NCBI RefSeq assembly: GCF_038738535.1
Contig: NZ_CP046128.1
Location: forward strand, 1,364,001-1,428,000
Source: Bacillus pumilus
GTDB taxonomy: Bacteria > Bacillota > Bacilli > Bacillales > Bacillaceae
DNA: 64,000 nucleotides
Direction of reading: 5' to 3'
Program-made: the position numbers and the translations under genes
Shown: positions 1 to 64,000 of the stretch, piece by piece
How positions within the stretch are numbered: the stretch's first letter is position 1
Layout: each line of letters begins with the position of its first letter
The notes under the pieces: generated by a model
Told to the model about the DNA's origin: nothing
Databases searched by the model: none
Seen by the model: the letters and a program-made list of their open reading frames with translations, nothing else

Positions 1-709
1 AAATAGAGCTCTGGGTAAGGGAACCGCCGAGTTTATGGACACTTGTTGCTGCCATGTCGGCACCTGCCTGCATCGCAGATAGTGGAAGCTCATCGTGAAA
101 ATGAATATGCACGCCGTGTGCTTCATCGACAAGGACAGGCACATGAAATGAATGGGCAATGTCTACAATCGATTTTAAGTCTGCTGAAACCCCAAAATAC
201 GTCGGATTAATCACAAGCAGACCTTTTGCATCTGGGTGCTCCGTGAGCGCCTTTTTCGCTGATTCTGGTGTAATGCCGTGAGAGATGCCAAGCTCTTTGT
301 CTATTTCTGGGTGAATAAAAACAGGAACTGCGCCAGAAAATACAATGGCGGACATAATCGATTTATGGACGTTGCGCGGAATGATGATTTTATCTCCAGG
401 TCCGCATACGGTCATCACCATTGTCATGATGGCGCCGCTTGTTCCTTGAATGGAGAAGAATGTATGGTCAGCACCGAATGCTTCAGCAGCGAGCTCCTGT
501 GCTTCTTTTATCATCCCTCGAGGTGAATGTAAATCATCAAGAGGTTCTATATTAATGAGATCAATGCTTAATGCATTGTCGCCAATGAATGCTCTAAATT
601 CAGGGTCCATTCCGGCTCCTTTTTTATGGCCTGGAATGTGAAATTGGACTGGATTGGTTGCTGCATGCTTTTTTAGTCCAGTGTATAAGGGTGTATCATG
701 TTGTGACAA
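1..709 (-). CDS. speA: Arginine decarboxylase, N-terminal part (partial)
   Basis: Orn/Lys/Arg decarboxylase of the PLP fold-type I family, which turns arginine into agmatine for polyamine synthesis. Only about 236 N-terminal residues are in the window; the C-terminus runs off its left edge. The translation reads TTG-SQHDTPLYTGLKKHAA, then FHIPGHKKG, a hallmark of this family, and further on VDEAHGVHIHF and SVHKLGGSLTQ, whose lysine is the expected PLP Schiff-base residue. The TTG start at 709 is chosen because a strong AAGGTGGG ribosome site lies a few bases upstream and no better start exists. A good sigma-A promoter lies upstream on the same strand (786-814). yktA diverges from it, as in B. 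subtilis. Confidence 0.93.
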   Translation of the reverse strand, partial: MSQHDTPLYTGLKKHAATNPVQFHIPGHKKGAGMDPEFRAFIGDNALSIDLINIEPLDDLHSPRGMIKEAQELAAEAFGADHTFFSIQGTSGAIMTMVMTVCGPGDKIIIPRNVHKSIMSAIVFSGAVPVFIHPEIDKELGISHGITPESAKKALTEHPDAKGLLVINPTYFGVSADLKSIVDIAHSFHVPVLVDEAHGVHIHFHDELPLSAMQAGADMAATSVHKLGGSLTQSSI

Positions 710-785
710 TTGCTTTCCCACCTTCATCGAAATACCTGCTATTATTGTGCCAATAATGGCAGATTTCATTGCATAAAACAAAAGA

Positions 786-814
786 ATTATATTATGAACT
801 GATCGGAATGTAAA
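786..814 (-). promoter_or_regulatory. Sigma-A promoter of speA
   Basis: Read on the minus strand, TTTACA (809-814) is followed after exactly 17 bases by a perfect TATAAT (786-791). The predicted transcript starts about 70 bases before the speA start codon. Assigned from sequence match only. Confidence 0.7.
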
Positions 815-846
815 GCATAAAATCAATCGGTTTCTGATCGAACAGA

Positions 847-855
847 TGCTATAAT
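847..855 (+). promoter_or_regulatory. Extended -10 promoter of yktA
   Basis: TGCTATAAT is an extended -10 element with a perfect TATAAT hexamer, about 45 bases before the yktA start. There is no good -35, which is typical of extended -10 promoters. Confidence 0.5.
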
Positions 856-899
856 AAAAGTTCAAATAAGAAATGAGTGTTAAAGTGAGGGACAAGTAA

Positions 900-1169
900 A
901 TGGAATATCAATATCCAATGGATGTCGACTGGACGACAGAGGAAAAGATTGCCGTTATTTCGTTTTTTCAAGCTGTTGAAAAAGCCTATGAAAAAGGAAT
1001 TGCGAAGCAGGAGTTATTAGATACTTATAAACGATTTAAAGAGGTTGTGCCATCAAAAGCAGAGGAAAAGACGCATTGTGCAGCGTTTGAAAAGGAAAGC
1101 GGGTATTCTCCTTATCGTACAGTGAAATCTGCAAGAGAGGCAGAAGAGACAGCCATTATACGTATGTAA
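900..1169 (+). CDS. yktA: UPF0223 family protein YktA
   Basis: Small acidic cytoplasmic protein of 89 residues that matches YktA of Bacillus (UPF0223). The family function is not established. The N-terminus MEYQYPMDVDWTTEEKI and the KAYEKG segment are characteristic. The protein appears all-helical, with no membrane segment or signal peptide. A GAGGGA ribosome site precedes the ATG. It is divergent from speA and convergent with yktB; the 3' side runs straight into a terminator hairpin and a repeat element. Confidence 0.85.
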   Translation: MEYQYPMDVDWTTEEKIAVISFFQAVEKAYEKGIAKQELLDTYKRFKEVVPSKAEEKTHCAAFEKESGYSPYRTVKSAREAEETAIIRM

Positions 1170-1173
1170 GAAA

Positions 1174-1197
1174 AAACGAGCCTGCATGGGCTCGTTT
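1174..1197. terminator. First copy of duplicated yktA/yktB terminator hairpin
   Basis: Stem AACGAGCC / GGCTCGTT with a TGCA loop, directly after yktA. The same hairpin recurs at 1373-1394. This copy is followed by TTTCAG, so its U-tract is short; it abuts the repeat element. Confidence 0.7.
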
Positions 1198-1372
1198 CAG
1201 CGTGTAGACAAACCCTCGCATTCGGTGTCAGTCCTGCGTGCCGGTGCTCACGAATGTCAAATTCGCTCCGCTCCGGTACTCGTCCTTCCTAGACTGCAAA
1301 GGTTTTCTATCACGCTGAAAAGAAGACAAAAGGCTAAAATGAAGATCATTTTAGCCTTTTGTCAACAATCAG
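1197..1372 (+). repeat. Structured repeat element, copy A (about 175 nt)
   Basis: Non-coding element seen again, inverted, at 25458-25637. It starts TCAGCGTG and its core ends CACGCTGA at 1318, giving terminal inverted repeats that extend through TAGA and AAACC. Inside the core are a CGAAT/ATTCG hairpin and a GTGCCGG/CCGGTAC stem. A second domain is a long hairpin at 1325-1363 (GACAAAAGGCTAAAAT pairing with ATTTTAGCCTTTTGTC), followed by AACAATC. The copies differ by paired, compensatory changes, so a structured RNA or a MITE-like element is likely. It is flanked on both sides by the same terminator hairpin. No protein-coding sense. Confidence 0.85.
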
Positions 1373-1400
1373 AAACGAGCCTGCATGGGCTCGTTTTTTT
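1373..1400. terminator. Second copy of yktA/yktB terminator hairpin
   Basis: AAACGAGCC-TGCA-GGGCTCGTTT followed by a run of T, identical in its stem to 1174-1197. It overlaps the stop codon of yktB and probably works in both directions. The duplication flanks the repeat element. Confidence 0.8.
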
Positions 1401-2034
1401 ATACAGATTCTTTTTGTGTAAAGCGGTATAGATAAGTCAACGTGCGGAAGGCATCTTCGATTTTTGATAAGAATTCTTCATTATTCATTTGAACGACTTC
1501 TTCTCTAGGCAGCTGAATGCCGCAAAGGAGCTCAGCTTTTTTCACCGTTTGGACACGTTCAAACAGCGTTTTCAGCTGTTCTGCATCAAGCTCGCTGTGA
1601 CGCATGACATCTGGTTTCATATGATCTTTAGACCAAACAAAATCTTGTGGTATTTTCTTCTGAATGGTATCTAGTTCTTTTTCGAACAGCTGACCATACT
1701 CGCCTTTCACAGGAGATTCATAAATGAGCGCAAACCATACAAAGACATGTGTTTTCCAAAGCCCAATTTGAAAATGAGGGAGTTTTTTATACCCACGCTT
1801 GCTGTTTGCAAAAGCAACCCACGTATCATTTGGCGGATTGACTGATCTTCTAGCATGCTTTGCGACATGTACAAACATTTCGTCTCCTGTAATAGAAGAA
1901 AGAAGTGGTGCAAAGTGTTCACCAAGTGCCTCAAGCTTTGGACGGACTCTTTCTTTTAATACGGTCATTCGTTCATCTAAACCGTCAACTGTAAATGTCT
2001 CAAAATCTTCATCTCTAAAACGCATTTCACTCAT
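1399..2034 (-). CDS. yktB: UPF0637 / DUF1054 family protein YktB
   Basis: Cytoplasmic protein of 211 residues that matches Bacillus YktB (UPF0637, DUF1054). The function is unknown. Features seen are the N-terminal [19 protein letters not shown], the basic [13 protein letters not shown] stretch and the aromatic [13 protein letters not shown] segment. There are no membrane segments. It is convergent with yktA, and its stop codon lies in the shared terminator hairpin. The length equals the family norm. Confidence 0.88.
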
Positions 2035-2322
2035 ATTATGCCTCCTGTATTCTTTAGCTGATCATATTTTATCATAGCTTGGGTCAAGCTCAAAAAAAGA
2101 TGCACCAACAGATCAAAGATTGTAGAGGAAGTAGGACAGCGTTTAAAAACAACGATTTTGTGGTACATAATAAATAGGTAAAGACACAATTTTTAGAATG
2201 TCGTTGCGGTTATGCGATCGCTTCATACGATATAAGCAAGAACCAATTCTCTTATCGATTGAATTTTTTATCAATGAAAACTGACAAGGAATGAATCATT
2301 CTCTGGAAGGGGCGTTGACCAA

Positions 2323-2511
2323 ATGAAGCAAATCGTGAAGCAGGGGTATAGACAGGAGAAAAAGAATCGCATCGCTGTGTGGAGATTAGAGGTGGATTAT
2401 GAGCTTTCTACGCTTCATGAAGCCATCGAGCAAAAAGATGACATCCAAATCGAACGCAGCAAACGAAAGCTTGAGCGCCTAAGAAAAGAATGGGAGCAGC
2501 TTAAAGGGTAA
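2323..2511 (+). CDS. ykzI: Small charged helical protein, YkzI-like
   Basis: Protein of 62 residues, highly charged and predicted to be a helical hairpin or short coiled coil (EAIEQKDDIQIERSKRKLERLRKEWEQL). Position between yktB and yktC agrees with B. subtilis ykzI; the symbol rests mainly on synteny. The ribosome site GGAAGGGG lies about 11 bases before the ATG, so spacing is slightly long. It is followed by its own terminator. The 288 bases upstream (2035-2322) show nothing that I can assign beyond likely promoters. Confidence 0.6.
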   Translation: MKQIVKQGYRQEKKNRIAVWRLEVDYELSTLHEAIEQKDDIQIERSKRKLERLRKEWEQLKG

Positions 2512-2524
2512 AACAAGGTGAGGT

Positions 2525-2554
2525 AAAAACGAACCAATTCATCGGTTCGTTTTT
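2525..2554 (+). terminator. Rho-independent terminator of ykzI
   Basis: AACGAACC / GGTTCGTT stem followed by TTTTT, 14 bases after the ykzI stop. Confidence 0.8.
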
Positions 2555-2644
2555 GTATGAAGCTGCTTTTTTCTTGCTTTTACGTACATAATATCAGTAT
2601 GCTAATACAAATAGGTATTACATAGAAAAGAGGTTTACAGTCTG

Positions 2645-3451
2645 ATGACAAACTGGGTGGAAATTGACCGTCTTGCAAAGCTTTGGGTAAAAGAAGCAGG
2701 AAGCCGTATTAAAGCGTCCATGCAGGAAGGTCTATCAATTGAAACAAAATCAAATCCAAATGATCTTGTCACTAATATCGATAAAGAAACAGAACGTTTT
2801 TTCATTGAAAAGATACAATCGACATTTTCAGATCATCACATTTTAGGAGAAGAGGGACAAGGGGAAGAGGTGACCTCACTGGATGGGATCGTGTGGATCA
2901 TTGATCCAATCGATGGCACAATGAACTTTGTCCATCAAAAACGCAACTTTGCCATTTCCATCGGGATATTTGAAAATGGCATAGGGAAAATCGGTCTCAT
3001 TTATGACGTCATTCATGACGAGCTTTACCATGCGGTCAAAGGGGAAGGGGCCTATATGAATGATACCCTGCTTCCGCCATTAAAAGATGTAGCGATTGAT
3101 AAAGCCATTGTCGGCATTAACCCGACCTGGGCGATCGAAAGCCCTTATTTTGATGCTAAACCGTTTGCCCGTCTCGTGCGTGATGTGAGAGGGACGAGAA
3201 CGATTGGATCAGCTGCCCTTGAGCTCGCTTATATCGCAAGCGGCAGAAGTGACGCATACGTCACGTTAAGGCTTGCGCCATGGGATTATGCAGCAGGCTG
3301 TGTGCTTCTAGATGAAGTAGGGGCAGTCTACTCAAATATACACGGAGAACGCCTAACGTTTCTAGAGAAAAACAGCATCGTCGCCGGAAATCGATCCGTT
3401 TGTGAAAAGATCTTGCACGATTACATAAAACGCAGTGAAAATAAAAAATAA
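2645..3451 (+). CDS. yktC: Inositol-1-monophosphatase family protein
   Basis: Metal-dependent phosphatase of the inositol monophosphatase / FIG superfamily, 268 residues. Metal-binding motifs in order are GEE (about residues 73-75), WIIDPIDGTMNF (about 86-97; DPIDGT) and the C-terminal APWDYAAG (about 211-218), all intact. The family hydrolyses inositol 1-phosphate and related sugar phosphates such as NADP in some members; the true substrate here cannot be read from sequence. The start has a GAGG ribosome site. It is monocistronic, between two terminators. Confidence 0.9.
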   Translation: MTNWVEIDRLAKLWVKEAGSRIKASMQEGLSIETKSNPNDLVTNIDKETERFFIEKIQSTFSDHHILGEEGQGEEVTSLDGIVWIIDPIDGTMNFVHQKRNFAISIGIFENGIGKIGLIYDVIHDELYHAVKGEGAYMNDTLLPPLKDVAIDKAIVGINPTWAIESPYFDAKPFARLVRDVRGTRTIGSAALELAYIASGRSDAYVTLRLAPWDYAAGCVLLDEVGAVYSNIHGERLTFLEKNSIVAGNRSVCEKILHDYIKRSENKK

Positions 3452-3455
3452 ACCA

Positions 3456-3486
3456 AATCACTTCATGAGAATGAAGTGATTTTTTG
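3456..3486 (+). terminator. Terminator of yktC
   Basis: AATCACTTCAT / ATGAAGTGATT stem with a GAGA-type loop and a run of T, just after the yktC stop. Confidence 0.85.
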
Positions 3487-3565
3487 TGTTTGATGAAACT
3501 TTTTGGTAACAAATGACTAGTTGTCGATATGAAAAAGTCAAGTGATCATTCTTTATTGGCTGAAA

Positions 3566-3603
3566 TAAAAAACCCCCATCTGGGCGAACCAGGTGGGGGT
3601 TTT
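3566..3603 (-). terminator. Terminator of the secreted repeat protein gene
   Basis: GC-rich stem ACCCCCATCTGG / CCAGGTGGGGGT (one G-U pair) with a short loop. On the minus strand it is followed by TTTTTT, directly downstream of the gene stop at 3608. Confidence 0.85.
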
Positions 3604-3607
3604 GAGC

Positions 3608-4243
3608 TTAGCTTAATTTTTCTTTTGCCATTTGAACTGCATCATAGAACGTTTTTAATTGCTCTTGAGGAATTTTCTTAAGCATTTGGTTGAAAACAAG
3701 TAATTCAGTAGAGCTGAATCCAAGACCTTTTGCAATTTTTGAATCAATTACAACGTTTCCTTTTTTGTCTAGAACAAGTGCATCACCAGCAAGATCAGCA
3801 AGTCTGATCACTGATTTGAAAAGCTTTTCGAATTTAGCTGCTTCTTCTTTCGTAAGACCAAGTTCAACAGCTTTTGCTGAATCAAAGATCAATTTCCCTT
3901 TTTCGTTTTTAGTGATGCTTTCACTGAAAACGATTGTAAGAACAGCTGCGCGATCTAAGAATTTCTCAGCAGTCGCCGCTTCTTCTTCAGTTAGTCCGAG
4001 CTCAACAGCTTTTTTCACATCAAATGTGTAGCTATTGTCTTCTTCAACAAATGAATTGATGAGAATGTTGATGACGCGCTCGTTTTTCTCCAATAATTCT
4101 TTAATGATTTGCTGCTGCTCGAAAGGAATCCCTTTGAAAGTTGCAGCACTTGCTTGCCCAGGAGCTACTGTTGTGAAGGTAAGGATAATAGCTAAAGCGA
4201 AAAATACAACAGAGCTGAGCGATTTACTCAAAAACTTCTTCAT
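3608..4243 (-). CDS. Secreted protein with three internal repeats, function unknown
   Basis: I do not recognise this 211-residue protein. It begins with a clear Sec signal peptide: MKKFLSKSL, a hydrophobic core and a likely cut after ASA near residue 33. The mature part is helical and contains three related units, each about 45-50 residues apart: FDVKKAVELGLTEEEAA, FDSAKAVELGLTKEEAA and the more diverged IDSKIAKGLGFSSTELL. The ATG at 4243 is preferred over one 16 codons upstream because AAGGGAGAG lies at proper distance. It is monocistronic with a strong terminator. In B. subtilis, as I recall, this place holds ylaA-E, so it may be group-specific. A bacteriocin-like or cell-surface role is only a guess. 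Confidence 0.8.
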   Translation of the reverse strand: MKKFLSKSLSSVVFFALAIILTFTTVAPGQASAATFKGIPFEQQQIIKELLEKNERVINILINSFVEEDNSYTFDVKKAVELGLTEEEAATAEKFLDRAAVLTIVFSESITKNEKGKLIFDSAKAVELGLTKEEAAKFEKLFKSVIRLADLAGDALVLDKKGNVVIDSKIAKGLGFSSTELLVFNQMLKKIPQEQLKTFYDAVQMAKEKLS

Positions 4244-4475
4244 GCTTCTTTTCTCTCCCTTTTCTGTTAAATTTTGTTGCAAGAACAGCATACCATGAGA
4301 AACTTTGTGGAAGAATAGGAAAATTGTAACTTTATGTTTGGTTTTGGAGAACTATAAACGTTATTGTCGAAAAATGAAGAGGTTCAGATTGCTTACTTTT
4401 GCCAATTCTATATGATATGTTTTGTCTCTACACTCGAGCTTTCATAGGTGGTTGGTCTTATTTTTACTCAAAATA

Positions 4476-4511
4476 AAAAGCCTTCTACATGTAGAATGTA
4501 AAAGGCTTTTG
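4476..4511 (-). terminator. Terminator of ylaF
   Basis: AAAAGCCTT / AAGGCTTTT stem with an imperfect inner part, immediately downstream (minus strand) of the ylaF stop. Confidence 0.7.
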
Positions 4512-4518
4512 AGGAATT

Positions 4519-4698
4519 TTATGATTGCACGTTTAATTTTCTTTTTAATGTAAATCCTGTACCCATGAAAATCATGGCGAACATAATACTTAGACAAATA
4601 CCCAGCACGTTTTTTTCTGCAAGAGATACCCCAATAAACGCCATACTGACAACTGCAAGTAATGCACATAATAATAGAAGCCATTTGATTTGTTTCAT
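4519..4698 (-). CDS. ylaF: Small membrane protein YlaF
   Basis: Short gene of 59 codons. The protein starts MKQIKWLLLLCALLAVVSM, has one transmembrane helix, a short EKN turn, then a second helix ending before GFTLKRKLN. Two-helix topology, sequence and position next to typA match YlaF of B. subtilis; the function is unknown. The ATG at 4698 is preceded by GGGATGGAG. A longer overlapping frame on the same strand (4442-4708) is a shadow: it has no hydrophobic pattern and reads through the terminator. Confidence 0.82.
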   Translation of the reverse strand: MKQIKWLLLLCALLAVVSMAFIGVSLAEKNVLGICLSIMFAMIFMGTGFTLKRKLNVQS

Positions 4699-4767
4699 TT
4701 GTCTCCATCCCTTTTTTTAGAGTTAATATAAGTTTACAGAAAAACGATCGGCATTTAAAGGGGATTG

Positions 4768-4776
4768 TGATATAAT
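4768..4776 (+). promoter_or_regulatory. Extended -10 promoter of typA
   Basis: TGATATAAT is an extended -10 with a consensus TATAAT hexamer, 36 bases before the typA start. No good -35 is visible. Confidence 0.55.
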
Positions 4777-4811
4777 ATGAAAGTTATCTAATTATTTTAG
4801 GAGATGAAAAT

Positions 4812-6650
4812 GTGAAACTTCGAAAAGATCTTCGCAACATCGCAATTATTGCCCACGTTGACCATGGTAAAACGACGCTTGTTGACCAATTGCTCCATCA
4901 AGCTGGTACTTTCCGTGCGAATGAAAATATCGCTGAGAGAGCCATGGATTCAAATGATTTAGAGCGAGAGCGCGGTATTACGATTTTAGCTAAAAATACT
5001 GCGATCCATTATAAAGATACACGCATTAATATTTTAGATACACCAGGACACGCCGATTTCGGTGGTGAAGTTGAGCGTATCATGAAAATGGTAGATGGTG
5101 TACTTCTCGTTGTGGATGCTTATGAAGGCTGTATGCCTCAAACACGCTTTGTGCTGAAAAAAGCACTTGAGCAAAACTTAACACCAATCGTTGTTGTCAA
5201 CAAAATTGACCGCGACTTTGCTCGTCCGGCTGAAGTAGTCGATGAAGTAATTGACTTGTTCATTGAATTGGATGCAACAGAAGAACAGCTTGAATTCCCA
5301 GTTGTCTATGCATCAGCAATCAATGGTACAGCAAGTAACGATGCGAGCAAGCAAGATGAAAACATGGAATCTTTGTTTGAAGCCATTGTGAACCATATCC
5401 CTTGCCCAGTTGATAACCATGAAGAGCCGCTTCAATTCCAAGTGGCACTACTTGATTACAATGATTATGTTGGAAGAATCGGGATCGGCCGTGTATTCAG
5501 AGGAACAATGCAAGTAGGACAGCAAGTGGCCTTAATGAAAGTTGACGGCAGTGTGAAACAATTCCGTGTGACAAAGATTTTTGGTTTCCAAGGGTTAAAA
5601 CGAGTGGAAATCAACGAAGCGAAAGCAGGAGATCTTGTTGCTGTATCGGGAATGGAAGACATCAACGTAGGTGAAACGGTTTGTCCGGTAGAACACCAAG
5701 AGGCCCTGCCAATCCTTCGTATTGATGAGCCGACACTTCAAATGACGTTTGTTGTAAACAACAGCCCATTTGCAGGCCGTGAAGGAAAATACGTGACATC
5801 ACGTAAAATTGAAGAGCGCTTAGAGCAGCAGCTTCAAACAGACGTCAGTCTTCGTGTGGATCCAACTGATTCACCTGATGCTTGGGTTGTATCTGGACGC
5901 GGAGAGCTTCACTTATCCATTCTTATTGAGAATATGAGACGTGAAGGATTTGAATTACAAGTATCGAAGCCAGAAGTTATTGTAAAAGAAGTTGATGGTG
6001 TTCGATGTGAGCCTGTTGAACGCGTTCAAATTGATGTACCAGAAGAGCACACTGGCTCTATCATGGAATCAATGGGCGCAAGAAAAGGTGAAATGATTGA
6101 CATGATCAATAATGGTAACGGTCAAGTTCGCCTGATCTTTACAGTGCCATCACGTGGTTTAATCGGATATACAACTGAATTTCTTTCATTAACTCGTGGT
6201 TTTGGTATTTTAAACCATACGTTTGACAGCTATCAGCCAATGCAGTCTGGCCAAGTTGGCGGACGCCGTCAAGGTGTACTTGTTTCAATGGAAACAGGTA
6301 AAGCGACTGCTTACGGAATCCAAGGCGTTGAAGAGCGCGGTGTGATCTTCGTTGAGCCGGGTACTGAAGTATACCAAGGAATGATTGTTGGTGAGCATAA
6401 CCGTGAGAACGATCTTGTTGTCAACGTGAGCCGTATGAAACAACAAACAAACGTACGTTCAGCGACGAAAGATCAAACGGTGAGCATGAAGAAACCACGT
6501 ATTATGTCACTTGAGGAATCTCTTGAGTACTTGAATGAAGACGAATACTGTGAGGTTACACCTGAATCAATTCGTTTAAGAAAGAAAATTTTAGATAAAA
6601 ACGAACGTGAGAAAGCAGCGAAGAAGAAAAAGCTAGCAGGATTATCGTAA
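4812..6650 (+). CDS. typA: Ribosome-associated GTPase TypA/BipA
   Basis: Translational GTPase of 612 residues related to EF-G and LepA, which binds the 70S ribosome and helps ribosome assembly and stress growth, notably in the cold. GTPase motifs: G1 [10 protein letters not shown] (about 14-23), switch RGITI, G3 DTPGHAD and G4 NKID. EF-Tu domain II, the EF-G C-terminal-like domain and the BipA-specific basic C-terminus (ending [13 protein letters not shown]) follow. The GTG start at 4812 has an AGGAG site and a well-placed extended -10 promoter. It is followed after 54 bases by ylaH. Confidence 0.97.
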
Positions 6651-6704
6651 TTCCATGAAGAATTAAAAAGATAGAACCCTGAAAGATAAGGGGAGGGAAT
6701 CTTT

Positions 6705-7028
6705 TTGAATGATCAGGAAGTAAGTGAAAATCTATCCTTTTTCGCGATGCTGTTTCGTGTCGATGAAAATCCGCAAACAGGGATGTGGCTCCTATATGGT
6801 ACCATCCTTGTTTTAGCGATTATTGTTTTTAAGCTCGGCTTTGCTAGACGTTTACCGATTTTAAAAGCACTCGTGATTTACTTGTTTTTGATTTTTGGCT
6901 GCACGTTTCTCACATTTCTAGGAATCTTTCTGCCAGTAGCGGAAGGCCTAGTCGTGGCAGCTGCCATTTTGATTATTTATAAAATACGGCTGCATCGTGC
7001 AAAAAAAGAAGGAAGAGTGAATACGTAA
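6705..7028 (+). CDS. ylaH: Membrane protein YlaH
   Basis: Inner-membrane protein of 107 residues of the YlaH family; function unknown. About three hydrophobic helices are seen (around residues 27-45, 52-73 and 77-93), with basic HRAKKEGR at the cytoplasmic end. The TTG start at 6705 is chosen for the AAGGGGAGGG ribosome site upstream. It is probably cotranscribed with typA, and ends at a bidirectional terminator shared with ylaI. Confidence 0.85.
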
Positions 7029-7062
7029 AAAAAGACCTGAACATGTGTCAGGTCTTTTTTAT
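7029..7062. terminator. Bidirectional terminator between ylaH and ylaI
   Basis: AAAAAAGACCTGA / TCAGGTCTTTTTT stem with A and T tracts on both sides, between convergent genes. Confidence 0.9.
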
Positions 7063-7289
7063 GTCTTTTGTTCTTTTTTTCCTTTTTTCTTCTTTTTCTC
7101 TTTCGTCGCAGGATCTTGATAAAGAGAGAATCTGCCAGTTTTGATGCGTGCTTCTGTCTTTACTTTAATGCGTTCCTGACAGTCATCGCACATATATGTA
7201 TGAATCGGTCGATTTCTTAACCGCTTAGCAACGAGTGTATCATCATCAATGGTTTCAAGCTTCTCACATAATGAGCACTTCACTCTCAT
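7059..7289 (-). CDS. ylaI: YlaI-like protein with two CxxC motifs
   Basis: Protein of 76 residues similar to Bacillus YlaI. It has MRVKCSLC near the N-terminus and CDDC about 30 residues later, so a zinc ribbon is likely. The tail is lysine-rich (EKKKKKGKKEQ). The ATG at 7289 gives an ideal 6-base gap to AGGTG; the ATG three bases upstream is too close to the site. The function is unknown. Confidence 0.8.
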   Translation of the reverse strand: MRVKCSLCEKLETIDDDTLVAKRLRNRPIHTYMCDDCQERIKVKTEARIKTGRFSLYQDPATKEKKKKKGKKEQKT

Positions 7290-7353
7290 CATTTTCACCT
7301 CACTTATTGCATTTATTATAGCATGTTTTCTAAGCACTTGAAATCAGCGTAGA

Positions 7354-7385
7354 AAAAGGCTTATATCACAGGAGATATAAGCCGT
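7354..7385 (-). terminator. Terminator of ylaJ
   Basis: GGCTTATATC / GATATAAGCC stem; on the minus strand it ends in TTTTT. Confidence 0.8.
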
Positions 7386-7390
7386 TCTCT

Positions 7391-8008
7391 TTATTTCTTC
7401 TGATTCATATGATGGTTTGATTGATCATTTTGATGTTTGTCTAACTGCTTTTGATCGTTTTGTTTGAGCTGATCATTTGGCTCATTCGTCGGGTCTTTTT
7501 CGTGACGATCGATTTCATTTCTCGGCATCTCTGGCATCACGCGGCCGACAATGGCAGCTAGTTCATCCATAATACCACTTACAGGACGGCCTGCTTGTAT
7601 TTCTTTGCCCATTTCTTTTAACCGGCTGACTGTATCCGGATCAGCGACTACAACAGCATTCGCACCTTCTGGGTCATTTTTCAGCGCTTTTGCAACTGAA
7701 TATTTAATGGTTTCTACTTTGCTTCTATCTAAATCATCTTTTACATCAATACCAACAACAGCATAGCGGCCGATGACGATCGCCGTTGCATCATTGACAT
7801 CTGCTACGTTCTCTGTCACTTTGACAAGATGCTGCGCAACATCTGTGGATGACCGGGCTTGATTGGTCTTTTTCTTTGTTGAGTCTGACACCCGTACTAC
7901 GTGCTGGCGTCCATCTTGCTTGTCCAGTGCTTCTGGCTTTTCCTGCTGCTGGCAAGCGCCCAACAGAATGATGGCTTGAATCATGAATAATGTCATAAAT
8001 AGTCGCAT
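7391..8008 (-). CDS. ylaJ: YhcN/YlaJ family sporulation lipoprotein
   Basis: Lipoprotein of 205 residues with a lipobox (ILLGAC, Cys19) after a short hydrophobic leader. The central domain, containing ATAIVIGRYAVVGIDV and NAVVVADPD, belongs to the YhcN/YlaJ family, whose members occur in the spore membrane and affect germination or outgrowth. The tail is low-complexity and rich in N, D, Q and H, with repeated ND-Q units. It is monocistronic, convergent with ylaI and divergent from phoH. Confidence 0.85.
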   Translation of the reverse strand: MRLFMTLFMIQAIILLGACQQQEKPEALDKQDGRQHVVRVSDSTKKKTNQARSSTDVAQHLVKVTENVADVNDATAIVIGRYAVVGIDVKDDLDRSKVETIKYSVAKALKNDPEGANAVVVADPDTVSRLKEMGKEIQAGRPVSGIMDELAAIVGRVMPEMPRNEIDRHEKDPTNEPNDQLKQNDQKQLDKHQNDQSNHHMNQKK

Positions 8009-8148
8009 CTATATTCCCTCCTTCACAAACTGCATGATTTATTTTATTGTTGAATTAACCTTCTAACTTTATTCATGAAAACATATATTTTAACAATCGT
8101 TTTGGGAAAGACAAGGATGAATGAAACCCCGATCAGGAGGCGAAGGAC

Positions 8149-9471
8149 CTGAGTAAAATTTATGTATTAGACACAAATGTGTTATTACAGGATCCGAATT
8201 CAATCTTTTCATTTGAAGACAACGAGGTCGTCATACCAGCCGTTGTGTTAGAAGAAGTAGACTCGAAAAAGAGATATATGGACGAGGTTGGGCAAAATGC
8301 CCGGCGTGTCTCACGCTTAATCGACGGTTTAAGATCGAAAGGGAAACTGCATGAAAAAATTACACTAGAATCAAAAGGGACGCTGCGCATTGAACTGAAT
8401 CACCGCTCCTTCCATGAGCTTCAAGAAATTTTTATTGAAAAAACGAACGATAATCGGATTTTGGCAGTCGCGAAAAATTTGAGCTTAGAGGAAGAAACAA
8501 AACCTCATGGCCGGCCTGTCATTTTGGTCAGCAAGGATGTCTTAGTGCGGGTAAAGGCGGATGCTATAGGGCTTCAAGCAGAAGACTTCTTAAGTGACCG
8601 TGTTCTGCAAAATGAAGACATCGATAATGGCTATCATGAGCTCTACATTCCGACTGAGCAATTGAATACATTTTATAAGCAAAATCAATTACCAATAAAA
8701 GAGGTCACAAGTGCACCATTCAACCCTCATCAATTTGTCATCATGAAGGGAAATGAAGGCGGTTCTGCTTTAGGAATGCTTGATCTAAAGGCAGAGCATG
8801 TGAAACGTCTCGTTTATGATCAAGAGTATATTTGGGGAATCCGTCCAAAAAATGTCCAGCAGACGATGGCACTCGAGCTGCTTTTGCGCCGTGACATTCC
8901 GCTCGTGACGCTGATCGGAAAAGCGGGGACTGGTAAAACATTGCTTGCACTTGCTGCCGGATTAATGCAGACAGAGGACCTCGGTATGTTTAAAAAATTG
9001 ATCGTGGCGCGCTCAATCGTACCTGTTGGGAAAGACTTAGGCTACTTGCCAGGAGAAAAGGAAGAAAAGCTCAGACCATGGATGCAGCCGATCTATGACA
9101 ACCTAGAGTTTTTATTTAATACAAAAAAGCCTGGTGAGCTTGATGCGATTTTGGCGGGAATTGGATCTATTCAAGTCGAAGCATTAACGTATATCCGGGG
9201 AAGAAGTATACCTGATCAATTTATTATCATTGATGAGGCGCAGAATTTAACAAAGCACGAGGTGAAAACATTATTAACGCGAGTCGGAGAAGGAAGTAAA
9301 ATTGTGCTGATGGGAGATCCAGAGCAGATTGATCATCCTTATTTAGACAGCTTAAATAATGGGCTTACGTATGTGATCGAGCGGTTCAAAGGACAGCAAA
9401 TCTCTGGACATGTCAAGCTTGTCAAAGGAGAAAGGTCTGGACTTGCACAGCTTGCCGCTGATTTGCTATAG
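8149..9471 (+). CDS. ylaK: PhoH-family ATPase with N-terminal PIN domain (PhoH2)
   Basis: Protein of 440 residues, equal to B. subtilis YlaK (PhoH2). The N-terminal PIN RNase domain starts with IYVLDTNVLLQDP, carrying its first catalytic Asp; the C-terminal PhoH ATPase has Walker A GKAGTGKT (about residues 258-265) and Walker B FIIIDEAQN (about 357-365). Family members studied act as RNA helicase/RNase fusions. The start is odd: after an in-frame TGA at 8122 there is no ATG, GTG or TTG before the PIN domain, but CTG at 8149 lies 8 bases after AGGAGG. A later GTG at 8179 would delete the catalytic Asp. Confidence 0.9.
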   Translation: MSKIYVLDTNVLLQDPNSIFSFEDNEVVIPAVVLEEVDSKKRYMDEVGQNARRVSRLIDGLRSKGKLHEKITLESKGTLRIELNHRSFHELQEIFIEKTNDNRILAVAKNLSLEEETKPHGRPVILVSKDVLVRVKADAIGLQAEDFLSDRVLQNEDIDNGYHELYIPTEQLNTFYKQNQLPIKEVTSAPFNPHQFVIMKGNEGGSALGMLDLKAEHVKRLVYDQEYIWGIRPKNVQQTMALELLLRRDIPLVTLIGKAGTGKTLLALAAGLMQTEDLGMFKKLIVARSIVPVGKDLGYLPGEKEEKLRPWMQPIYDNLEFLFNTKKPGELDAILAGIGSIQVEALTYIRGRSIPDQFIIIDEAQNLTKHEVKTLLTRVGEGSKIVLMGDPEQIDHPYLDSLNNGLTYVIERFKGQQISGHVKLVKGERSGLAQLAADLL

Positions 9472-9479
9472 TCCAGACC
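9434..9479. terminator. Inverted repeat across the 3' end of ylaK
   Basis: Perfect 10-bp arms GGTCTGGACT and AGTCCAGACC separated by 26 bases that contain a smaller CAGC/GCTG hairpin. It covers the ylaK stop codon and sits between convergent genes. There is no T-tract, so terminator function is uncertain. Confidence 0.35.
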
Positions 9480-9486
9480 CTCTGAC

Positions 9487-9969
9487 TTATGTAATCATCA
9501 GCTCTTTGACACCTTTTATCGGCTGAGTGAGGTTGGACTGATCCGCGAAATAGACGTGGATTGGTCCTTCTTCTGTGATTGGCTTACCATTTTGGCTGAA
9601 ATGAGCAATACTCTCCATTGCCTGAGAAAGCGGCACAGCAATTGTACCTGTTTCTGTGACAAATTCGCATGTATCCGCATGTTCAAGCGGCTCAGCATTT
9701 TTTAGCATATCGCCAAGCTTCATCCCGAAGCTGCCTGTGACGAGTCTTTCCTTTTCGTACTTCTTCTCTGTTTTTAACGTGGGTGGAAGTGTTTGACCTT
9801 CTCTTATGACCCGCTCTTGGTCAAGCTCCTGATCTAGCTGATTCTCTTCACTTTCTGCACTTTTTTCAAAGAATGAATCCATTAAAAATTTACGGTCATC
9901 AAAAATCCATACACTTGGATCAATGGTGATCTTGTACTGTACGTTCCCCTTGATTTGAATGATGCTCAT
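9487..9969 (-). CDS. ylaL: Conserved hypothetical protein YlaL
   Basis: Cytoplasmic protein of 160 residues, similar to Bacillus YlaL. Conserved stretches include [28 protein letters not shown] and [10 protein letters not shown]. There is no signal peptide or membrane segment; the middle is acidic. The ATG at 9969 is used; a TTG six bases upstream is an equal option given the AAAGGGG site. The function is unknown. It is convergent with ylaK and divergent from glsA. Confidence 0.8.
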
Positions 9970-10089
9970 GTTCAAGACAACCCCTTTCCAACATAAATTA
10001 TAAAAGTTTTCCCCCGCTTTGTCACTTTCATAAACATGCGTCTCCTTGTACACACTAATCTTACATGAAAGATAGGGAGGATATTAGGC

Positions 10090-11019
10090 ATGGCATGTCG
10101 CGACAATGAAGAGCTTCAGCGATTTGTAGAAGAAGCAAAAAAAGTGGCCAAAGATGGTCAAGTAGCATCCTATATTCCCGCACTCGGCAAAGCGGATCAG
10201 ACGGATTTATCTGTGGCTGTGTATCATGTGAGTAATACGTGCCACTCGGCAGGAGATGTAGATAAACGGTTTACTCTTCAAAGCATTTCAAAAGTATTAG
10301 CACTTGCGCTCGTGCTCTCAGAAGAAGGACCAAAAAAAGTATTTCAATTTGTTGGACAAGAACCAACAGGTGACCCGTTTAATTCGATGATCAAACTGGA
10401 AACAGCGAGCCCGAATAAACCGCTGAATCCAATGATTAATGCAGGGGCGCTCGCAGTCACGAGTTTAATCAGAGGAGCGACTCCGCAAGATCAGCTGAGC
10501 CGTTTGCTTGGCTTCATTAGAGAGCTGGCAAATGACAAAAGCATTACATACTGCAAAGAAACAGCTGCCTCCGAATTTGAGACATCCATGATTAACCGGG
10601 CGATGTGCTATTATATGAAGCAATATCATATTATTAGAGGGAACGTAGAAGAAGTCATGGACGTCTATACGAAACAATGTGCCATCATGATGAACAGCTT
10701 GGATTTGGCGAAAATTGCTTGTGTTTTTTCATTAGACGGCAGACATCCAGAGACGGGTAAGCAGATTCTTTCGAAAGATGTCGCTAGAATTTGTAAAACC
10801 TTTATGGTGACGTGCGGCATGTACAATGCGAGCGGAGAATTTGCCATTAACATCGGAATTCCTGCAAAAAGTGGTGTCTCAGGCGGTATTATGGGGGCGG
10901 CACCATATGATTTTGGGATCGGTATCTTCGGTCCTGCTCTGGATGAAAAAGGGAATAGTATTGCTGGGATTAAGCTGCTTGAGCTGATGAGTGAAAAATA
11001 CGAGATGAGTATCTTTTAA
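10090..11019 (+). CDS. glsA: Glutaminase
   Basis: Hydrolyses glutamine to glutamate and ammonia; serine-dependent beta-lactamase-like fold. The 309-residue length is typical. The catalytic Ser-x-x-Lys is seen in TLQSISKVLALAL (about residues 64-69), and the PLNPMINAGAL motif follows. Near the C-terminus is PAKSGVSGGIMG. The ATG follows AGGGAGG. It matches the second B. subtilis glutaminase, YlaM, by synteny. A weak hairpin (GAAGGAAGGCTTC plus Ts) lies directly after the stop. Confidence 0.95.
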   Translation: MACRDNEELQRFVEEAKKVAKDGQVASYIPALGKADQTDLSVAVYHVSNTCHSAGDVDKRFTLQSISKVLALALVLSEEGPKKVFQFVGQEPTGDPFNSMIKLETASPNKPLNPMINAGALAVTSLIRGATPQDQLSRLLGFIRELANDKSITYCKETAASEFETSMINRAMCYYMKQYHIIRGNVEEVMDVYTKQCAIMMNSLDLAKIACVFSLDGRHPETGKQILSKDVARICKTFMVTCGMYNASGEFAINIGIPAKSGVSGGIMGAAPYDFGIGIFGPALDEKGNSIAGIKLLELMSEKYEMSIF

Positions 11020-11141
11020 TGAAGGAAGGCTTCTTTTTATTTTTACAAAGCGAACTGTACAAATCTGCTTGCAATTTTGGGCGTTTCGCTTTATGATAAA
11101 TAGAAGAATTAGGTACTCGCCTGGGGAACGGAGGGATACTT

Positions 11142-11423
11142 TTGGCGTCAGAAATTTTAGTCGATCATCGGCAAAAAGCACTGGCTTTATTAAAATTGGA
11201 TGCAGATAAAATTTTAAAATTGATCCAAGTGCAAATGGACAACTTAACGATGCCGCAATGTCCTCTTTATGAAGAGGTTTTAGATACTCAAATGTTCGGA
11301 TTATCGAGAGAAATTGATTTTGCTGTCCGGCTTGGATTAGTTGATCAACATGAAGGTAAGAAACTACTCGATAAACTTGAGAGAGAGCTTTCCGCACTTC
11401 ATGATGCGTTCACAAAAAAATAA
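11142..11423 (+). CDS. ylaN: YlaN (UPF0358), iron-homeostasis protein
   Basis: Small helical protein of 93 residues, UPF0358. In B. subtilis and Staphylococcus the homologue is needed when iron is short and has been linked to iron binding and relief of Fur repression; this role is from literature memory. No cofactor motif is obvious, but [22 protein letters not shown] is highly characteristic. The TTG start at 11142 follows ACGGAGGG. It ends in a strong terminator. Confidence 0.9.
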
Positions 11424-11430
11424 TGATTGA

Positions 11431-11467
11431 AAACTCAAACTTCCACAACATAAGTTTGAGTTTTTTT
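11431..11467 (+). terminator. Terminator of ylaN
   Basis: AAACTCAAACTT / AAGTTTGAGTTT-type stem followed by seven Ts. Confidence 0.9.
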
Positions 11468-11633
11468 GTCCTCTATTTTCTTTTCATTGATTGATGTCAA
11501 ACGGACTTGATTCTTTCATGAATGACGAACAATATAAAAGAGGTAAAACGAGATCAAACGGAGAAAATGTAGTAGAATAAAAACAGCTAAGAGGATATCA
11601 AGCAGTAGAAACAGACGTTAGGAAGAGGATTAT

Positions 11634-12845
11634 ATGTTAAAGAGAATGCTAAAATCGTATGACTACTCATTATTGTTCGCCATTATCTTAATTAGCGCAT
11701 TCGGTTTGGTCATGGTGTATAGCTCAAGTATGATTACATCTGTGATCAGATACGATGCCGCACCAGATAATTTTTTTAAGAAACAGCTTTTATTTATGAT
11801 CGTTGGAGCGGTCATCTTGTTCTTTACAGCACTAGTTCCATATCAGCTGTTTTCAAATAAGAAATTCCAGATCGGTATGCTGCTGCTATCAGTGTTTTCA
11901 CTCATCTATGTGTACTTTGGCGGTCATATTGCAGGGAACGCAAGAAGCTGGATCAAAATAGGCCCATTTAGTCTTCAGCCAGCGGAATTTGTGAAGATTG
12001 TCGTCATTATCTATCTTGCTGCTGTGTATGCAAAAAAGCAGCATTATATTGATCATATTTTAAGAGGAGTCACACCTCCCATCGTGATTGTCTCGATCTT
12101 ATGCGGATTTATCATTTTGCAGCCAGACTATGGGACAGCCTTTATCATTGGCATGATTGCTCTCGCGATGATTTTATGCTCAGGGTTTAGCGGGAAAACA
12201 CTTGCGAAGCTGCTGGCGCTATTTAGTGCCGTGATGGTCGTCGTGACCCCATTTATTATTCTTTTTTGGGATAAAATTTTCACGCAAAATCGTCTCGGGC
12301 GTTTTGAGAGTTTCCAAGATCCATTTAAAGATGCAGGGGCGACTGGACATCAATTGATTAATTCCTATTACGCTATTGGATCAGGCGGCTTTTTTGGACT
12401 GGGTCTAGGAGAAAGCGTTCAAAAGTACGGATATCTTCCAGAGCCGCATACAGATTTTATCATGGCGATCATTTCAGAAGAGCTTGGCTTTTTCGGTGTA
12501 TTTTTTGTTCTCGCTCTCCTTGGCTTCATCGTTGTGAAAGGTTTTTATATTGCAAGAAAGTGTGAAGATCCATTTGGAAGTTTGCTTGCAATAGGAATTT
12601 CCTCCATGATTGCGATCCAAACATGCATTAATTTAGGCGGTGTTTCAGGTCTGATTCCGATTACAGGGGTCACACTTCCATTTATCAGCTACGGGGGATC
12701 GTCCATCATTTTACTTAGCGGCTGTATGGGAATATTGCTGAATATCAGCATGTTTACTGAATATAAAGAGCGTTACAAAAAGAAAAAATCAATGAGCAAG
12801 CCATCAGTTCAAAAAAATGGATTGCAGAAAACTTTGAATCTTTAG
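11634..12845 (+). CDS. ftsW: Septal peptidoglycan polymerase FtsW
   Basis: SEDS-family glycosyltransferase of 403 residues with about ten membrane helices that polymerises lipid II at the division septum with PBP2B (pbpB, 42.6 kb). The family signature GGHIAGNARSWIKIGPFSLQP, the catalytic-loop motif LQPDYGTAF (conserved Asp) and the C-terminal FISYGGSSIILL are all present. The ATG has an AAGAGG site. The distance from the dcw cluster and the neighbouring pyc match the B. subtilis map. A paralogue, spoVE, is at 51.0 kb. Confidence 0.95.
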   Translation: MLKRMLKSYDYSLLFAIILISAFGLVMVYSSSMITSVIRYDAAPDNFFKKQLLFMIVGAVILFFTALVPYQLFSNKKFQIGMLLLSVFSLIYVYFGGHIAGNARSWIKIGPFSLQPAEFVKIVVIIYLAAVYAKKQHYIDHILRGVTPPIVIVSILCGFIILQPDYGTAFIIGMIALAMILCSGFSGKTLAKLLALFSAVMVVVTPFIILFWDKIFTQNRLGRFESFQDPFKDAGATGHQLINSYYAIGSGGFFGLGLGESVQKYGYLPEPHTDFIMAIISEELGFFGVFFVLALLGFIVVKGFYIARKCEDPFGSLLAIGISSMIAIQTCINLGGVSGLIPITGVTLPFISYGGSSIILLSGCMGILLNISMFTEYKERYKKKKSMSKPSVQKNGLQKTLNL

Positions 12846-12925
12846 AAAACAAAAGTGTACAGTTTTCATTTCTTCCTTTATTATAGAGTACATATAAAAT
12901 TTTAAGGGATATGGAGGAGTGAGAA

Positions 12926-15900
12926 ATGTCACAGAGAACAATTCAAAAGGTTCTAGTTGCAAACAGAGGGGAAATTGCTATCAGAGTCTTCAGGGCCTGT
13001 ACGGAGCTCAATTTACGTACAGTGGCCATTTATTCCAAAGAAGACTCGGGCTCTTATCATCGCTATAAAGCAGATGAAGCATATCTAGTTGGAGAAGGGA
13101 AAAAACCGATTGATGCCTACCTTGATATCGAGGGGATCATCGAAATTGCAAAACGAAATGACGTGGATGCGATCCATCCAGGTTACGGATTTTTATCTGA
13201 AAATATTCATTTTGCAAGACGATGCGAAGAGGAAGGCATTCAATTTATCGGTCCAACTTCTCAGCATTTAGATATGTTTGGAGATAAAGTAAAGGCAAGA
13301 GATGAAGCGAAAAAAGCTGGAATTCCAGTCATTCCAGGAAGTGACGGACCAGTTGATTCGGTCAAAGAAGTCGAAAAATTCGGTGAAGAATACGGTTACC
13401 CGTTTATTATTAAAGCTTCACTAGGCGGCGGCGGCCGAGGTATGCGGATTGTCAGAACGAAAGAGGAGCTGAAGGAAGCCTATGACCGTGCGAAGTCAGA
13501 GGCAAAAGCTGCTTTTGGAAATGACGAAGTATACGTTGAAAAACTGATTGAAAATCCGAAACATATTGAGGTGCAGGTGATTGGTGACAATCACGGCAAT
13601 ATCATTCATTTATATGAGCGTGACTGCTCTGTTCAAAGGCGGCATCAAAAGGTCATTGAAGTGGCGCCAAGTGTGTCTCTTACAGATCAACTGCGTGAAG
13701 ATATTTGCGAAGCGGCTGTTCAGTTGGCCCAGAATGTATCGTATATTAATGCAGGGACTGTAGAATTCCTTGTCGCAAATGGAGAGTTTTACTTTATTGA
13801 AGTCAATCCAAGGGTACAGGTAGAACACACGATCACTGAAATGATCACAGGTGTCGATATCGTCCAAACCCAAATTCTTGTCGCAAAGGGTCATGACCTT
13901 CACAGCAAGGAAGTCGGTATACCAAAGCAAGAAGATATTTTTACACATGGCTTTGCCATTCAATCAAGGGTCACAACAGAAGATCCTTTAAATGATTTTA
14001 TGCCAGACACAGGAAAAATTATGGCCTACCGTTCAGGTGGGGGATTTGGTGTACGACTTGATACAGGGAACAGCTTTCAAGGTGCAGTCATTACACCTTA
14101 TTACGATTCACTATTGGTCAAGCTGTCCACATGGGCGCTCACATTTGACCAAGCGGCTGCTAAAATGGTCCGAAATTTACAGGAATTCAGGATTCGCGGG
14201 ATTAAAACAAACATTCCGTTTCTTGAAAACGTGGCAAAGCATGAGAAGTTTCTAAAAGGGGAATACGATACGTCGTTTATCGATTCAACGCCAGAGCTAT
14301 TTAATTTCCCTAAGCAAAAAGACCGTGGAACGAAGATGCTGACTTATATTGGTAACGTGACCATTAATGGATTCCCTGGTATAGCGGAGAAAAAGAAGCC
14401 TCATTTTGACAAGCCAATTGTACCGAAGCTTCCTCTACATCAAGAGATTCCGTCTGGGACAAAACAATTGTTAGACACACATGGACCTGAGGGCCTTGCC
14501 AATTGGGTGAAAGAACAAAATAGCGTCCTTTTAACAGATACAACCTTTAGGGATGCGCATCAGTCTCTGCTTGCGACACGCTTCAGAACACATGATTTAA
14601 AGAAAGTTGCCCAGCCAACAGCAGGTTTATGGCCAGAGCTGTTTAGTATGGAAATGTGGGGCGGTGCTACATTTGATGTTGCGTACCGTTTCTTAAAAGA
14701 AGATCCTTGGGAACGATTAAAAGAGCTTCGCCAAGAAGTGCCAAACACGTTGTTCCAAATGCTTTTAAGATCATCAAACGCTGTCGGATATACAAACTAT
14801 GCGGATAATGTGATTAAAGCATTTGTAAAGGAGTCGGCCGAAGCAGGCATTGACGTCTTCCGTATTTTCGATAGCTTAAACTGGGTCAAAGGCATGACGC
14901 TTGCCATTGATTCTGTTCGTGAATCAGGCAAAGTGGCAGAGGCAGCCATTTGTTATACGGGGGACATTCTTGATCCATCTCGTCCGAAATATGATCTTGA
15001 GTATTATGTATCTCTTGCCAAAGAGCTTGAATCTGCCGGTGCACATATTTTAGGTATTAAAGATATGGCGGGATTATTAAAGCCGCAGGCAGCTTATGAG
15101 TTAGTCTCTGCTTTAAAAGATGAGCTCACGATCCCTATCCATCTTCATACACATGATACGAGTGGAAATGGACTGTTCACCTATGCAAGAGCGATTGATG
15201 CAGGCGTTGATATTGTGGATGTGGCCGTCAGCTCTATGGCAGGACTCACATCGCAGCCAAGTGCAAGCTCACTGTATTATGCTTTAGATGGACATGAAAG
15301 AAAGCCAGACATGAACGTCCAATCTGTCGAACACCTTTCTCAATACTGGGATTCTGTCAGAAAATACTATCGTGAGTTCGAAAGCGGCATGAACTCACCT
15401 CATACAGAAATTTATGAGCATGAAATGCCTGGCGGTCAGTATAGTAACTTGCAGCAGCAGGCGAAAGGTGTTGGCCTTGGCGACCGCTGGAACGAAGTAA
15501 AAGAAATGTACAGACGTGTGAATGACATGTTTGGTGATATTGTGAAGGTCACACCTTCCTCTAAAGTAGTTGGAGACATGGCACTTTATATGGTGCAAAA
15601 TGATTTAACAGAGGAAGATGTCTATGAAAAAGGAGCAACATTAGACTTCCCGGATTCTGTTGTGGAATTATTTAAAGGCTATTTAGGCCAGCCGCATGGC
15701 GGATTCCCTGAAAAATTACAAAAGCTGATTTTAAAAGGAGAAGAACCGCTCACTGTCAGACCTGGTGAGAAGCTGAAGCCAGTGGACTTTGAAGACATTA
15801 AGCAGCAGTTCAAAGAATCTCATGACCTGACGCTGACAGAGCAAGACGCGATTGCGTATGCCTTATATCCAAAAGTCTTTTCTGAATTTGTCCAAACAGC

Positions 15901-16372
15901 AGAAAGCTATGGGGACATCTCTGTTCTTGACACTCCAACGTTCTTCTATGGGATGAGGCTTGGTGAAGAGATTGAGGTAGAAATCGAAAAAGGAAAAACC
16001 CTGATTGTCAAACTCGTGTCGATTGGAGAACCGAATCCAGATGCCACAAGAGTTCTTTACTTTGAGTTAAATGGCCAGCCGCGTGAAGTGGTGATTAAGG
16101 ATGAAAGCATCAAATCCTCCGTTCAAGAAAAAATGAAGGCGGACCGTTCAAATCCAAATCACATTGCCGCATCAATGCCAGGCACTGTCATCAAAGTGCT
16201 CGTGGAAAAAGGACAGAAAATCTCGCAAGGTGAGCATTTGATGATCAATGAAGCCATGAAAATGGAAACGACTGTACAAGCGCCATTCACTGCGGTCGTA
16301 GATGAAATACATGTGACAAATGGAGAACCGATTCAAACCGGTGATCTGCTGATTGTGTTAAAGCCTGAATAA
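12926..16372 (+). CDS. pyc: Pyruvate carboxylase
   Basis: Biotin enzyme of 1148 residues that makes oxaloacetate from pyruvate, bicarbonate and ATP. Domains in order: biotin carboxylase (residues 1 to about 460; ATP-grasp loop ASLGGGGRGMRIV), carboxyltransferase TIM barrel (about 535-800; TTFRDAHQSLLATR with metal ligands, later HLHTHDTSGNG) and the C-terminal biotinyl domain with NEAMKMETTV, whose Lys between the Mets carries biotin. Full length and intact. The ATG follows ATGGAGGAG. It is monocistronic with its own terminator. Confidence 0.98.
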   Translation: MSQRTIQKVLVANRGEIAIRVFRACTELNLRTVAIYSKEDSGSYHRYKADEAYLVGEGKKPIDAYLDIEGIIEIAKRNDVDAIHPGYGFLSENIHFARRCEEEGIQFIGPTSQHLDMFGDKVKARDEAKKAGIPVIPGSDGPVDSVKEVEKFGEEYGYPFIIKASLGGGGRGMRIVRTKEELKEAYDRAKSEAKAAFGNDEVYVEKLIENPKHIEVQVIGDNHGNIIHLYERDCSVQRRHQKVIEVAPSVSLTDQLREDICEAAVQLAQNVSYINAGTVEFLVANGEFYFIEVNPRVQVEHTITEMITGVDIVQTQILVAKGHDLHSKEVGIPKQEDIFTHGFAIQSRVTTEDPLNDFMPDTGKIMAYRSGGGFGVRLDTGNSFQGAVITPYYDSLLVKLSTWALTFDQAAAKMVRNLQEFRIRGIKTNIPFLENVAKHEKFLKGEYDTSFIDSTPELFNFPKQKDRGTKMLTYIGNVTINGFPGIAEKKKPHFDKPIVPKLPLHQEIPSGTKQLLDTHGPEGLANWVKEQNSVLLTDTTFRDAHQSLLATRFRTHDLKKVAQPTAGLWPELFSMEMWGGATFDVAYRFLKEDPWERLKELRQEVPNTLFQMLLRSSNAVGYTNYADNVIKAFVKESAEAGIDVFRIFDSLNWVKGMTLAIDSVRESGKVAEAAICYTGDILDPSRPKYDLEYYVSLAKELESAGAHILGIKDMAGLLKPQAAYELVSALKDELTIPIHLHTHDTSGNGLFTYARAIDAGVDIVDVAVSSMAGLTSQPSASSLYYALDGHERKPDMNVQSVEHLSQYWDSVRKYYREFESGMNSPHTEIYEHEMPGGQYSNLQQQAKGVGLGDRWNEVKEMYRRVNDMFGDIVKVTPSSKVVGDMALYMVQNDLTEEDVYEKGATLDFPDSVVELFKGYLGQPHGGFPEKLQKLILKGEEPLTVRPGEKLKPVDFEDIKQQFKESHDLTLTEQDAIAYALYPKVFSEFVQTAESYGDISVLDTPTFFYGMRLGEEIEVEIEKGKTLIVKLVSIGEPNPDATRVLYFELNGQPREVVIKDESIKSSVQEKMKADRSNPNHIAASMPGTVIKVLVEKGQKISQGEHLMINEAMKMETTVQAPFTAVVDEIHVTNGEPIQTGDLLIVLKPE

Positions 16373-16378
16373 TAAGTG

Positions 16379-16409
16379 AGACACATCCATCGTGATGTGT
16401 CTTTTTTTG
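16379..16409 (+). terminator. Terminator of pyc
   Basis: AGACACATC / GATGTGTCT stem with a CATC-type loop and seven Ts, just after pyc. Confidence 0.9.
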
Positions 16410-16471
16410 AGCGCATTAAAATGTGCAGCAGCCTGCGAGAGTGATTACACTATAGAGTGAGGTGAAGAAAG

Positions 16472-17905
16472 TTGGAAATTGTCGTGATTTGGTTTCGCCG
16501 AGATATGCGATTGGATGATCATATCGCCTTATCAAAAGCGATCACATATGCAAAAAAACACGAGTACAAATTATTGGCTCTTTATCATCTAGATCCATTT
16601 TTTACTGAAATGGAACTGGATATAAACAACGAACATTTCTTTCAAAACTTGGCGCATTTCGTCAAGGAAGCGAGAGAATCTCAAATTTATGTTCACCTTC
16701 TCCATGATGATGTCCTGCGCGCCTTTCAGCAGGTCATGGATGTGTATGACATCAAAGCCGTCTTTTTTAATGAAGATGAAGTGGGTATCGGCCAAAGGCG
16801 TGACCAGCAAGTAACCGATTTTTTAGAAAAGAAGGCCATTCATGTGTCAACGTGGCAAGATACACATCTTCACGGGGCACGAGATATTTTAAAAGCAGAT
16901 GGCTCACATTATCAAGTGTTTACCCCATACTATCAATCATGGCGGAAGCAAGAGAAGCAGCCTGTGATAAAAGTTGACAAATCATTTTTCAGCAGCGAGC
17001 ATACGATTTGTGATGAGTCACTTTCGCAAAAAGGAAATGACAAACTGTGTGACATGATAAAGGGCTGCTCAAGGAAGTTTGAACAAATCGGCTCTGACAA
17101 AGCGATGAACACGCTGCATCACTTTATCCAAAAAAGATTAACGCGTTACCATGAGAAACGAGATATTCCGTCTCTTTTTGGAACGAGCAAGCTGTCGCGT
17201 TTCTTAAAAACAGGCACTATTTCCATCCGAACGATTTTTCATGCGATGTATGAAGAAGCGCTATTTGAAGACGAGGGCAGAGAGACCTTTATCAAAGAGC
17301 TGGCATGGCGCGATTTTTACCATATGATTTATGCGCATTATCCAGAGATGAAAGAAAAAGAAATCAATTCGGCGTTTCAAGGAATGAAATGGAATGAAGA
17401 TGAGGCGCTGTTTGAAGCTTGGTGTAAAGGGGAAACAGGCTTTCCGCTCGTTGATGCAGGGATGAGACAGTTAAATGAGGAGGGCTGGATGCATAATCGC
17501 TTGCGAATGGTCACAGCCTCATTTTTAACAAAGGATTATTTGATTGATTGGAGAAAGGGCGAAGCGTATTTTGCAAAAAAACTTGTGGATTATGATGAGG
17601 CGTCAAATATCGGAGGATTTCAGTGGGCTGCCTCTGTCGGGACAGATGCCGTGCCGTACTTCCGTATTTTTAACCCAACGACCCAGTCGAAGCGATTTGA
17701 TCCGAGCGGGGAATATATTAGAAGATATGTACCAGAGCTAGAGCATGTCGATGAAAAGTGGATACATGAACCAATTAAAATGCCATTAGATGAACAACTG
17801 AAATCGGAATGTGTGCTAGGTGATACATACCCGCTGCCGACAGTTGATCATCAGGAAAGACGCAAAAAAGCCATTTCGCTATTTGAAGAAGCAAAACAAC
17901 AATAA
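16472..17905 (+). CDS. phrB: Deoxyribodipyrimidine photolyase (class I CPD photolyase type)
   Basis: Light-driven flavoenzyme that splits UV-induced pyrimidine dimers, 477 residues. The N-terminal antenna (Rossmann) domain begins VIWFRRDMRLDDH; the C-terminal FAD-binding domain has WRDFYHMIYAHYP, the GFPLVDAGMRQL motif, the WMHNRLRMVTASFL motif and GGFQWAASVGTDAVPYFRIF. All landmarks of class I photolyases are present, so it should be active; a cryptochrome role cannot be excluded. The TTG start is chosen for its GTGAGGTG site. It lies between pyc and ctaA, where B. subtilis has no such gene as far as I recall, so it may have been acquired here or lost there. Confidence 0.95.
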   Translation: MEIVVIWFRRDMRLDDHIALSKAITYAKKHEYKLLALYHLDPFFTEMELDINNEHFFQNLAHFVKEARESQIYVHLLHDDVLRAFQQVMDVYDIKAVFFNEDEVGIGQRRDQQVTDFLEKKAIHVSTWQDTHLHGARDILKADGSHYQVFTPYYQSWRKQEKQPVIKVDKSFFSSEHTICDESLSQKGNDKLCDMIKGCSRKFEQIGSDKAMNTLHHFIQKRLTRYHEKRDIPSLFGTSKLSRFLKTGTISIRTIFHAMYEEALFEDEGRETFIKELAWRDFYHMIYAHYPEMKEKEINSAFQGMKWNEDEALFEAWCKGETGFPLVDAGMRQLNEEGWMHNRLRMVTASFLTKDYLIDWRKGEAYFAKKLVDYDEASNIGGFQWAASVGTDAVPYFRIFNPTTQSKRFDPSGEYIRRYVPELEHVDEKWIHEPIKMPLDEQLKSECVLGDTYPLPTVDHQERRKKAISLFEEAKQQ

Positions 17906-17909
17906 AACA

Positions 17910-17940
17910 AATCCCCCATTCCGCATGAAAGGGGGATACA
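17910..17940 (-). terminator. Terminator between phrB and ctaA
   Basis: ATCCCCC / GGGGGAT stem. On the minus strand it is followed by TTGTTTT, fitting ctaA termination; it may also serve phrB. Confidence 0.65.
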
Positions 17941-17945
17941 AATTC

Positions 17946-18872
17946 TTATTTGAATGGTTCTTTGCTTTCATATTTAAACCGGGCAATGAGTAAGCAGAAG
18001 TAACAAAGTATCCCAAACAAACCGGAAATAAAGAATGAATGAGCCAGCGCGTAACCAAGTGCAAGCTGAGAATAAACAGACATCACACCTGAAATGGCTT
18101 GAAGTGTAATCAGAATGGCTGAAATAATCCATCCATAATACAGCTGCTTCTGTTCTTTATAATATTTCATGGCATGGAACATCGCAACAAATATCCAGAC
18201 GAATAAAAGAAGTGCTGCTGCTCGGTGAGACATTTGCACCCACTGATTAAAGTACGCTGGAAGTGCACCGTCTTTTGAACAAAACGGGAAGACAGAACAA
18301 GCAAGGCTTGACTTTGTATGCCTCACATAAGCACCCGTATACACCACGATATACGTATAGGTGATCAAACCATAAATATGGAACTGCATTTTTTTGCCGA
18401 TATGAAGCGGCTTCACAAGCTTTGTTTCAGATCTGGTTGCTTCAAATACAAGAAGCGCAAGCAGTAACACTGAAGCAAAAGAAATGAGTGAAATACCGAA
18501 GTGCAGTGCCATCACAAGGGCGTTAGAACCAAATACGACGGCAAGAGCCCCTAACAGCGCTTGCAGCAGTAAGAATATAATCGACATGATGACCAAAAAT
18601 TTGGTTTCACGGAATACTGGACTAATCTTTTTCCAGCATAAGACCGCCAGTGCCAGAACAAGAATGGTGGAAACCCCTGTTGACATGCGGTGACTCCATT
18701 CGATAATGGAAGCAGGGTTCATTTCAGGGAAGAAACGTCCGTGGCAAAGGGGCCACTGCCGGCCGCAGCCAAGACCCGAGCCGGTTTTCGTCACAAGCGC
18801 ACCGCCAATCAAAACGATCAGCATCACAAACGTTGTGATCACGCTCAATAACCTTAAAGCAAATTTCATCAA
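17946..18872 (-). CDS. ctaA: Haem A synthase
   Basis: Membrane haem-O oxygenase (COX15 family) of 308 residues that turns haem O into haem A for the caa3 oxidase. About eight helices in two four-helix halves. Conserved His residues appear in [11 protein letters not shown] and ALHFGISL in the first half and in [11 protein letters not shown] and [10 protein letters not shown] in the second; the cysteine pair in [20 protein letters not shown] is also conserved. The start is the TTG just before MKFAL, behind AGAAGGTGA. It is divergent from ctaB across a 391-bp gap with ResD-like boxes. Confidence 0.96.
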
Positions 18873-18975
18873 ATTATTTCACCTTCTCTAAAAAACTTCT
18901 GATCTAAATGAAAAACCTCATATGCTCTCAAGTTTAAGCCAAATGCGTGTTCTGTTGCAATTCATAATGACCAAA

Positions 18976-19016
18976 GTTCACAAAAAAATGATATGTTAGT
19001 TCACAAAGTTTACAGA
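18976..19016. promoter_or_regulatory. ResD-like box cluster near ctaA
   Basis: GTTCACAAA at 18976-18984 and again at 18999-19007, then the related GTTTACAGA at 19008-19016. The complement, TTTGTGAAC, matches the ResD consensus TTTGTGAAT as I recall it from the literature. The 23-bp offset places the first two on the same helix face. Confidence 0.55.
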
Positions 19017-19113
19017 TTTAGAGTGCTTGATCTTTCTTTGACAGTCTGATAGAAATAGAGGAGAGAATATTTCATTTTGCACCGCCTTCTGAAACACACA
19101 TAAATCCTTATAA

Positions 19114-19133
19114 ATTCACGAAAAGTTCACAAA
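19114..19133. promoter_or_regulatory. ResD-like box pair near ctaB
   Basis: ATTCACGAA at 19114 and GTTCACAAA at 19125 are 11 bp apart, one helical turn. The same motif occurs in the ctaA-proximal cluster. Probably the ResD site for ctaB. Confidence 0.5.
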
Positions 19134-19263
19134 TAACTTCAAGATTGTCGTTTATTATTTAATAGGATGTTTTTTTACAGCTGTTTATCTTGTATGATAG
19201 AGTTGTAACGAATTTACGTTTCATTTGTTCGTTTGAAGGTTTGGGCAAGGGAGGTTATACACA

Positions 19264-20181
19264 TTGGCAAATTCCAAAACAGCCGCGGAAGCAGCTATTC
19301 ATGGACAAATAGAAGAAACAACAGCTTGGAAAGATTTTCTTGCTCTGATTAAAATGGGCATCGTTAATTCCAACTTCATTACAACATTTACTGGAATGTG
19401 GCTTGCTTTTTATTTTACAGGTATGAGTTTCCTTGGGAATCTTGATATTGTGCTGTTAACAATGATTGGTTCTTCTCTTATTATTGCCGGTTCATGCGCC
19501 ATTAATAATGCGTTTGACCGTGATATTGATATATTAATGGAAAGAACAAAAACAAGACCGACGGTTACAGGTAAGATTCAGCCGGGGCAAGCGTATGCAT
19601 TTGGTATTTTGCTTGTTGTACTTGGACTCATCATGCTTCTGATGACAACCATAACATCAGCAGTGATTGGATTTATCGGAGTCTTTACTTATGCAGTTCT
19701 TTACACCATGTGGTCTAAACGTCATTACACCATCAATACCGTTATTGGAAGTGTATCTGGTGCGGTGCCGCCATTAATCGGCTGGACAGCTGTCACAGGT
19801 ACAATTGACACAACGGCTTGGGTTTTGTTTATGATTATGTTCATTTGGCAAATCCCTCACTTCCTGTCACTTGCGATTAAGAAAACGGAAGATTACCGTA
19901 AGGCAGGTATTCCAATGCTGCCAGTCGTTTATGGCTTTGAAGTCACGAAACGCCAAATTATCATTTGGACAGCATGTCTTCTTCCACTTCCATTTTTCTT
20001 AGGTGGATTAGGATGGCCGATTGTCGCACTTGGCACATTGCTGAATATTGGATGGCTCGTCATTGGCCTTATGGGCTTTAAAATGAAAGACGTCATGAAG
20101 TGGTCAACGCTCATGTTCGTTTATTCATTAAACTACTTAACCATCTTTTTCGTCGCGATGATTATCATTACACTATTCTAG
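19264..20181 (+). CDS. ctaB: Protohaem IX farnesyltransferase (haem O synthase)
   Basis: UbiA-type prenyltransferase of 305 residues with about nine membrane helices; it adds a farnesyl group to haem B, giving haem O for CtaA. The first Asp-rich prenyl-diphosphate site reads [20 protein letters not shown] (about residues 80-99), and the second loop has [15 protein letters not shown]. The TTG start follows GGGAGG. First gene of the cta operon, though a hairpin and 279 bp separate it from ctaC, so ctaC may have additional control. Confidence 0.96.
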
Positions 20182-20250
20182 AGTAAAATACACTTTGATC
20201 ACTTCAAAACAATGGCTATATCTTATAACACAACATTTTCTAACAACTAT

Positions 20251-20293
20251 GAAAGCCGCCTGATATTCAGTTCTATTTAGGCGGCTTTCTGTT
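20251..20293 (+). terminator. Hairpin between ctaB and ctaC
   Basis: Perfect GAAAGCCGCCT / AGGCGGCTTTC arms with a 17-base loop. The T-tract is poor (TGTTT), so it may only partly terminate ctaB transcripts. Confidence 0.6.
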
Positions 20294-20460
20294 TATACAT
20301 AGATGGTATTTTGAGTAAAAACATCATTTTTTTATGAAAAGAGGAAATGTAAGTGCTTTTATAAGAGGCGGGGGTTATGAATGGGTGAAAAGTGATTTTA
20401 TAAATAAGAGGTAAAAAGCGAAAGGCAAAGGAGATCAAGCAAAAGGGGTTGGGACAAATT

Positions 20461-21528
20461 ATGATAAGAAAATGGCGTGTTTATTCACTGTTTCTCTTAC
20501 TGACGCTCGTTTTGGCGGGCTGTGGTGAACCATACTTATCAACACTCAAACCAGTTGGGGAAGTAGCAGATAAACAGTTTTTCCTAACGGTACTGAGTAC
20601 ACTCATTATGGTTCTTGTCGTCATTGTTGTATCGATCATTTTCTTTTACGTCATCATTAAATTCAAACGTTCTAAAGTGGGAGAAGATACGATTCCAAAG
20701 CAGGTGGAAGGGAACCGTAACCTAGAAATTACGTGGACAGCGATTCCGATTCTTCTCCTCATTATTCTCGTTGTGCCTGTTGTGGCATACACGCTTGAGC
20801 TTGGGGATACAAGCGCTATGGATAAGAAAAAACGAGATCCTGAAAAGACACTTGTTGTCAATGTAAGAGCCAGTTTATATTGGTGGGAATTCGAATACCC
20901 TGATTATGGGATTGTCACAAGTCAGGAATTGATTGTACCGACAGATCAAAAGGTGTACTTTAAGCTGAAAGCATCCGATGTGAAACACTCTTTCTGGGTT
21001 CCATCGGCTGGCGGTAAAATTGATACAAACACAGAAAATGAAAACAAGTTTTATTTAACCTTTGATTCAAAACGAACGAAAGATGCAGGAGAATATTTCT
21101 ACGGGAAATGTGCAGAGCTTTGCGGTCCCTCGCATGCTTTAATGGACTTTAAAGTTAAAACGCTTTCTCAAGATGAGTTTTTAGGATGGACGAAAAAAAT
21201 GGCTGATTACAAGAAGCCTACATCCACAAAAGATCTCGCTCTTGAAGGTGAAAAATTATTTAAAGAGAAAAACTGCTTGAGCTGTCATGCAGTAGAGCCT
21301 GGTGACGAACGGCCGGAAGCGGCAAGGACGGCACCAAACCTTGCGACCTTCGGAGACCGAACGAAAGTAGCTGGAATCAAAGATATGAACAAAGAAAATG
21401 TGAAAGCATGGCTGAAAGATCCAGAGAGCTTTAAACCAGGGAATAAAATGACAGGGACGTACCCTAAATTAAATGACTCAGAAGCAGATGCACTTTATGA
21501 GTATTTAAAAGGACTTAAAATCGAGTAA
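20461..21528 (+). CDS. ctaC: Cytochrome caa3 oxidase subunit II with fused cytochrome c domain
   Basis: Lipoprotein of 355 residues, lipobox VLAGC. After two membrane helices comes the cupredoxin domain with the CuA site (CAELCGPSHALM, about residues 217-228), then a fused cytochrome c domain with haem motif CLSCH (about 272-276) and Met ligand region GNKMTGTYP. It takes electrons from cytochrome c and passes them to subunit I. The ATG at 20461 is preferred: it gives the usual lipoprotein leader and the B. subtilis length; a TTG four codons upstream sits on top of the ribosome site. Confidence 0.96.
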   Translation: MIRKWRVYSLFLLLTLVLAGCGEPYLSTLKPVGEVADKQFFLTVLSTLIMVLVVIVVSIIFFYVIIKFKRSKVGEDTIPKQVEGNRNLEITWTAIPILLLIILVVPVVAYTLELGDTSAMDKKKRDPEKTLVVNVRASLYWWEFEYPDYGIVTSQELIVPTDQKVYFKLKASDVKHSFWVPSAGGKIDTNTENENKFYLTFDSKRTKDAGEYFYGKCAELCGPSHALMDFKVKTLSQDEFLGWTKKMADYKKPTSTKDLALEGEKLFKEKNCLSCHAVEPGDERPEAARTAPNLATFGDRTKVAGIKDMNKENVKAWLKDPESFKPGNKMTGTYPKLNDSEADALYEYLKGLKIE

Positions 21529-21697
21529 TTTCTAATGCGAATGTGCAAGAGGGTATGTGATCGATGTGAAGTTTTTGTTAAGAGCTCCCGAATATGTCTC
21601 TACAACCGAGAGTAGCCATCTGTCAGACACAGTCTGTGTAAAGTTAAGATAGACATCTATATGAAAAGGGGCAAATGGGAGATAAGAGGGGGATTTC

Positions 21698-23569
21698 ATG
21701 GTGAGTACAATAGCTAAAAAGCGGGGGTTTGGCGCTGTCTTATGGGATTACTTGACGACGGTTGACCACAAAAAAATTGCCGTACTATATTTAGTGGCAG
21801 GGGGATTTTTCTTTTTAATTGGCGGCCTGGAAGCGATGATTATCCGTATTCAGCTAGCCATCCCTGAAAATGATTTTGTAAGTGCAGGGTTTTACAATGA
21901 AGTCATGACGATGCATGGAACAACGATGATTTTCCTTGCAGCAATGCCGCTTTTATTTGCATTAATGAATGCGGTTGTACCCATTCAAATTGGTGCACGT
22001 GACGTAGCGTTTCCGTTTGTGAATTCACTTGGTTTTTGGCTGTTCTTTTTCGGAGGAATTTTCTTAAACCTTGGATGGTTTATGGGTGGATCACCTGATG
22101 CAGGCTGGACTGCATACGCCTCGCTCACGCTTAATTCAGAAGGGCACGGCATGGATTTCTATATTTTAGGTTTGCAGATAGCGGGTATTGGTACGCTGAT
22201 TGCCGGGATCAACTTTCTTGCAACGATTATTAATATGAGAACGCCTGGTATGACGTATATGAGAATGCCGCTCTTTACATGGACGACATTTGTCGCCTCA
22301 GCACTGATTTTATTCGCATTCCCGCCACTTACAGCAGGGCTTGCGATGCTGATGCTTGATAGAATGTTTGATACGAGCTTTTTCAATCCAGAGCTCGGCG
22401 GAAATACAATCATCTGGGAGCATTTGTTCTGGATTTTCGGACACCCAGAAGTATATATCTTAATCCTGCCAGCATTCGGAATATTCTCTGAAATCATTCC
22501 AGTGTTTGCAAGAAAAAGGTTGTTTGGCTATTCGTCCATGGTGTTCGCTACTGTATTGATTGGTTTCCTTGGATTCATGGTATGGGCGCATCACATGTTC
22601 ACAACAGGACTTGGTCCGATTGCCAATGCGATCTTTGCTGTAGCCACAATGGCGATTGCGGTGCCTACAGGAATTAAAGTATTCAACTGGCTGCTCACCA
22701 TATGGGGCGGTAATGTGAAGTTTACAACGCCGATGCTGTATTCCGTTGCCTTTATACCGTCGTTTTTACTTGGCGGGGTAACCGGAGTCATGCTTGCAGC
22801 AGCTGCAGCAGATTATCAGTTCCATGATACGTACTTTGTCGTGGCGCATTTCCACTACGTCATTATTGGCGGGGTCGTATTCGGTATTTTAGCTGGTGTG
22901 CATTACTGGTGGCCGAAGATGTTTGGAAAAATACTGAATGAGAAGCTTGGGAAAATTGGCTTTGTGCTGTTTTTCATCGGTTTCCATTTAACCTTCTTTA
23001 TCCAGCATTTTCTCGGGCTTTGGGGCATGCCGCGCCGAGTCTTTACATTCCTGCCAGGTCAGGGGCTAGACCTTGGGAACTTGATCAGTACGATTGGGGC
23101 ACTGTTTATGTTTGTAGCTGTTGTCATCATGCTGATTAACATCATCTGGACTACAGCAAAAGGAGAGCGTGTATCGAGCGATCCTTGGGGAGACGGAAGA
23201 ACGCTTGAATGGGCAGTGTCTTCACCTCCGCCAGAATACAACTTTAAACAGCTTCCGCTTGTCAGAGGACTAGATCCTTTATGGATTGAAAAAATGGATG
23301 GTAAAACAGGAATGACAGCATCTGAACCGCTTGATGATATTCACATGCCGAATAATTCCATCTTACCTGTCATTATCTCATTCGGTCTATTTGTTTCAGC
23401 GTTTGGCTTCATGTATCGTCAAGAGCACAGCTGGGGACTTCCAGTGATTTTCATTGGTCTTGGCATTACATTTGCCACCATGCTGGTTCGCTCTCTTAAA
23501 GATGATCATGGGTACCATATTCACAAAGAAGATTTGACCGATGACGATGATAAAGGGGTGAAAGCATAA
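21698..23569 (+). CDS. ctaD: Cytochrome caa3 oxidase subunit I
   Basis: Haem-copper oxidase catalytic subunit of 623 residues with at least twelve helices. A haem a ligand is in the TMHGTTMIF motif, CuB and the Tyr cross-link in FGHPEVYILILP, further CuB histidines in VWAHHMFTTG, and haem a/a3 ligands in FVVAHFHYVI. The C-terminal extension has extra helices and an acidic tail. The ATG at 21698 follows AGAGGGGG; an immediate GTG could also serve. It overlaps ctaE by one base (TAATG), implying coupled translation. Confidence 0.97.
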   Translation: MVSTIAKKRGFGAVLWDYLTTVDHKKIAVLYLVAGGFFFLIGGLEAMIIRIQLAIPENDFVSAGFYNEVMTMHGTTMIFLAAMPLLFALMNAVVPIQIGARDVAFPFVNSLGFWLFFFGGIFLNLGWFMGGSPDAGWTAYASLTLNSEGHGMDFYILGLQIAGIGTLIAGINFLATIINMRTPGMTYMRMPLFTWTTFVASALILFAFPPLTAGLAMLMLDRMFDTSFFNPELGGNTIIWEHLFWIFGHPEVYILILPAFGIFSEIIPVFARKRLFGYSSMVFATVLIGFLGFMVWAHHMFTTGLGPIANAIFAVATMAIAVPTGIKVFNWLLTIWGGNVKFTTPMLYSVAFIPSFLLGGVTGVMLAAAAADYQFHDTYFVVAHFHYVIIGGVVFGILAGVHYWWPKMFGKILNEKLGKIGFVLFFIGFHLTFFIQHFLGLWGMPRRVFTFLPGQGLDLGNLISTIGALFMFVAVVIMLINIIWTTAKGERVSSDPWGDGRTLEWAVSSPPPEYNFKQLPLVRGLDPLWIEKMDGKTGMTASEPLDDIHMPNNSILPVIISFGLFVSAFGFMYRQEHSWGLPVIFIGLGITFATMLVRSLKDDHGYHIHKEDLTDDDDKGVKA

Positions 23570-24189
23570 TGGAACCACAAAAAATGACAGCAGAAACCTT
23601 TCCGGCTTCTCCTGAGAAAGCCACGTTAGAAGGAAAGAATAAGTTCGTCGGGTTCTGGTTGTTTCTTGGGGGAGAAACCGTTCTGTTTGCATCGCTCTTT
23701 GCCACGTATTTGGCGCTGAAAAACTCTAATGCAGGCGGAGCAAAAACAACTGATATGTTTGATCTCACACTTGTCTTTATTGCCACGATGCTTCTGCTGA
23801 CGAGCAGTTTAACGAGTGTGTATGCAATGTATCATATGAAAAACTTTGCCTTTAAAAAGATGCAGCTTTGGCTTGGCGTGACTGTGCTATTAGGTGCTTC
23901 ATTTCTAGGGGTTGAAATTTATGAGTTCTATCATTATGTGCATGCGTATGAATTTACAATTACCAGCTCAGCTCTTGGTTCTTCCTTCTATACACTTGTC
24001 GGAACTCACGGGGCTCACGTCGCCTTCGGACTTTGCTGGATTACCGCTCTTATGATTCGAAATATGAGACGCGGACTCGATTTATACAATGCGCCGAAAT
24101 ATTATGTGGCAAGTCTGTATTGGCACTTCATTGATGTTGTGTGGGTCTTCATCTTTACCGTTGTATATTTAATGGGAATGGTGGGATAA
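23569..24189 (+). CDS. ctaE: Cytochrome caa3 oxidase subunit III
   Basis: Five-helix membrane subunit of 206 residues. Typical COX3 features: NKFVGFWLFLGGETVLFASL, GTHGAHVAFGLCW and the C-terminal YWHFIDVVWVFIFTVVY. It stabilises subunit I and proton uptake. The start ATG shares its A with the ctaD stop codon. Confidence 0.96.
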   Translation: MEPQKMTAETFPASPEKATLEGKNKFVGFWLFLGGETVLFASLFATYLALKNSNAGGAKTTDMFDLTLVFIATMLLLTSSLTSVYAMYHMKNFAFKKMQLWLGVTVLLGASFLGVEIYEFYHYVHAYEFTITSSALGSSFYTLVGTHGAHVAFGLCWITALMIRNMRRGLDLYNAPKYYVASLYWHFIDVVWVFIFTVVYLMGMVG

Positions 24190-24191
24190 GA

Positions 24192-24521
24192 ATGGGAAAT
24201 AAAAACACAAATCAGTCTAAAGTCGATCTTGTATACCGTAAAAAGAAAAATGCCGAAGAAATGAAGCATCAGCTCATTTCTTTCGGCTTGATGATTGGAT
24301 TAACCTTTGTTGCCTTTTTAACAATCGCTTCTGAAGACGTTGGGAACTGGTTCGCAGTACCATTTATTTTATTGCTTGCAGTTATTCAGGTGGCTTTTCA
24401 GCTTTATTATTTTATGCACATGAACCAAAAAGGGCATGAAACACCCGCATTGTTTCTTTACTCAGGTGTGTTTGTCGCGTTTATTACCGTATTAGCCTTT
24501 TTGACCATTATTTGGTGGTAA
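24192..24521 (+). CDS. ctaF: Cytochrome caa3 oxidase subunit IV
   Basis: Small subunit of 109 residues with three helices (about 30-50, 55-76 and 85-105). The soluble N-terminus is basic (KVDLVYRKKKNAEEMKHQ), then QLYYFMHMNQKGHE between helices 2 and 3. The ATG at 24192 lies two bases after the ctaE stop; a longer frame beginning at 24141 would overlap ctaE and lacks a ribosome site. Confidence 0.93.
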   Translation: MGNKNTNQSKVDLVYRKKKNAEEMKHQLISFGLMIGLTFVAFLTIASEDVGNWFAVPFILLLAVIQVAFQLYYFMHMNQKGHETPALFLYSGVFVAFITVLAFLTIIWW

Positions 24522-24551
24522 GCCCGCTTTGCCCTTGAAGGAGGCGCAGCA

Positions 24552-25430
24552 ATGGAGAACTTAGAAATATTCGGATTTCGGGCATTATGGAGCCCTTACT
24601 ATTTGACTAGTATTGTCATAGCAGCTGCTCTTTATCTGCTTCTTGTGACAAAGGGAAAGCACCGTGCGACGGTGAAAGAGAAAACGTTGTTTCTGACGGG
24701 GCTTGTCCTGTTATACGCCGTGAAAGGAAGCCCAATTGATTTAATGGGGCATATTATGTTTAGTGCACATATGGCGCAAATGGCGGTGCTCTATTTAGTC
24801 ATTCCGCCTCTCCTTATTACAGGATTACCTGCGGCCATTTGGGAGCGGATCATACAAACACCAGGCATTCAGCAAATTTTTCGTTTGTTTTCCAAGCCTT
24901 TAATTGCATTGCTTGGATTTAACGGCTTGTTTTCGATGTATCACATTCCGCTTGTGTTTGATTTTGTGAAAACAGATCCGTTTTATCATGCGTTGATGAC
25001 GGTGGTCATTTTTATCGCTGCCTTTTTCATGTGGTGGCCGCTCGTTCATAAAGTCCAAAGTCAGCCGCAGATTACAGGCATTTTAAAGCTTGGTTATATC
25101 ATGGCAGACGGAATATTGATGACTCCTGCGTGTGCTCTCATCATGTTTAGTGAGGCACCGATCTATGCAACCTATTCTGATGCTGGCGCTTGGATACAGG
25201 CACTGCACTTATGCGTGCCAAGTGATATGCTGGCAGGCCTTGCGCTCACAGGTCCTGAAATGTTCCATACCTTGCCGCTGCTAGAGGACCAGCAGCTAGG
25301 CGCGATTTTGATGAAAATTATTCAGGAGATTGTGTACGGCTCGATCCTTGCTGTTGTGTTCTTTGACTGGGCAAGAAAAGAAAGAGCGAAAGATGCCGTA
25401 CCAGATGCGCTGATTCCGAAATATGAATGA
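24552..25430 (+). CDS. ctaG: Cytochrome caa3 oxidase assembly factor CtaG
   Basis: Polytopic membrane protein of 292 residues of the CtaG_caa3 family, needed to make active caa3 oxidase; probably involved in CuB delivery. Conserved [19 protein letters not shown] and [11 protein letters not shown] contain potential metal-binding His and Met residues. The ATG follows GGAGGCG. It is the last gene of the cta operon; the second repeat element begins just after the stop. Confidence 0.94.
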
Positions 25431-25434
25431 AAAA

Positions 25435-25457
25435 AGCACAGCCGTATGGCTGTGCTC
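25435..25457. terminator. First copy of duplicated ctaG/ylbA terminator hairpin
   Basis: AGCACAGCC-GTAT-GGCTGTGCT hairpin just after ctaG. An almost identical hairpin with one base different lies at 25638-25659, on the other side of the repeat element. Confidence 0.75.
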
Positions 25458-25637
25458 AGATTGTTGACAAAGGGCTAAAATGATCTTGATTTAGCCCTTT
25501 GTCTTCTTTTCATTTTCAGCGTGATAGAAAACCTTTGAAGTCTAGGAAGGACGAGCACTGGCGCGGAGCGAATTTGACATTCGTGAGCACCAGCGCACAG
25601 GACTGACAAAGAATGCAAGGGTTTGTCTACACGCTGA
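25458..25637 (-). repeat. Structured repeat element, copy B (about 178 nt)
   Basis: The reverse complement aligns over its whole length with 1197-1372. Ends TCAGCGTG and CACGCTGA (25516-25637 core) are identical. The internal stem is GCGCTGG/CCAGTGC against GTGCCGG/CCGGTAC in copy A: two base pairs have changed on both sides. The second hairpin (25466-25503) has GGGC/GCCC where copy A has AGGC/GCCT, again paired. It lies in the convergent gap between ctaG and ylbA. Confidence 0.85.
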
Positions 25638-25659
25638 AGCACAGCCATATGGCTGTGCT
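25638..25659. terminator. Second copy of ctaG/ylbA terminator hairpin
   Basis: AGCACAGCC-ATAT-GGCTGTGCT followed by TTTCGTTT, directly before the ylbA 3' end. It duplicates 25435-25457 around the repeat element. Confidence 0.7.
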
Positions 25660-25664
25660 TTCGT

Positions 25665-26030
25665 TTATGCTTCAGCAGTCATTGCTTCTAGTTTATCTTT
25701 CAGCTGTTCAAGCGTTTTCTTGCTTGATTGGATGAGAGATTTAGGGAAATCTTCGCCTTCGCCGTATTCAACACCGTGCGGATAATAATGTTTTCCAAGT
25801 AAAGGTGTTAGAAGCTGTATGTGTGCTCTTTTGGAACCAACATCTCCTTCGGTGGCGTAGCCGGAAATCCGTAAATAAAAGGTTCCCTCTACCATGTTAT
25901 ACTTTCTGTCGTACGTCACACGCTCATAATCCCATTGATCGGCTCGTACAAATCCTTCACTTTCCATGATGAAATCTAATTTATTTAAGTCAGCTGCCAC
26001 CTTTTCAATCCCCGTACCTTCAAACTTCAC
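25665..26030 (-). CDS. ylbA: YugN-like family protein YlbA
   Basis: Cytoplasmic protein of 121 residues, YugN-like; function unknown. Conserved stretch: LDFIMESEGFVRADQWDYER followed by VTYDRKYNMVEGTFYLRI. The GTG start at 26030 lies 8 bases after AAGGAGG; an ATG 14 codons upstream would include the ribosome site in the protein. It is convergent with ctaG and divergent from ylbB. Confidence 0.82.
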   Translation of the reverse strand: MKFEGTGIEKVAADLNKLDFIMESEGFVRADQWDYERVTYDRKYNMVEGTFYLRISGYATEGDVGSKRAHIQLLTPLLGKHYYPHGVEYGEGEDFPKSLIQSSKKTLEQLKDKLEAMTAEA

Positions 26031-26164
26031 CCAAAACCCCTCCTTATAAAAATTCCCTTTACTGACAATCATAGTATGAAAGCGTTAAACTTTCAACTGT
26101 GAAAGGTATGTTCTTTTATAACCTGGTTACAGTAATAAAGAAAATAACAGATGGAGGAATCGAT

Positions 26165-26614
26165 GTGAAAACGAAAAAAATCAAAGATATTATGACAAAA
26201 AAAGTAGTGACATGCCAGCAAGACGACAATACGTATGAAGCGGCAGTCAAAATGAGAGACGCGGACATTGGGGCCATTCCGGTGGTTGACGGAGATCAGC
26301 TCGTTGGCATAGTGACAGACCGTGACCTTGTACTCAGAGGCATTGCAGAAAAAAAGCCAAACTCACAGGAAGTGGGCTCGCTGATGACGAAGGAAGTACT
26401 GACAGCTGAAGAAGATGCAACGCTTGAAGAAATTGTCCGGCTGATGTCAGAGCACCAGCTCCGCCGCATTCCTGTTGTGAAAAATGGCGCATTAACAGGG
26501 ATTGTCGCTCTTGGAGATTTATCAGTCGAAGATTTATCAAATGATCGCGCGGGAGATGCACTGACAGAAATCTCTCAACAGGATCAAGATCACGGGCAAG
26601 GATTTCTTCATTAA
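26165..26614 (+). CDS. ylbB: CBS-domain pair protein YlbB
   Basis: Protein of 149 residues made of two CBS motifs (about residues 8-60 and 71-125), a Bateman module that usually binds adenine nucleotides. Typical IPVVDGDQLVGIVTDRDLVL and IPVVKNGALTGIVALGDLS segments are seen. The ligand is unknown. The GTG at 26165 is chosen because GGAGG lies 7 bases upstream; an ATG at 26099 has no such site. The C-terminus is acidic with no effector domain. Confidence 0.88.
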   Translation: MKTKKIKDIMTKKVVTCQQDDNTYEAAVKMRDADIGAIPVVDGDQLVGIVTDRDLVLRGIAEKKPNSQEVGSLMTKEVLTAEEDATLEEIVRLMSEHQLRRIPVVKNGALTGIVALGDLSVEDLSNDRAGDALTEISQQDQDHGQGFLH

Positions 26615-26694
26615 GAGGGGCATATTTTAAATTCGTGTTAAATAGGCTGTATTGTCGTTGATAAATGAAGCGAGTTTTGTTTAAATGACAGTAG

Positions 26695-26713
26695 AAGGTA
26701 CTTTTTGTACCTT
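26695..26713 (+). other. Small perfect hairpin in the ylbC leader
   Basis: AAGGTAC-TTTTT-GTACCTT, 24 bases before the ylbC start. It is too short and too close to be a normal terminator; it could lower access to the ribosome site or stabilise the mRNA. Confidence 0.4.
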
Positions 26714-26736
26714 GCCAATTTAACGGAGGTGTTTAT

Positions 26737-27780
26737 TTGAAAACTGTGCTCAAAACACTCCTCATCCTCCTGATTATATCTGGAACGTACGTTCTGTTTA
26801 TTCAATATGGATCTTCACCAGAAAAAGAAAACAGCAATGAACCGAAGGTGTCTAATGAAGAAACATCTAGCGATAAGCCGATCAACATCCCGAAAAAGGG
26901 GCTCATGTCCTTTATGGGGAAATCTTCAAACGAAGTGCTTAAACAGCTGGGAGAACCAGATCGCATTGATCCTTCCGCATATGATTATGACTGGTGGATA
27001 TACAACCAATCGAAGAAGCACTATATTCAAGTAGGGGTAAAGGATAGTAAAGTGGTGACCCTGTTTGCAACAGGAGACGGGCTCAATGTCGAACCGTTTA
27101 AAATCGGTCAAGCCACAAGTGAAGTATTTAAAAAAACACAAATTGCACCTTACATTCATGTAGAGGATGAACAAAATTCATACCGCTTTGAATTCTCAGA
27201 GGATGATATGAATACAAGACCCACTGTGAAAGTGGGAGAAGATGTGTATGTTCAGCTTTACATGGATAAGTTTGAAAGCACTCTTTCAAGTATCAGGGCG
27301 TTTAACGCAGATACATTTGTGAAACAAAAGCCATATGAGGTCGTCTATCGTGGTCAATTGATAGAACCTGAGGCAATATCAGGTGAAAAATGGAAAGAGA
27401 TCGAAGCTTCCAGTCAAAAACAAATTTTTGATATGACCAATATTATCCGTCATAAGTACAAACTGCCGACCTTAAGGTGGGATGATGAAACCTCTGAAGT
27501 GGCATTCATGCATAGTGAGGACATGAAAGGGAATCATTATTTCTCCCATGAATCTAAAAAATACGGTACGCTGAAAGACCGGTTAGAAAGAGGCGAGGTG
27601 GCATTTCAGCTCGCAGGTGAAAACATTGCCTATAATTATGTAGATGGACCTGCAGCGGTAGAAGGCTGGCTCAATAGTGAAGGTCACAGGAAGGCGTTAT
27701 TAAATAAAGATTACACACACCTTGGCGTAGGTGTGAAAGAAAAATACTACACTCAAAACTTCATCAAGAAAACATCTTAA
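26737..27780 (+). CDS. ylbC: CAP-domain membrane-anchored/secreted protein YlbC
   Basis: Protein of 347 residues. An N-terminal hydrophobic segment (about 5-22) acts as signal or anchor; a CAP-associated domain follows (about 60-195), then a CAP/SCP-PR1 domain (about 220-345) with conserved HSEDMKGNHYFSHES, ENIAY and GHRKALLNKDYTHLGVG. Family role is extracellular; the molecular activity is unknown. The TTG start has ACGGAGG. It is followed by a terminator. Confidence 0.87.
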   Translation: MKTVLKTLLILLIISGTYVLFIQYGSSPEKENSNEPKVSNEETSSDKPINIPKKGLMSFMGKSSNEVLKQLGEPDRIDPSAYDYDWWIYNQSKKHYIQVGVKDSKVVTLFATGDGLNVEPFKIGQATSEVFKKTQIAPYIHVEDEQNSYRFEFSEDDMNTRPTVKVGEDVYVQLYMDKFESTLSSIRAFNADTFVKQKPYEVVYRGQLIEPEAISGEKWKEIEASSQKQIFDMTNIIRHKYKLPTLRWDDETSEVAFMHSEDMKGNHYFSHESKKYGTLKDRLERGEVAFQLAGENIAYNYVDGPAAVEGWLNSEGHRKALLNKDYTHLGVGVKEKYYTQNFIKKTS

Positions 27781-27784
27781 ACGA

Positions 27785-27814
27785 AAGCAGCTGCACAATC
27801 GCAGCTGTTTTTTT
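27785..27814 (+). terminator. Terminator of ylbC
   Basis: GCAGCTGC-type stem (CAGCTGC ACAATC GCAGCTG) followed by seven Ts. Confidence 0.85.
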
Positions 27815-27888
27815 GATTGAAAAAGAGGCTCACCAAAATAGCTGCTGGTGTATATAGTATAGTAGGCATTTGTATGGGGGGTGAGGAT

Positions 27889-28302
27889 TTGACAAACAAA
27901 CAAAAACAAACATCCATTGATGAATTTAAACAATTCGTCAGACGCCATCCGAAGTTAATTCAAGAAGTGCAAACGCAAGAAAAAAGCTGGCAAAGTGTAT
28001 ACGAAAATTGGATCATGTTTGGTGAAGAAGACGAGATGTGGTCTCCTTACCGGCAAACGCAATCTGAAGGCGGTAAAGAAGAAAAAGCCTCTAAGCCAAG
28101 TGAATTGGGAAAAGCAGATTTTATGTCTAAAATGGTTTCTGCTGTGAAAAAAATGGACGCTGATCAAATGAATGAACAAATCAACAAAATGAGCCAGTCT
28201 ATTTCCTCTTTACAAAGCTTACTCGGACAATTTTCATCAAATGGCTCAAAGAAAGGTTCATCTGGAGGCAGTCAGCACCCATTCTCCTTCAGGAAAGATT
28301 AA
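27889..28302 (+). CDS. ylbD: YlbD family protein, putative spore coat protein
   Basis: Protein of 137 residues. The N-terminal part IDEFKQFVRRHPKLIQEV is typical of YlbD; the C-terminus is Ser/Gly-rich. YlbD is annotated as a coat protein in other Bacillus, which I cannot confirm from sequence. The TTG start at 27889 follows GGGGGGTGAGG; a longer frame from 27817 would begin without a ribosome site. It forms a pair with ylbE, 19 bases downstream. Confidence 0.83.
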   Translation: MTNKQKQTSIDEFKQFVRRHPKLIQEVQTQEKSWQSVYENWIMFGEEDEMWSPYRQTQSEGGKEEKASKPSELGKADFMSKMVSAVKKMDADQMNEQINKMSQSISSLQSLLGQFSSNGSKKGSSGGSQHPFSFRKD

Positions 28303-28321
28303 TTGAAAGGGGATGCTTTTG

Positions 28322-28570
28322 GTGCGGAAAGAAGTACAGGAGTTTGTCATGGCCGAAGAGGATCGAATCAAATTCATCAGACAGCGTCCTCTCTGGTACA
28401 GACAGCTGACTCGACATCCTGAAAAGCTATCGTCCTTTGAATTAGATAAAATGAATTTTTACGAAAAAACCATTCCTCATCGTGTGAGTCAGTTGAGCAA
28501 CAGTGTCCAAATGGCTGAAATGATGATTCAAATGTTCCAAGCAATGCGCAATCAAAATGGAGCCGGGTGA
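28322..28570 (+). CDS. ylbE: YlbE-like protein
   Basis: Protein of 82 residues of the YlbE-like family; function unknown. It has a conserved RPLWYRQLTRHPEKLSSFE segment and a Met/Gln-rich C-terminal helix (VQMAEMMIQMFQAM). The GTG at 28322 suits AAAGGGG; a TTG one codon before is possible. It is cotranscribed with ylbD. Confidence 0.8.
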   Translation: MRKEVQEFVMAEEDRIKFIRQRPLWYRQLTRHPEKLSSFELDKMNFYEKTIPHRVSQLSNSVQMAEMMIQMFQAMRNQNGAG

Positions 28571-28642
28571 GGCTTTTTTGAGTTGATTAAGATGTCTATT
28601 TCCTGAGCATCCTATAAAAGTAGATGAAAGGAGAATCAGAAG

Positions 28643-29050
28643 ATGAAATGGATGCTGTCAATATGCGCATTGCTTTTTCTTGTCACCGGGTGTCAAAGTC
28701 AACATGGAGAGAAGCAAGTCACGAAGCAAGATCCAGCTGTACCAGTGATGCAGCAAGCCGAAAGCGAAATGAAGCAGCAAGGCTTTTTAAAATACAAAGT
28801 GCAGGGGTCTTCTGTCTATATAGAAAGTACACTACAAGATTTTCATCTTGAACCTTCGCGTCTAAAAAAGAATGAGAAGACGGGATATTTTACAGTGTAT
28901 GTAGACGGAAAACGTGCAGGCAATGAGTATACTGCTGCATTTGTGGTCAAGCATCTTTCAAAAGGAAAGCATAAAATGACCGTTGTGCTCAATTCCCGTC
29001 ATCCAGAATATAAGCAGAAAAGAGAAACATGGGATGTATTTGTCACGTAA
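28643..29050 (+). CDS. Putative lipoprotein, function unknown
   Basis: Protein of 135 residues with a lipoprotein leader MKWMLSICALLFLVTGC (Cys17). The mature part has a charged linker and a compact domain that looks beta-rich (YFTVYVDGKRAGNEYTAAFV, then HKMTVVLNSRHPEY), reminiscent of an extracellular Ig-like or additive-binding fold, but I do not recognise the family. It sits between ylbE and ylbF; I do not recall a counterpart in B. subtilis. A good AAAGGAG site precedes the ATG. Confidence 0.78.
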   Translation: MKWMLSICALLFLVTGCQSQHGEKQVTKQDPAVPVMQQAESEMKQQGFLKYKVQGSSVYIESTLQDFHLEPSRLKKNEKTGYFTVYVDGKRAGNEYTAAFVVKHLSKGKHKMTVVLNSRHPEYKQKRETWDVFVT

Positions 29051-29107
29051 AAGCATTTTCTGATCCATAGGTTTCGTGGTAAACTATGAATTGGAGGTGC
29101 AACATTT

Positions 29108-29557
29108 ATGTATGCGACAATCGAATCTGTGGAGCTCCAAGAGGAAGCGAATCAATTGGCTGCCATGATTCTTCAGTCGGAGGAGGCTGAACATTACCGC
29201 AACTGCTTTAAGCGTCTCCAGCAAGACGAAGAAGCCCAACAAATTATTGCCCATTTTACAAAAGTAAAAGAGCAATATGAGGATGTGCAGCGGTTCGGCA
29301 AATACCATCCGGACTATAGAACGATCTCAAAGGAAATGCGTGAGGTCAAAAGAAAGTTAGATCTTCACGATACAGTGGTTGATTTCAAAAAAGCAGAAAC
29401 AGCGATTCAATCCATCTTAGATGAGATTAGTATTGAAATCGGTCAAGCTGTATCAGCATATATCAAAGTTCCAACAGGGAACCCATATTTTGATGGTCTA
29501 TCATCATGCGGCGGTGGCTGTGGATCAGGTGGCAGCTGTGGCTGTAAAGTATCTTGA
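29108..29557 (+). CDS. ricF: RicF (YlbF), Y-complex protein for competence, sporulation and mRNA maturation
   Basis: YlbF/YmcA family, 149 residues, mostly helical (about 1-125). In B. subtilis it joins RicA (YmcA) and RicT (YaaT) in a complex that carries Fe-S clusters, speeds Spo0A phosphorylation and guides RNase Y cleavage. The C-terminal tail has four Cys in CGGGCGSGGSCGC, which fits cluster binding. The ATG follows GGAGGTG. ylbG lies 66 bases downstream. Confidence 0.93.
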   Translation: MYATIESVELQEEANQLAAMILQSEEAEHYRNCFKRLQQDEEAQQIIAHFTKVKEQYEDVQRFGKYHPDYRTISKEMREVKRKLDLHDTVVDFKKAETAIQSILDEISIEIGQAVSAYIKVPTGNPYFDGLSSCGGGCGSGGSCGCKVS

Positions 29558-29623
29558 CGAGACTTGAATGTCTCGTCTTTTACATAATGACTGAAAAGAA
29601 TTGAAAAAGCGGCAGGTGAAAAG

Positions 29624-29896
29624 ATGGAAACCAAACGTCAAGGGATGGTCGTTTGGCTGCATTCGTTAAAGCAGTCAAAGGCGCTAAGAAAATTTGGAAA
29701 TGTTCACTATATTTCAAGGAAAATGAAGTATGCAGTGATCTATTGTGATATGAATGATCTCGAGCGTCATATGGCTAAGCTCAGCTCATTGCCATTTGTG
29801 AAGCGTGTTGAGCCTTCATATAAACCTTTTATTAAATTAGAGTACGAATCCAAATTGGACAAAGCAAAAGAGTATGATTATAAAGTGGGCTTTTAA
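29624..29896 (+). CDS. ylbG: UPF0298 protein YlbG
   Basis: Protein of 90 residues of UPF0298 (YlbG family) with a ferredoxin-like alpha/beta pattern: [45 protein letters not shown]. Function unknown. Likely cotranscribed with ricF, and ends at a GC-rich hairpin. Confidence 0.86.
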
Positions 29897-29906
29897 AGAC
29901 ACAAAA

Positions 29907-29936
29907 AAATCCCCGCGGCATCACCCGCGGGGTCCT
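29907..29936 (+). terminator. Hairpin after ylbG
   Basis: ATCCCCGCGG / CCGCGGGGT arms with a 5-base loop; the following sequence is only moderately T-rich (CCTTCTATTCTT). Probable terminator. Confidence 0.6.
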
Positions 29937-29998
29937 TCTATTCTTAATGATTCATTAAGGAGAAGGCAAAGGGAGAGGAGAAACCGGAGGAAGAACTT

Positions 29999-30058
29999 AT
30001 GGGGAAACGTAAGTCTTCTCCGCGGTTGGCAACAGCACCACATCAGATGCTGTTATAA
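29999..30058 (+). CDS. Possible 19-residue peptide gene
   Basis: A short frame, MGKRKSSPRLATAPHQMLL, follows an excellent ribosome site (CCGGAGG, 8 bases from the ATG), with more purine-rich sequence upstream. The peptide is basic. It lies in the 310-bp gap between ylbG and rsmD that otherwise shows no gene. No homologue is recognised; it may be a chance frame. Confidence 0.35.
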   Translation: MGKRKSSPRLATAPHQMLL

Positions 30059-30206
30059 ATAGTATGACCCCGCTTTCCTTGATCTATACATAGAAAATGA
30101 ATGAAAATCCTTGCATTGTCCCCTGCGGAGTGTTGTGGTAAGATAATGTTGAATTTTTTGTCATAAACAATAACCAATAGAAGCAAGCAGAAAAAGTGGT
30201 GGGAAA

Positions 30207-30764
30207 ATGAGAGTCATCTCTGGAACGAGAAAAGGCCGCACACTTAAAGCGGTACCAGGTCAATCAACAAGACCGACGACAGATAAAGTAAAAGAATCGA
30301 TATTTAATATGATAGGCCCGTATTTTGATGGCGGATGGGCCCTTGATTTATTTGCGGGAAGCGGTGGTTTAGGAATTGAAGCGCTTTCCAGAGGATTCGA
30401 TCATTGCATTTTCGTTGATCGAGATATGAAGGCAATTCAGACGATTAAAGGAAACCTCAATCAATTGTCGCTGCTCGATCAAAGTGAAGTGTTTCGAAAC
30501 GAGGCAAAGCGTGCACTCACAGCCGTTGTGAAACGAGAGGAATCCTTTCAAGCGATCTTTCTTGATCCGCCTTATAAAGATCAACAGCTGAAAGCACTTC
30601 TTGAAATGATTGACGAGCATGCCTTATTAACAGATGACGGCGTGATCGTGTGTGAGCATGATAAGGACGTCACACTGCCAGAGGAAGCTGGACAGCTTTA
30701 CATATCAAGACAGGAACTGTACGGGTTGACTGGTATTACGATCTATAGAAAGCGGGGAAATTAA
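30207..30764 (+). CDS. rsmD: 16S rRNA (guanine966-N2)-methyltransferase RsmD
   Basis: SAM-dependent methyltransferase of 185 residues that modifies G966 (E. coli numbering) of 16S rRNA. SAM-binding LDLFAGSGGLGIEALSRG (about residues 46-63) and the catalytic DPPY in AIFLDPPYKDQQ (about 117-128) are intact; the N-terminal RVISGTRKGRTL is typical. It corresponds to B. subtilis ylbH. coaD starts three bases after its stop, so the two form an operon. Confidence 0.95.
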   Translation: MRVISGTRKGRTLKAVPGQSTRPTTDKVKESIFNMIGPYFDGGWALDLFAGSGGLGIEALSRGFDHCIFVDRDMKAIQTIKGNLNQLSLLDQSEVFRNEAKRALTAVVKREESFQAIFLDPPYKDQQLKALLEMIDEHALLTDDGVIVCEHDKDVTLPEEAGQLYISRQELYGLTGITIYRKRGN

Positions 30765-31263
<499 letters not shown>

Positions 31264-31276
<13 letters not shown>

Positions 31277-32472
31277 AATTTCTGATAGTATAGCGCGATA
31301 TACAAGATCAAGCTGCATAGCGTGATCAATGGGCCAGCTGTCACAAGCTGATTCCAAAGCACACTGCTGTACACGACGACCTGCTGGCTTGCTTCAAAGG
31401 CACCTGCTGGGAGAGCCATGTCAGATCGAGAGACATAAAGAGGCTTGAACAATAAAAAGGCAAAAACAGCTGCATAAATTCCGTGAAGCAAACGAGCAAA
31501 GAAAAACGGTTTAAAGCGTATATCTGTTGCCGCCAGAATGCCGGCGACCTGAGCTTGAACAGAAAACCCGCTGAATCCTAATATAAAGCTGACGACAATC
31601 GTTTTAGCAAGAAGGGTGACTTCCTGTGACCCTGTCAGCTGACTTCCTAATGTGATTTCAAATAAACCGGCAATCATCGCAAGATCTAATTCTGGCGGAA
31701 GATGCATCGTTTGCAGCATATATCCGATCCCTATGGATAAGAGGTCCGTCACATGAACAACTGACAGCATTTTACTAAATACAGAAAATAAGATAATAAA
31801 GCCGCCAATCATAAAGAGAGTTTGGACTGATGACATCACCGCATCACTTAAAATTTGGCCGAGCGGTCTTTTCTCTGCGAGTCTTGCTGTATGAAGAGCG
31901 CTGAATGCCTCTTGAAACGGTGGGAATAAAAATCGCTTACGGCTTCTCAGATGTGCATCATGCCGTGCTTTATATCCCCGCATCGTCACACCAACAGCGA
32001 GATTCCCTAAATAATGTGCGCATGCCAAAACAATCCCTAAAGCCGGGTGATGAAAAAAACCAACAGCCACCGCACCGAAAATAAACAATGGATTCGATGA
32101 ATTTGTAAAAGAAACGAGGCGCTCTGCTTCGATTTGTGTCAGTTGTCCTTCCTGCCTGAGTCTTGTGGTTAATTTCGCACCAGAAGGGAAGCCTGATGCC
32201 ATTCCCATTGCTAGGACAAATCCGCCTACACCAGGCACTCGAAAGATGGGGCGCATAAATGGCTCTAATAATACCCCGACAAATCTGACAATCCCGAAAC
32301 TAATTAATAGCTCGGACAAAATAAAAAAAGGAAGCAATGATGGAAATACAACCTCCCACCACATTGCAAGTCCATTTTTAGACGCTTGCAAAGAGGCTTG
32401 TGGATGTGTAATCACAGTGGCTGTTAAAAAGATAAAAAAAGCAGCGATGAACAGAGTGTTCCATTTTTTCAT
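31264..32472 (-). CDS. ylbJ: Sporulation integral membrane protein YlbJ
   Basis: Polytopic membrane protein of 402 residues with about ten helices and nucleoside-recognition (Gate) type halves; the family is needed for spore formation in B. subtilis, where it is made in the mother cell under sigma-E. Recognisable parts: VVFPSLLPFFILSEL, GMASGFPSGAKLTTRL and GFSGFSVQAQVAGILA. The substrate is unknown. Divergent from ylbK. Confidence 0.9.
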
Positions 32473-32630
32473 GGAGATTTCGCCCCTTGCTGTTATGATC
32501 TATTGGCGAGCTCGTGATCAAAAAAGAAAGACACTAGCCGAGCCTGTCTTCTATTACTATACGAGCAGAAGGGGCATGTTTAGACCAATAGATTCGTATA
32601 TATACATAGAAAAGAGGAGGGTGGATTTTC

Positions 32631-33410
32631 ATGAGGCGACCAGTCATTGGACTTGCGTTAGGCTCCGGGGGTGCGAGGGGAATGGCGCATATCGGAGTTT
32701 TATCTAGTCTTGAGAAACAAGGAATTCAGGTAGATATGATCGCTGGCAGCAGTATTGGCGCACTTGTTGGGAGCTTTTATGCGGCAGGACAAGACGTAGA
32801 AAAAATGAAAAAACTTGCACTTGTCTTCAGAAGAAAGTATTATGCTGACTATACACTGCCAAAAATCGGTCTTTTAAAAGGGAATCGAATGTTGCAGCTG
32901 ATTCACACGTTTACATATGGGAAGAAATTTGAAGAATTAAGAAAGCCCCTTGCGGTGGTTGCCTGTGACCTCGAGACAGGGGAGAAGGTCGTGTTTAAAA
33001 AAGGGTCTGTTTCACAAGCAGTCAGAGCAAGCATCAGCATTCCGGGCGTGTTTGTTCCTCATGAAATGGGCGGCAGACAGCTAGTCGATGGAGCGGTTGT
33101 TGACCGCATTCCTGTGTCTGTTTTAAAAGAAATGGGCGCAGACCTCATTATCGCCTCTGATGTATCAAGGGTGAAAAAAACAGAAAAGGCGACGAGATTA
33201 TCGGATGTGATTATGCAAAGTTTGGACATCCTTCAAAATGAATTGGTCCGTCATCAAACCATTCACGCTGATGTCATGATCCGGCCGAGGCTTGAAACAT
33301 TTAGCTCGAGTGCATTTACACAGGTGCAGGAGATGATTGAAGCAGGTGAGCTCGCCGCAGATCAACTAACAGGTAAAATGAAAGATGTCATTGATAAATG
33401 GGAGTGTTAA
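32631..33410 (+). CDS. ylbK: Patatin-like phospholipase YlbK
   Basis: Patatin/RssA-family protein of 259 residues. The oxyanion motif [14 protein letters not shown] (about residues 11-24), nucleophile [11 protein letters not shown] (Ser in GxSxG, about 38-48) and the partner Asp in [11 protein letters not shown] (about 147-157) are intact, so an active lipid hydrolase is likely; the substrate is not known. The ATG follows GAGGAGGGTGG. ylbL follows at once. Confidence 0.92.
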
Positions 33411-33414
33411 TCGA

Positions 33415-34443
33415 ATGAAAAAATTGAATATTCGCTGGCTCAGCTTTTTTGTCGTTATCCTTGTATTATTTGGCTTAACCTTTGTCAAACTGCCATATTA
33501 CGTGACAAAGCCGGGTGATGCAACCGAGATTGCTCCCCACATTCAAGTAGACGGCGGATATGGCGAGAAGGGCAGCTTCTCACTTATGACGATAAAAGTA
33601 GGTCCAGCCAATCCGTATACGTATTTGCTTGCGAAAATGAATAAATATGACGAGATCGTCCCGGAAGAAAATATTAAAGCGGACGGGGAGTCGGATGAAG
33701 ATTATATGAAAAGACAGCTTCAGCTGATGAAAAGCTCTCAAGAAAATGCCATGATTGCAGCGTATACAAAAGCAGGCAAAAAAGTAGATTATACGTTTAA
33801 CGGGGTATATGCAAGCTACGTGATGAAAGGAATGCCTGCTTACGGCAAAATTGAAGTGGGCGACCGAATCAAAAGCGTTGATGGCAAGACCTATGATTCT
33901 GCTGATAAAATGGTTTCGTATATCAGCAGCAAAAAAGCAGGTACATCTGTCCGTTTTGTCCTTGAACGAAATGGCAAAGACATCACGGAGAAAGTGACGT
34001 TAAAACCATTTAAAGAAGAGCCGAATCGAGTTGGAATCGGTGTATCATTATTTACAGATCGAAATGTGAAAGTCTCGCCTTCCATTAAGGTGGATATTGA
34101 AAATATCGGCGGCCCATCAGCAGGTCTCATGATGTCACTTGAAATTTATAACCAGCTGACAAAAGAAGACGAAACACATGGCTATGCGATTGCGGGAACG
34201 GGGACGATTGACGCCGATGGAACGGTCGGTCCAATTGGCGGAATCGATCAAAAGGTCGTGGCGGCAGATAAAGCCGGAAAAGATATATTCTTTGCACCAA
34301 ACGATAAAGGTGATTCAAATTCAGACTACCGAAATGCTGTCAAAACAGCGAAAGATATTAAAAGTGATATGAAAATTGTGCCTGTAGATACGATGCAAGA
34401 TGCCCTGAACTATTTAAACAAATTAAAAGAGAAAGCATCTTAA
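33415..34443 (+). CDS. ylbL: PDZ and Lon-protease domain membrane protein YlbL
   Basis: Serine protease of 342 residues, anchored by one N-terminal helix (about 8-25). A PDZ domain (about 125-205; [20 protein letters not shown]) is followed by a Lon-type proteolytic domain with the catalytic Ser in [11 protein letters not shown] and Lys in [19 protein letters not shown]. In B. subtilis YlbL, with CtpA, degrades the division inhibitor YneA after DNA damage. The ATG at 33415 is chosen over 33385, which would overlap ylbK. Confidence 0.94.
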
Positions 34444-34445
34444 TC

Positions 34446-34482
34446 AAAGAAGAGCAGCCTTCATCAAGGCTGCTCTTCTTGT
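34446..34482. terminator. Bidirectional terminator ylbL / ylbM
   Basis: AAGAAGAGCAGCCTT / AAGGCTGCTCTTCTT perfect stem with a short CATC loop between convergent genes. Confidence 0.9.
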
Positions 34483-35726
34483 TAAGACTGGAAGAGACCA
34501 GTCTCTTCATCATATCGGATCGGTGAGGTTTTAAACTCCGCTTCCGTTAAGTCCGTTTGCATTGGCTCACTAACGGGCAGACTGAAGACGCGGGACGCGC
34601 GAATATCAAGATCAAGTGCGGGATGTGAAAAGGCAGACAGCTTGCTTATGAGCGGCACGTCCAATTCTTTTTTCACAAGAGATAAGTATTGCTGCCCTTT
34701 CTTTGACATACCAAGTAAACGAATGTAAGGCGCTTCTCTCTCTTTCAGCAGCTCATGCATGGCACTCTTTTTCACTCTCATTAAGAGATGTGTATTCATC
34801 CGCTGCAGCCTTGTCCACGTATATCGTTTTGTTTTCACAAGAGATAGATATTTCTCGTAGGAGGACGCATGTGAAATCGCCTTTTGCATGCGGTGTTCGA
34901 TGCCTTCTTCGATTTCATAGATGTCTTCTAGTTCTGCTGTATCCATTGTGTGAAAGACTTGTTTTAAGAAGCTAAAGTAGGCTTCTTGCGTATGTAAAAG
35001 ACCATAAGAAGAATGATAGTCATGTAATTGCTTGAGCGTAGCTTCTGGGAGATATGGGGCGACTGTTTCAAATGTGCCGTGATCTTTTAAGGCTTTTCGT
35101 ATACTTGTTGCGCTTGCGATTTTCTGATTTTTAGGAAGTTCTTCATCATGATAACCAGATGAAATCCTTTGAGAGGTAAAGGGCTGCATGTGAGGGGATC
35201 TCTCCAAGATGGCTTTGACATAATGGAAACCTAAAATGTTATTTGGCTTGGACAGATCCAGTAAGTGCTTAGGATCAATCACCTCTTGAAACGCAGCTGC
35301 TGCAGCTGCTGGATAACTAAGGCCTTCTTTCACCTTTTCTTTTGTGAAAAGGTCAATTTCTCCTTTTTTCTCATGCCAAGCATGAGCCGTTCGCTCAAAT
35401 GCTTTAATGTCACCATCCTCGCTGCCGAAAAAAAGGGAGCGGCATTTTAAAGCATCTAGAATCGCCACAGCACCGTTTGCAAAGGTTTCTGCCTTTTGCA
35501 CTGCGTATATGTATGGAAGCTCACACACAATGTCTACACCGTTTTGCAGCGCCATTTTTGTCCGCGCCCATTTTGAGACGATGGCAGGCTCACCGCGCTG
35601 GAGGAAGGAACCGCTCATGACGGCAATGGCAACATCTGAGGAGGTATGTGTTTTCGCCTGACGAACATGATAGGCATGTCCATAATGAAATGGATTATAC
35701 TCGACAACGACTCCTGTTGCTTTCAA
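34482..35726 (-). CDS. tmcAL: tRNA(Met) cytidine acetate ligase TmcAL
   Basis: Makes N4-acetylcytidine at the wobble base of elongator tRNA(Met), using acetate and ATP in B. subtilis (YlbM). Of the nucleotidyltransferase superfamily: GVVVEYNPFHYGHAYH holds the HxGH signature near the N-terminus; MSGSFLQRGEPAIVSKWAR is a second family landmark. 414 residues from the TTG at 35726, which has AAGGCGG 8 bases upstream. An ATG 37 codons further upstream gives an extension without a counterpart in the family. Confidence 0.93.
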   Translation of the reverse strand: MKATGVVVEYNPFHYGHAYHVRQAKTHTSSDVAIAVMSGSFLQRGEPAIVSKWARTKMALQNGVDIVCELPYIYAVQKAETFANGAVAILDALKCRSLFFGSEDGDIKAFERTAHAWHEKKGEIDLFTKEKVKEGLSYPAAAAAAFQEVIDPKHLLDLSKPNNILGFHYVKAILERSPHMQPFTSQRISSGYHDEELPKNQKIASATSIRKALKDHGTFETVAPYLPEATLKQLHDYHSSYGLLHTQEAYFSFLKQVFHTMDTAELEDIYEIEEGIEHRMQKAISHASSYEKYLSLVKTKRYTWTRLQRMNTHLLMRVKKSAMHELLKEREAPYIRLLGMSKKGQQYLSLVKKELDVPLISKLSAFSHPALDLDIRASRVFSLPVSEPMQTDLTEAEFKTSPIRYDEETGLFQS

Positions 35727-35873
35727 TAGATGTTCCGCCTTTCTTGCTATGGTTAAATGGTCTATGCTACAGTAGCATAAGGGAAAAATGAAGCCCATTT
35801 TTTCAGTGTAGGCATTCCGCGAACTGATGTCAAACAACCCTCTGACATCACAAAGGACTGTAAAGAAAAAATA

Positions 35874-35902
35874 TTGACAAATAACATGATGAAAGCTATA
35901 AT
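35874..35902 (+). promoter_or_regulatory. Consensus sigma-A promoter of ylbN-rpmF
   Basis: TTGACA (35874-35879), 17-base spacer, TATAAT (35897-35902): a perfect consensus housekeeping promoter, 30 bases before ylbN. Strong expression fits a ribosomal protein operon. Confidence 0.9.
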
Positions 35903-35931
35903 CATGTTTGTTGCTCTTAGAGGTGATACAA

Positions 35932-36450
35932 TTGAAATGGACAGTTTATCAGTTACATCAAAAAGCTAAAAACAGCTTCGATTTTCATGAGACGGTTGAC
36001 TTAAATGAACTTACTAGCCTTCATTCAGATATACGTCGCATTTCACCGGTAGAGGTGAAAGGGACTGGAGTGATCGAATCAAAGCAAGTCGCATTTGATT
36101 TAACCATCACAGGTGAAATGACATTGCCTTGTTCAAGAACGCTTGTTGATGTAAATTATCCATTTGCGATTTCAACGAAAGAACTATTTGTACTTCATAA
36201 GACAGACGATATAGAAGATGAAGACGTTTCTATTGTAGAAGACGACATCATCGACTTAACGCCTATAGTCAAGGAAGAAATTCTTCTTGAAGTGCCGATG
36301 CAAATCTTTTGCGACCAAACGGATGTAAAAGGTGCTGCACCACAAGAAGGGAATGACTGGGCGGTCATTTCGGAAGATGCACATCAAAACCGAATTGATC
36401 CGCGTCTGGAAGGCTTGAAGAAGCTCTTAGAAGAAAATAATGAATCTTAA
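35932..36450 (+). CDS. ylbN: DUF177 (YceD-like) protein YlbN
   Basis: Acidic protein of 172 residues, DUF177/YceD family. The family is nearly always beside rpmF and is linked to large-subunit RNA metabolism in plants and bacteria; the exact role is unknown. Conserved LTITGEMTLPCSRTL and a DIIDLTPIVKEEILLEVPM segment are present. The TTG start has AGAGGTG. rpmF follows after 21 bases. Confidence 0.9.
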   Translation: MKWTVYQLHQKAKNSFDFHETVDLNELTSLHSDIRRISPVEVKGTGVIESKQVAFDLTITGEMTLPCSRTLVDVNYPFAISTKELFVLHKTDDIEDEDVSIVEDDIIDLTPIVKEEILLEVPMQIFCDQTDVKGAAPQEGNDWAVISEDAHQNRIDPRLEGLKKLLEENNES

Positions 36451-36471
36451 CTCTTTAAGGAGGTGGGAATA

Positions 36472-36645
36472 ATGGCTGTACCTTTTAGAAGAACTTCTAA
36501 AATGAAAAAAAGATTGCGTCGTACGCATTTCAAACTACAAGTACCTGGTATGGTAGCTTGCCCAGAATGCGGTGAAATGAAAATTTCTCATCGTGTCTGC
36601 AAATCTTGCGGAACATACAAAGGCAAAGACGTAAAAAGCAACTAA
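36472..36645 (+). CDS. rpmF: 50S ribosomal protein L32
   Basis: Ribosomal protein of 57 residues. N-terminal [19 protein letters not shown] is diagnostic; CPEC and CKSC show the zinc-binding form. The ATG at 36472 follows a textbook TAAGGAGGTG. Cotranscribed with ylbN from a consensus promoter and ended by a hairpin. Confidence 0.97.
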
Positions 36646-36652
36646 TGCTTGA

Positions 36653-36690
36653 TAAAAAAACGTGAGGGAATCTTCCCTTGCGTTTTTTTA
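36653..36690 (+). terminator. Terminator of rpmF
   Basis: AAAAAACGTGAGGGAA-TC-TTCCCTTGCGTTTTTT, a long A/T-flanked stem. Confidence 0.85.
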
Positions 36691-36723
36691 TTTGTCTATT
36701 TTTTAGGTTTCTCTCCTGCAAAT

Positions 36724-36753
36724 AGTCTATCTACTCTAGTAGGCGCATATGAT
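36724..36753 (+). promoter_or_regulatory. Possible sigma-E promoter of gerR
   Basis: CATATGAT (36746-36753) resembles a sigma-E -10 and is identical to the one before spoVD. The candidate -35, AGTCTATC, lies 14 bases upstream and is a weak match. B. subtilis gerR is a sigma-E gene. Confidence 0.4.
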
Positions 36754-36783
36754 GTGGTATTCAGATTCAGGGGGGATGATCAA

Positions 36784-37323
36784 TTGACGATTACAAGGCA
36801 GGACGCATGGACACAAGATGAAGATTTACTTTTAGCAGAAGTCGTCTTAAGGCACATTCGAGATGGAGGAACGCAGCTTTCCGCATTTGAGGAAGTCGGG
36901 AAAGCATTGTCAAGAACAGCTGCAGCATGTGGTTTCAGGTGGAACTCATACGTTAGAAAACAATATCAGGCAGGCATAGAGCTGGCGAAAAAACAGCGGA
37001 AAGAACTGCGTAAAAAAATCGGTATTCATTCCTCTGGTTTACCACAGCATGCGTTAACCATAGAAGAGAAGACATCTTCAATTCAGGCTGAATTGACCCT
37101 TCGAGAAGTGATTCAGTTTTTAGAGCAGCTTGAAAAAGAACCTGATGGACCTGCTCATTTACGCGAGAAACTGGCAGATGCACAGCATCAATTGAAGTCA
37201 CTTACAGAAGAAAATGAACACTTGAAGCGGCAATTAAAAATGACAGAAGAAGATTACCGGGCACTCATTGGTATTGTTGAAAGAGTCAAACAGAATATCA
37301 GCTTAAAAGAATATGCTAAATAA
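36784..37323 (+). CDS. gerR: RsfA-family mother-cell regulator GerR (YlbO)
   Basis: Protein of 179 residues. A Myb/SANT-like N-terminal domain (about 1-60; [34 protein letters not shown]) is followed by a long coiled coil (about 120-170). It belongs to the RsfA/YlbO group; in B. subtilis GerR controls late sigma-E-regulon genes. The TTG at 36784 follows GGGGGGATGATCAA; upstream in-frame ATG would extend it through the rpmF terminator. Confidence 0.9.
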
Positions 37324-37324
37324 A

Positions 37325-37361
37325 GAGACGCCCCTCACAGAGAAAGGAGGGGCGTTTTGTG
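37325..37361. terminator. Terminator gerR / ylbP
   Basis: GACGCCCCTC / GAGGGGCGTTTT stem between convergent genes. Confidence 0.85.
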
Positions 37362-37369
37362 ATCAGTCT

Positions 37370-37849
37370 TTAAGCGGATTCACCTGTATTTTTTTGAATA
37401 TGAGCGGGCTCCCAGATGAGTGGATTTTCACCCTTATCGCGCTCCATATCATATTTTACTGCTTCAAAGCCCATTTTATCCCAAAAACCGGCTGATTTGA
37501 CGCGCGGATTGGTCCGAATTGGCAACCCGAACGATTTGGCGAATTCAACAAGTGCTTCGCCGTACCCTTTGCGCTGATACCCAGGAAGCACTTCCAGCTT
37601 CCACAGCTCTAAATAATCATGGTTGTGGTTAAAATACGTTGTCGTTGAGCCGTCCACTTGATAAAGGCTCATACGTGCCACTAGCTTATCTCCAAAATAA
37701 ATCCCGTAAAATGGAGAGTTGCTGTCATTTTCAATCATATTGCTTTCAAGGTCTTCAAGCATGGATAGCTCTTGTATGCCGTATTCCTTAAATTGTTTAA
37801 ATTCCTCTAAAGTTTTGTAATTAATTAGAAGTCGTTTTACTTGTGCCAT
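37370..37849 (-). CDS. ylbP: GNAT family N-acetyltransferase YlbP
   Basis: Protein of 159 residues with a GNAT fold: LELWKLEVLPGYQRKGYGEALVEFA (split) includes the acetyl-CoA loop QRKGYG (about residues 103-108). The substrate is unknown. The ATG at 37849 has AAGGGGGA upstream. Convergent with gerR, divergent from ylbQ. Confidence 0.88.
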   Translation of the reverse strand: MAQVKRLLINYKTLEEFKQFKEYGIQELSMLEDLESNMIENDSNSPFYGIYFGDKLVARMSLYQVDGSTTTYFNHNHDYLELWKLEVLPGYQRKGYGEALVEFAKSFGLPIRTNPRVKSAGFWDKMGFEAVKYDMERDKGENPLIWEPAHIQKNTGESA

Positions 37850-38059
37850 ATGATCTTCCCCCTTACACACATAATGTCGACAGTGATGTCATTGAAGGCG
37901 TTTTCATCCCACCCGCCTCGAAAAGTTTTTACACTTATTATTATAGTTTTTAAATTAAAAAAATTCAATCATAGCGCGCCATCTGCTTTTTGCATCACGA
38001 CATGAACCTGTTACAATAATTGATATAATGAAGTAAACAGAAAAAGGGAAGTGCGGCAG

Positions 38060-38959
38060 TTGAACATTGGAATCATTGGCGGCGGTGCGATTGGTCTGCT
38101 TTGTGCTAGTTATTTATCACAGCATCATGACATCACGGTCATTACAAGAAGAAAAGAGCAGGCAGAAGAGATTCGAGCATCAGGCATTCAGCGAACAGTA
38201 AAAGGAGAAACATGTCAGGCGGCTGTTCATGCACAGACAGGAATAACAGGAGTATTTGATTTGCTCATCGTGACGGTGAAATATCATCATTTGCAAGATG
38301 TGCTCGATGAACTAACGACATTACCTCGTCAGCGTATCTTATTTTTACAGAACGGAATGGCTCACTTATTAGATTTGGAGAATTGGAAAACGGCACATTC
38401 ATTATATATAGGTGTGGTAGAGCACGGGGCTATGAAGATGTCAGATCATGCAGTGGACCATACAGGTATCGGTGTTATCAAGTGGGGGGCATTTCAGCAT
38501 GAGGAAGCAGCTGATATAAAAAATGCATTGAATGAGACATCATCTCATTTTCAAATGATCTATACGGATGAATGGAAAAAGGTGCTGGAGGAAAAACTGC
38601 TTGTCAATGTCTGTATTAACCCGCTGACAGCTTTGCTGCATGTGAGAAACGGGGAATTGATCGCAAACCCCTCATATGAATACATGATGAAATGTGCATT
38701 TGAAGAAGCGGTATCCATCTTGGGCTTGTCTGAAAAAGAGCGGCTCTGGCCTTATGTCATCTCTATTTGTGAGAAAACGGCTGCTAATCAGTCGTCTATG
38801 CTTCAAGATATAGTGAAAGGCCGCCAAACCGAAAGAAAAGCCATCGTTGGCTATCTTTTAAAAAAGGCTCAAGCTCAAGAGATTCTGGCGCCACATCTCA
38901 CTTTCTTTTATCGAAGCTTGGAAGTATTGGAAAAAAAGCAAACAAAATCTTTTGAGTGA
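38060..38959 (+). CDS. ylbQ: 2-dehydropantoate 2-reductase family protein YlbQ
   Basis: NADPH-dependent ketopantoate reductase family (PanE-like), 299 residues. Rossmann motif IGIIGGGAIGLLCASYL (about 3-19), then VEHGAMK and NVCINPLTALLHVRNGEL with the expected catalytic Lys (VLEEKLLVNVCINP). It probably makes pantoate for CoA synthesis, but paralogues exist in Bacillus. The TTG at 38060 gives an 8-base gap to AAGGGAAG; the GTG at 38051 touches the ribosome site. Confidence 0.87.
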   Translation: MNIGIIGGGAIGLLCASYLSQHHDITVITRRKEQAEEIRASGIQRTVKGETCQAAVHAQTGITGVFDLLIVTVKYHHLQDVLDELTTLPRQRILFLQNGMAHLLDLENWKTAHSLYIGVVEHGAMKMSDHAVDHTGIGVIKWGAFQHEEAADIKNALNETSSHFQMIYTDEWKKVLEEKLLVNVCINPLTALLHVRNGELIANPSYEYMMKCAFEEAVSILGLSEKERLWPYVISICEKTAANQSSMLQDIVKGRQTERKAIVGYLLKKAQAQEILAPHLTFFYRSLEVLEKKQTKSFE

Positions 38960-38979
38960 GATCATTTACATGCTATACT
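38952..38979 (+). promoter_or_regulatory. Probable promoter of bshC
   Basis: TTGAGT, 16-base spacer, TATACT with a TGC extension just before. It overlaps the ylbQ stop codon and lies about 45 bases before bshC. Confidence 0.5.
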
Positions 38980-39024
38980 TTTTTCGGGAAACTAACTATT
39001 TATTGAAGAAAGGAAGTTCTAAAC

Positions 39025-40644
39025 ATGCAATTGACTGAACTTTCCATCCGAAGTCAGAATTTATTCATACGTGATTATATAGAAGAAAAAAAAGAGATGA
39101 CGACTTTTTTTGATTATGATATACATTCTGAGCACACATGGAAAAAGAGATACGACGATCTCATGGAAATGAGCTTCCCGCGCGAGGCTTTAGCGGATTA
39201 TATGAGCGCATACCATGCAAAGTTTGAATCGGAAGCGATGCGTCAGAACATTGAAAAGATCCGTGATGAACGGAGTGTCATGGTGGTTGGAGGACAGCAG
39301 GCTGGTCTATTAACAGGACCGCTTTATACCATACATAAAATCATATCCATCATTCAGTTTGCAAAAGAAAAAGAAACAGAGCTTGGGGTCCCTGTGATTC
39401 CGGTCTTTTGGGTAGCCGGTGAGGATCATGACGTAGATGAAATTAATTTTGTATACACGTCTGGCGAAAAAGGACCAGTGAAACAAAAGCTGCCATTACA
39501 TAACGTCAAAAAAGCGGCTGCGAAAAGAATCCCGCTTGATCAAGAAAAAACCGAGAAATGGCTCCGTGATGTGTTTTCAACATATGAAGAATCTGCGTAT
39601 ACCAATGACTTGCTCGATCAGCTTCTTCGATGTTTACGCAAATCACAAACCTTTACTGATTTCTTTGAATGGATTGTAAGTGACCTCTTTGAAGAAGATG
39701 GGCTGCTTTTATTTAATTCAGGCGACTTAGGTGTCAAACCGCTTGAGCGTGCGTTATTCAAGCACATTGTCGAGACAAATGATGCAGTCACTGCTCGCTT
39801 AAAAGACACGCAGGCCGCCATGAAACGAGCAGGATATCAGCCGATCATTGAAGCTGGTGACAGTCAGGCAAACCTATTTTACGAATATGATGAGGAACGT
39901 TTCCTAATTGAGAAAGAGAACGGCCGGTTTTCTATATCAGAAGTGGGGCTTACATGGACAAAGGAAGAGCTTCTGCAGGAAGTTGAGGAGCACCCAGAAC
40001 GGTTTAGCAACAATGTGGTGACGCGTCCCTTGATGCAGGAAACCCTTCTCCCAACACTTGCTTTTATGGCAGGATACGGTGAGGTTAACTATTGGGGAGA
40101 ACTGAAAGGAATCTTTGAGCATTTTAAATTGAAGATGGCGCCTGTTCTTCCAAGACTGCATGTGACCATTCTTGAAAGACACATCAACAAGAAACTGCCG
40201 GTTAGAGAACTGTCGGTAGAAGAAGTGCTGACAAGCGGAGTGAATGAAAAGAAAGAAGCGCACTTTCAGCAAAGTCTTCCGGACAGCTTTGTTCAAGCAG
40301 TTCAACAGGCTAAACGTGAATTAGCGAATGCTCATGGTGTGATGAGACAAGAAGCACTGGAGATTGAACCAAACTTCGAGCAGCTGCTAGATAAAAATGC
40401 CAAATTTATCGAAGACCAGCTTCAATTTGTTTATCAAAAGGTGGCGCAGCGTGTGGAAGAGAAGGAAGGATATATCCTTCGGGACTTTGAACGGATTGAA
40501 AATAGTTTAAAACCACTGGACGCCCCGCAAGAAAGAATTTGGAATATCATGTATTTTTTAAACAAATATGGACCAGAATTCTTCAAAACGTTCAAAAATC
40601 TGCCATTTTCATTTCAAAACAAGCAACAAATTGTCAAACTTTGA
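39025..40644 (+). CDS. bshC: Bacillithiol synthesis cysteine-adding enzyme BshC
   Basis: Protein of 539 residues; adds cysteine to GlcN-malate in the last step of bacillithiol synthesis. Conserved VVGGQQAGLLTGPLYTIHK and PVFWVAGEDHDVDEINF are the core of the Rossmann-like part; a long helical insert (about 385-480) forms the coiled-coil dimerisation arm. The ATG follows GAAAGGAAG. It is monocistronic, just before the dcw cluster. Confidence 0.95.
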   Translation: MQLTELSIRSQNLFIRDYIEEKKEMTTFFDYDIHSEHTWKKRYDDLMEMSFPREALADYMSAYHAKFESEAMRQNIEKIRDERSVMVVGGQQAGLLTGPLYTIHKIISIIQFAKEKETELGVPVIPVFWVAGEDHDVDEINFVYTSGEKGPVKQKLPLHNVKKAAAKRIPLDQEKTEKWLRDVFSTYEESAYTNDLLDQLLRCLRKSQTFTDFFEWIVSDLFEEDGLLLFNSGDLGVKPLERALFKHIVETNDAVTARLKDTQAAMKRAGYQPIIEAGDSQANLFYEYDEERFLIEKENGRFSISEVGLTWTKEELLQEVEEHPERFSNNVVTRPLMQETLLPTLAFMAGYGEVNYWGELKGIFEHFKLKMAPVLPRLHVTILERHINKKLPVRELSVEEVLTSGVNEKKEAHFQQSLPDSFVQAVQQAKRELANAHGVMRQEALEIEPNFEQLLDKNAKFIEDQLQFVYQKVAQRVEEKEGYILRDFERIENSLKPLDAPQERIWNIMYFLNKYGPEFFKTFKNLPFSFQNKQQIVKL

Positions 40645-40657
40645 AATAAAGTTTTAA

Positions 40658-40689
40658 TGAACCCTGACTAGTTCAGGGTTTTTTTTTAT
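40658..40689 (+). terminator. Terminator of bshC
   Basis: AACCCTGA-CTAG-TTCAGGGTT followed by seven or more Ts. Confidence 0.9.
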
Positions 40690-40714
40690 GTAGAAACAGT
40701 GTAGAATAAGTTTT

Positions 40715-40760
40715 GTGGAGAGAAGTGGTGGATAGTGGAGAGTAAGGGTGAGAAAGTGGG
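40715..40760 (+). promoter_or_regulatory. 10-bp tandem repeats before mraZ (putative MraZ operator)
   Basis: GTGG-like units recur every 10 bp: GTGGAGAGAA, GTGGTGGATA, GTGGAGAGTA, AGGGTGAGAA and AGTGGGG at 40715, 40725, 40735, 40745 and 40755. MraZ of E. coli binds TGGGN direct repeats with 5-base gaps, also a 10-bp period, in front of its own operon. The array lies between a possible TAGAAT -10 (40702-40707) and the mraZ start. Confidence 0.6.
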
Positions 40761-40772
40761 GCTCTGATTATC

Positions 40773-41204
40773 ATGTTCATGGGTGAATACCAGCATACGA
40801 TTGATACAAAAGGGCGCATGATCATCCCTGCTAAATTTAGAGACGGTCTCGGAGAACAGTTTGTGCTGACGAGAGGGCTTGATCAATGTTTATTTGGCTA
40901 CCCTATGAGTGAGTGGAAACTAATCGAAGAGAAACTCAAAGCACTACCGCTAACGAAAAAAGATGCACGTGCGTTTACCCGGTTCTTCTTCTCTGGCGCA
41001 GTCGAATGCGATCTGGACAAGCAGGGGCGTATAAACATCGCATCAAACCTACTCCAATATGCAAAACTCGAAAAAGAATGTGTGGTCATCGGCGTTTCAA
41101 ATCGAATTGAGTTGTGGAGTAAGTCGATCTGGGAACAATATACAGAAGAGCAAGAAGATTCTTTTGCTGAAATTGCTGAAAACATGATTGGATTTGATAT
41201 ATAA
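40773..41204 (+). CDS. mraZ: Transcriptional regulator MraZ
   Basis: Protein of 143 residues with two AbrB-like SpoVT halves (about 5-50 and 80-125); each carries the DxKGR-type motif: [16 protein letters not shown] and [15 protein letters not shown]. MraZ represses its own dcw operon in bacteria studied. The ATG at 40773 has GAGAAAGTGGGG upstream; an ATG two codons later is possible. First gene of the dcw cluster. Confidence 0.95.
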
Positions 41205-41270
41205 TAATCCCTTGTGCAGCAAGCTTTCTACACATTCATTTCTATTTGAAAAAGGTGGGACCATAACATC

Positions 41271-42203
41271 ATGTTTCAACATGAGACAGTATTATTAAAA
41301 GAAACAGTTGACGGTTTAAACGTAAAAGAAGACGGTACATATGTGGACTGCACGCTGGGCGGAGCAGGTCATAGCTCATATTTACTATCTCAATTATCAG
41401 AAAAAGGAACATTGATTGGATTTGACCAAGACGATGCTGCACTGGATCATGCACGAGAGAAGCTCGCGGATGCTAAAGCGAACATTCTTTTCATAAAAAG
41501 TAACTTCCGATATTTAAAAGAACGTCTGAATGAACAAGGTATTACAAGCGTAGACGGTGTGATTTTTGACCTTGGGGTTTCATCTCCTCAGCTCGACACA
41601 CCAGAGAGAGGCTTTAGTTATCACCATGATGCACCTCTTGACATGCGAATGGATCAATCAGCCGCATTGTCGGCAAAAAAAGTGGTGAATGAATGGCCAT
41701 TTGAAGATCTAGTTCGGATTTTCTACAAATATGGGGAAGAAAAATTCAGCAAGCAAATCGCACGCAAAATTGAAGAAGCAAGAAAAAAAGCGCCAATTGA
41801 AACAACGGGTGAGCTTGTCGACATTATCAAAGAAGGAATTCCGGCACCTGCAAGACGAACTGGCGGACATCCAGCGAAAAGAGTGTTTCAAGCGATCCGA
41901 ATTGCCGTAAATGATGAATTGAAAGTATTTGAAGAAGCACTAGAACAAGCAATAGAGTTACTCAATCCGAAGGGGAGAATTTCTGTCATTACATTCCATT
42001 CACTTGAAGACCGGATTTGTAAAAGTACATTTAGAGAAATGTCTTCTCTTCCAGAACTTCCGCACGGACTACCAGTGATTCCAGAAGGACTTGAACCAAA
42101 GCTGAAGCTGATCACGAGAAAACCGATCGTTGCATCAGAACAAGAGCTGGAACATAACAACCGTGCCCGTTCAGCGAAGCTCCGAATTGCAGAAAAAAAG
42201 TAA
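41271..42203 (+). CDS. rsmH: 16S rRNA (cytosine1402-N4)-methyltransferase RsmH
   Basis: SAM-dependent methyltransferase of 310 residues (MraW). Seen: [13 protein letters not shown] at the N-terminus, SAM motif [37 protein letters not shown], and [12 protein letters not shown]. It modifies C1402 in the ribosomal P site. The ATG follows AAAGGTGGG. In operon with mraZ and ftsL. Confidence 0.96.
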
Positions 42204-42240
42204 AACGACACCATAGATGATGATAAAAAGGAGGTTTCTT

Positions 42241-42588
42241 ATGAGTAATTTGGCTTATCAAAGAGAAGTGAAGCAACATCAAACAGAGCAGCAAGGCCAA
42301 TCGGTTGTCATTAAAAGAAGAGGTTCTATCACACTTGGTGAAAAAATCTTACTTGTCATGTTTGTCATGGCTCTTATGTGCAGCTCCATTCTCATCATTT
42401 CTAAAGCCTTTGCTGTCTATCACGCCAATATTGAAGTGCAGAAATTAGAACAGCAAGTATCTTTAGAATCGAAGAAGATCACTGAGCTTCAAAAGGAAAA
42501 AGACTTGCTGAGTGAACCAGAAAGAATCATCGAAGCCGCGAAAAAAGCAGGCTTGAGCATATCGAAAGATGTTAAGAAGGTCGATTAA
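42241..42588 (+). CDS. ftsL: Cell division protein FtsL
   Basis: Bitopic division protein of 115 residues: short basic cytoplasmic tail, one helix (about 36-58; [17 protein letters not shown]), then an extracytoplasmic coiled coil (about 64-105). It forms a trimer with DivIB and DivIC and activates septal synthesis. The ATG at 42241 follows AAGGAGG; an earlier ATG at 42217 overlaps that site. pbpB starts one base after its stop codon. Confidence 0.92.
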
Positions 42589-42589
42589 C

Positions 42590-44746
42590 ATGGCGATGCC
42601 TAAAAAGAATAAAATGATGAACAGAGGCGCGGCAATTGCAAGTATTTGCTTCGCCCTGTTTTTCTTTATCATCCTATCACGTTTTATCTATATTCAGATT
42701 ACAGGAACGGTTGATGGACAAGTGTTAGCCGCCAAGGCTAATGAACAATATCAATCGAAGAAAACACTTGAAGCCAAAAGAGGGTCTATTTTAGACCGGA
42801 ATGGAAATGTGATTGCTGAGGATACATCTGTGTATAAGCTCATTGCGGTCATGAGCAAGAAAATGACAGTGGACCCTAAGCACCCAATGCATGTCGTCGA
42901 TAAAGAAAAGACGGCAAAAGAGCTCTCAAAAGTTATCGATATGAGTGAAAGCGAAATTTTAAAGCGTCTCAATACAAAAGATGCATTCCAAGTTGAGTTT
43001 GGTAAAGCGGGGAAAGATATTAGTTTTTCAACGAAGGAAAAAATTGAAAAGCTAAAGCTTCCAGGGGTCGCATTTGAAAAAGACACGAAGCGATATTATC
43101 CAAACGGCATGTTTGCTTCTAACCTGATCGGTTATGCCAGATTAGATGAGGCGACAAAGGACATGTCAGGTGCAATGGGACTTGAGAAGGCACTGAACAA
43201 ATATTTAAAAGAAAAAGACGGCTATGTGACATATAACAGTGACAGAAGCGGATGGGCCTTGCCGAATAGTAAAGAAGACATTGTCGCCCCGAAAGACGGG
43301 AAAAATGTCACGCTGACCATCGATCAAAAAATTCAAGCGTTTCTTGAAGAAAGTATGACGCAGGTTGCCAAAAAGTATAAGCCGAAGAAAATCATTGCCA
43401 CAGTCGTTGATCCGAAAACTGGAAAGGTTCTCGCGATGGGGCAGCGGCCAAGCTTTAATTTAAATGAACTAAACATTACGAATTATAACAATGATGTCAT
43501 TTCATATGCGTTTGAACCAGGTTCGACGATGAAGATCTTTACCCTCGCTGCGGCGATCCAAGAAGGGGTCTATCAAGGCAGTGACAAATATCAATCTGGT
43601 ACTTATAAAGTAGGCGGCGGCCTTGTGAGAGACCACAACAACGGAAATGGCTGGGGGAAAATTGACTTTCATCAAGGGGTTCTCCGCTCATCAAACGTGG
43701 CCTTTGCAAAGCTGGCGAAAGAAAAACTAGGCTTCACACGATACGAACAATATTTGCAGAAGTTCCATTTCTATGACAAAACGGGGATTGACTTGCCGAA
43801 CGAAGCGTCTAGCAAAATCAATTATAGATACGAATATGACAAAGCATCGACGGCTTATGGTCAAGCGTCAGCCATCACACCGATTCAACAAATCGAAGCA
43901 GCCACAGCGATAGCAAACGGCGGAACAATGATGAAGCCATATGTCATTGACCATATTACAGACCCGAATACAAACAAAACGATTTTGCAGCACGAACCAA
44001 CAGCAGCAGGAAAACCGATTTCATCTGATACAGCGAAGCAAGTTCGCGACATTTTAGGTGAGGTTGTTTCCTCAAAAATTGGAACAGGTCAGCCTTACCA
44101 AATCAAAGGATTCGACGTTGCTGGAAAAACAGGAACGGGGCAAATTGGGGGTGCCGGCGGTTACCTCCAAGGAAGAAACGATTACGTCTTTTCATTTATG
44201 GGAATGGCGCCAAAAGATGATCCGAAGCTGCTTGTTTATGTAGCTGTACAGCAGCCGCAGCTGTCTGAAACAGAAACAGGGTCTGCCCCGGTTTCTCAAA
44301 TCTTTAACCCTGTGATGAAAAATAGTCTGCTATATTTAAATATTGCACCAACAAAAACAGACGATAAAAAATCAGGCGAACAAAAAGTGAAACAAGAAAC
44401 GATGCCTTCATTCCTTGATTTAGAAGTGAAGCAGGCAGAAACAGAAGCCAAAAATAAACACTTAGCGCCTGTTGTCATCGGCGACGGCCTGTCTATTAAA
44501 CGCCAGTGGCCGAGTGCGGGCTCTGAATTCTCTGAAAGCCAGAAAGTCTTCTTGAAAACAGCAGGGAAAACCATTAAGATGCCTGACATGACAGGCTGGT
44601 CCAGAAGGGAAGTCCTTCAATATGCTTCGATTTCCGGTGTGCATATAGAAACAAATGGACAAGGATATGCTGTAAAACAAAGTGTCAAAAGTGGAGCGGA
44701 GATTTCAGACAAAGTCGTCACTGTGACATTTAAAAGCCCAAATTAA
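42590..44746 (+). CDS. pbpB: Penicillin-binding protein 2B (septal transpeptidase)
   Basis: Class B PBP of 718 residues. One N-terminal helix (about 16-36), a dimerisation/pedestal part, the transpeptidase domain with SxxK in [11 protein letters not shown] (about 305-315), SSN in [11 protein letters not shown] and KTGT in VAGKTGTGQ, then two PASTA domains at the C-terminus (about 595-715). It cross-links peptidoglycan at the septum with FtsW. The ATG at 42590 is one base from the ftsL stop. A terminator separates it from spoVD. Confidence 0.96.
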
Positions 44747-44749
44747 CTT

Positions 44750-44782
44750 TAAACCTAGCAAACCGCTTGCTAGGTTTTTTCT
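44750..44782 (+). terminator. Terminator between pbpB and spoVD
   Basis: AAACCTAGCAA / TTGCTAGGTTT stem plus a T-run, separating vegetative and sporulation genes. Confidence 0.85.
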
Positions 44783-44808
44783 TTTGCTCCAGCTGAATAT
44801 CACGTAGC

Positions 44809-44838
44809 GTTCTACAAAGGGACGGGCCTGCATATGAT
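44809..44838 (+). promoter_or_regulatory. Possible sigma-E promoter of spoVD
   Basis: CATATGAT (44831-44838) with GTTCTACA 14 bases upstream. The -10 and the spacing equal those before gerR. It lies between the pbpB terminator and spoVD; B. subtilis spoVD is expressed in the mother cell. Confidence 0.5.
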
Positions 44839-44871
44839 GAAAACAAGCCATATGTAAGGAGTGAACCGGGC

Positions 44872-46791
44872 GTGCGAGTGTCAAGTGTAACAGTGAGAAA
44901 ACGATTGCTTTTCGTGCTGCTGTTTGGGGTGATCATTTTTTTCATCATAGATACTAGATTAGGATATGTGCAGTTTATTATGGGCGAGAAGCTGACAAGC
45001 TTAGCAAAAGATTCATGGAGCCGAAACCTTCCATTCGAACCGGAAAGGGGAGATATTTTGGACCGGAATGGGGTAGAGCTTGCGACGAACAAAAGTGCCC
45101 CATCTATATTGGTCGTCCCTCGGCAAATTAAAGATCCCGCAGAAACAAGCAAGAAATTGGCAGCAGTACTGAATATGTCTGAAGAGAAAGCGTACAAGCA
45201 TGTCACGAAGAAAACATCAATTGAACGAATTTCTCCTGAGGGCAGAAAGGTATCTCATGAAAAAGCAAAAGAAGTAAGAGAGCTTGATTTAGAAGGTGTG
45301 TATGTAGCAGAAGACAGCATCAGACATTATCCGTTTGGCAGCTTTCTTTCACATGTACTGGGCTTTGCTGGAATCGATAATCAAGGTTTACTTGGACTGG
45401 AAGCCTACTATGACGATGACTTAAAAGGCGAAAAAGGCTCTGTAAAGTTTTATTCCGATGCAAAAGGGCAGAAAATGCCAGATGAAGCAGACGATTATAC
45501 ACCACCTAAAGATGGTCTTGATATGAAATTAACAGTCGATTCAAAAGTACAAACCATTATAGAACGGGAATTAGACAATGCGCAGGCAAAGTATAATCCA
45601 GATGGTATGATTGCGATTGCGATGAATCCGAAAAATGGTGAAGTGCTGGGAATGTCAAGCAGACCAGATTTTGATCCAGCTGACTATCAATCAGTTGACC
45701 CAAAAGTGTTTAACCGAAATCTTCCGGTGTGGAGCACATATGAGCCGGGTTCGACGTTTAAAATTATTACACTTGCAGCAGCATTAGAAGAGAAGAAAGT
45801 TAATTTAAAACGAGATTCATTTTTTGACAGCGGATCTGTGACAGTTGATGGTGCAAGACTCAGGTGCTGGAAAAAAGGCGGGCACGGATCACAGTCATTC
45901 TTGGAAGTGGTTCAAAATTCCTGTAACCCCGGCTTTGTAGAGCTAGGAGACCGTCTTGGGAAAGATAAATTATTTTCCTATATTAAAAATTTCGGATTTG
46001 GCCAAAAAACAGGAATCGACCTTCAAGGGGAAGGGCGGGGGATTTTGTTCCCGCTTGATCGTGTAGGTCCTGTAGAGCAGGCGACAACGGCCTTTGGGCA
46101 AGGTGTATCTGTTACGCCGATTCAGCAAGTAGCTGCAGTAGCAGCTGCGGTAAATGGCGGGACACTTTACACGCCTTATATTGCAAAAGAATGGATAGAT
46201 CCAATCACAAAAGAGGTCGTGAAAAAGCAATCACCGATTGCCAAAAAGAAAGTGATTTCAGCAGAGACATCTAAAGAAATCAGGTATGCACTTGAAAGTG
46301 TAGTCGCCCAAGGAACTGGCCGAAATGCATTTGTTGAAGGGTATCGGGTCGGCGGAAAAACAGGAACAGCACAGAAGGTAAAGGACGGAAAGTATATGGA
46401 GAATAACCATATTGTGTCGTTTATCGGATTTGCGCCTGCAGATGACCCAAGTATTGTAGTCTATGTGGCTGTGGATAACCCAAAAGGCACCATTCAATTT
46501 GGCGGTACCGTGGCCGCACCAATTGTTGGTCATATTATGCGGGACAGCCTGCCAGAGATGGGTGTGAAAAAAAGAAAAGGGCAAATTGAAAAGAAGTACC
46601 AGTGGCTGGACACAAAAACCATTGAAGTACCGAATCTTGTAGGAGGATCTGTTTCAGATCTTGAATCCCTCTTGATCAACCTAAAGATCGATGCCTCAGG
46701 AACTGGCAGTAAAGTAGTGAAGCAATCACCTGCTGCTGGGACAAAGATCAAAGAAGGCTCCACGATCAGATTATACTTAAACGATGAATAA
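44872..46791 (+). CDS. spoVD: Sporulation-specific penicillin-binding protein SpoVD
   Basis: Class B PBP of 639 residues for spore cortex synthesis, paired with SpoVE. N-terminal helix (about 12-28), transpeptidase domain with SxxK in YEPGSTFKIIT (about 292-302), SCN in VQNSCNPGFVEL and KTGT in VGGKTGTAQ, and one C-terminal PASTA domain. The Cys at SCN matches the redox-controlled SpoVD of B. subtilis; a second Cys in LRCWKKGGHG is also present. The GTG start follows AAGGAGTG. Confidence 0.95.
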   Translation: MRVSSVTVRKRLLFVLLFGVIIFFIIDTRLGYVQFIMGEKLTSLAKDSWSRNLPFEPERGDILDRNGVELATNKSAPSILVVPRQIKDPAETSKKLAAVLNMSEEKAYKHVTKKTSIERISPEGRKVSHEKAKEVRELDLEGVYVAEDSIRHYPFGSFLSHVLGFAGIDNQGLLGLEAYYDDDLKGEKGSVKFYSDAKGQKMPDEADDYTPPKDGLDMKLTVDSKVQTIIERELDNAQAKYNPDGMIAIAMNPKNGEVLGMSSRPDFDPADYQSVDPKVFNRNLPVWSTYEPGSTFKIITLAAALEEKKVNLKRDSFFDSGSVTVDGARLRCWKKGGHGSQSFLEVVQNSCNPGFVELGDRLGKDKLFSYIKNFGFGQKTGIDLQGEGRGILFPLDRVGPVEQATTAFGQGVSVTPIQQVAAVAAAVNGGTLYTPYIAKEWIDPITKEVVKKQSPIAKKKVISAETSKEIRYALESVVAQGTGRNAFVEGYRVGGKTGTAQKVKDGKYMENNHIVSFIGFAPADDPSIVVYVAVDNPKGTIQFGGTVAAPIVGHIMRDSLPEMGVKKRKGQIEKKYQWLDTKTIEVPNLVGGSVSDLESLLINLKIDASGTGSKVVKQSPAAGTKIKEGSTIRLYLNDE

Positions 46792-46806
46792 TAAAGAATG
46801 AACAGA

Positions 46807-46839
46807 GGGTAGCCGCACTCATTCGGCTGCCTCTTTTTG
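46807..46839 (+). terminator. Terminator of spoVD
   Basis: GGTAGCCG / CGGCTGCC stem with an 8-base loop and TCTTTTTG. Confidence 0.8.
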
Positions 46840-46997
46840 TTGAAAGAGAAGGACCGTTTGAAAAAAAGAGTCCAAAGTGTGTTTTTTCCAACAGAAACTT
46901 AAGGAATACGCTGGATGTATCCTTTTTTTTACGATAAAATATAGACTGTGTGTTTTTTTCACAAGACATGCACGTGAACGAATTTGAGAGGTTTGAT

Positions 46998-48479
46998 ATG
47001 AAAATGAAATTACAAGAACTGCTTACATACTTTAAAAGTGAAAACAACGAATTGATAAACGAAAATCCTGATATCACTTCCATTGAAATGGATTCAAGAG
47101 AGGTGAAAAAGGGAAGCCTTTTTGTCTGTATAAAAGGCTATACAGTAGATGGACACGATTATGCTGAAAAAGCGGTGAAAAGCGGGGCTGCAGCAATTGT
47201 AGCGGAACACCCTCTTAACATAACAGATGTACCAGTCATTATTGTGAAACACTCTCAAAGAGCACTTGCAAGAATAGCTGATGCGTTTTACGAACAGCCC
47301 ACTCATAAGCTGAATCTCATCGGGATCACAGGCACAAACGGAAAAACCTCAACAACACACATGATCGAACAAATGATGAGAAAAGCCGAAAAGAAAACAG
47401 GCTTAATCGGTACGATGTATATGAAGGTGAATGATGACATTCTCAACGTGAAAAACACCACACCTGAAAGTGTCACACTTCAGAAAACGTTTAAACAGAT
47501 GCTTGATCAAGATGTAGATACAGCCATTATGGAAGTATCATCACATGCACTCCATCTTGGCAGGGTGCATGGATGTGATTATGATATTGCTGTTTTCACA
47601 AACCTTACGCAGGATCATCTTGACTACCACAACACAATGGAAGAATATAAACATGCGAAAAGCTTGCTATTTTCTCAGCTCGGAAGCGCCTTTCATCATA
47701 ATAAACCCAAGCATGCGATTTTAAATGCAGATGATGAGGCTTCGAGTTATTTTGAAAAAGTCACAGCTGCTGAAGTCATGACGTATGCCTTAGAGCAAAA
47801 AGCAGATGTCATGGCAAAGAATATTCAAATTATGCCAAAGGGAACTCAATTTGATTTGGTCACTCCAATCGGCACCAAGAATGTGACGGTTGCCCTCGTC
47901 GGAAAGTTCAATGTGTATAATATCCTGGCAGCTGTATCAGTCGGGATCGTATCTGGCTTAACGTTTGAGTCGATCGTTAGTGCGATTGAAGAGCTGGAGG
48001 GAGTCAAAGGCAGATTTGAACTTGTAAACTGCGATCAAGATTTCCCTGTCATCGTCGATTACGCGCATACACCTGACAGTTTAGAAAATGTCCTCACAAC
48101 GTGTAGAGAATTAACAGAGGGCAAAATTTTCTGTGTGATTGGCTGCGGTGGCGACCGTGATAAAACAAAGCGCCCTCAAATGGCCCAAATCGCTGTGAAA
48201 TATGCAGATGAACCTGTATTTACATCAGACAACCCAAGAAGCGAAGATCCTTCAGCCATTTTAAAAGATATGGAAAATGGGGTGCCAGACGCATATTATC
48301 ATAGCTTTGTGAATCGGAAACAAGCCATCTTCTTTGCCATTGCCAATGCGAAAAAAGGCGATACAGTCTTAATAGCGGGTAAAGGCCATGAGACATATCA
48401 AATCATTGGCGATCAAGTCTATGACTTTGATGATGCAAAGGTTGCTGTTGACGCTATTTTAGATCTAAACAAATCTTAA
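46998..48479 (+). CDS. murE: UDP-MurNAc-tripeptide synthetase (meso-DAP adding) MurE
   Basis: Mur ligase of 493 residues. P-loop [18 protein letters not shown] (about 110-127), N-terminal [20 protein letters not shown], and the DNPR motif in [15 protein letters not shown], which marks meso-diaminopimelate rather than lysine specificity; this fits Bacillus peptidoglycan. The ATG at 46998 lies 6 bases after GAGAGG; one two codons later is possible. Confidence 0.95.
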
Positions 48480-48502
48480 AATGATGAAAAGAGTGTAATG
48501 AA

Positions 48503-48622
48503 ATGAAGCATTTTGTACAAAAACAACATACGAAGAACGCGAATGAATACCATAATAATGAATGCAATTTTCTGATGGAAAACGGCTTTGGAAATTCGGA
48601 AGGAGTAAAGAACGATGCTTGA
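48503..48622 (+). CDS. Possible 39-residue peptide overlapping the mraY start
   Basis: An open frame begins [19 protein letters not shown] and ends at a TGA that overlaps the first codons of mraY by 8 bases (ATGCTTGA). It fills almost the whole murE-mraY gap. The ribosome site is weak (AAAAGAGTG). The overlap geometry suits translational coupling, but no homologue is recognised. Confidence 0.3.
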
Positions 48623-49589
48623 ACAGGTGATATTGTTTACAATCATAATGGGATTTTTAATCAGTGTTCTTTTATCCCCGATTTTTATACCGTTTTTAAG
48701 AAGACTTAAATTTGGTCAAAGTATTAGAGAAGAAGGCCCGCAGTCTCACCAAAAGAAATCTGGTACTCCGACAATGGGCGGAATTATGATTATCTTTTCT
48801 ATCACCATTACTACGATTGTGATGATCAACAAATTCTCTGAGATTAGTCCAGAAATGTTTTTACTGTTATTTGTCACACTTGGTTACGGCCTATTAGGAT
48901 TTTTAGATGATTATATTAAAGTAGCGATGAAACGAAATCTTGGATTAACATCGAAACAGAAATTAATCGGTCAAATTGTGATCGCAGTGATCTTTTATGC
49001 AGTTTTCCATTATTATCAGTTTGCAACGACGATTCGCATTCCAGGAACAGACGTCAGCTTTGATTTAGGATGGGCTTACTTTATCCTTGTCGTTTTCATG
49101 CTTGTCGGAGGTTCTAATGCCGTGAACTTAACGGATGGACTGGATGGTCTCTTATCTGGAACCGCTGCTATTGCTTTCGGAGCTTTTGCCATACTGGCTT
49201 GGAATCAATCCCAGTATGATGTAGCGATCTTTTCAGTAGCTGTTGCAGGAGCCGTCCTTGGTTTCCTTGTGTTTAACGCACATCCTGCAAAAGTATTTAT
49301 GGGTGATACAGGTTCTCTAGCATTAGGCGGAGCCATTGTAGCAATTGCGATTTTAACGAAGCTTGAAATTTTACTTGTCATTATTGGTGGAGTATTTGTT
49401 GTTGAGACGCTATCCGTTATTCTTCAAGTGATCTCCTTTAAAACAACCGGCAAAAGAATCTTTAAGATGAGTCCGCTTCACCACCACTATGAGTTAGTTG
49501 GCTGGTCAGAGTGGAGAGTAGTTGTCACCTTCTGGACAGCTGGTTTATTACTTGCTGTTTTAGGAATTTACATCGAGGTGTGGTTATAA
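48615..49589 (+). CDS. mraY: Phospho-MurNAc-pentapeptide transferase MraY
   Basis: Makes lipid I by moving phospho-MurNAc-pentapeptide to undecaprenyl phosphate; 324 residues, ten helices. Conserved PTMGGIMII, the catalytic Asp pair in [31 protein letters not shown] and the HHHYEL box near the C-terminus are all present. The ATG has GGAAGGAG. murD starts directly at the next base. Confidence 0.97.
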
Positions 49590-50945
49590 TTGAATAAGAT
49601 GCAAATGTTAAAAAACGAACATGTACTAGTATTAGGTCTTGCAAAAAGCGGATATGCGGCAGCTTCAATTCTTCATGAACATGGAGTAAATGTGACGGTA
49701 AATGATCAAAAACCGTTTGAAGAAAACGAACCTGCTCAGCTACTTTCTGGAAAGGGGATTGATGTCGTTTGTGGCAGTCATCCTCTTCGTATATTCGAAG
49801 ATAAAGACATTACGATTTTAATTAAAAATCCAGGAATTCCATATGAAAATGTGATGGTTCAAGAAGCGCTTCGCCGCCAAATTCCAGTTTGGACGGAAAT
49901 AGAATTAGCGTATCATTTAACCTCATCCCCTTTTATTGGGATTACTGGATCGAATGGAAAAACCACTACCACGACTTTGATTTATGAAATGCTGAAAAAA
50001 GACAGCCAAAAAACATTAGTGGCGGGTAATATTGGAACAGTTGCCAGCGAAGTCGCTGCAAATGCAGCTGGCGATGAGTGGATCGTAACGGAACTCTCTT
50101 CTTTTCAGTTAATGGGAACAGTTGAGTTTAGACCTAAAATCAGTTTAATATTAAATATTTTTGATGCACATTTAGACTATCACCACACTCGTGATGAGTA
50201 TGAAAAAGCAAAGCAGAAAGTATTCGCACATCAACATGAAGATGATATCGCTGTAATTAACCTAGATGATCCATCGGTCGTAAAACTGGCAGAAGGTTCA
50301 AAAGCAAAAAAAGTGTTTTTCTCAGTGAAAGAGCCAGTAGAACATGGTGCGTTTATTCAACATGGTGCAATTTACTACATGAATGAACATATCATTGATG
50401 TAAAGGATGTTGTCCTTCCTGGTGAGCATAACCAAGAAAACATTCTGGCAGCTATTTGTGTTGTGAAAAATGCAGGCTGCTCAAATGAAGCAATCGTACA
50501 CGTTCTCACGACATTTAGTGGAGTGAAGCATCGTCTGCAGTTTGTAGATACAATTCAAAGTCGGAAATTTTATAACGATAGTAAAGCAACCAATATTTTG
50601 GCAACAAGTAAAGCATTGTCAGCCTTCGAACAACCGACCATTTTATTAGCAGGTGGACTTGATCGCGGCAATGAATTTGATGAATTGAAACCTTTCATGA
50701 AAAATGTAAAAGGAATTATCACATTTGGTGAGACTGCACCTAAGTTTGTGAAGCTTGGTGAAGAGCTTGGAATACATCACGTAAAACATGTCGATAATGT
50801 TGAACAAGCAGTACCTGCGGCGTTTAACATATCTGAAGAAGAAGACGTGATTTTATTATCTCCGGCTTGTGCAAGCTGGGATCAACATAAAACATTTGAA
50901 GAACGTGGAGACATGTTTGTAAACGCCGTGCATATGCTTAAATAA
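49590..50945 (+). CDS. murD: UDP-MurNAc-L-alanine:D-glutamate ligase MurD
   Basis: Mur ligase of 451 residues. Rossmann N-terminus ([16 protein letters not shown]), P-loop [19 protein letters not shown], and FYNDSKATN plus [11 protein letters not shown] in the C-terminal domain. The TTG start adjoins the mraY stop with no gap, and GAGGTG sits within the last mraY codons. Confidence 0.96.
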
Positions 50946-51004
50946 GGGCTTGTCTCTCATATGACTGACAGCCCAAATGAAATTATGCTTGGGGTGTCGG
51001 TCTC

Positions 51005-52105
51005 TTGACGAATAAGAAAACTTCTCCGGATTTTTTGCTTGTTGTCATTACGTTACTTTTATTGACGATTGGTTTAATTATGGTGTACAGCGCTAGTGCT
51101 GTGTGGGCATCGTATAAATTTGATGATTCGTTTTATTTTGCAAAAAGACAGCTTTTGTTTGCCGGAATCGGAGTTATCGCAATGTTTTTCATTATGCGAG
51201 TCGATTATTGGACGTGGCGGACTTGGTCAAAGATATTGATTGCTGTTTGTTTTCTCCTTTTGCTGCTTGTACTCATTCCTGGTATCGGTATGGAGAGAAA
51301 TGGATCAAGAAGCTGGATCGGTGTCGGTGCGTTTAGTATTCAGCCCTCTGAATTTATGAAGCTTGCGATGATTGCGTTTCTTGCAAAATTCTTATCTGAA
51401 AAACAAAAAAATATCACATCCTTTCGCAAAGGTTTTGCCCCAGCTTTAGGCATTGTATTTTCTGCATTTGCCATCATTATGCTTCAGCCGGATCTGGGAA
51501 CAGGAACGGTGATGGTTGGAACCTGTATTATTATGATATTTGTTTCAGGTGCGAGAATTGCTCACTTTATATTTCTCGGTCTTATAGGACTCAGCGGGTT
51601 TGCTGCACTTGTCTTATCAGCACCCTACCGAATAAAACGAATTACATCGTACTTAAATCCTTGGGAAGATCCGCTAGGCAGTGGGTTTCAAATTATTCAA
51701 TCCTTATACGCTGTTGGTCCAGGTGGTCTGTTCGGAATGGGACTTGGTCAAAGTAGACAAAAATTCTTCTATTTACCTGAGCCCCAAACGGACTTCATCT
51801 TTGCGATATTGTCTGAAGAGCTTGGCTTTATAGGGGGATCACTCATTTTACTCCTCTTTAGTGTTCTATTATGGAGAGGCATACGAATAGCACTTGGAGC
51901 CCCAGATTTATATGGAAGTTTCCTGGCAGTTGGTATTATTTCAATGGTTGCCATTCAAGTAATGATTAACATCGCAGTTGTCACTGGACTTATTCCTGTG
52001 ACAGGTATCACGCTCCCATTCCTTAGTTATGGCGGCTCATCACTGACATTAATGCTGATGGCGATTGGCGTACTTTTGAATGTAAGCAGGTACGCAAGAT
52101 ATTAA
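51005..52105 (+). CDS. spoVE: SEDS protein SpoVE, spore cortex polymerase
   Basis: Protein of 366 residues with ten helices, FtsW/RodA family; partner of SpoVD in cortex peptidoglycan synthesis. Signature GMERNGSRSWIGVGAFSIQPSE, LQPDLGTGTVMVG (conserved Asp) and LPFLSYGGSSLTLML. The TTG start has GGGGTG 8 bases upstream. A CATATGAC element at 50958-50965 could be a sigma-E -10, but its -35 is weak. Confidence 0.95.
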   Translation: MTNKKTSPDFLLVVITLLLLTIGLIMVYSASAVWASYKFDDSFYFAKRQLLFAGIGVIAMFFIMRVDYWTWRTWSKILIAVCFLLLLLVLIPGIGMERNGSRSWIGVGAFSIQPSEFMKLAMIAFLAKFLSEKQKNITSFRKGFAPALGIVFSAFAIIMLQPDLGTGTVMVGTCIIMIFVSGARIAHFIFLGLIGLSGFAALVLSAPYRIKRITSYLNPWEDPLGSGFQIIQSLYAVGPGGLFGMGLGQSRQKFFYLPEPQTDFIFAILSEELGFIGGSLILLLFSVLLWRGIRIALGAPDLYGSFLAVGIISMVAIQVMINIAVVTGLIPVTGITLPFLSYGGSSLTLMLMAIGVLLNVSRYARY

Positions 52106-52235
52106 CGTGCTGAAGCTCATGAAACCATGTTGACGTTTATTTTGCAAAAGTACAAAAAAATGATTTGAAGAGTGAAAATGACAGTTTTTGTTTCGAAAAC
52201 GTGTTTTTTGACTCTTCTTTACAGGTTTTAACGGA

Positions 52236-52262
52236 GCCCTGTTGTTTAAAACAGGGTTTATA
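52236..52262 (+). terminator. Hairpin upstream of murG
   Basis: CCCTGTT-GTTTAA-AACAGGG followed by TTTATACTTT, 40 bases before murG. It may end spoVE transcripts or attenuate murG. Confidence 0.55.
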
Positions 52263-52302
52263 CTTTGTTCAGAGCAGAAAAAAATTGAGGGGAAATGGTA
52301 TA

Positions 52303-53397
52303 ATGCGTATAGTAATCAGTGGAGGCGGAACAGGCGGACATATTTATCCGGCCTTAGCCTTTATTAAAGAAGTGAAAAGACTGCATCCTGATGTGGAATT
52401 TTTATATATCGGTACTGAAAATGGACTTGAAAAGAAAATTGTAGAAAGAGAAAATATCCCTTTCAAGGCGATAGAAATTTCAGGTTTTAAACGAAAGCTT
52501 TCCTTTGATAACGTCAAAACGGTGATGAGATTTTTGAAAGGCGTTCAAAAAAGCAAATCTTACTTAAAAGAATTCAAACCTGATGCGGTCATTGGAACAG
52601 GCGGTTATGTGTGTGGGCCTGTGGTTTATGCGGCTTCTAAGCTGAAGATCCCGACTATTATACACGAACAAAACAGCCTGCCTGGTATTACAAATAAGTT
52701 CCTAGCGAGATATGTTAATAAAGTAGCCATCTGCTTTGACGAAGCAAAGGCACATTTTCCTTCTGAAAAGGTTGTATTTACGGGAAACCCTAGAGCCTCT
52801 GAAGTCGTCTCTATAAAAGAGGGGAAATCTCTTAAAGAATTTGGGCTCGATGAACAGAAAAAAACGGTTCTTATTTTCGGCGGGAGCCGAGGTGCTGCTC
52901 CTATCAATAGAGCAGTGATCGAAATGCAAGATGATTTAAAGGCTAAAAACTACCAGCTTTTATATATCACAGGTGAGGTTCATTATGAAAAAGTGTTGAA
53001 TGAACTAAAGGAAAAAGGTGCAGCACCTAATATGATCACAAAACCTTTCTTGCATCAAATGCCGGAGTACCTGAAATCGATCGATGTGATTGTTGCAAGA
53101 GCGGGAGCTACAACAATTGCTGAAGTAACGGCTCTTGGAATCCCAACCATTTTTATTCCGAGCCCATACGTGACGGCAAATCATCAGGAAATCAATGCAA
53201 GATCACTTGAAAAACATGATGCTGCGATTGTTTTAAGAGAATCAGAGCTTTCAGGGGATCGTCTGCTGCATGCAATTGATGAAATTGCCGGTAATGAAGA
53301 AAAACTCAACCAAATGAGCCGTTTAACGAAAGAACTCGGAGTACCAGATGCGGCTGCACGTTTATATAATGTGTTAAAAGAAATTACGACTACATGA
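52303..53397 (+). CDS. murG: Lipid II synthase (N-acetylglucosaminyl transferase) MurG
   Basis: GT-B glycosyltransferase of 364 residues that adds GlcNAc to lipid I. N-terminal glycine-rich [16 protein letters not shown], then [29 protein letters not shown] and [14 protein letters not shown] are seen. The ATG at 52303 follows TTGAGGGG; a frame extended upstream to 52165 crosses the hairpin and has no family match. Confidence 0.96.
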
Positions 53398-53428
53398 TGG
53401 AATGATATTAGGTAAGGCGGAGGGTAAT

Positions 53429-54340
53429 ATGGAGAACTTGAAGAATGAATTATTAGAAGCGCAAGTTGGTAAAGTACTTGAAAATGAGCCGCTTGCTAAT
53501 CATACAACAATGAAAATAGGCGGACCAGCAGATCTTTTGATCATCCCTAAAGATATCGATGCAGTTAAAACGATCATGGATCAGGTGAAAAAACACCATA
53601 CGAATTGGACGGTCATTGGAAGAGGATCGAATTTACTTGTACTTGATAAGGGAATTCGTGGAGTTGTTCTCAAGCTAGGTGCTGGACTGGATCACCTAAC
53701 TGTAAATGATGAAGAAATTACAGTTGGCGGCGGCTATTCTGTCGTAAGGCTCGCGACATCTCTTAGTAAGCAGGGTCTTTCAGGGTTGGAATTCGCAGCT
53801 GGTATTCCAGGGTCTATTGGAGGCGCTGTTTATATGAACGCAGGTGCACATGGATCTGACATCAGTAAGATTCTTGTGAAAGCTAGAATCTTATTTGAGG
53901 ATGGAAGCATCGAGTGGCTCACAAATGAACAGATGAATTTCAGCTATCGAACATCAGTCCTTCAAAAGGAACGACCTGGCATTGTTCTCGAAGCCGTGTT
54001 TAAGCTCAAACAGGATGATCGCGAAAAAATCACTAAGAAAATGCAGCAAAATAAAGATTATCGTAAAGAAACCCAGCCTTATAACCGGCCATGTGCTGGC
54101 AGTATTTTTCGAAATCCGCTGCCTGAATATGCAGGACAGCTTGTAGAAAAAGCGAATTTAAAAGGATACCAAATCGGCGGAGCTAGAATTTCTGATATGC
54201 ACGGCAACTTTATTGTCAACGCTGGTGGAGCTACTGCTCAAGACGTGCTGGACTTAATTCAGTACATCCAAAAGAAAATTAAAGAAGACTACAACGTAGA
54301 TATGCATACAGAGGTAGAAATTATCGGTGAAGAAATTTAA
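53429..54340 (+). CDS. murB: UDP-N-acetylenolpyruvoylglucosamine reductase MurB
   Basis: FAD enzyme of 303 residues, type II MurB. Conserved [43 protein letters not shown] and [10 protein letters not shown] (with the catalytic Ser) are present. The ATG at 53429 lies 5 bases after GCGGAGG. Followed by a strong terminator. Confidence 0.96.
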
Positions 54341-54370
54341 CAGCTAGTTTTTATGAATGATGGCATCACA

Positions 54371-54411
54371 GGAAAACAAACGGCATGAAAGAATGCCGTT
54401 TGTTTTCTCAT
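54371..54411 (+). terminator. Terminator of murB
   Basis: AAAACAAACGGCAT / ATGCCGTTTGTTTT perfect 14-bp stem with a six-base loop. Confidence 0.9.
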
Positions 54412-54467
54412 CAAAATGATGACCCAAAGGTGTGGACAAGCAGCTTTGAATGAGGTGAAGAGTATAT

Positions 54468-55247
54468 ATGCGGCCTGATCATGAAAATGAAAAGATCGTC
54501 AATATAGAAGAGCGAATTCCTAAAATTAAAGAACAAAGGAAGCAAAAAGCGAATCGGAGACTGATCTCTTTTATACTACTGTTTTTTATCATGGTTTTAA
54601 TTATTATTTATTTGCAGACACCTATCAGCAAAATTTCTTCTTTAACCATCACAGGTAACGAGCATGTCTCTACAAAACAGCTTGTTAAACTTTCACAAAT
54701 TAAAGAAGGCGAAACAGAGTTTTGGAATTTAAATAAAGATATAACAGCAGATCATATTAAACAAAATAAACTGATTAAAAGCGTTAGGATCAAAAAGCAT
54801 TTCCCAAATAAGGTCAGTATTGCTGTCAAAGAATATGCAAATATTGCGTATCTTCAAAAGGGAAATCTATATTATGAGCTTCTTGAAAATGGGACCGCTT
54901 TACCAGAAGAAGTTACACCGAGTCATGCAGGACCTATTTTTGTCGATTGGGACAATAAGGAGAAGCTGAAGCAAACCGTTAGATCTTTAAATCAGCTGCC
55001 AGCCTCTATTCAGGAACTCATCTCAGAAGTATATTATGTGCCGACAAATTCAAACCAGTGGCTAGTTAAATTTTATATGAATGACGGAAACACTGTGATT
55101 GCATCAATTAAAACATTCGGTGATAAAATGAAAACCTATCCAGCCATTGTAAAAGAACTTTCGTCTTCTGAAAAAGGCACAATCCATATGGAAGTCGCTA
55201 CGTATTTTGAAGCGTTTAAATCTAAGAAAAAGGAAGATGAGCGTTGA
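54468..55247 (+). CDS. divIB: Cell division protein DivIB (FtsQ)
   Basis: Bitopic protein of 259 residues: charged cytoplasmic tail (1 to about 28), one helix (about 29-48), POTRA domain (about 50-118; ISSLTITGNEHVSTKQLVKL), then a beta domain. Works with FtsL and DivIC to license septum synthesis. The ATG at 54468 follows GAGGTG. The TGA stop overlaps the TTG of ylxW by four bases. Confidence 0.94.
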   Translation: MRPDHENEKIVNIEERIPKIKEQRKQKANRRLISFILLFFIMVLIIIYLQTPISKISSLTITGNEHVSTKQLVKLSQIKEGETEFWNLNKDITADHIKQNKLIKSVRIKKHFPNKVSIAVKEYANIAYLQKGNLYYELLENGTALPEEVTPSHAGPIFVDWDNKEKLKQTVRSLNQLPASIQELISEVYYVPTNSNQWLVKFYMNDGNTVIASIKTFGDKMKTYPAIVKELSSSEKGTIHMEVATYFEAFKSKKKEDER

Positions 55248-55933
55248 GAGGCAAAACAGTTATATTCTCAATTGTCATGCTTGTTCTTGGTTTTCTGATT
55301 TCTTTTTCATACCAATATACAAAGCAGCATCAGGCAGATGTCATTCGAACAGAGCAATGGAAAAAAGAATACTCTCTGAAAAGTCAGCTCACAAAGCAAG
55401 AAAAGGCGAATCAGAAACTCGAAAAAGAATTATATAGTCTTCAATCAAAGGTTCAAGCGACAGAGTCCAATTTGAAAAATGAAAAAGAGCAGTATTTTAA
55501 TGTATTGGAAGATGTTGAGAAATACAGAATGTTTACAGGAGAGATTGGTGTAAAAGGAAAAGGGGTCAAAGTATCTCTTGAAGATGCATCTTATATCCCG
55601 AGTGGACAAAATGTCAATAATTACATTGTGCATGAGAGCCACATTTTTCATGTGATAAACGAACTATTTATATCAGGGGCTTCTGCTGTATCTATTAATG
55701 GGCAAAGAATCACACACCAATCATACATACATTGTAATGGTCCAGTTGTCACAGTTGATGGTGTTCAGCATCCAGCACCATTTGTCATTTCTGGTATTGG
55801 AGATCCGGCTGTGTTAATACCTGCTTTAAATATTGCAGGAGGAGTGGTCGATCAGCTGACAAGTGATCACATTTCAATGACGATTGAGAAAACGGATATT
55901 CGTATGAACCCTCTTTTAAGAAACAAAGATTAA
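55244..55933 (+). CDS. ylxW: DUF881 protein YlxW
   Basis: Protein of 229 residues with an N-terminal membrane helix, a coiled coil (about 45-85) and a DUF881 domain ending in SDHISMTIEKTDIRM. Function unknown; always near division genes in Bacillus. The start TTG overlaps divIB. Tandem with a second DUF881 gene. Confidence 0.87.
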   Translation: MRGKTVIFSIVMLVLGFLISFSYQYTKQHQADVIRTEQWKKEYSLKSQLTKQEKANQKLEKELYSLQSKVQATESNLKNEKEQYFNVLEDVEKYRMFTGEIGVKGKGVKVSLEDASYIPSGQNVNNYIVHESHIFHVINELFISGASAVSINGQRITHQSYIHCNGPVVTVDGVQHPAPFVISGIGDPAVLIPALNIAGGVVDQLTSDHISMTIEKTDIRMNPLLRNKD

Positions 55934-55953
55934 AAGTGAAAAGGTGAGTGGTG

Positions 55954-56679
55954 TTGAGGAAAAAGAAGCCTTTACTTAGTTTAACAGCTTTAATGATCAT
56001 ATTTGGCATCATGGTCTCCATCCAGTTTAATTCTTTACAAAAGCCCAAAGTTCGTGATACTCGTGATGTTTGGGAACTGAGAGAGGATTTATCTGCATCT
56101 AAAAGTAAGGAATTGGATTTGCTCAAAGAAATTGATAAATACGACGAGATGCTAAAAAAATATGGTCATCAAGGAGATCAATCAAAAGAAGCACAATTAA
56201 CAAAAACGTTAAAAGATTTAAAAGAAAAGGCTGGTTTTACAGAAGTGGAAGGGGAGGGGATTGAAATTGAAATTTCTCAGCTTTTTTCAAAGGATCTTAC
56301 CGGAGAAGAAGTGAAAAATATCCCGCCTGATCTTCTGAAAAAATTAATTAATGAAGCCAATATGTTTGGGGCAAAACATATTTCCATCAATGATCGCCGT
56401 GTAATTAATACAAGTGTGATTCGAGATATTAATGGCACGACAAAAATAGATGGTTACAGCTTAGATAGTGATGAAGTCAACATTAAAATGATTAGTGAGC
56501 AGGCCGACAAATTATACAGCCGTTTAAATGTATCAGATATTGGTGATTTGTTTGCTCAGGAAAACTTCAGCTTGAGTATGAGCCAGCCGAAGAAAAAAAT
56601 CCATTTAAAAGCATATGACGGTGCAATTCAAGTAAACGAATTGAAGCCTCTTGAAGATGTAAAGGAGGGAAAATCTTAA
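55954..56679 (+). CDS. ylxX: DUF881 protein YlxX
   Basis: Paralogue of YlxW with 241 residues: helix (about 7-24), coiled coil, DUF881 domain (KHISINDRRVINTSVIRDI). The TTG at 55954 gives the best gap to AAAAGGTGA; GTG codons at 55948 and 55951 are alternatives. Its stop overlaps sbp by one base. Confidence 0.86.
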   Translation: MRKKKPLLSLTALMIIFGIMVSIQFNSLQKPKVRDTRDVWELREDLSASKSKELDLLKEIDKYDEMLKKYGHQGDQSKEAQLTKTLKDLKEKAGFTEVEGEGIEIEISQLFSKDLTGEEVKNIPPDLLKKLINEANMFGAKHISINDRRVINTSVIRDINGTTKIDGYSLDSDEVNIKMISEQADKLYSRLNVSDIGDLFAQENFSLSMSQPKKKIHLKAYDGAIQVNELKPLEDVKEGKS

Positions 56680-57047
56680 TGTGGCTTCCTGTACTTGGCT
56701 TAATCATAGGAGTTGCGATCGGTTTCTTAACAAATTTTACGATACCGAATGAGTATTCTAACTATCTTTCCCTCGCTGTACTTGCTGCGCTTGATACATT
56801 GATTGGTGGAATCCGAGCACATCTGCAAGGGGCATACGATGAACTAGTGTTTGTATCAGGCTTCTTCTTTAATATTATACTCGCAATAAGTTTAGCTTTT
56901 CTGGGCGTCCATCTTGGTGTAGACTTGTACTTAGTCGGAATGTTTGCATTCGGCGTTAGATTGTTTCAAAATATAGCAGTTATCAGAAGAATTTTACTAA
57001 CAAAATGGACAATTTCAAGAGAAAAAAAGAAAAAAAGTGAGTCATAA
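56679..57047 (+). CDS. sbp: Small basic membrane protein Sbp (DUF1290)
   Basis: Membrane protein of 122 residues with about four helices and a basic C-terminus (REKKKKSES). Family DUF1290, found just before ftsA in Firmicutes; role unknown. TAATG overlap with ylxX, with GGAGGG before the ATG. Confidence 0.9.
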   Translation: MWLPVLGLIIGVAIGFLTNFTIPNEYSNYLSLAVLAALDTLIGGIRAHLQGAYDELVFVSGFFFNIILAISLAFLGVHLGVDLYLVGMFAFGVRLFQNIAVIRRILLTKWTISREKKKKSES

Positions 57048-57206
57048 AAAAGGATATACATATGATGTAACGAATATTTTCAGTAATCCTAATAAAAAAT
57101 GTTGATTTTTTAAGTTTTGTTACACACTTGTAAAAACACATTCATTGTATTGTTGTTCAGCAAATAATAGAATAGAAAGTATTGATATGTGAGGAGGTGC
57201 CATAGA

Positions 57207-58529
57207 ATGAACAACAATGAAATTTACGTCAGCCTTGACATCGGTACATCCAATATAAAAGTCATCGTCGGAGAAATGGCGGATGATTCGCTTAACATTA
57301 TAGGTGTTGGAAATGTCCCTTCAGAGGGGTTAAAAAAAGGATCGATTGTTGATATAGATGAGACAGTTCATTCTATTAGACAAGCATTTGAACAGGCTGA
57401 GAGAATGGTAGGATTTCCTTTACAAAAGGCGATTGTCGGAATTAACGGAAACCACATTCATATTCAGAATACGAGCGGCGTGGTCGCAGTATCTAGTGAA
57501 AACAAAGAAATACATGCTGAAGATGTGAGACGTGTCTTAGATGCAGCACAAGTAGTATCTATTCCTCAAGAACATCTCGTCGTAGACGTGATTCCGAGAC
57601 AATTTATCGTCGACGGAAGAGATGAGATCACAGATCCGAAAAAAATGCTTGGTGTTCGGCTAGAGGTGGAAGGATCGTTAATTACAGGTTCTAAAACGAT
57701 TCTACATAACTGGCTCCGCTGTGTAGAAAGAGCTGGAATTGAAATTATGGATATTTGCTTGCAGCCAATCGCATCGGGCTCAGCAGCATTATCGAAAGAT
57801 GAAAAAAATCTCGGGGTAGCTCTTGTCGATATTGGCGGCGGATCTACAACGATTTCCGTATTTGAAAACGGGCATCTCTATTCTACTCACAGTATCCCTT
57901 TGGGCGGAGAGAACATTACAAAAGATTTGTCTATAGGACTTAGAACTTCCACTGAAGAAGCTGAACGAATCAAAAAACAATTTGGGCATGCGTTTTATGA
58001 TGAGGCATCGACTGAGGAGACATTTGAAGTTTCTGTGATCGGTACCGATCAAAAACAAACGTATACACAACTTGATGCGGCTAACATTATTGAAGCGCGG
58101 CTGGAGGAAATCCTGCTCTTTGTGGCAGAGGAATTAAGAAATATGGGTGTCCATGATTTGCCTGGTGGATTCGTTCTAACAGGTGGACAGGCAGCCATAC
58201 CAGGTATCCTTTCTCTTGCACAAACGGTCTTGCAAAACAATGTCAGGATTGCAAGTCCGAATTATATCGGGGTGAGAGAGCCTCAATATATGACAGGAGT
58301 GGGTCTGATCCACTTTGCTTATCGCAATGCAAAGATTCAGGGCAGACAGGTTGGATTCCAAATGCCAGATGAGGCGTTTCATGAAGTAGGCGCATCCATG
58401 GAGCCGGTTTCTTCTGCACCACAAGTGAAAGAAGCGCAGCCAAGACCGAAAGTAAAACAAAAAGCACAACAAGAGACAAATAAAAAACCGGGCAAAATGA
58501 AAAAACTATTTAATATGTTCTGGGAATAG
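57207..58529 (+). CDS. ftsA: Cell division protein FtsA
   Basis: Actin-like protein of 440 residues that tethers FtsZ to the membrane. Phosphate-1 DIGTSNIKVIVGE (about 11-23), SHS2 region 1C, phosphate-2 VDIGGGSTTISVF and the adenosine motif VLTGGQAAIPG are present. The C-terminal amphipathic helix is KMKKLFNMFWE. The ATG at 57207 lies 8 bases after GAGGAGGTG. The 159-bp gap upstream is A+T-rich and should hold promoters; I could not assign them firmly. Confidence 0.96.
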   Translation: MNNNEIYVSLDIGTSNIKVIVGEMADDSLNIIGVGNVPSEGLKKGSIVDIDETVHSIRQAFEQAERMVGFPLQKAIVGINGNHIHIQNTSGVVAVSSENKEIHAEDVRRVLDAAQVVSIPQEHLVVDVIPRQFIVDGRDEITDPKKMLGVRLEVEGSLITGSKTILHNWLRCVERAGIEIMDICLQPIASGSAALSKDEKNLGVALVDIGGGSTTISVFENGHLYSTHSIPLGGENITKDLSIGLRTSTEEAERIKKQFGHAFYDEASTEETFEVSVIGTDQKQTYTQLDAANIIEARLEEILLFVAEELRNMGVHDLPGGFVLTGGQAAIPGILSLAQTVLQNNVRIASPNYIGVREPQYMTGVGLIHFAYRNAKIQGRQVGFQMPDEAFHEVGASMEPVSSAPQVKEAQPRPKVKQKAQQETNKKPGKMKKLFNMFWE

Positions 58530-58562
58530 AATTAGATTTTCGACGGATTAGGAGGATTCAGC

Positions 58563-59708
58563 ATGTTGGAGTTTGAAACAAATATAGACGGCCTAGCATC
58601 AATTAAAGTAATCGGAGTAGGTGGCGGCGGGAATAACGCTGTCAACCGAATGATCGAAAATGACGTACAAGGTGTCGATTTTATTGCAGTCAATACAGAT
58701 GCACAGGCGTTAAATCTATCAAAAGCAGAAACTAAAATGCAAATCGGTGCTAAGCTGACAAGAGGGCTTGGAGCAGGTGCGAATCCTGAGGTCGGTAAGA
58801 AGGCTGCTGAGGAAAGCAAAGAGCAGATTGAAGAAGTACTAAAAGGCGCAGACATGGTCTTCGTTACAGCTGGTATGGGCGGTGGAACTGGTACGGGTGC
58901 TGCACCTGTCATTGCAAAAATCGCAAAAGATTCTGGTGCATTGACAGTTGGAGTCGTGACTCGTCCTTTCACATTTGAAGGAAGAAAGCGTCAGCTTCAA
59001 GCAGTTGAAGGAATTGCTTCTATGAAAGAAGCAGTTGACACATTAATCGTGATTCCAAACGATCGCTTGCTTGAAATTGTTGATAAAAACACGCCAATGC
59101 TGGAAGCATTCCGCGCGGCAGATAACGTGCTTAGACAAGGTGTTCAAGGGATTTCCGATTTAATTGCAACACCAGGTCTGATTAACCTTGACTTTGCTGA
59201 CGTGAAAACAATCATGTCCAATAAAGGTTCGGCTCTTATGGGTATTGGTGTCGCAACAGGTGAAAACCGTGCTGCTGAAGCAGCGAAGAAAGCCATTTCT
59301 TCACCACTTCTAGAAACAGCGATCGATGGTGCTCAAGGCGTCATCATGAACATTACGGGTGGCACAAACCTAAGTCTTTATGAAGTGCAAGAAGCAGCGG
59401 ATATTGTGGCTTCTGCATCTGACGAAGATGTAAACATGATTTTCGGGTCTGTCATCAATGATAACTTGAAGGATGAAATTGTGGTGACTGTGATCGCAAC
59501 TGGATTTATTGAGCAAGAGCCAGAAGTGACAAAACCACAAAGAAATCCACTAGGACAAGGATTAAAGCAAAATCAATCCATTCCTCAAAAACGTGAAGTA
59601 AAACGTGAGGAACATCAGCAGCCATCATCTCAGCCGAGACAAAATACACAATCAAGTGATGATACGCTGGACATTCCAACGTTCTTACGCAACCGCAATA
59701 AACGCTAA
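58563..59708 (+). CDS. ftsZ: Cell division GTPase FtsZ
   Basis: Tubulin homologue of 381 residues that forms the Z-ring. Tubulin signature [13 protein letters not shown] (about 104-116), T7 loop NLDFADVKT (about 207-215), Gln/Arg-rich linker (about 318-362) and the conserved C-terminal peptide [16 protein letters not shown], which binds FtsA, SepF, EzrA and ZapA. The ATG follows AGGAGG. Ends in a terminator. Confidence 0.98.
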
Positions 59709-59721
59709 TCGAGTATAGCTT

Positions 59722-59749
59722 AACCCCTTCCATTGGAAGGGGTTTTTTC
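59722..59749 (+). terminator. Terminator of ftsZ
   Basis: AACCCCTTCC / GGAAGGGGTT with an ATT loop and six Ts. Confidence 0.92.
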
Positions 59750-60000
59750 ATGTCTCAACGTATAAGGGGACTCTAATCAAAAAGTCTTAAATGTGTGAGA
59801 GCCACTTCATCTTTCATATGTAATTTGACTTAAGGTGCTTAAGAAAAAAGAATCATTTTTAACCCCTCTTACAAAAAACGACAAGATGATGAACTTTATT
59901 TGACTACATTAAAAAGAACACCATGAATCTTGTCATGAACAAATGAAGGAAAGGAGTGAGACATATACTCTGTTTGGCCATTTGAGGAGGAGGGATTTGA

Positions 60001-63000
60001 TTGAAATTGAAGTTTCGCAAGACCGCCAACTATCGTTTGATGAGTCTTATGGTGATTGGTACTTTAACGATGACAAGCTTTGGGATGGTTCAAGCAAAAT
60101 CGACTTCTACCTCATATCAGGAGGAAGCTGTTTCCTCTAAGACAACAAAAGCAAAGATCTCATCAAGATTAATGAAGCAGTTTCAGCAGGATGACAAGGT
60201 GACCTTTTTAATCAAAATGAAGGAGCAAACAAATACGCAAAAAGTGGCGAAGGAAGCTGTGTCCAGAGCCAAAAAACAGAAATTAACAGCGGCTAGAACG
60301 CAGTACACAAAAAGATCAGCTGTCTTATCAGAATTAAGAGCAACGTCTGAGGAGACGCAGCAAGCGCTGCTTACGTATTTACAAAAGGAACAAAAGAAAA
60401 AGCAAGTGAAGGAGATTCATTCGTACTATATTGTGAATGGTCTAGCGGTGACGGGAACGAAAGAAGTCATGGAAAAGGTGGCTTCCTTCCCAGAAGTAGA
60501 TCAAGTGCTGCCGAATGAAACCCGTCAAATTCATCGGCCCGTTGATTTGAAGACGTCTAAGCAGAAAAAACAAATGAAAGCAGTAGATGGAGTCGAGTGG
60601 AACATTTCTCAGGTTCATGCTCCAGAAGCGTGGGCTTTAGGCTATGACGGTACTGGTACTGTTGTGGCAAGTATTGATACAGGAGTGGAATGGGATCATC
60701 CTGCTTTAAAGGAAAAATACCGCGGATTTGATCCAGCACACCCGAATGATCCATCTCATGAATTCAATTGGTACGATGCTACAACAGGATCTGAAGCGCC
60801 ATACGACGATTTAGAGCATGGTACACATGTGACGGGAACGATGGTTGGCTCTGAGCCAGATGGAAAGAATCAGATCGGAGCCGCACCAGGCGCAAAATGG
60901 GTTGCGGTGAAAGCTTTCTCAGAAGATGGTGGTACAGATGCTGATCTGCTTGACGCAGGAGAGTGGATTTTAGCACCAAAAGATGAGGACGGAAACCCAC
61001 ATCCAGAAAAGGCACCAGATGTCGTCAATAATTCTTGGGGCGGTGGGCCTGGTCTTGATGATTGGTATAAAGATGTGGTCAATGCTTGGAGAGCGGCGGA
61101 CATCTTCCCAGAGTTTTCAGCTGGCAATACCGATTTATTTAACCCTGGTGGTGAGGGATCAATTGCAAATCCTGCGAACTATCAGGAGGCCTTTGCAACG
61201 GGTGCAACGGATCAAGACAACAAATTGGGGTCTTTCTCGCTGCAAGGTCCGTCTCCATATGGCGTCATGAAACCAGATATTGCGGCCCCAGGGGTAAACA
61301 TTCGTTCATCTATTCCAGGGAAAGGGTATGAAGATGGCTGGAATGGGACGTCGATGGCTGGTCCGCATGTTTCAGCTGTTGTGGCTCTTCTTCGCCAAGT
61401 ACAGTCAGATCTTTCTGTTGAAGAGATTGAACAAATTCTCATTGATACAGCGAAGCCGTTGACTGATCAGCAATTCCCGGAATCCCCTAACAATGGCTAT
61501 GGGGCAGGTTTAGTTGATGCAAAAGAGGCGATTACGGCATTAACAGATGGAATTGGCACGATTGAAGGACAGGTGACAAACGAAGATGTTAATTTAGGTG
61601 ATATGAAAATAACAGATCAAGCCCTGCCTCAAAAAGAAAAGGCTGTACATCCACATAAGAAGCCTGCAAAAACAAAAGAATTGAAAAAGGAAAAAAATCT
61701 TGATGCTCCGTCCATCAAAGCTCTTCCTATGAAAGCGGAAATCAGTGTTCTTGAAAGCGGAAAATCAACTTACACAGATGAAGCGACAGGGAGATATCAG
61801 CTTACTCACAGTGCAGGGGAATTCACGGTGAAAGCGGAAGCTTACGGGTTTGAATCACGCAAACAAACAGTCAATATTTCTTCAAATGAAACGGCTGAGG
61901 CAAATTTCGCCTTACAGCCACTAAAGAAACGAACGATATCCGGTACAATTGTCAATGAAGCAACGGGTGAAAAAGTAAAGGATGCCACGGTTTATCTTGT
62001 AGAGGATGCGAAAATTAAGCCGGTGAAAACAGATGAAGATGGCGAATTTTCTCTAGAGGCATTGAGCGGTGTCTATACCGTCAAAGTATTTGCGAAAGGG
62101 TTTAAAGGATATTCTTTTACAGCAGATGTGACAGAAAAGCCGGTTGAAAAAGCCATTCAGCTGGAGCCATTCATCGGCTTTGCTGGTGAAATTGGCTACG
62201 ATGACGGAACAGCTGAAAATGCGCGAGCCTTCTATGATCCTGGCAATGGCTGGGCTGTGAAGTTTTCGTTAGAAAAGGGGAAGAAACAAGCGCAACTCAC
62301 AGGAGGGCTTTTCCGTTTCTGGTCATCAGAGTGGCCAGCTCCTGGCGGGAATGAATTTGCGGTTGAAGTGTATGATGCTTCTGGGAAGAATGGAGCTCCA
62401 GGGGAGAAAATTGCAGGACCTCTAAAAGCGAATGCGCTGCGTAATGGTGAATGGACAAAAGTAGATTTAGAAGATCAAGCCATTACGGTGGATGGAGATT
62501 TCTATCTTGTCTATATTCAAACGAAAAAGAATACGGAGTCTCCAGGACTTGCAACGGACGAAGATGGTCCAAATGCTGAAAGAAGCTGGCAGCTGACAAG
62601 CGGTGCTTTTTCTCCTTCTCCAAAAGAAGAAGGGAATTATATGATTCGGGCGCTTGTTGACTATGAAGCAGATGTGCCAGAGATTATATCTCCGAAGGCC
62701 GGAACCATTTCGAACAAAGGTGAACTGGAGATTGAAGGCAAAGCCTCCCCTGGGCTTGATGTAGCGATTTATCAAAACGATGAAGAGATTGCCAAAGTGA
62801 AAGCAGATCAGTCAGGCGCTTTCAAAGAAAAGGTCACAGTTTCAAGTGGAGAGCATGTATTCACAGCTGCGACTGTTACGGATAAAGGCGCAACGAAACG
62901 ATCCAAACCAGTAAAGGTGATCATTGATCAAACAGCTCCAGCGCTCACCATAGATACACCTAAAAAAGGGGGAAAGTCTAATAAAGAATCACTCACTGTA

Positions 63001-63507
63001 GAAGGAAAGGTCACAGATGATCATCTTGATCAAGTCACTGTAAATGGAAAAAAGGCAACCGTAAAAGATGGAAAATATTCCGCAAGAATACTGCTTGAGA
63101 ACGGGAAAAATACAATAAAAGTAACAGCGAAAGATGCAGCAGGAAACAAAACGACTAAAAAAGTCAATATCGATGTCCAATACGAGGCACCTGAAATTTC
63201 TAAGCTGACTCCAGCAGAGAATGTCCATCTATCATCAGGAGAGTCTGTTAAAATTTCATTTAACAGCAGGGAAAAGCTAGACGCAACGTTTGTTATTCAC
63301 ATGCCGCTGACAAACGCGAGATCAAAGCTTCAAAATACAACAGAGCTGCCGCTTCGCGAAGTATCTAGCGGAACATATGAAGGCTACTGGACAGCTACTT
63401 CTACCGCCAAAGCAAAAGGTGCGGTCATTGAAGTAATTGTGCGAGATGATTATGGAAATGTCACAAGACAAAAGGCTTCAGGCACATTAAACATCAATGA
63501 AAAGTAA
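60001..63507 (+). CDS. bpr: Bacillopeptidase F-type secreted subtilisin-like protease
   Basis: Secreted serine protease precursor of 1168 residues. Signal peptide (1 to about 33, ending VQA), inhibitor-type propeptide (about 50-185), and S8 catalytic domain with Asp in VASIDTGVEWDHPAL (about 226), His in EHGTHVTGTMVG (about 274) and Ser in GTSMAGPHVSAVV (about 451). C-terminal parts: carboxypeptidase-regulatory-like repeats (about 560-720), a beta-sandwich (about 725-900) and two or three bacterial Ig-like domains to the end. Shorter than the 1433 residues I recall for B. subtilis Bpr. The TTG start follows GGAGGAGGG. Confidence 0.93.
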   Translation: MKLKFRKTANYRLMSLMVIGTLTMTSFGMVQAKSTSTSYQEEAVSSKTTKAKISSRLMKQFQQDDKVTFLIKMKEQTNTQKVAKEAVSRAKKQKLTAARTQYTKRSAVLSELRATSEETQQALLTYLQKEQKKKQVKEIHSYYIVNGLAVTGTKEVMEKVASFPEVDQVLPNETRQIHRPVDLKTSKQKKQMKAVDGVEWNISQVHAPEAWALGYDGTGTVVASIDTGVEWDHPALKEKYRGFDPAHPNDPSHEFNWYDATTGSEAPYDDLEHGTHVTGTMVGSEPDGKNQIGAAPGAKWVAVKAFSEDGGTDADLLDAGEWILAPKDEDGNPHPEKAPDVVNNSWGGGPGLDDWYKDVVNAWRAADIFPEFSAGNTDLFNPGGEGSIANPANYQEAFATGATDQDNKLGSFSLQGPSPYGVMKPDIAAPGVNIRSSIPGKGYEDGWNGTSMAGPHVSAVVALLRQVQSDLSVEEIEQILIDTAKPLTDQQFPESPNNGYGAGLVDAKEAITALTDGIGTIEGQVTNEDVNLGDMKITDQALPQKEKAVHPHKKPAKTKELKKEKNLDAPSIKALPMKAEISVLESGKSTYTDEATGRYQLTHSAGEFTVKAEAYGFESRKQTVNISSNETAEANFALQPLKKRTISGTIVNEATGEKVKDATVYLVEDAKIKPVKTDEDGEFSLEALSGVYTVKVFAKGFKGYSFTADVTEKPVEKAIQLEPFIGFAGEIGYDDGTAENARAFYDPGNGWAVKFSLEKGKKQAQLTGGLFRFWSSEWPAPGGNEFAVEVYDASGKNGAPGEKIAGPLKANALRNGEWTKVDLEDQAITVDGDFYLVYIQTKKNTESPGLATDEDGPNAERSWQLTSGAFSPSPKEEGNYMIRALVDYEADVPEIISPKAGTISNKGELEIEGKASPGLDVAIYQNDEEIAKVKADQSGAFKEKVTVSSGEHVFTAATVTDKGATKRSKPVKVIIDQTAPALTIDTPKKGGKSNKESLTVEGKVTDDHLDQVTVNGKKATVKDGKYSARILLENGKNTIKVTAKDAAGNKTTKKVNIDVQYEAPEISKLTPAENVHLSSGESVKISFNSREKLDATFVIHMPLTNARSKLQNTTELPLREVSSGTYEGYWTATSTAKAKGAVIEVIVRDDYGNVTRQKASGTLNINEK

Positions 63508-63513
63508 CTTAAA

Positions 63514-63550
63514 CAAAAGACACGATTTCCAGGAGCGTGTCTTTTTTTCT
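63514..63550 (+). terminator. Terminator of bpr
   Basis: AAAGACACG / CGTGTCTTT stem with an 11-base loop, followed by Ts. Confidence 0.85.
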
Positions 63551-63610
63551 TTCGAGCAATTGTTTGAAAGCTTGTCCAGAAGAACACTCTCTTGCTTCGC
63601 GCTCTCATTC

Positions 63611-63617
63611 CTCGACA
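63611..63617 (+). promoter_or_regulatory. Putative Spo0A box upstream of spoIIGA
   Basis: CTCGACA differs by one base from the Spo0A box TTCGACA. It lies about 90 bases before the predicted transcription start, the place of the distal 0A site in the B. subtilis spoIIG promoter. Confidence 0.55.
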
Positions 63618-63664
63618 AAAACAATAATAATCCACCAAAAGTTCTCTATCATCCCCAACAAGAA

Positions 63665-63698
63665 TTGACAGACTTCCATCTCTTGACTGTTTTATACT
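63665..63698 (+). promoter_or_regulatory. spoIIG promoter with 22-bp spacer
   Basis: TTGACA (63665-63670) and TATACT (63693-63698) are separated by exactly 22 bases. This over-long spacer is the known peculiarity of the Spo0A-activated, sigma-A-dependent spoIIG promoter. Confidence 0.85.
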
Positions 63699-63757
63699 GG
63701 TACAAACAAGTGCAAGTACTGCTTTTGATTCTTTGTTTCAGATGAAAGGAGCAGAAG

Positions 63758-64000
63758 GTGGTCATTTATTTAGATGTGATCTGGCTGTTAAACTTTTGTT
63801 TTGATCTATTGCTTCTCTTACTCACTGCATTTATTCTCAAACGACAAGTAAAAAAAAGGCGATATATGTTAGGAGCTCTCATTGGATCGAGCATTGTTCT
63901 CTTGCTCTTTACACCATTTGCAATGGTTGTGTCACACCCTTTAGGCAAACTATTTTTTTCTGTCTTCATCGTTCTTGCAACCTTTGGTTTTCAAAGATTT
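63758..64000 (+). CDS. spoIIGA: Sporulation sigma-E factor-processing protease SpoIIGA, N-terminal part (partial)
   Basis: About 81 N-terminal residues; runs off the right edge. Membrane-embedded aspartic protease that cleaves pro-sigma-E in the mother cell. The N-terminus IYLDVIWLLNFCFDLLLLLLT and the following KRQVKKRRYMLGALIGSSIV match SpoIIGA; only the membrane domain is visible, so the catalytic Asp is not. The GTG at 63758 follows AAAGGAG. Confidence 0.93.
   Translation, partial: MVIYLDVIWLLNFCFDLLLLLLTAFILKRQVKKRRYMLGALIGSSIVLLLFTPFAMVVSHPLGKLFFSVFIVLATFGFQRF

What the first reader, a model, noticed from the sequence alone, without database searches (positions are those of the whole stretch)
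1197..1372. Repeat pair (1197-1372 and 25458-25637) with compensatory base changes: a likely structured RNA or MITE
The two inverted copies align end to end. In the internal stem, copy A has GTGCCGG/CCGGTAC and copy B has GCGCTGG/CCAGTGC: a T-A pair became C-G and a C-G pair became T-A, both sides changing together. In the second hairpin AGGC/GCCT became GGGC/GCCC. Changes that keep pairing imply selection for the fold. A 190-bp B. subtilis repeat suspected to be a structural RNA was described with its genome; I cannot tell whether this is the same family.
Basis: partly seen in the sequence, partly recalled or inferred. Interest (0 to 1): 0.8.

Follow-up and report, generated by a model that had tools for sequence, protein, structure and literature searches.

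The report
Terminator-duplicating miniature transposon (MITE) in Bacillus
The repeat is a short gene-less jumping element, very probably moved by an IS1182-type transposase, that inserts into the hairpin ending a gene and leaves a copy of that hairpin on each side; it appears to be the "190-bp repeat" of the Bacillus subtilis genome, long suspected of being a structural RNA.

Summary
In detail: two ~175-bp copies in opposite orientation, 89% identical, with paired changes in both hairpins. The family has 56 matches in this genome, occurs in 38 of 44 genus genomes and has relatives in other Bacillales genera. Seven predicted pairs covary beyond a tree-aware null.

The key fact lies just outside the reported coordinates. 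Copies sit between two copies of one intrinsic-terminator hairpin, different at each locus: 136 of 179 exceed every mismatched-flank control. Relatives lacking the insertion carry one such terminator at both window loci. IS1182-family insertion sequences with similar ends duplicate terminators the same way. Best explanation: an IS1182-type MITE whose target-site duplication is the whole terminator hairpin.

A genome of the length of B. subtilis 168 holds ten copies, origin-proximal and fork-oriented except one at 737 kb.

The conserved fold is strand-specific; whether RNA or single-stranded DNA is selected remains open. IS1272 (IS1182 family) is known to target terminators but deletes the hairpin instead of duplicating it.

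The parts
1174..1197 (.). Left copy of the duplicated terminator hairpin (AAACGAGCCTGCATGGGCTCGTTT), with the A-tract to its left
   Evidence: the empty site in relatives G015 and G007 has one copy
1197..1372 (+). MITE copy A, left end to right end (TCAGCGTGTAGACAAA ... TTTGTCAACAATCAG)
1197..1318 (-). Left-end hairpin (TCAGCGTG...CACGCTGA), an imperfect, covarying stem; the better-folding strand is minus
1325..1363 (-). Right-end hairpin GACAAAAGGCTAAAATGA/TCATTTTAGCCTTTTGTC, with covarying base pairs
1373..1396 (.). Right copy of the duplicated terminator hairpin, followed by the T-tract
900..1169 (+). Upstream gene (UPF0223 family) reading into copy A's terminator
1399..2034 (-). Convergent gene (DUF1054 family) ending next to copy A's right hairpin
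25434..25456 (.). Terminator hairpin copy on the low-coordinate side of copy B (AAGCACAGCCGTATGGCTGTGCT)
25457..25637 (-). MITE copy B
25466..25503 (+). Right-end hairpin of copy B
25516..25637 (+). Left-end hairpin of copy B
25637..25659 (.). Terminator hairpin copy on the high-coordinate side of copy B (AAGCACAGCCATATGGCTGTGCT)
24552..25430 (+). CtaG-family gene reading into copy B's terminator
25665..26072 (-). Convergent gene (YugN-like) ending at copy B's terminator

Best explanation
The repeat is a non-autonomous miniature transposable element with terminal inverted repeats of the type TCAGnnTGTnGACAAA, very probably moved in trans by an IS1182-family DDE transposase. Its target is the hairpin of an intrinsic terminator, recognised by shape and not by sequence. 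Strand transfer at the two feet of the hairpin followed by gap repair duplicates the whole hairpin (20-35 bp). The outcome is A-tract, hairpin, element, hairpin, T-tract, so each direction of transcription keeps one hairpin with a T-run, now on the far side of the element, and the element becomes part of the 3' untranslated region of the neighbouring genes. Shown from sequence: the copies, the duplicated hairpins, the empty sites, IS1182-family elements with like ends and the same duplication, the covariation, the strand-specific fold, and the orientation bias to the replication fork. Inferred: mobilisation in trans, the strand-transfer geometry, retained termination, and the reason for the fold (most likely a folded end taken up by the transposase).
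For: Of 179 distinct full copies, 136 have flanking repeats scoring above the maximum of mismatched-flank controls; the unit is 20-35 bp with a median stem of 10 pairs, A-rich outside left and T-rich outside right. Empty sites at both window loci in relatives carry a single terminator. IS1182-family elements with TIRs such as TCAGCTTGTAGACAAA (15 of 16 identical to the MITE left end) are flanked by a duplicated hairpin: L209, L226, L210, L237, and in the own genome L218 and L233. In L220 the same terminator carries hairpin-MITE-hairpin-IS1182-hairpin. The same holds in other Bacillales genera, for MITEs and ISs. Of 104 copies, 101 lie downstream of at least one stop codon (median 33-35 nt) and none lies inside an ORF.
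Against: No transposition was observed. The own genome lacks the IS group with the closest ends; it holds three full copies of a second group, 46% identical in protein, whose ends match at 12-14 of 16. The inner part of the MITE, about 100 nt, has no counterpart noticed in the ISs, though this was not searched systematically. A minority of copies have unlike hairpins on the two sides, which needs recombination or decay.
Confidence: 0.86

Rival explanations
1. The element is primarily a functional structured RNA (a 3'-UTR element or sRNA) whose fold is selected for a cellular role, spread around the genome by an IS1182-type transposase.
For: Covariation beyond a tree-aware null; the same strand folds better in 94 of 96 genus copies and in 43 of 43 distant relatives by a median of 12 kcal/mol; the fold, including internal loops, is recognisable across many genera; most copies lie just past a stop codon.
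Against: No Rfam family and no promoter-like site in the scans. In tandem contexts read-through from the upstream gene would give the weaker-folding strand (39 versus 14). Copies are absent from close relatives at both window loci. G-U is only modestly favoured over A-C among changes (126 versus 80 events).
Confidence: 0.2
2. The paired changes come from quasipalindrome template switching during replication, not from selection, so the fold has no function.
For: In the right hairpin three adjacent pairs change as a block (GGG/CCC versus ATC/GAT type), as templated correction would do.
Against: In the left hairpin single pairs change separately and G-U intermediates are present; internal loops and mismatches stay unrepaired and conserved across genera.
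Confidence: 0.15
3. Two terminators existed first (one per convergent gene), and the element inserted between them or carries its own flanking hairpins.
For: A few copies have different hairpins left and right (L010, L017, L162, L273).
Against: Hairpin sequences differ between loci but agree within a locus; empty sites in two relatives per window locus have exactly one hairpin.
Confidence: 0.03

Closest known systems
190-bp repeat of B. subtilis 168 (described with its genome in 1997; from my own knowledge)
   Same: In a genome of exactly 4,215,606 bp (the length I know for strain 168) there are ten strong copies, all in the origin-proximal half, all co-oriented with the fork except one at about 737 kb, in a family with compensatory changes. 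This fits the published description as I recall it.
   Different: It was described as a possible structural RNA; here it is shown to lie between duplicated terminators, in 9 of the 10 copies on inspection, as a mobile element would. I recall five copies per side of the origin; I find six and four.
IS1272 / TnSha1 (IS1182 family, Staphylococcus; PMC4923244, PMC5678879)
   Same: IS1182-family elements that target hairpins, several confirmed as transcription terminators, without sequence preference; ends that can themselves fold.
   Different: IS1272 deletes part of the hairpin or replaces it and leaves no target duplication; here the whole hairpin is duplicated. Wan et al. 2017 drew this outcome as a hypothetical pathway b. 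The element here carries no gene.
IS1182-family members said to target palindromes (Siguier et al. 2015, as cited in PMC4923244 and PMC5678879)
   Same: Same transposase family (NF033551) and palindromic targets.
   Different: According to PMC5678879 the review gives no detailed data; no MITE with these properties was found in the library.
Other terminator-associated bacterial elements (SPRITE, RUP and BOX of pneumococcus; group IIC introns)
   Same: Short intergenic repeats, or elements that use terminators as landing sites.
   Different: SPRITEs contain terminator-like sequences (PMC10969869), and I know of no report that they duplicate a target hairpin; group IIC introns are retroelement ribozymes that insert beside the hairpin (from knowledge).

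Membership tests
MITE | Short, non-coding, multicopy, intergenic | tested here: met
   About 175 bp, 56 covariance-model matches in the own genome, none inside an ORF among 104
MITE | Terminal inverted repeats | tested here: met
   TCAGCGTGTAGACAAA versus TCAGATTGTTGACAAA, 13 of 16 identical
MITE | Target-site duplication, with empty sites in relatives | tested here: met
   Duplicated hairpins 20-35 bp; empty sites
MITE of the IS1182 family | An autonomous element with matching ends and the same target behaviour | tested here: met
   IS1182-family ISs in G015 and G050 with TIR identity up to 15 of 16 and hairpin duplication
MITE of the IS1182 family | Actual mobilisation by the transposase | not testable with these tools
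   Needs a transposition assay
IS1272-type stem-loop replacement | Target hairpin deleted or replaced, no duplication | tested here: not met
   The hairpin is present on both sides
B. subtilis 190-bp repeat | About ten copies in strain 168, origin-proximal, fork-oriented except one near 737 kb | tested here: met
   genome identity rests on contig length, and the published description on memory
B. subtilis 190-bp repeat | Letter-for-letter identity with the published alignment | not testable with these tools
   The 1997 paper was not found in the library
Rfam structured RNA family | Covariance-model match above the gathering score | tested here: not met
   best sub-threshold match 27 bits against 54 needed
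Structured RNA (general) | Covariation supporting the fold | tested here: met
Structured RNA (general) | A transcript of the better-folding strand | not testable with these tools
   No RNA data held

The most novel reading that the evidence does not exclude
A structure-guided transposition system in which both donor and target are read as folded single strands: an IS1182-type transposase takes up a MITE through a conserved, strand-specific foldback end, joins it to the feet of hairpins extruded near the replication fork, and so copies whole terminators. That would explain the covariation, the strand-specific fold and the fork orientation together.
Probability: 0.25. Interest if true: 0.8.

Novelty: new variant of a known kind. 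Interest (0 to 1): 0.62.

Why it matters
It offers a concrete answer to an open question from the first B. subtilis genome paper: what the 190-bp repeats are, why they appear structured, and why they are oriented. It also shows a family-wide insertion rule across Bacillales, a transposon that lands in transcription terminators and copies the terminator. If the duplication keeps termination in both directions, such elements are nearly harmless passengers, which would explain their high copy number, and they rewrite the 3' ends of many transcripts. The known terminator-targeting relative (IS1272) destroys its target, so this variant separates two outcomes of one targeting mechanism.

Tried and rejected
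Rfam at gathering and permissive thresholds: nothing credible. BLAST of the core outside the genus: no match; only a covariance model reached the distant relatives. Phage records: no match. Paper searches for the 190-bp repeat, Bacillus MITEs and terminator-targeting transposons gave no description of this element; the 1997 genome paper and the Siguier review were not found in the library. The idea that a purely double-stranded cruciform explains the fold was set aside because one strand folds better almost everywhere. The idea that each convergent gene brought its own terminator was rejected by empty sites. A gene-direction-only explanation of the orientation bias was weakened, not excluded: in convergent contexts at unique sites it is still 21 to 5 with the fork, but the co-directional gene may be the stronger one.

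Full report
WHAT IS THERE. Copy A (1197-1372, +) and copy B (25457-25637, -) are two members of one repeat, 88.9% identical end to end. The own genome has about 40 copies by BLAST and 56 matches by covariance model; the model search scores a capped number of candidates, so counts of 62 in other genomes are lower bounds. In the genus, 38 of 44 genomes have it. Rfam has no family for it.

THE FLANKS. Both copies lie between two copies of the same hairpin: AAACGAGCCTGCATGGGCTCGTTT at 1174-1197 and 1373-1396; AAGCACAGCC(G/A)TATGGCTGTGCT at 25434-25456 and 25637-25659. For copy A, an A-tract lies outside on one side and a T-tract on the other, the layout of a bidirectional intrinsic terminator. The duplication holds for nearly every copy in the genome and in relatives. 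In 179 distinct full copies, 136 have flanking repeats scoring above the largest of about 1,800 mismatched-flank controls; most of the rest are visibly diverged versions, and about a dozen have unlike flanks. The unit is 20-35 bp (median 25), with a median stem of 10 pairs; bases outside are 60% A on the left and 62% T on the right. The hairpin sequences differ from locus to locus, so they come from the target.

EMPTY SITES. At the locus of copy A, relatives G015 and G007 have one terminator and no element; the two matching flanks overlap by 24 bp in G015, which is the duplicated unit. At the locus of copy B, G015 and G007 also have one terminator, and G016 has a truncated remnant of an element. 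This is direct comparative evidence for insertion with duplication of the whole hairpin.

THE PARTNER. IS1182-family transposases (NF033551) occur in most of the genus genomes searched. Two groups of full insertion sequences were examined. Group 1 (G015, G050; protein 451 aa) has ends TCAGCTTGTAGACAAA and TCAGACCGTAGACAAA; its left end matches the MITE left end at 15 of 16 positions. Group 2 (46% identical protein; in the own genome, G004, G009, G051 and others) has ends such as TCAGATTGTAGAGAAA. Both groups are flanked by a duplicated terminator hairpin of 16-31 bp. In L220 one terminator was hit twice, giving hairpin-MITE-hairpin-IS1182-hairpin. The IS ends are also foldback sequences. That the transposase moves the MITE in trans is inferred; the own genome has only group 2.

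DISTANT RELATIVES. A covariance model of 17 copies finds relatives in 28 of 200 genomes sampled across the order, in 18 genera counting the own one, several multicopy and most matches full-length. Weak matches near the threshold may be chance; the strong ones share the end TCAG(A/G)CTGTTGACAAACGCTCGC and many sit between duplicated terminators as well, for example L362, L365, L367, L381, L385, L389. IS1182-family elements in those genera (L428, L431) also duplicate terminators.

THE FOLD. Two hairpins make up the element: a long imperfect left-end hairpin whose base contains the terminal inverted repeat, and a right-end hairpin. With 175 copies, a FastTree tree and a null that re-places substitutions on branches, the seven highest-scoring of all column pairs are predicted pairs, and 7 of 66 pairs pass E<0.05 (this is my own approximation of R-scape, not R-scape). 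With 17 diverse copies, 97.6% of cells pair, against 32-43% when partners are slid by 1-3 columns; the structure came from these sequences, which favours it. The strand complementary to copy A folds better in 94 of 96 copies and in 43 of 43 distant relatives, by a median of 12 kcal/mol. Copies share ancestry, and the distant ones were found with a model of that strand, so these are not independent counts. Changes from a Watson-Crick pair went to G-U 126 times and to A-C 80 times on that strand, a modest preference. The fold is therefore conserved and strand-specific, which suits RNA or single-stranded DNA better than a symmetric cruciform. Neither is shown.

PLACE AND ORIENTATION. Of 104 copies with neighbours called by a simple ORF finder, 48 lie between convergent genes, 53 between tandem genes, 3 between divergent genes, none inside an ORF, and the stop codon is typically 33-35 nt away. 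Copy A lies between a UPF0223 gene and a convergent DUF1054 gene; copy B between a CtaG-family gene and a convergent YugN-like gene. With dnaA at the start of the chromosome, 30 of 40 own copies and 111 of 142 copies in eight genomes have copy-A orientation along the fork (some loci are shared between genomes, and the lists are best hits). At unique sites between convergent genes it is 21 to 5. This puts the better-folding strand on the leading-strand template. Two readings remain: insertion is biased by the fork, or copies with the strong hairpin on the lagging-strand template are lost.

WHAT THE ANATOMY IMPLIES. Duplication leaves the left hairpin without its T-tract on the element side and the right hairpin with it, and the reverse for the other strand. 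So for each convergent gene the far hairpin keeps its T-run, and the element becomes transcribed 3' UTR. The simple scans support this only in part: they report T-run terminators outside copy B on both strands but for copy A list other sites. Retained termination is inference.

COMPARISON WITH THE KNOWN. G003 is one contig of 4,215,606 bp, the length I know for B. subtilis 168. It holds ten strong matches, at 318,955 to 737,371 and 3,107,025 to 4,141,504, all co-oriented with the fork except the one at 737,371; nine of ten show duplicated hairpins on inspection. From memory, the 1997 genome paper describes a 190-bp element in ten copies around the origin, oriented with the fork except one at about 737 kb, with compensatory changes suggesting a structural RNA. 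I take these to be the same family; the paper could not be read here. IS1272 and TnSha1 (IS1182 family) in staphylococci target hairpins, several confirmed as terminators, but delete or replace them without target duplication (PMC4923244, PMC5678879). Wan et al. [quoted passage not shown] The elements here show that outcome.

VERDICT. An IS1182-type MITE with whole-terminator duplication: confidence 0.86. A cellular RNA role: possible, not supported beyond the fold. Novelty: a new variant of a known kind, and a probable explanation of a known but unexplained repeat.

Noticed in passing
L220 (G048): One terminator hit twice: hairpin-MITE-hairpin-IS1182-hairpin, three copies of AAGCCCTTAGAGAGGGCTT.
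   Followed up: partly
L327 (G016), locus of copy B: A truncated element (right-end part only) at the same terminator as copy B, although the closer relative G015 has an empty site; either independent insertions or precise loss in G015.
   Followed up: partly
L017, left flank: The left hairpin (AAAAAAGGGCTAAAATTATTTTAGCCC) resembles the element's own right-end hairpin, as if one copy had inserted beside or into another.
   Followed up: no
G120:C38:2796-3519 and G080:C3:286582-286950: Closely spaced, array-like series of covariance-model matches in two distant genera.
   Followed up: no
Plasmid records NZ_CP078511.1, NZ_CP078512.1 (Stutzerimonas stutzeri), CP063894.1 (Klebsiella variicola): Copies of this Bacillus repeat in plasmid records of Gram-negative hosts, possibly from mixed cultures or misassigned contigs.
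   Followed up: no
L428 (G223), L431 (G065): IS1182-family elements with another end type (CATGCTGTTGAAAAA / CAGAGTGTTGAAATA) also duplicate whole terminators, so the rule seems general in Bacillales.
   Followed up: partly
window 29901-30025, +: ylbH leader (RF00516), 115 bits: an ordinary known leader RNA.
   Followed up: no
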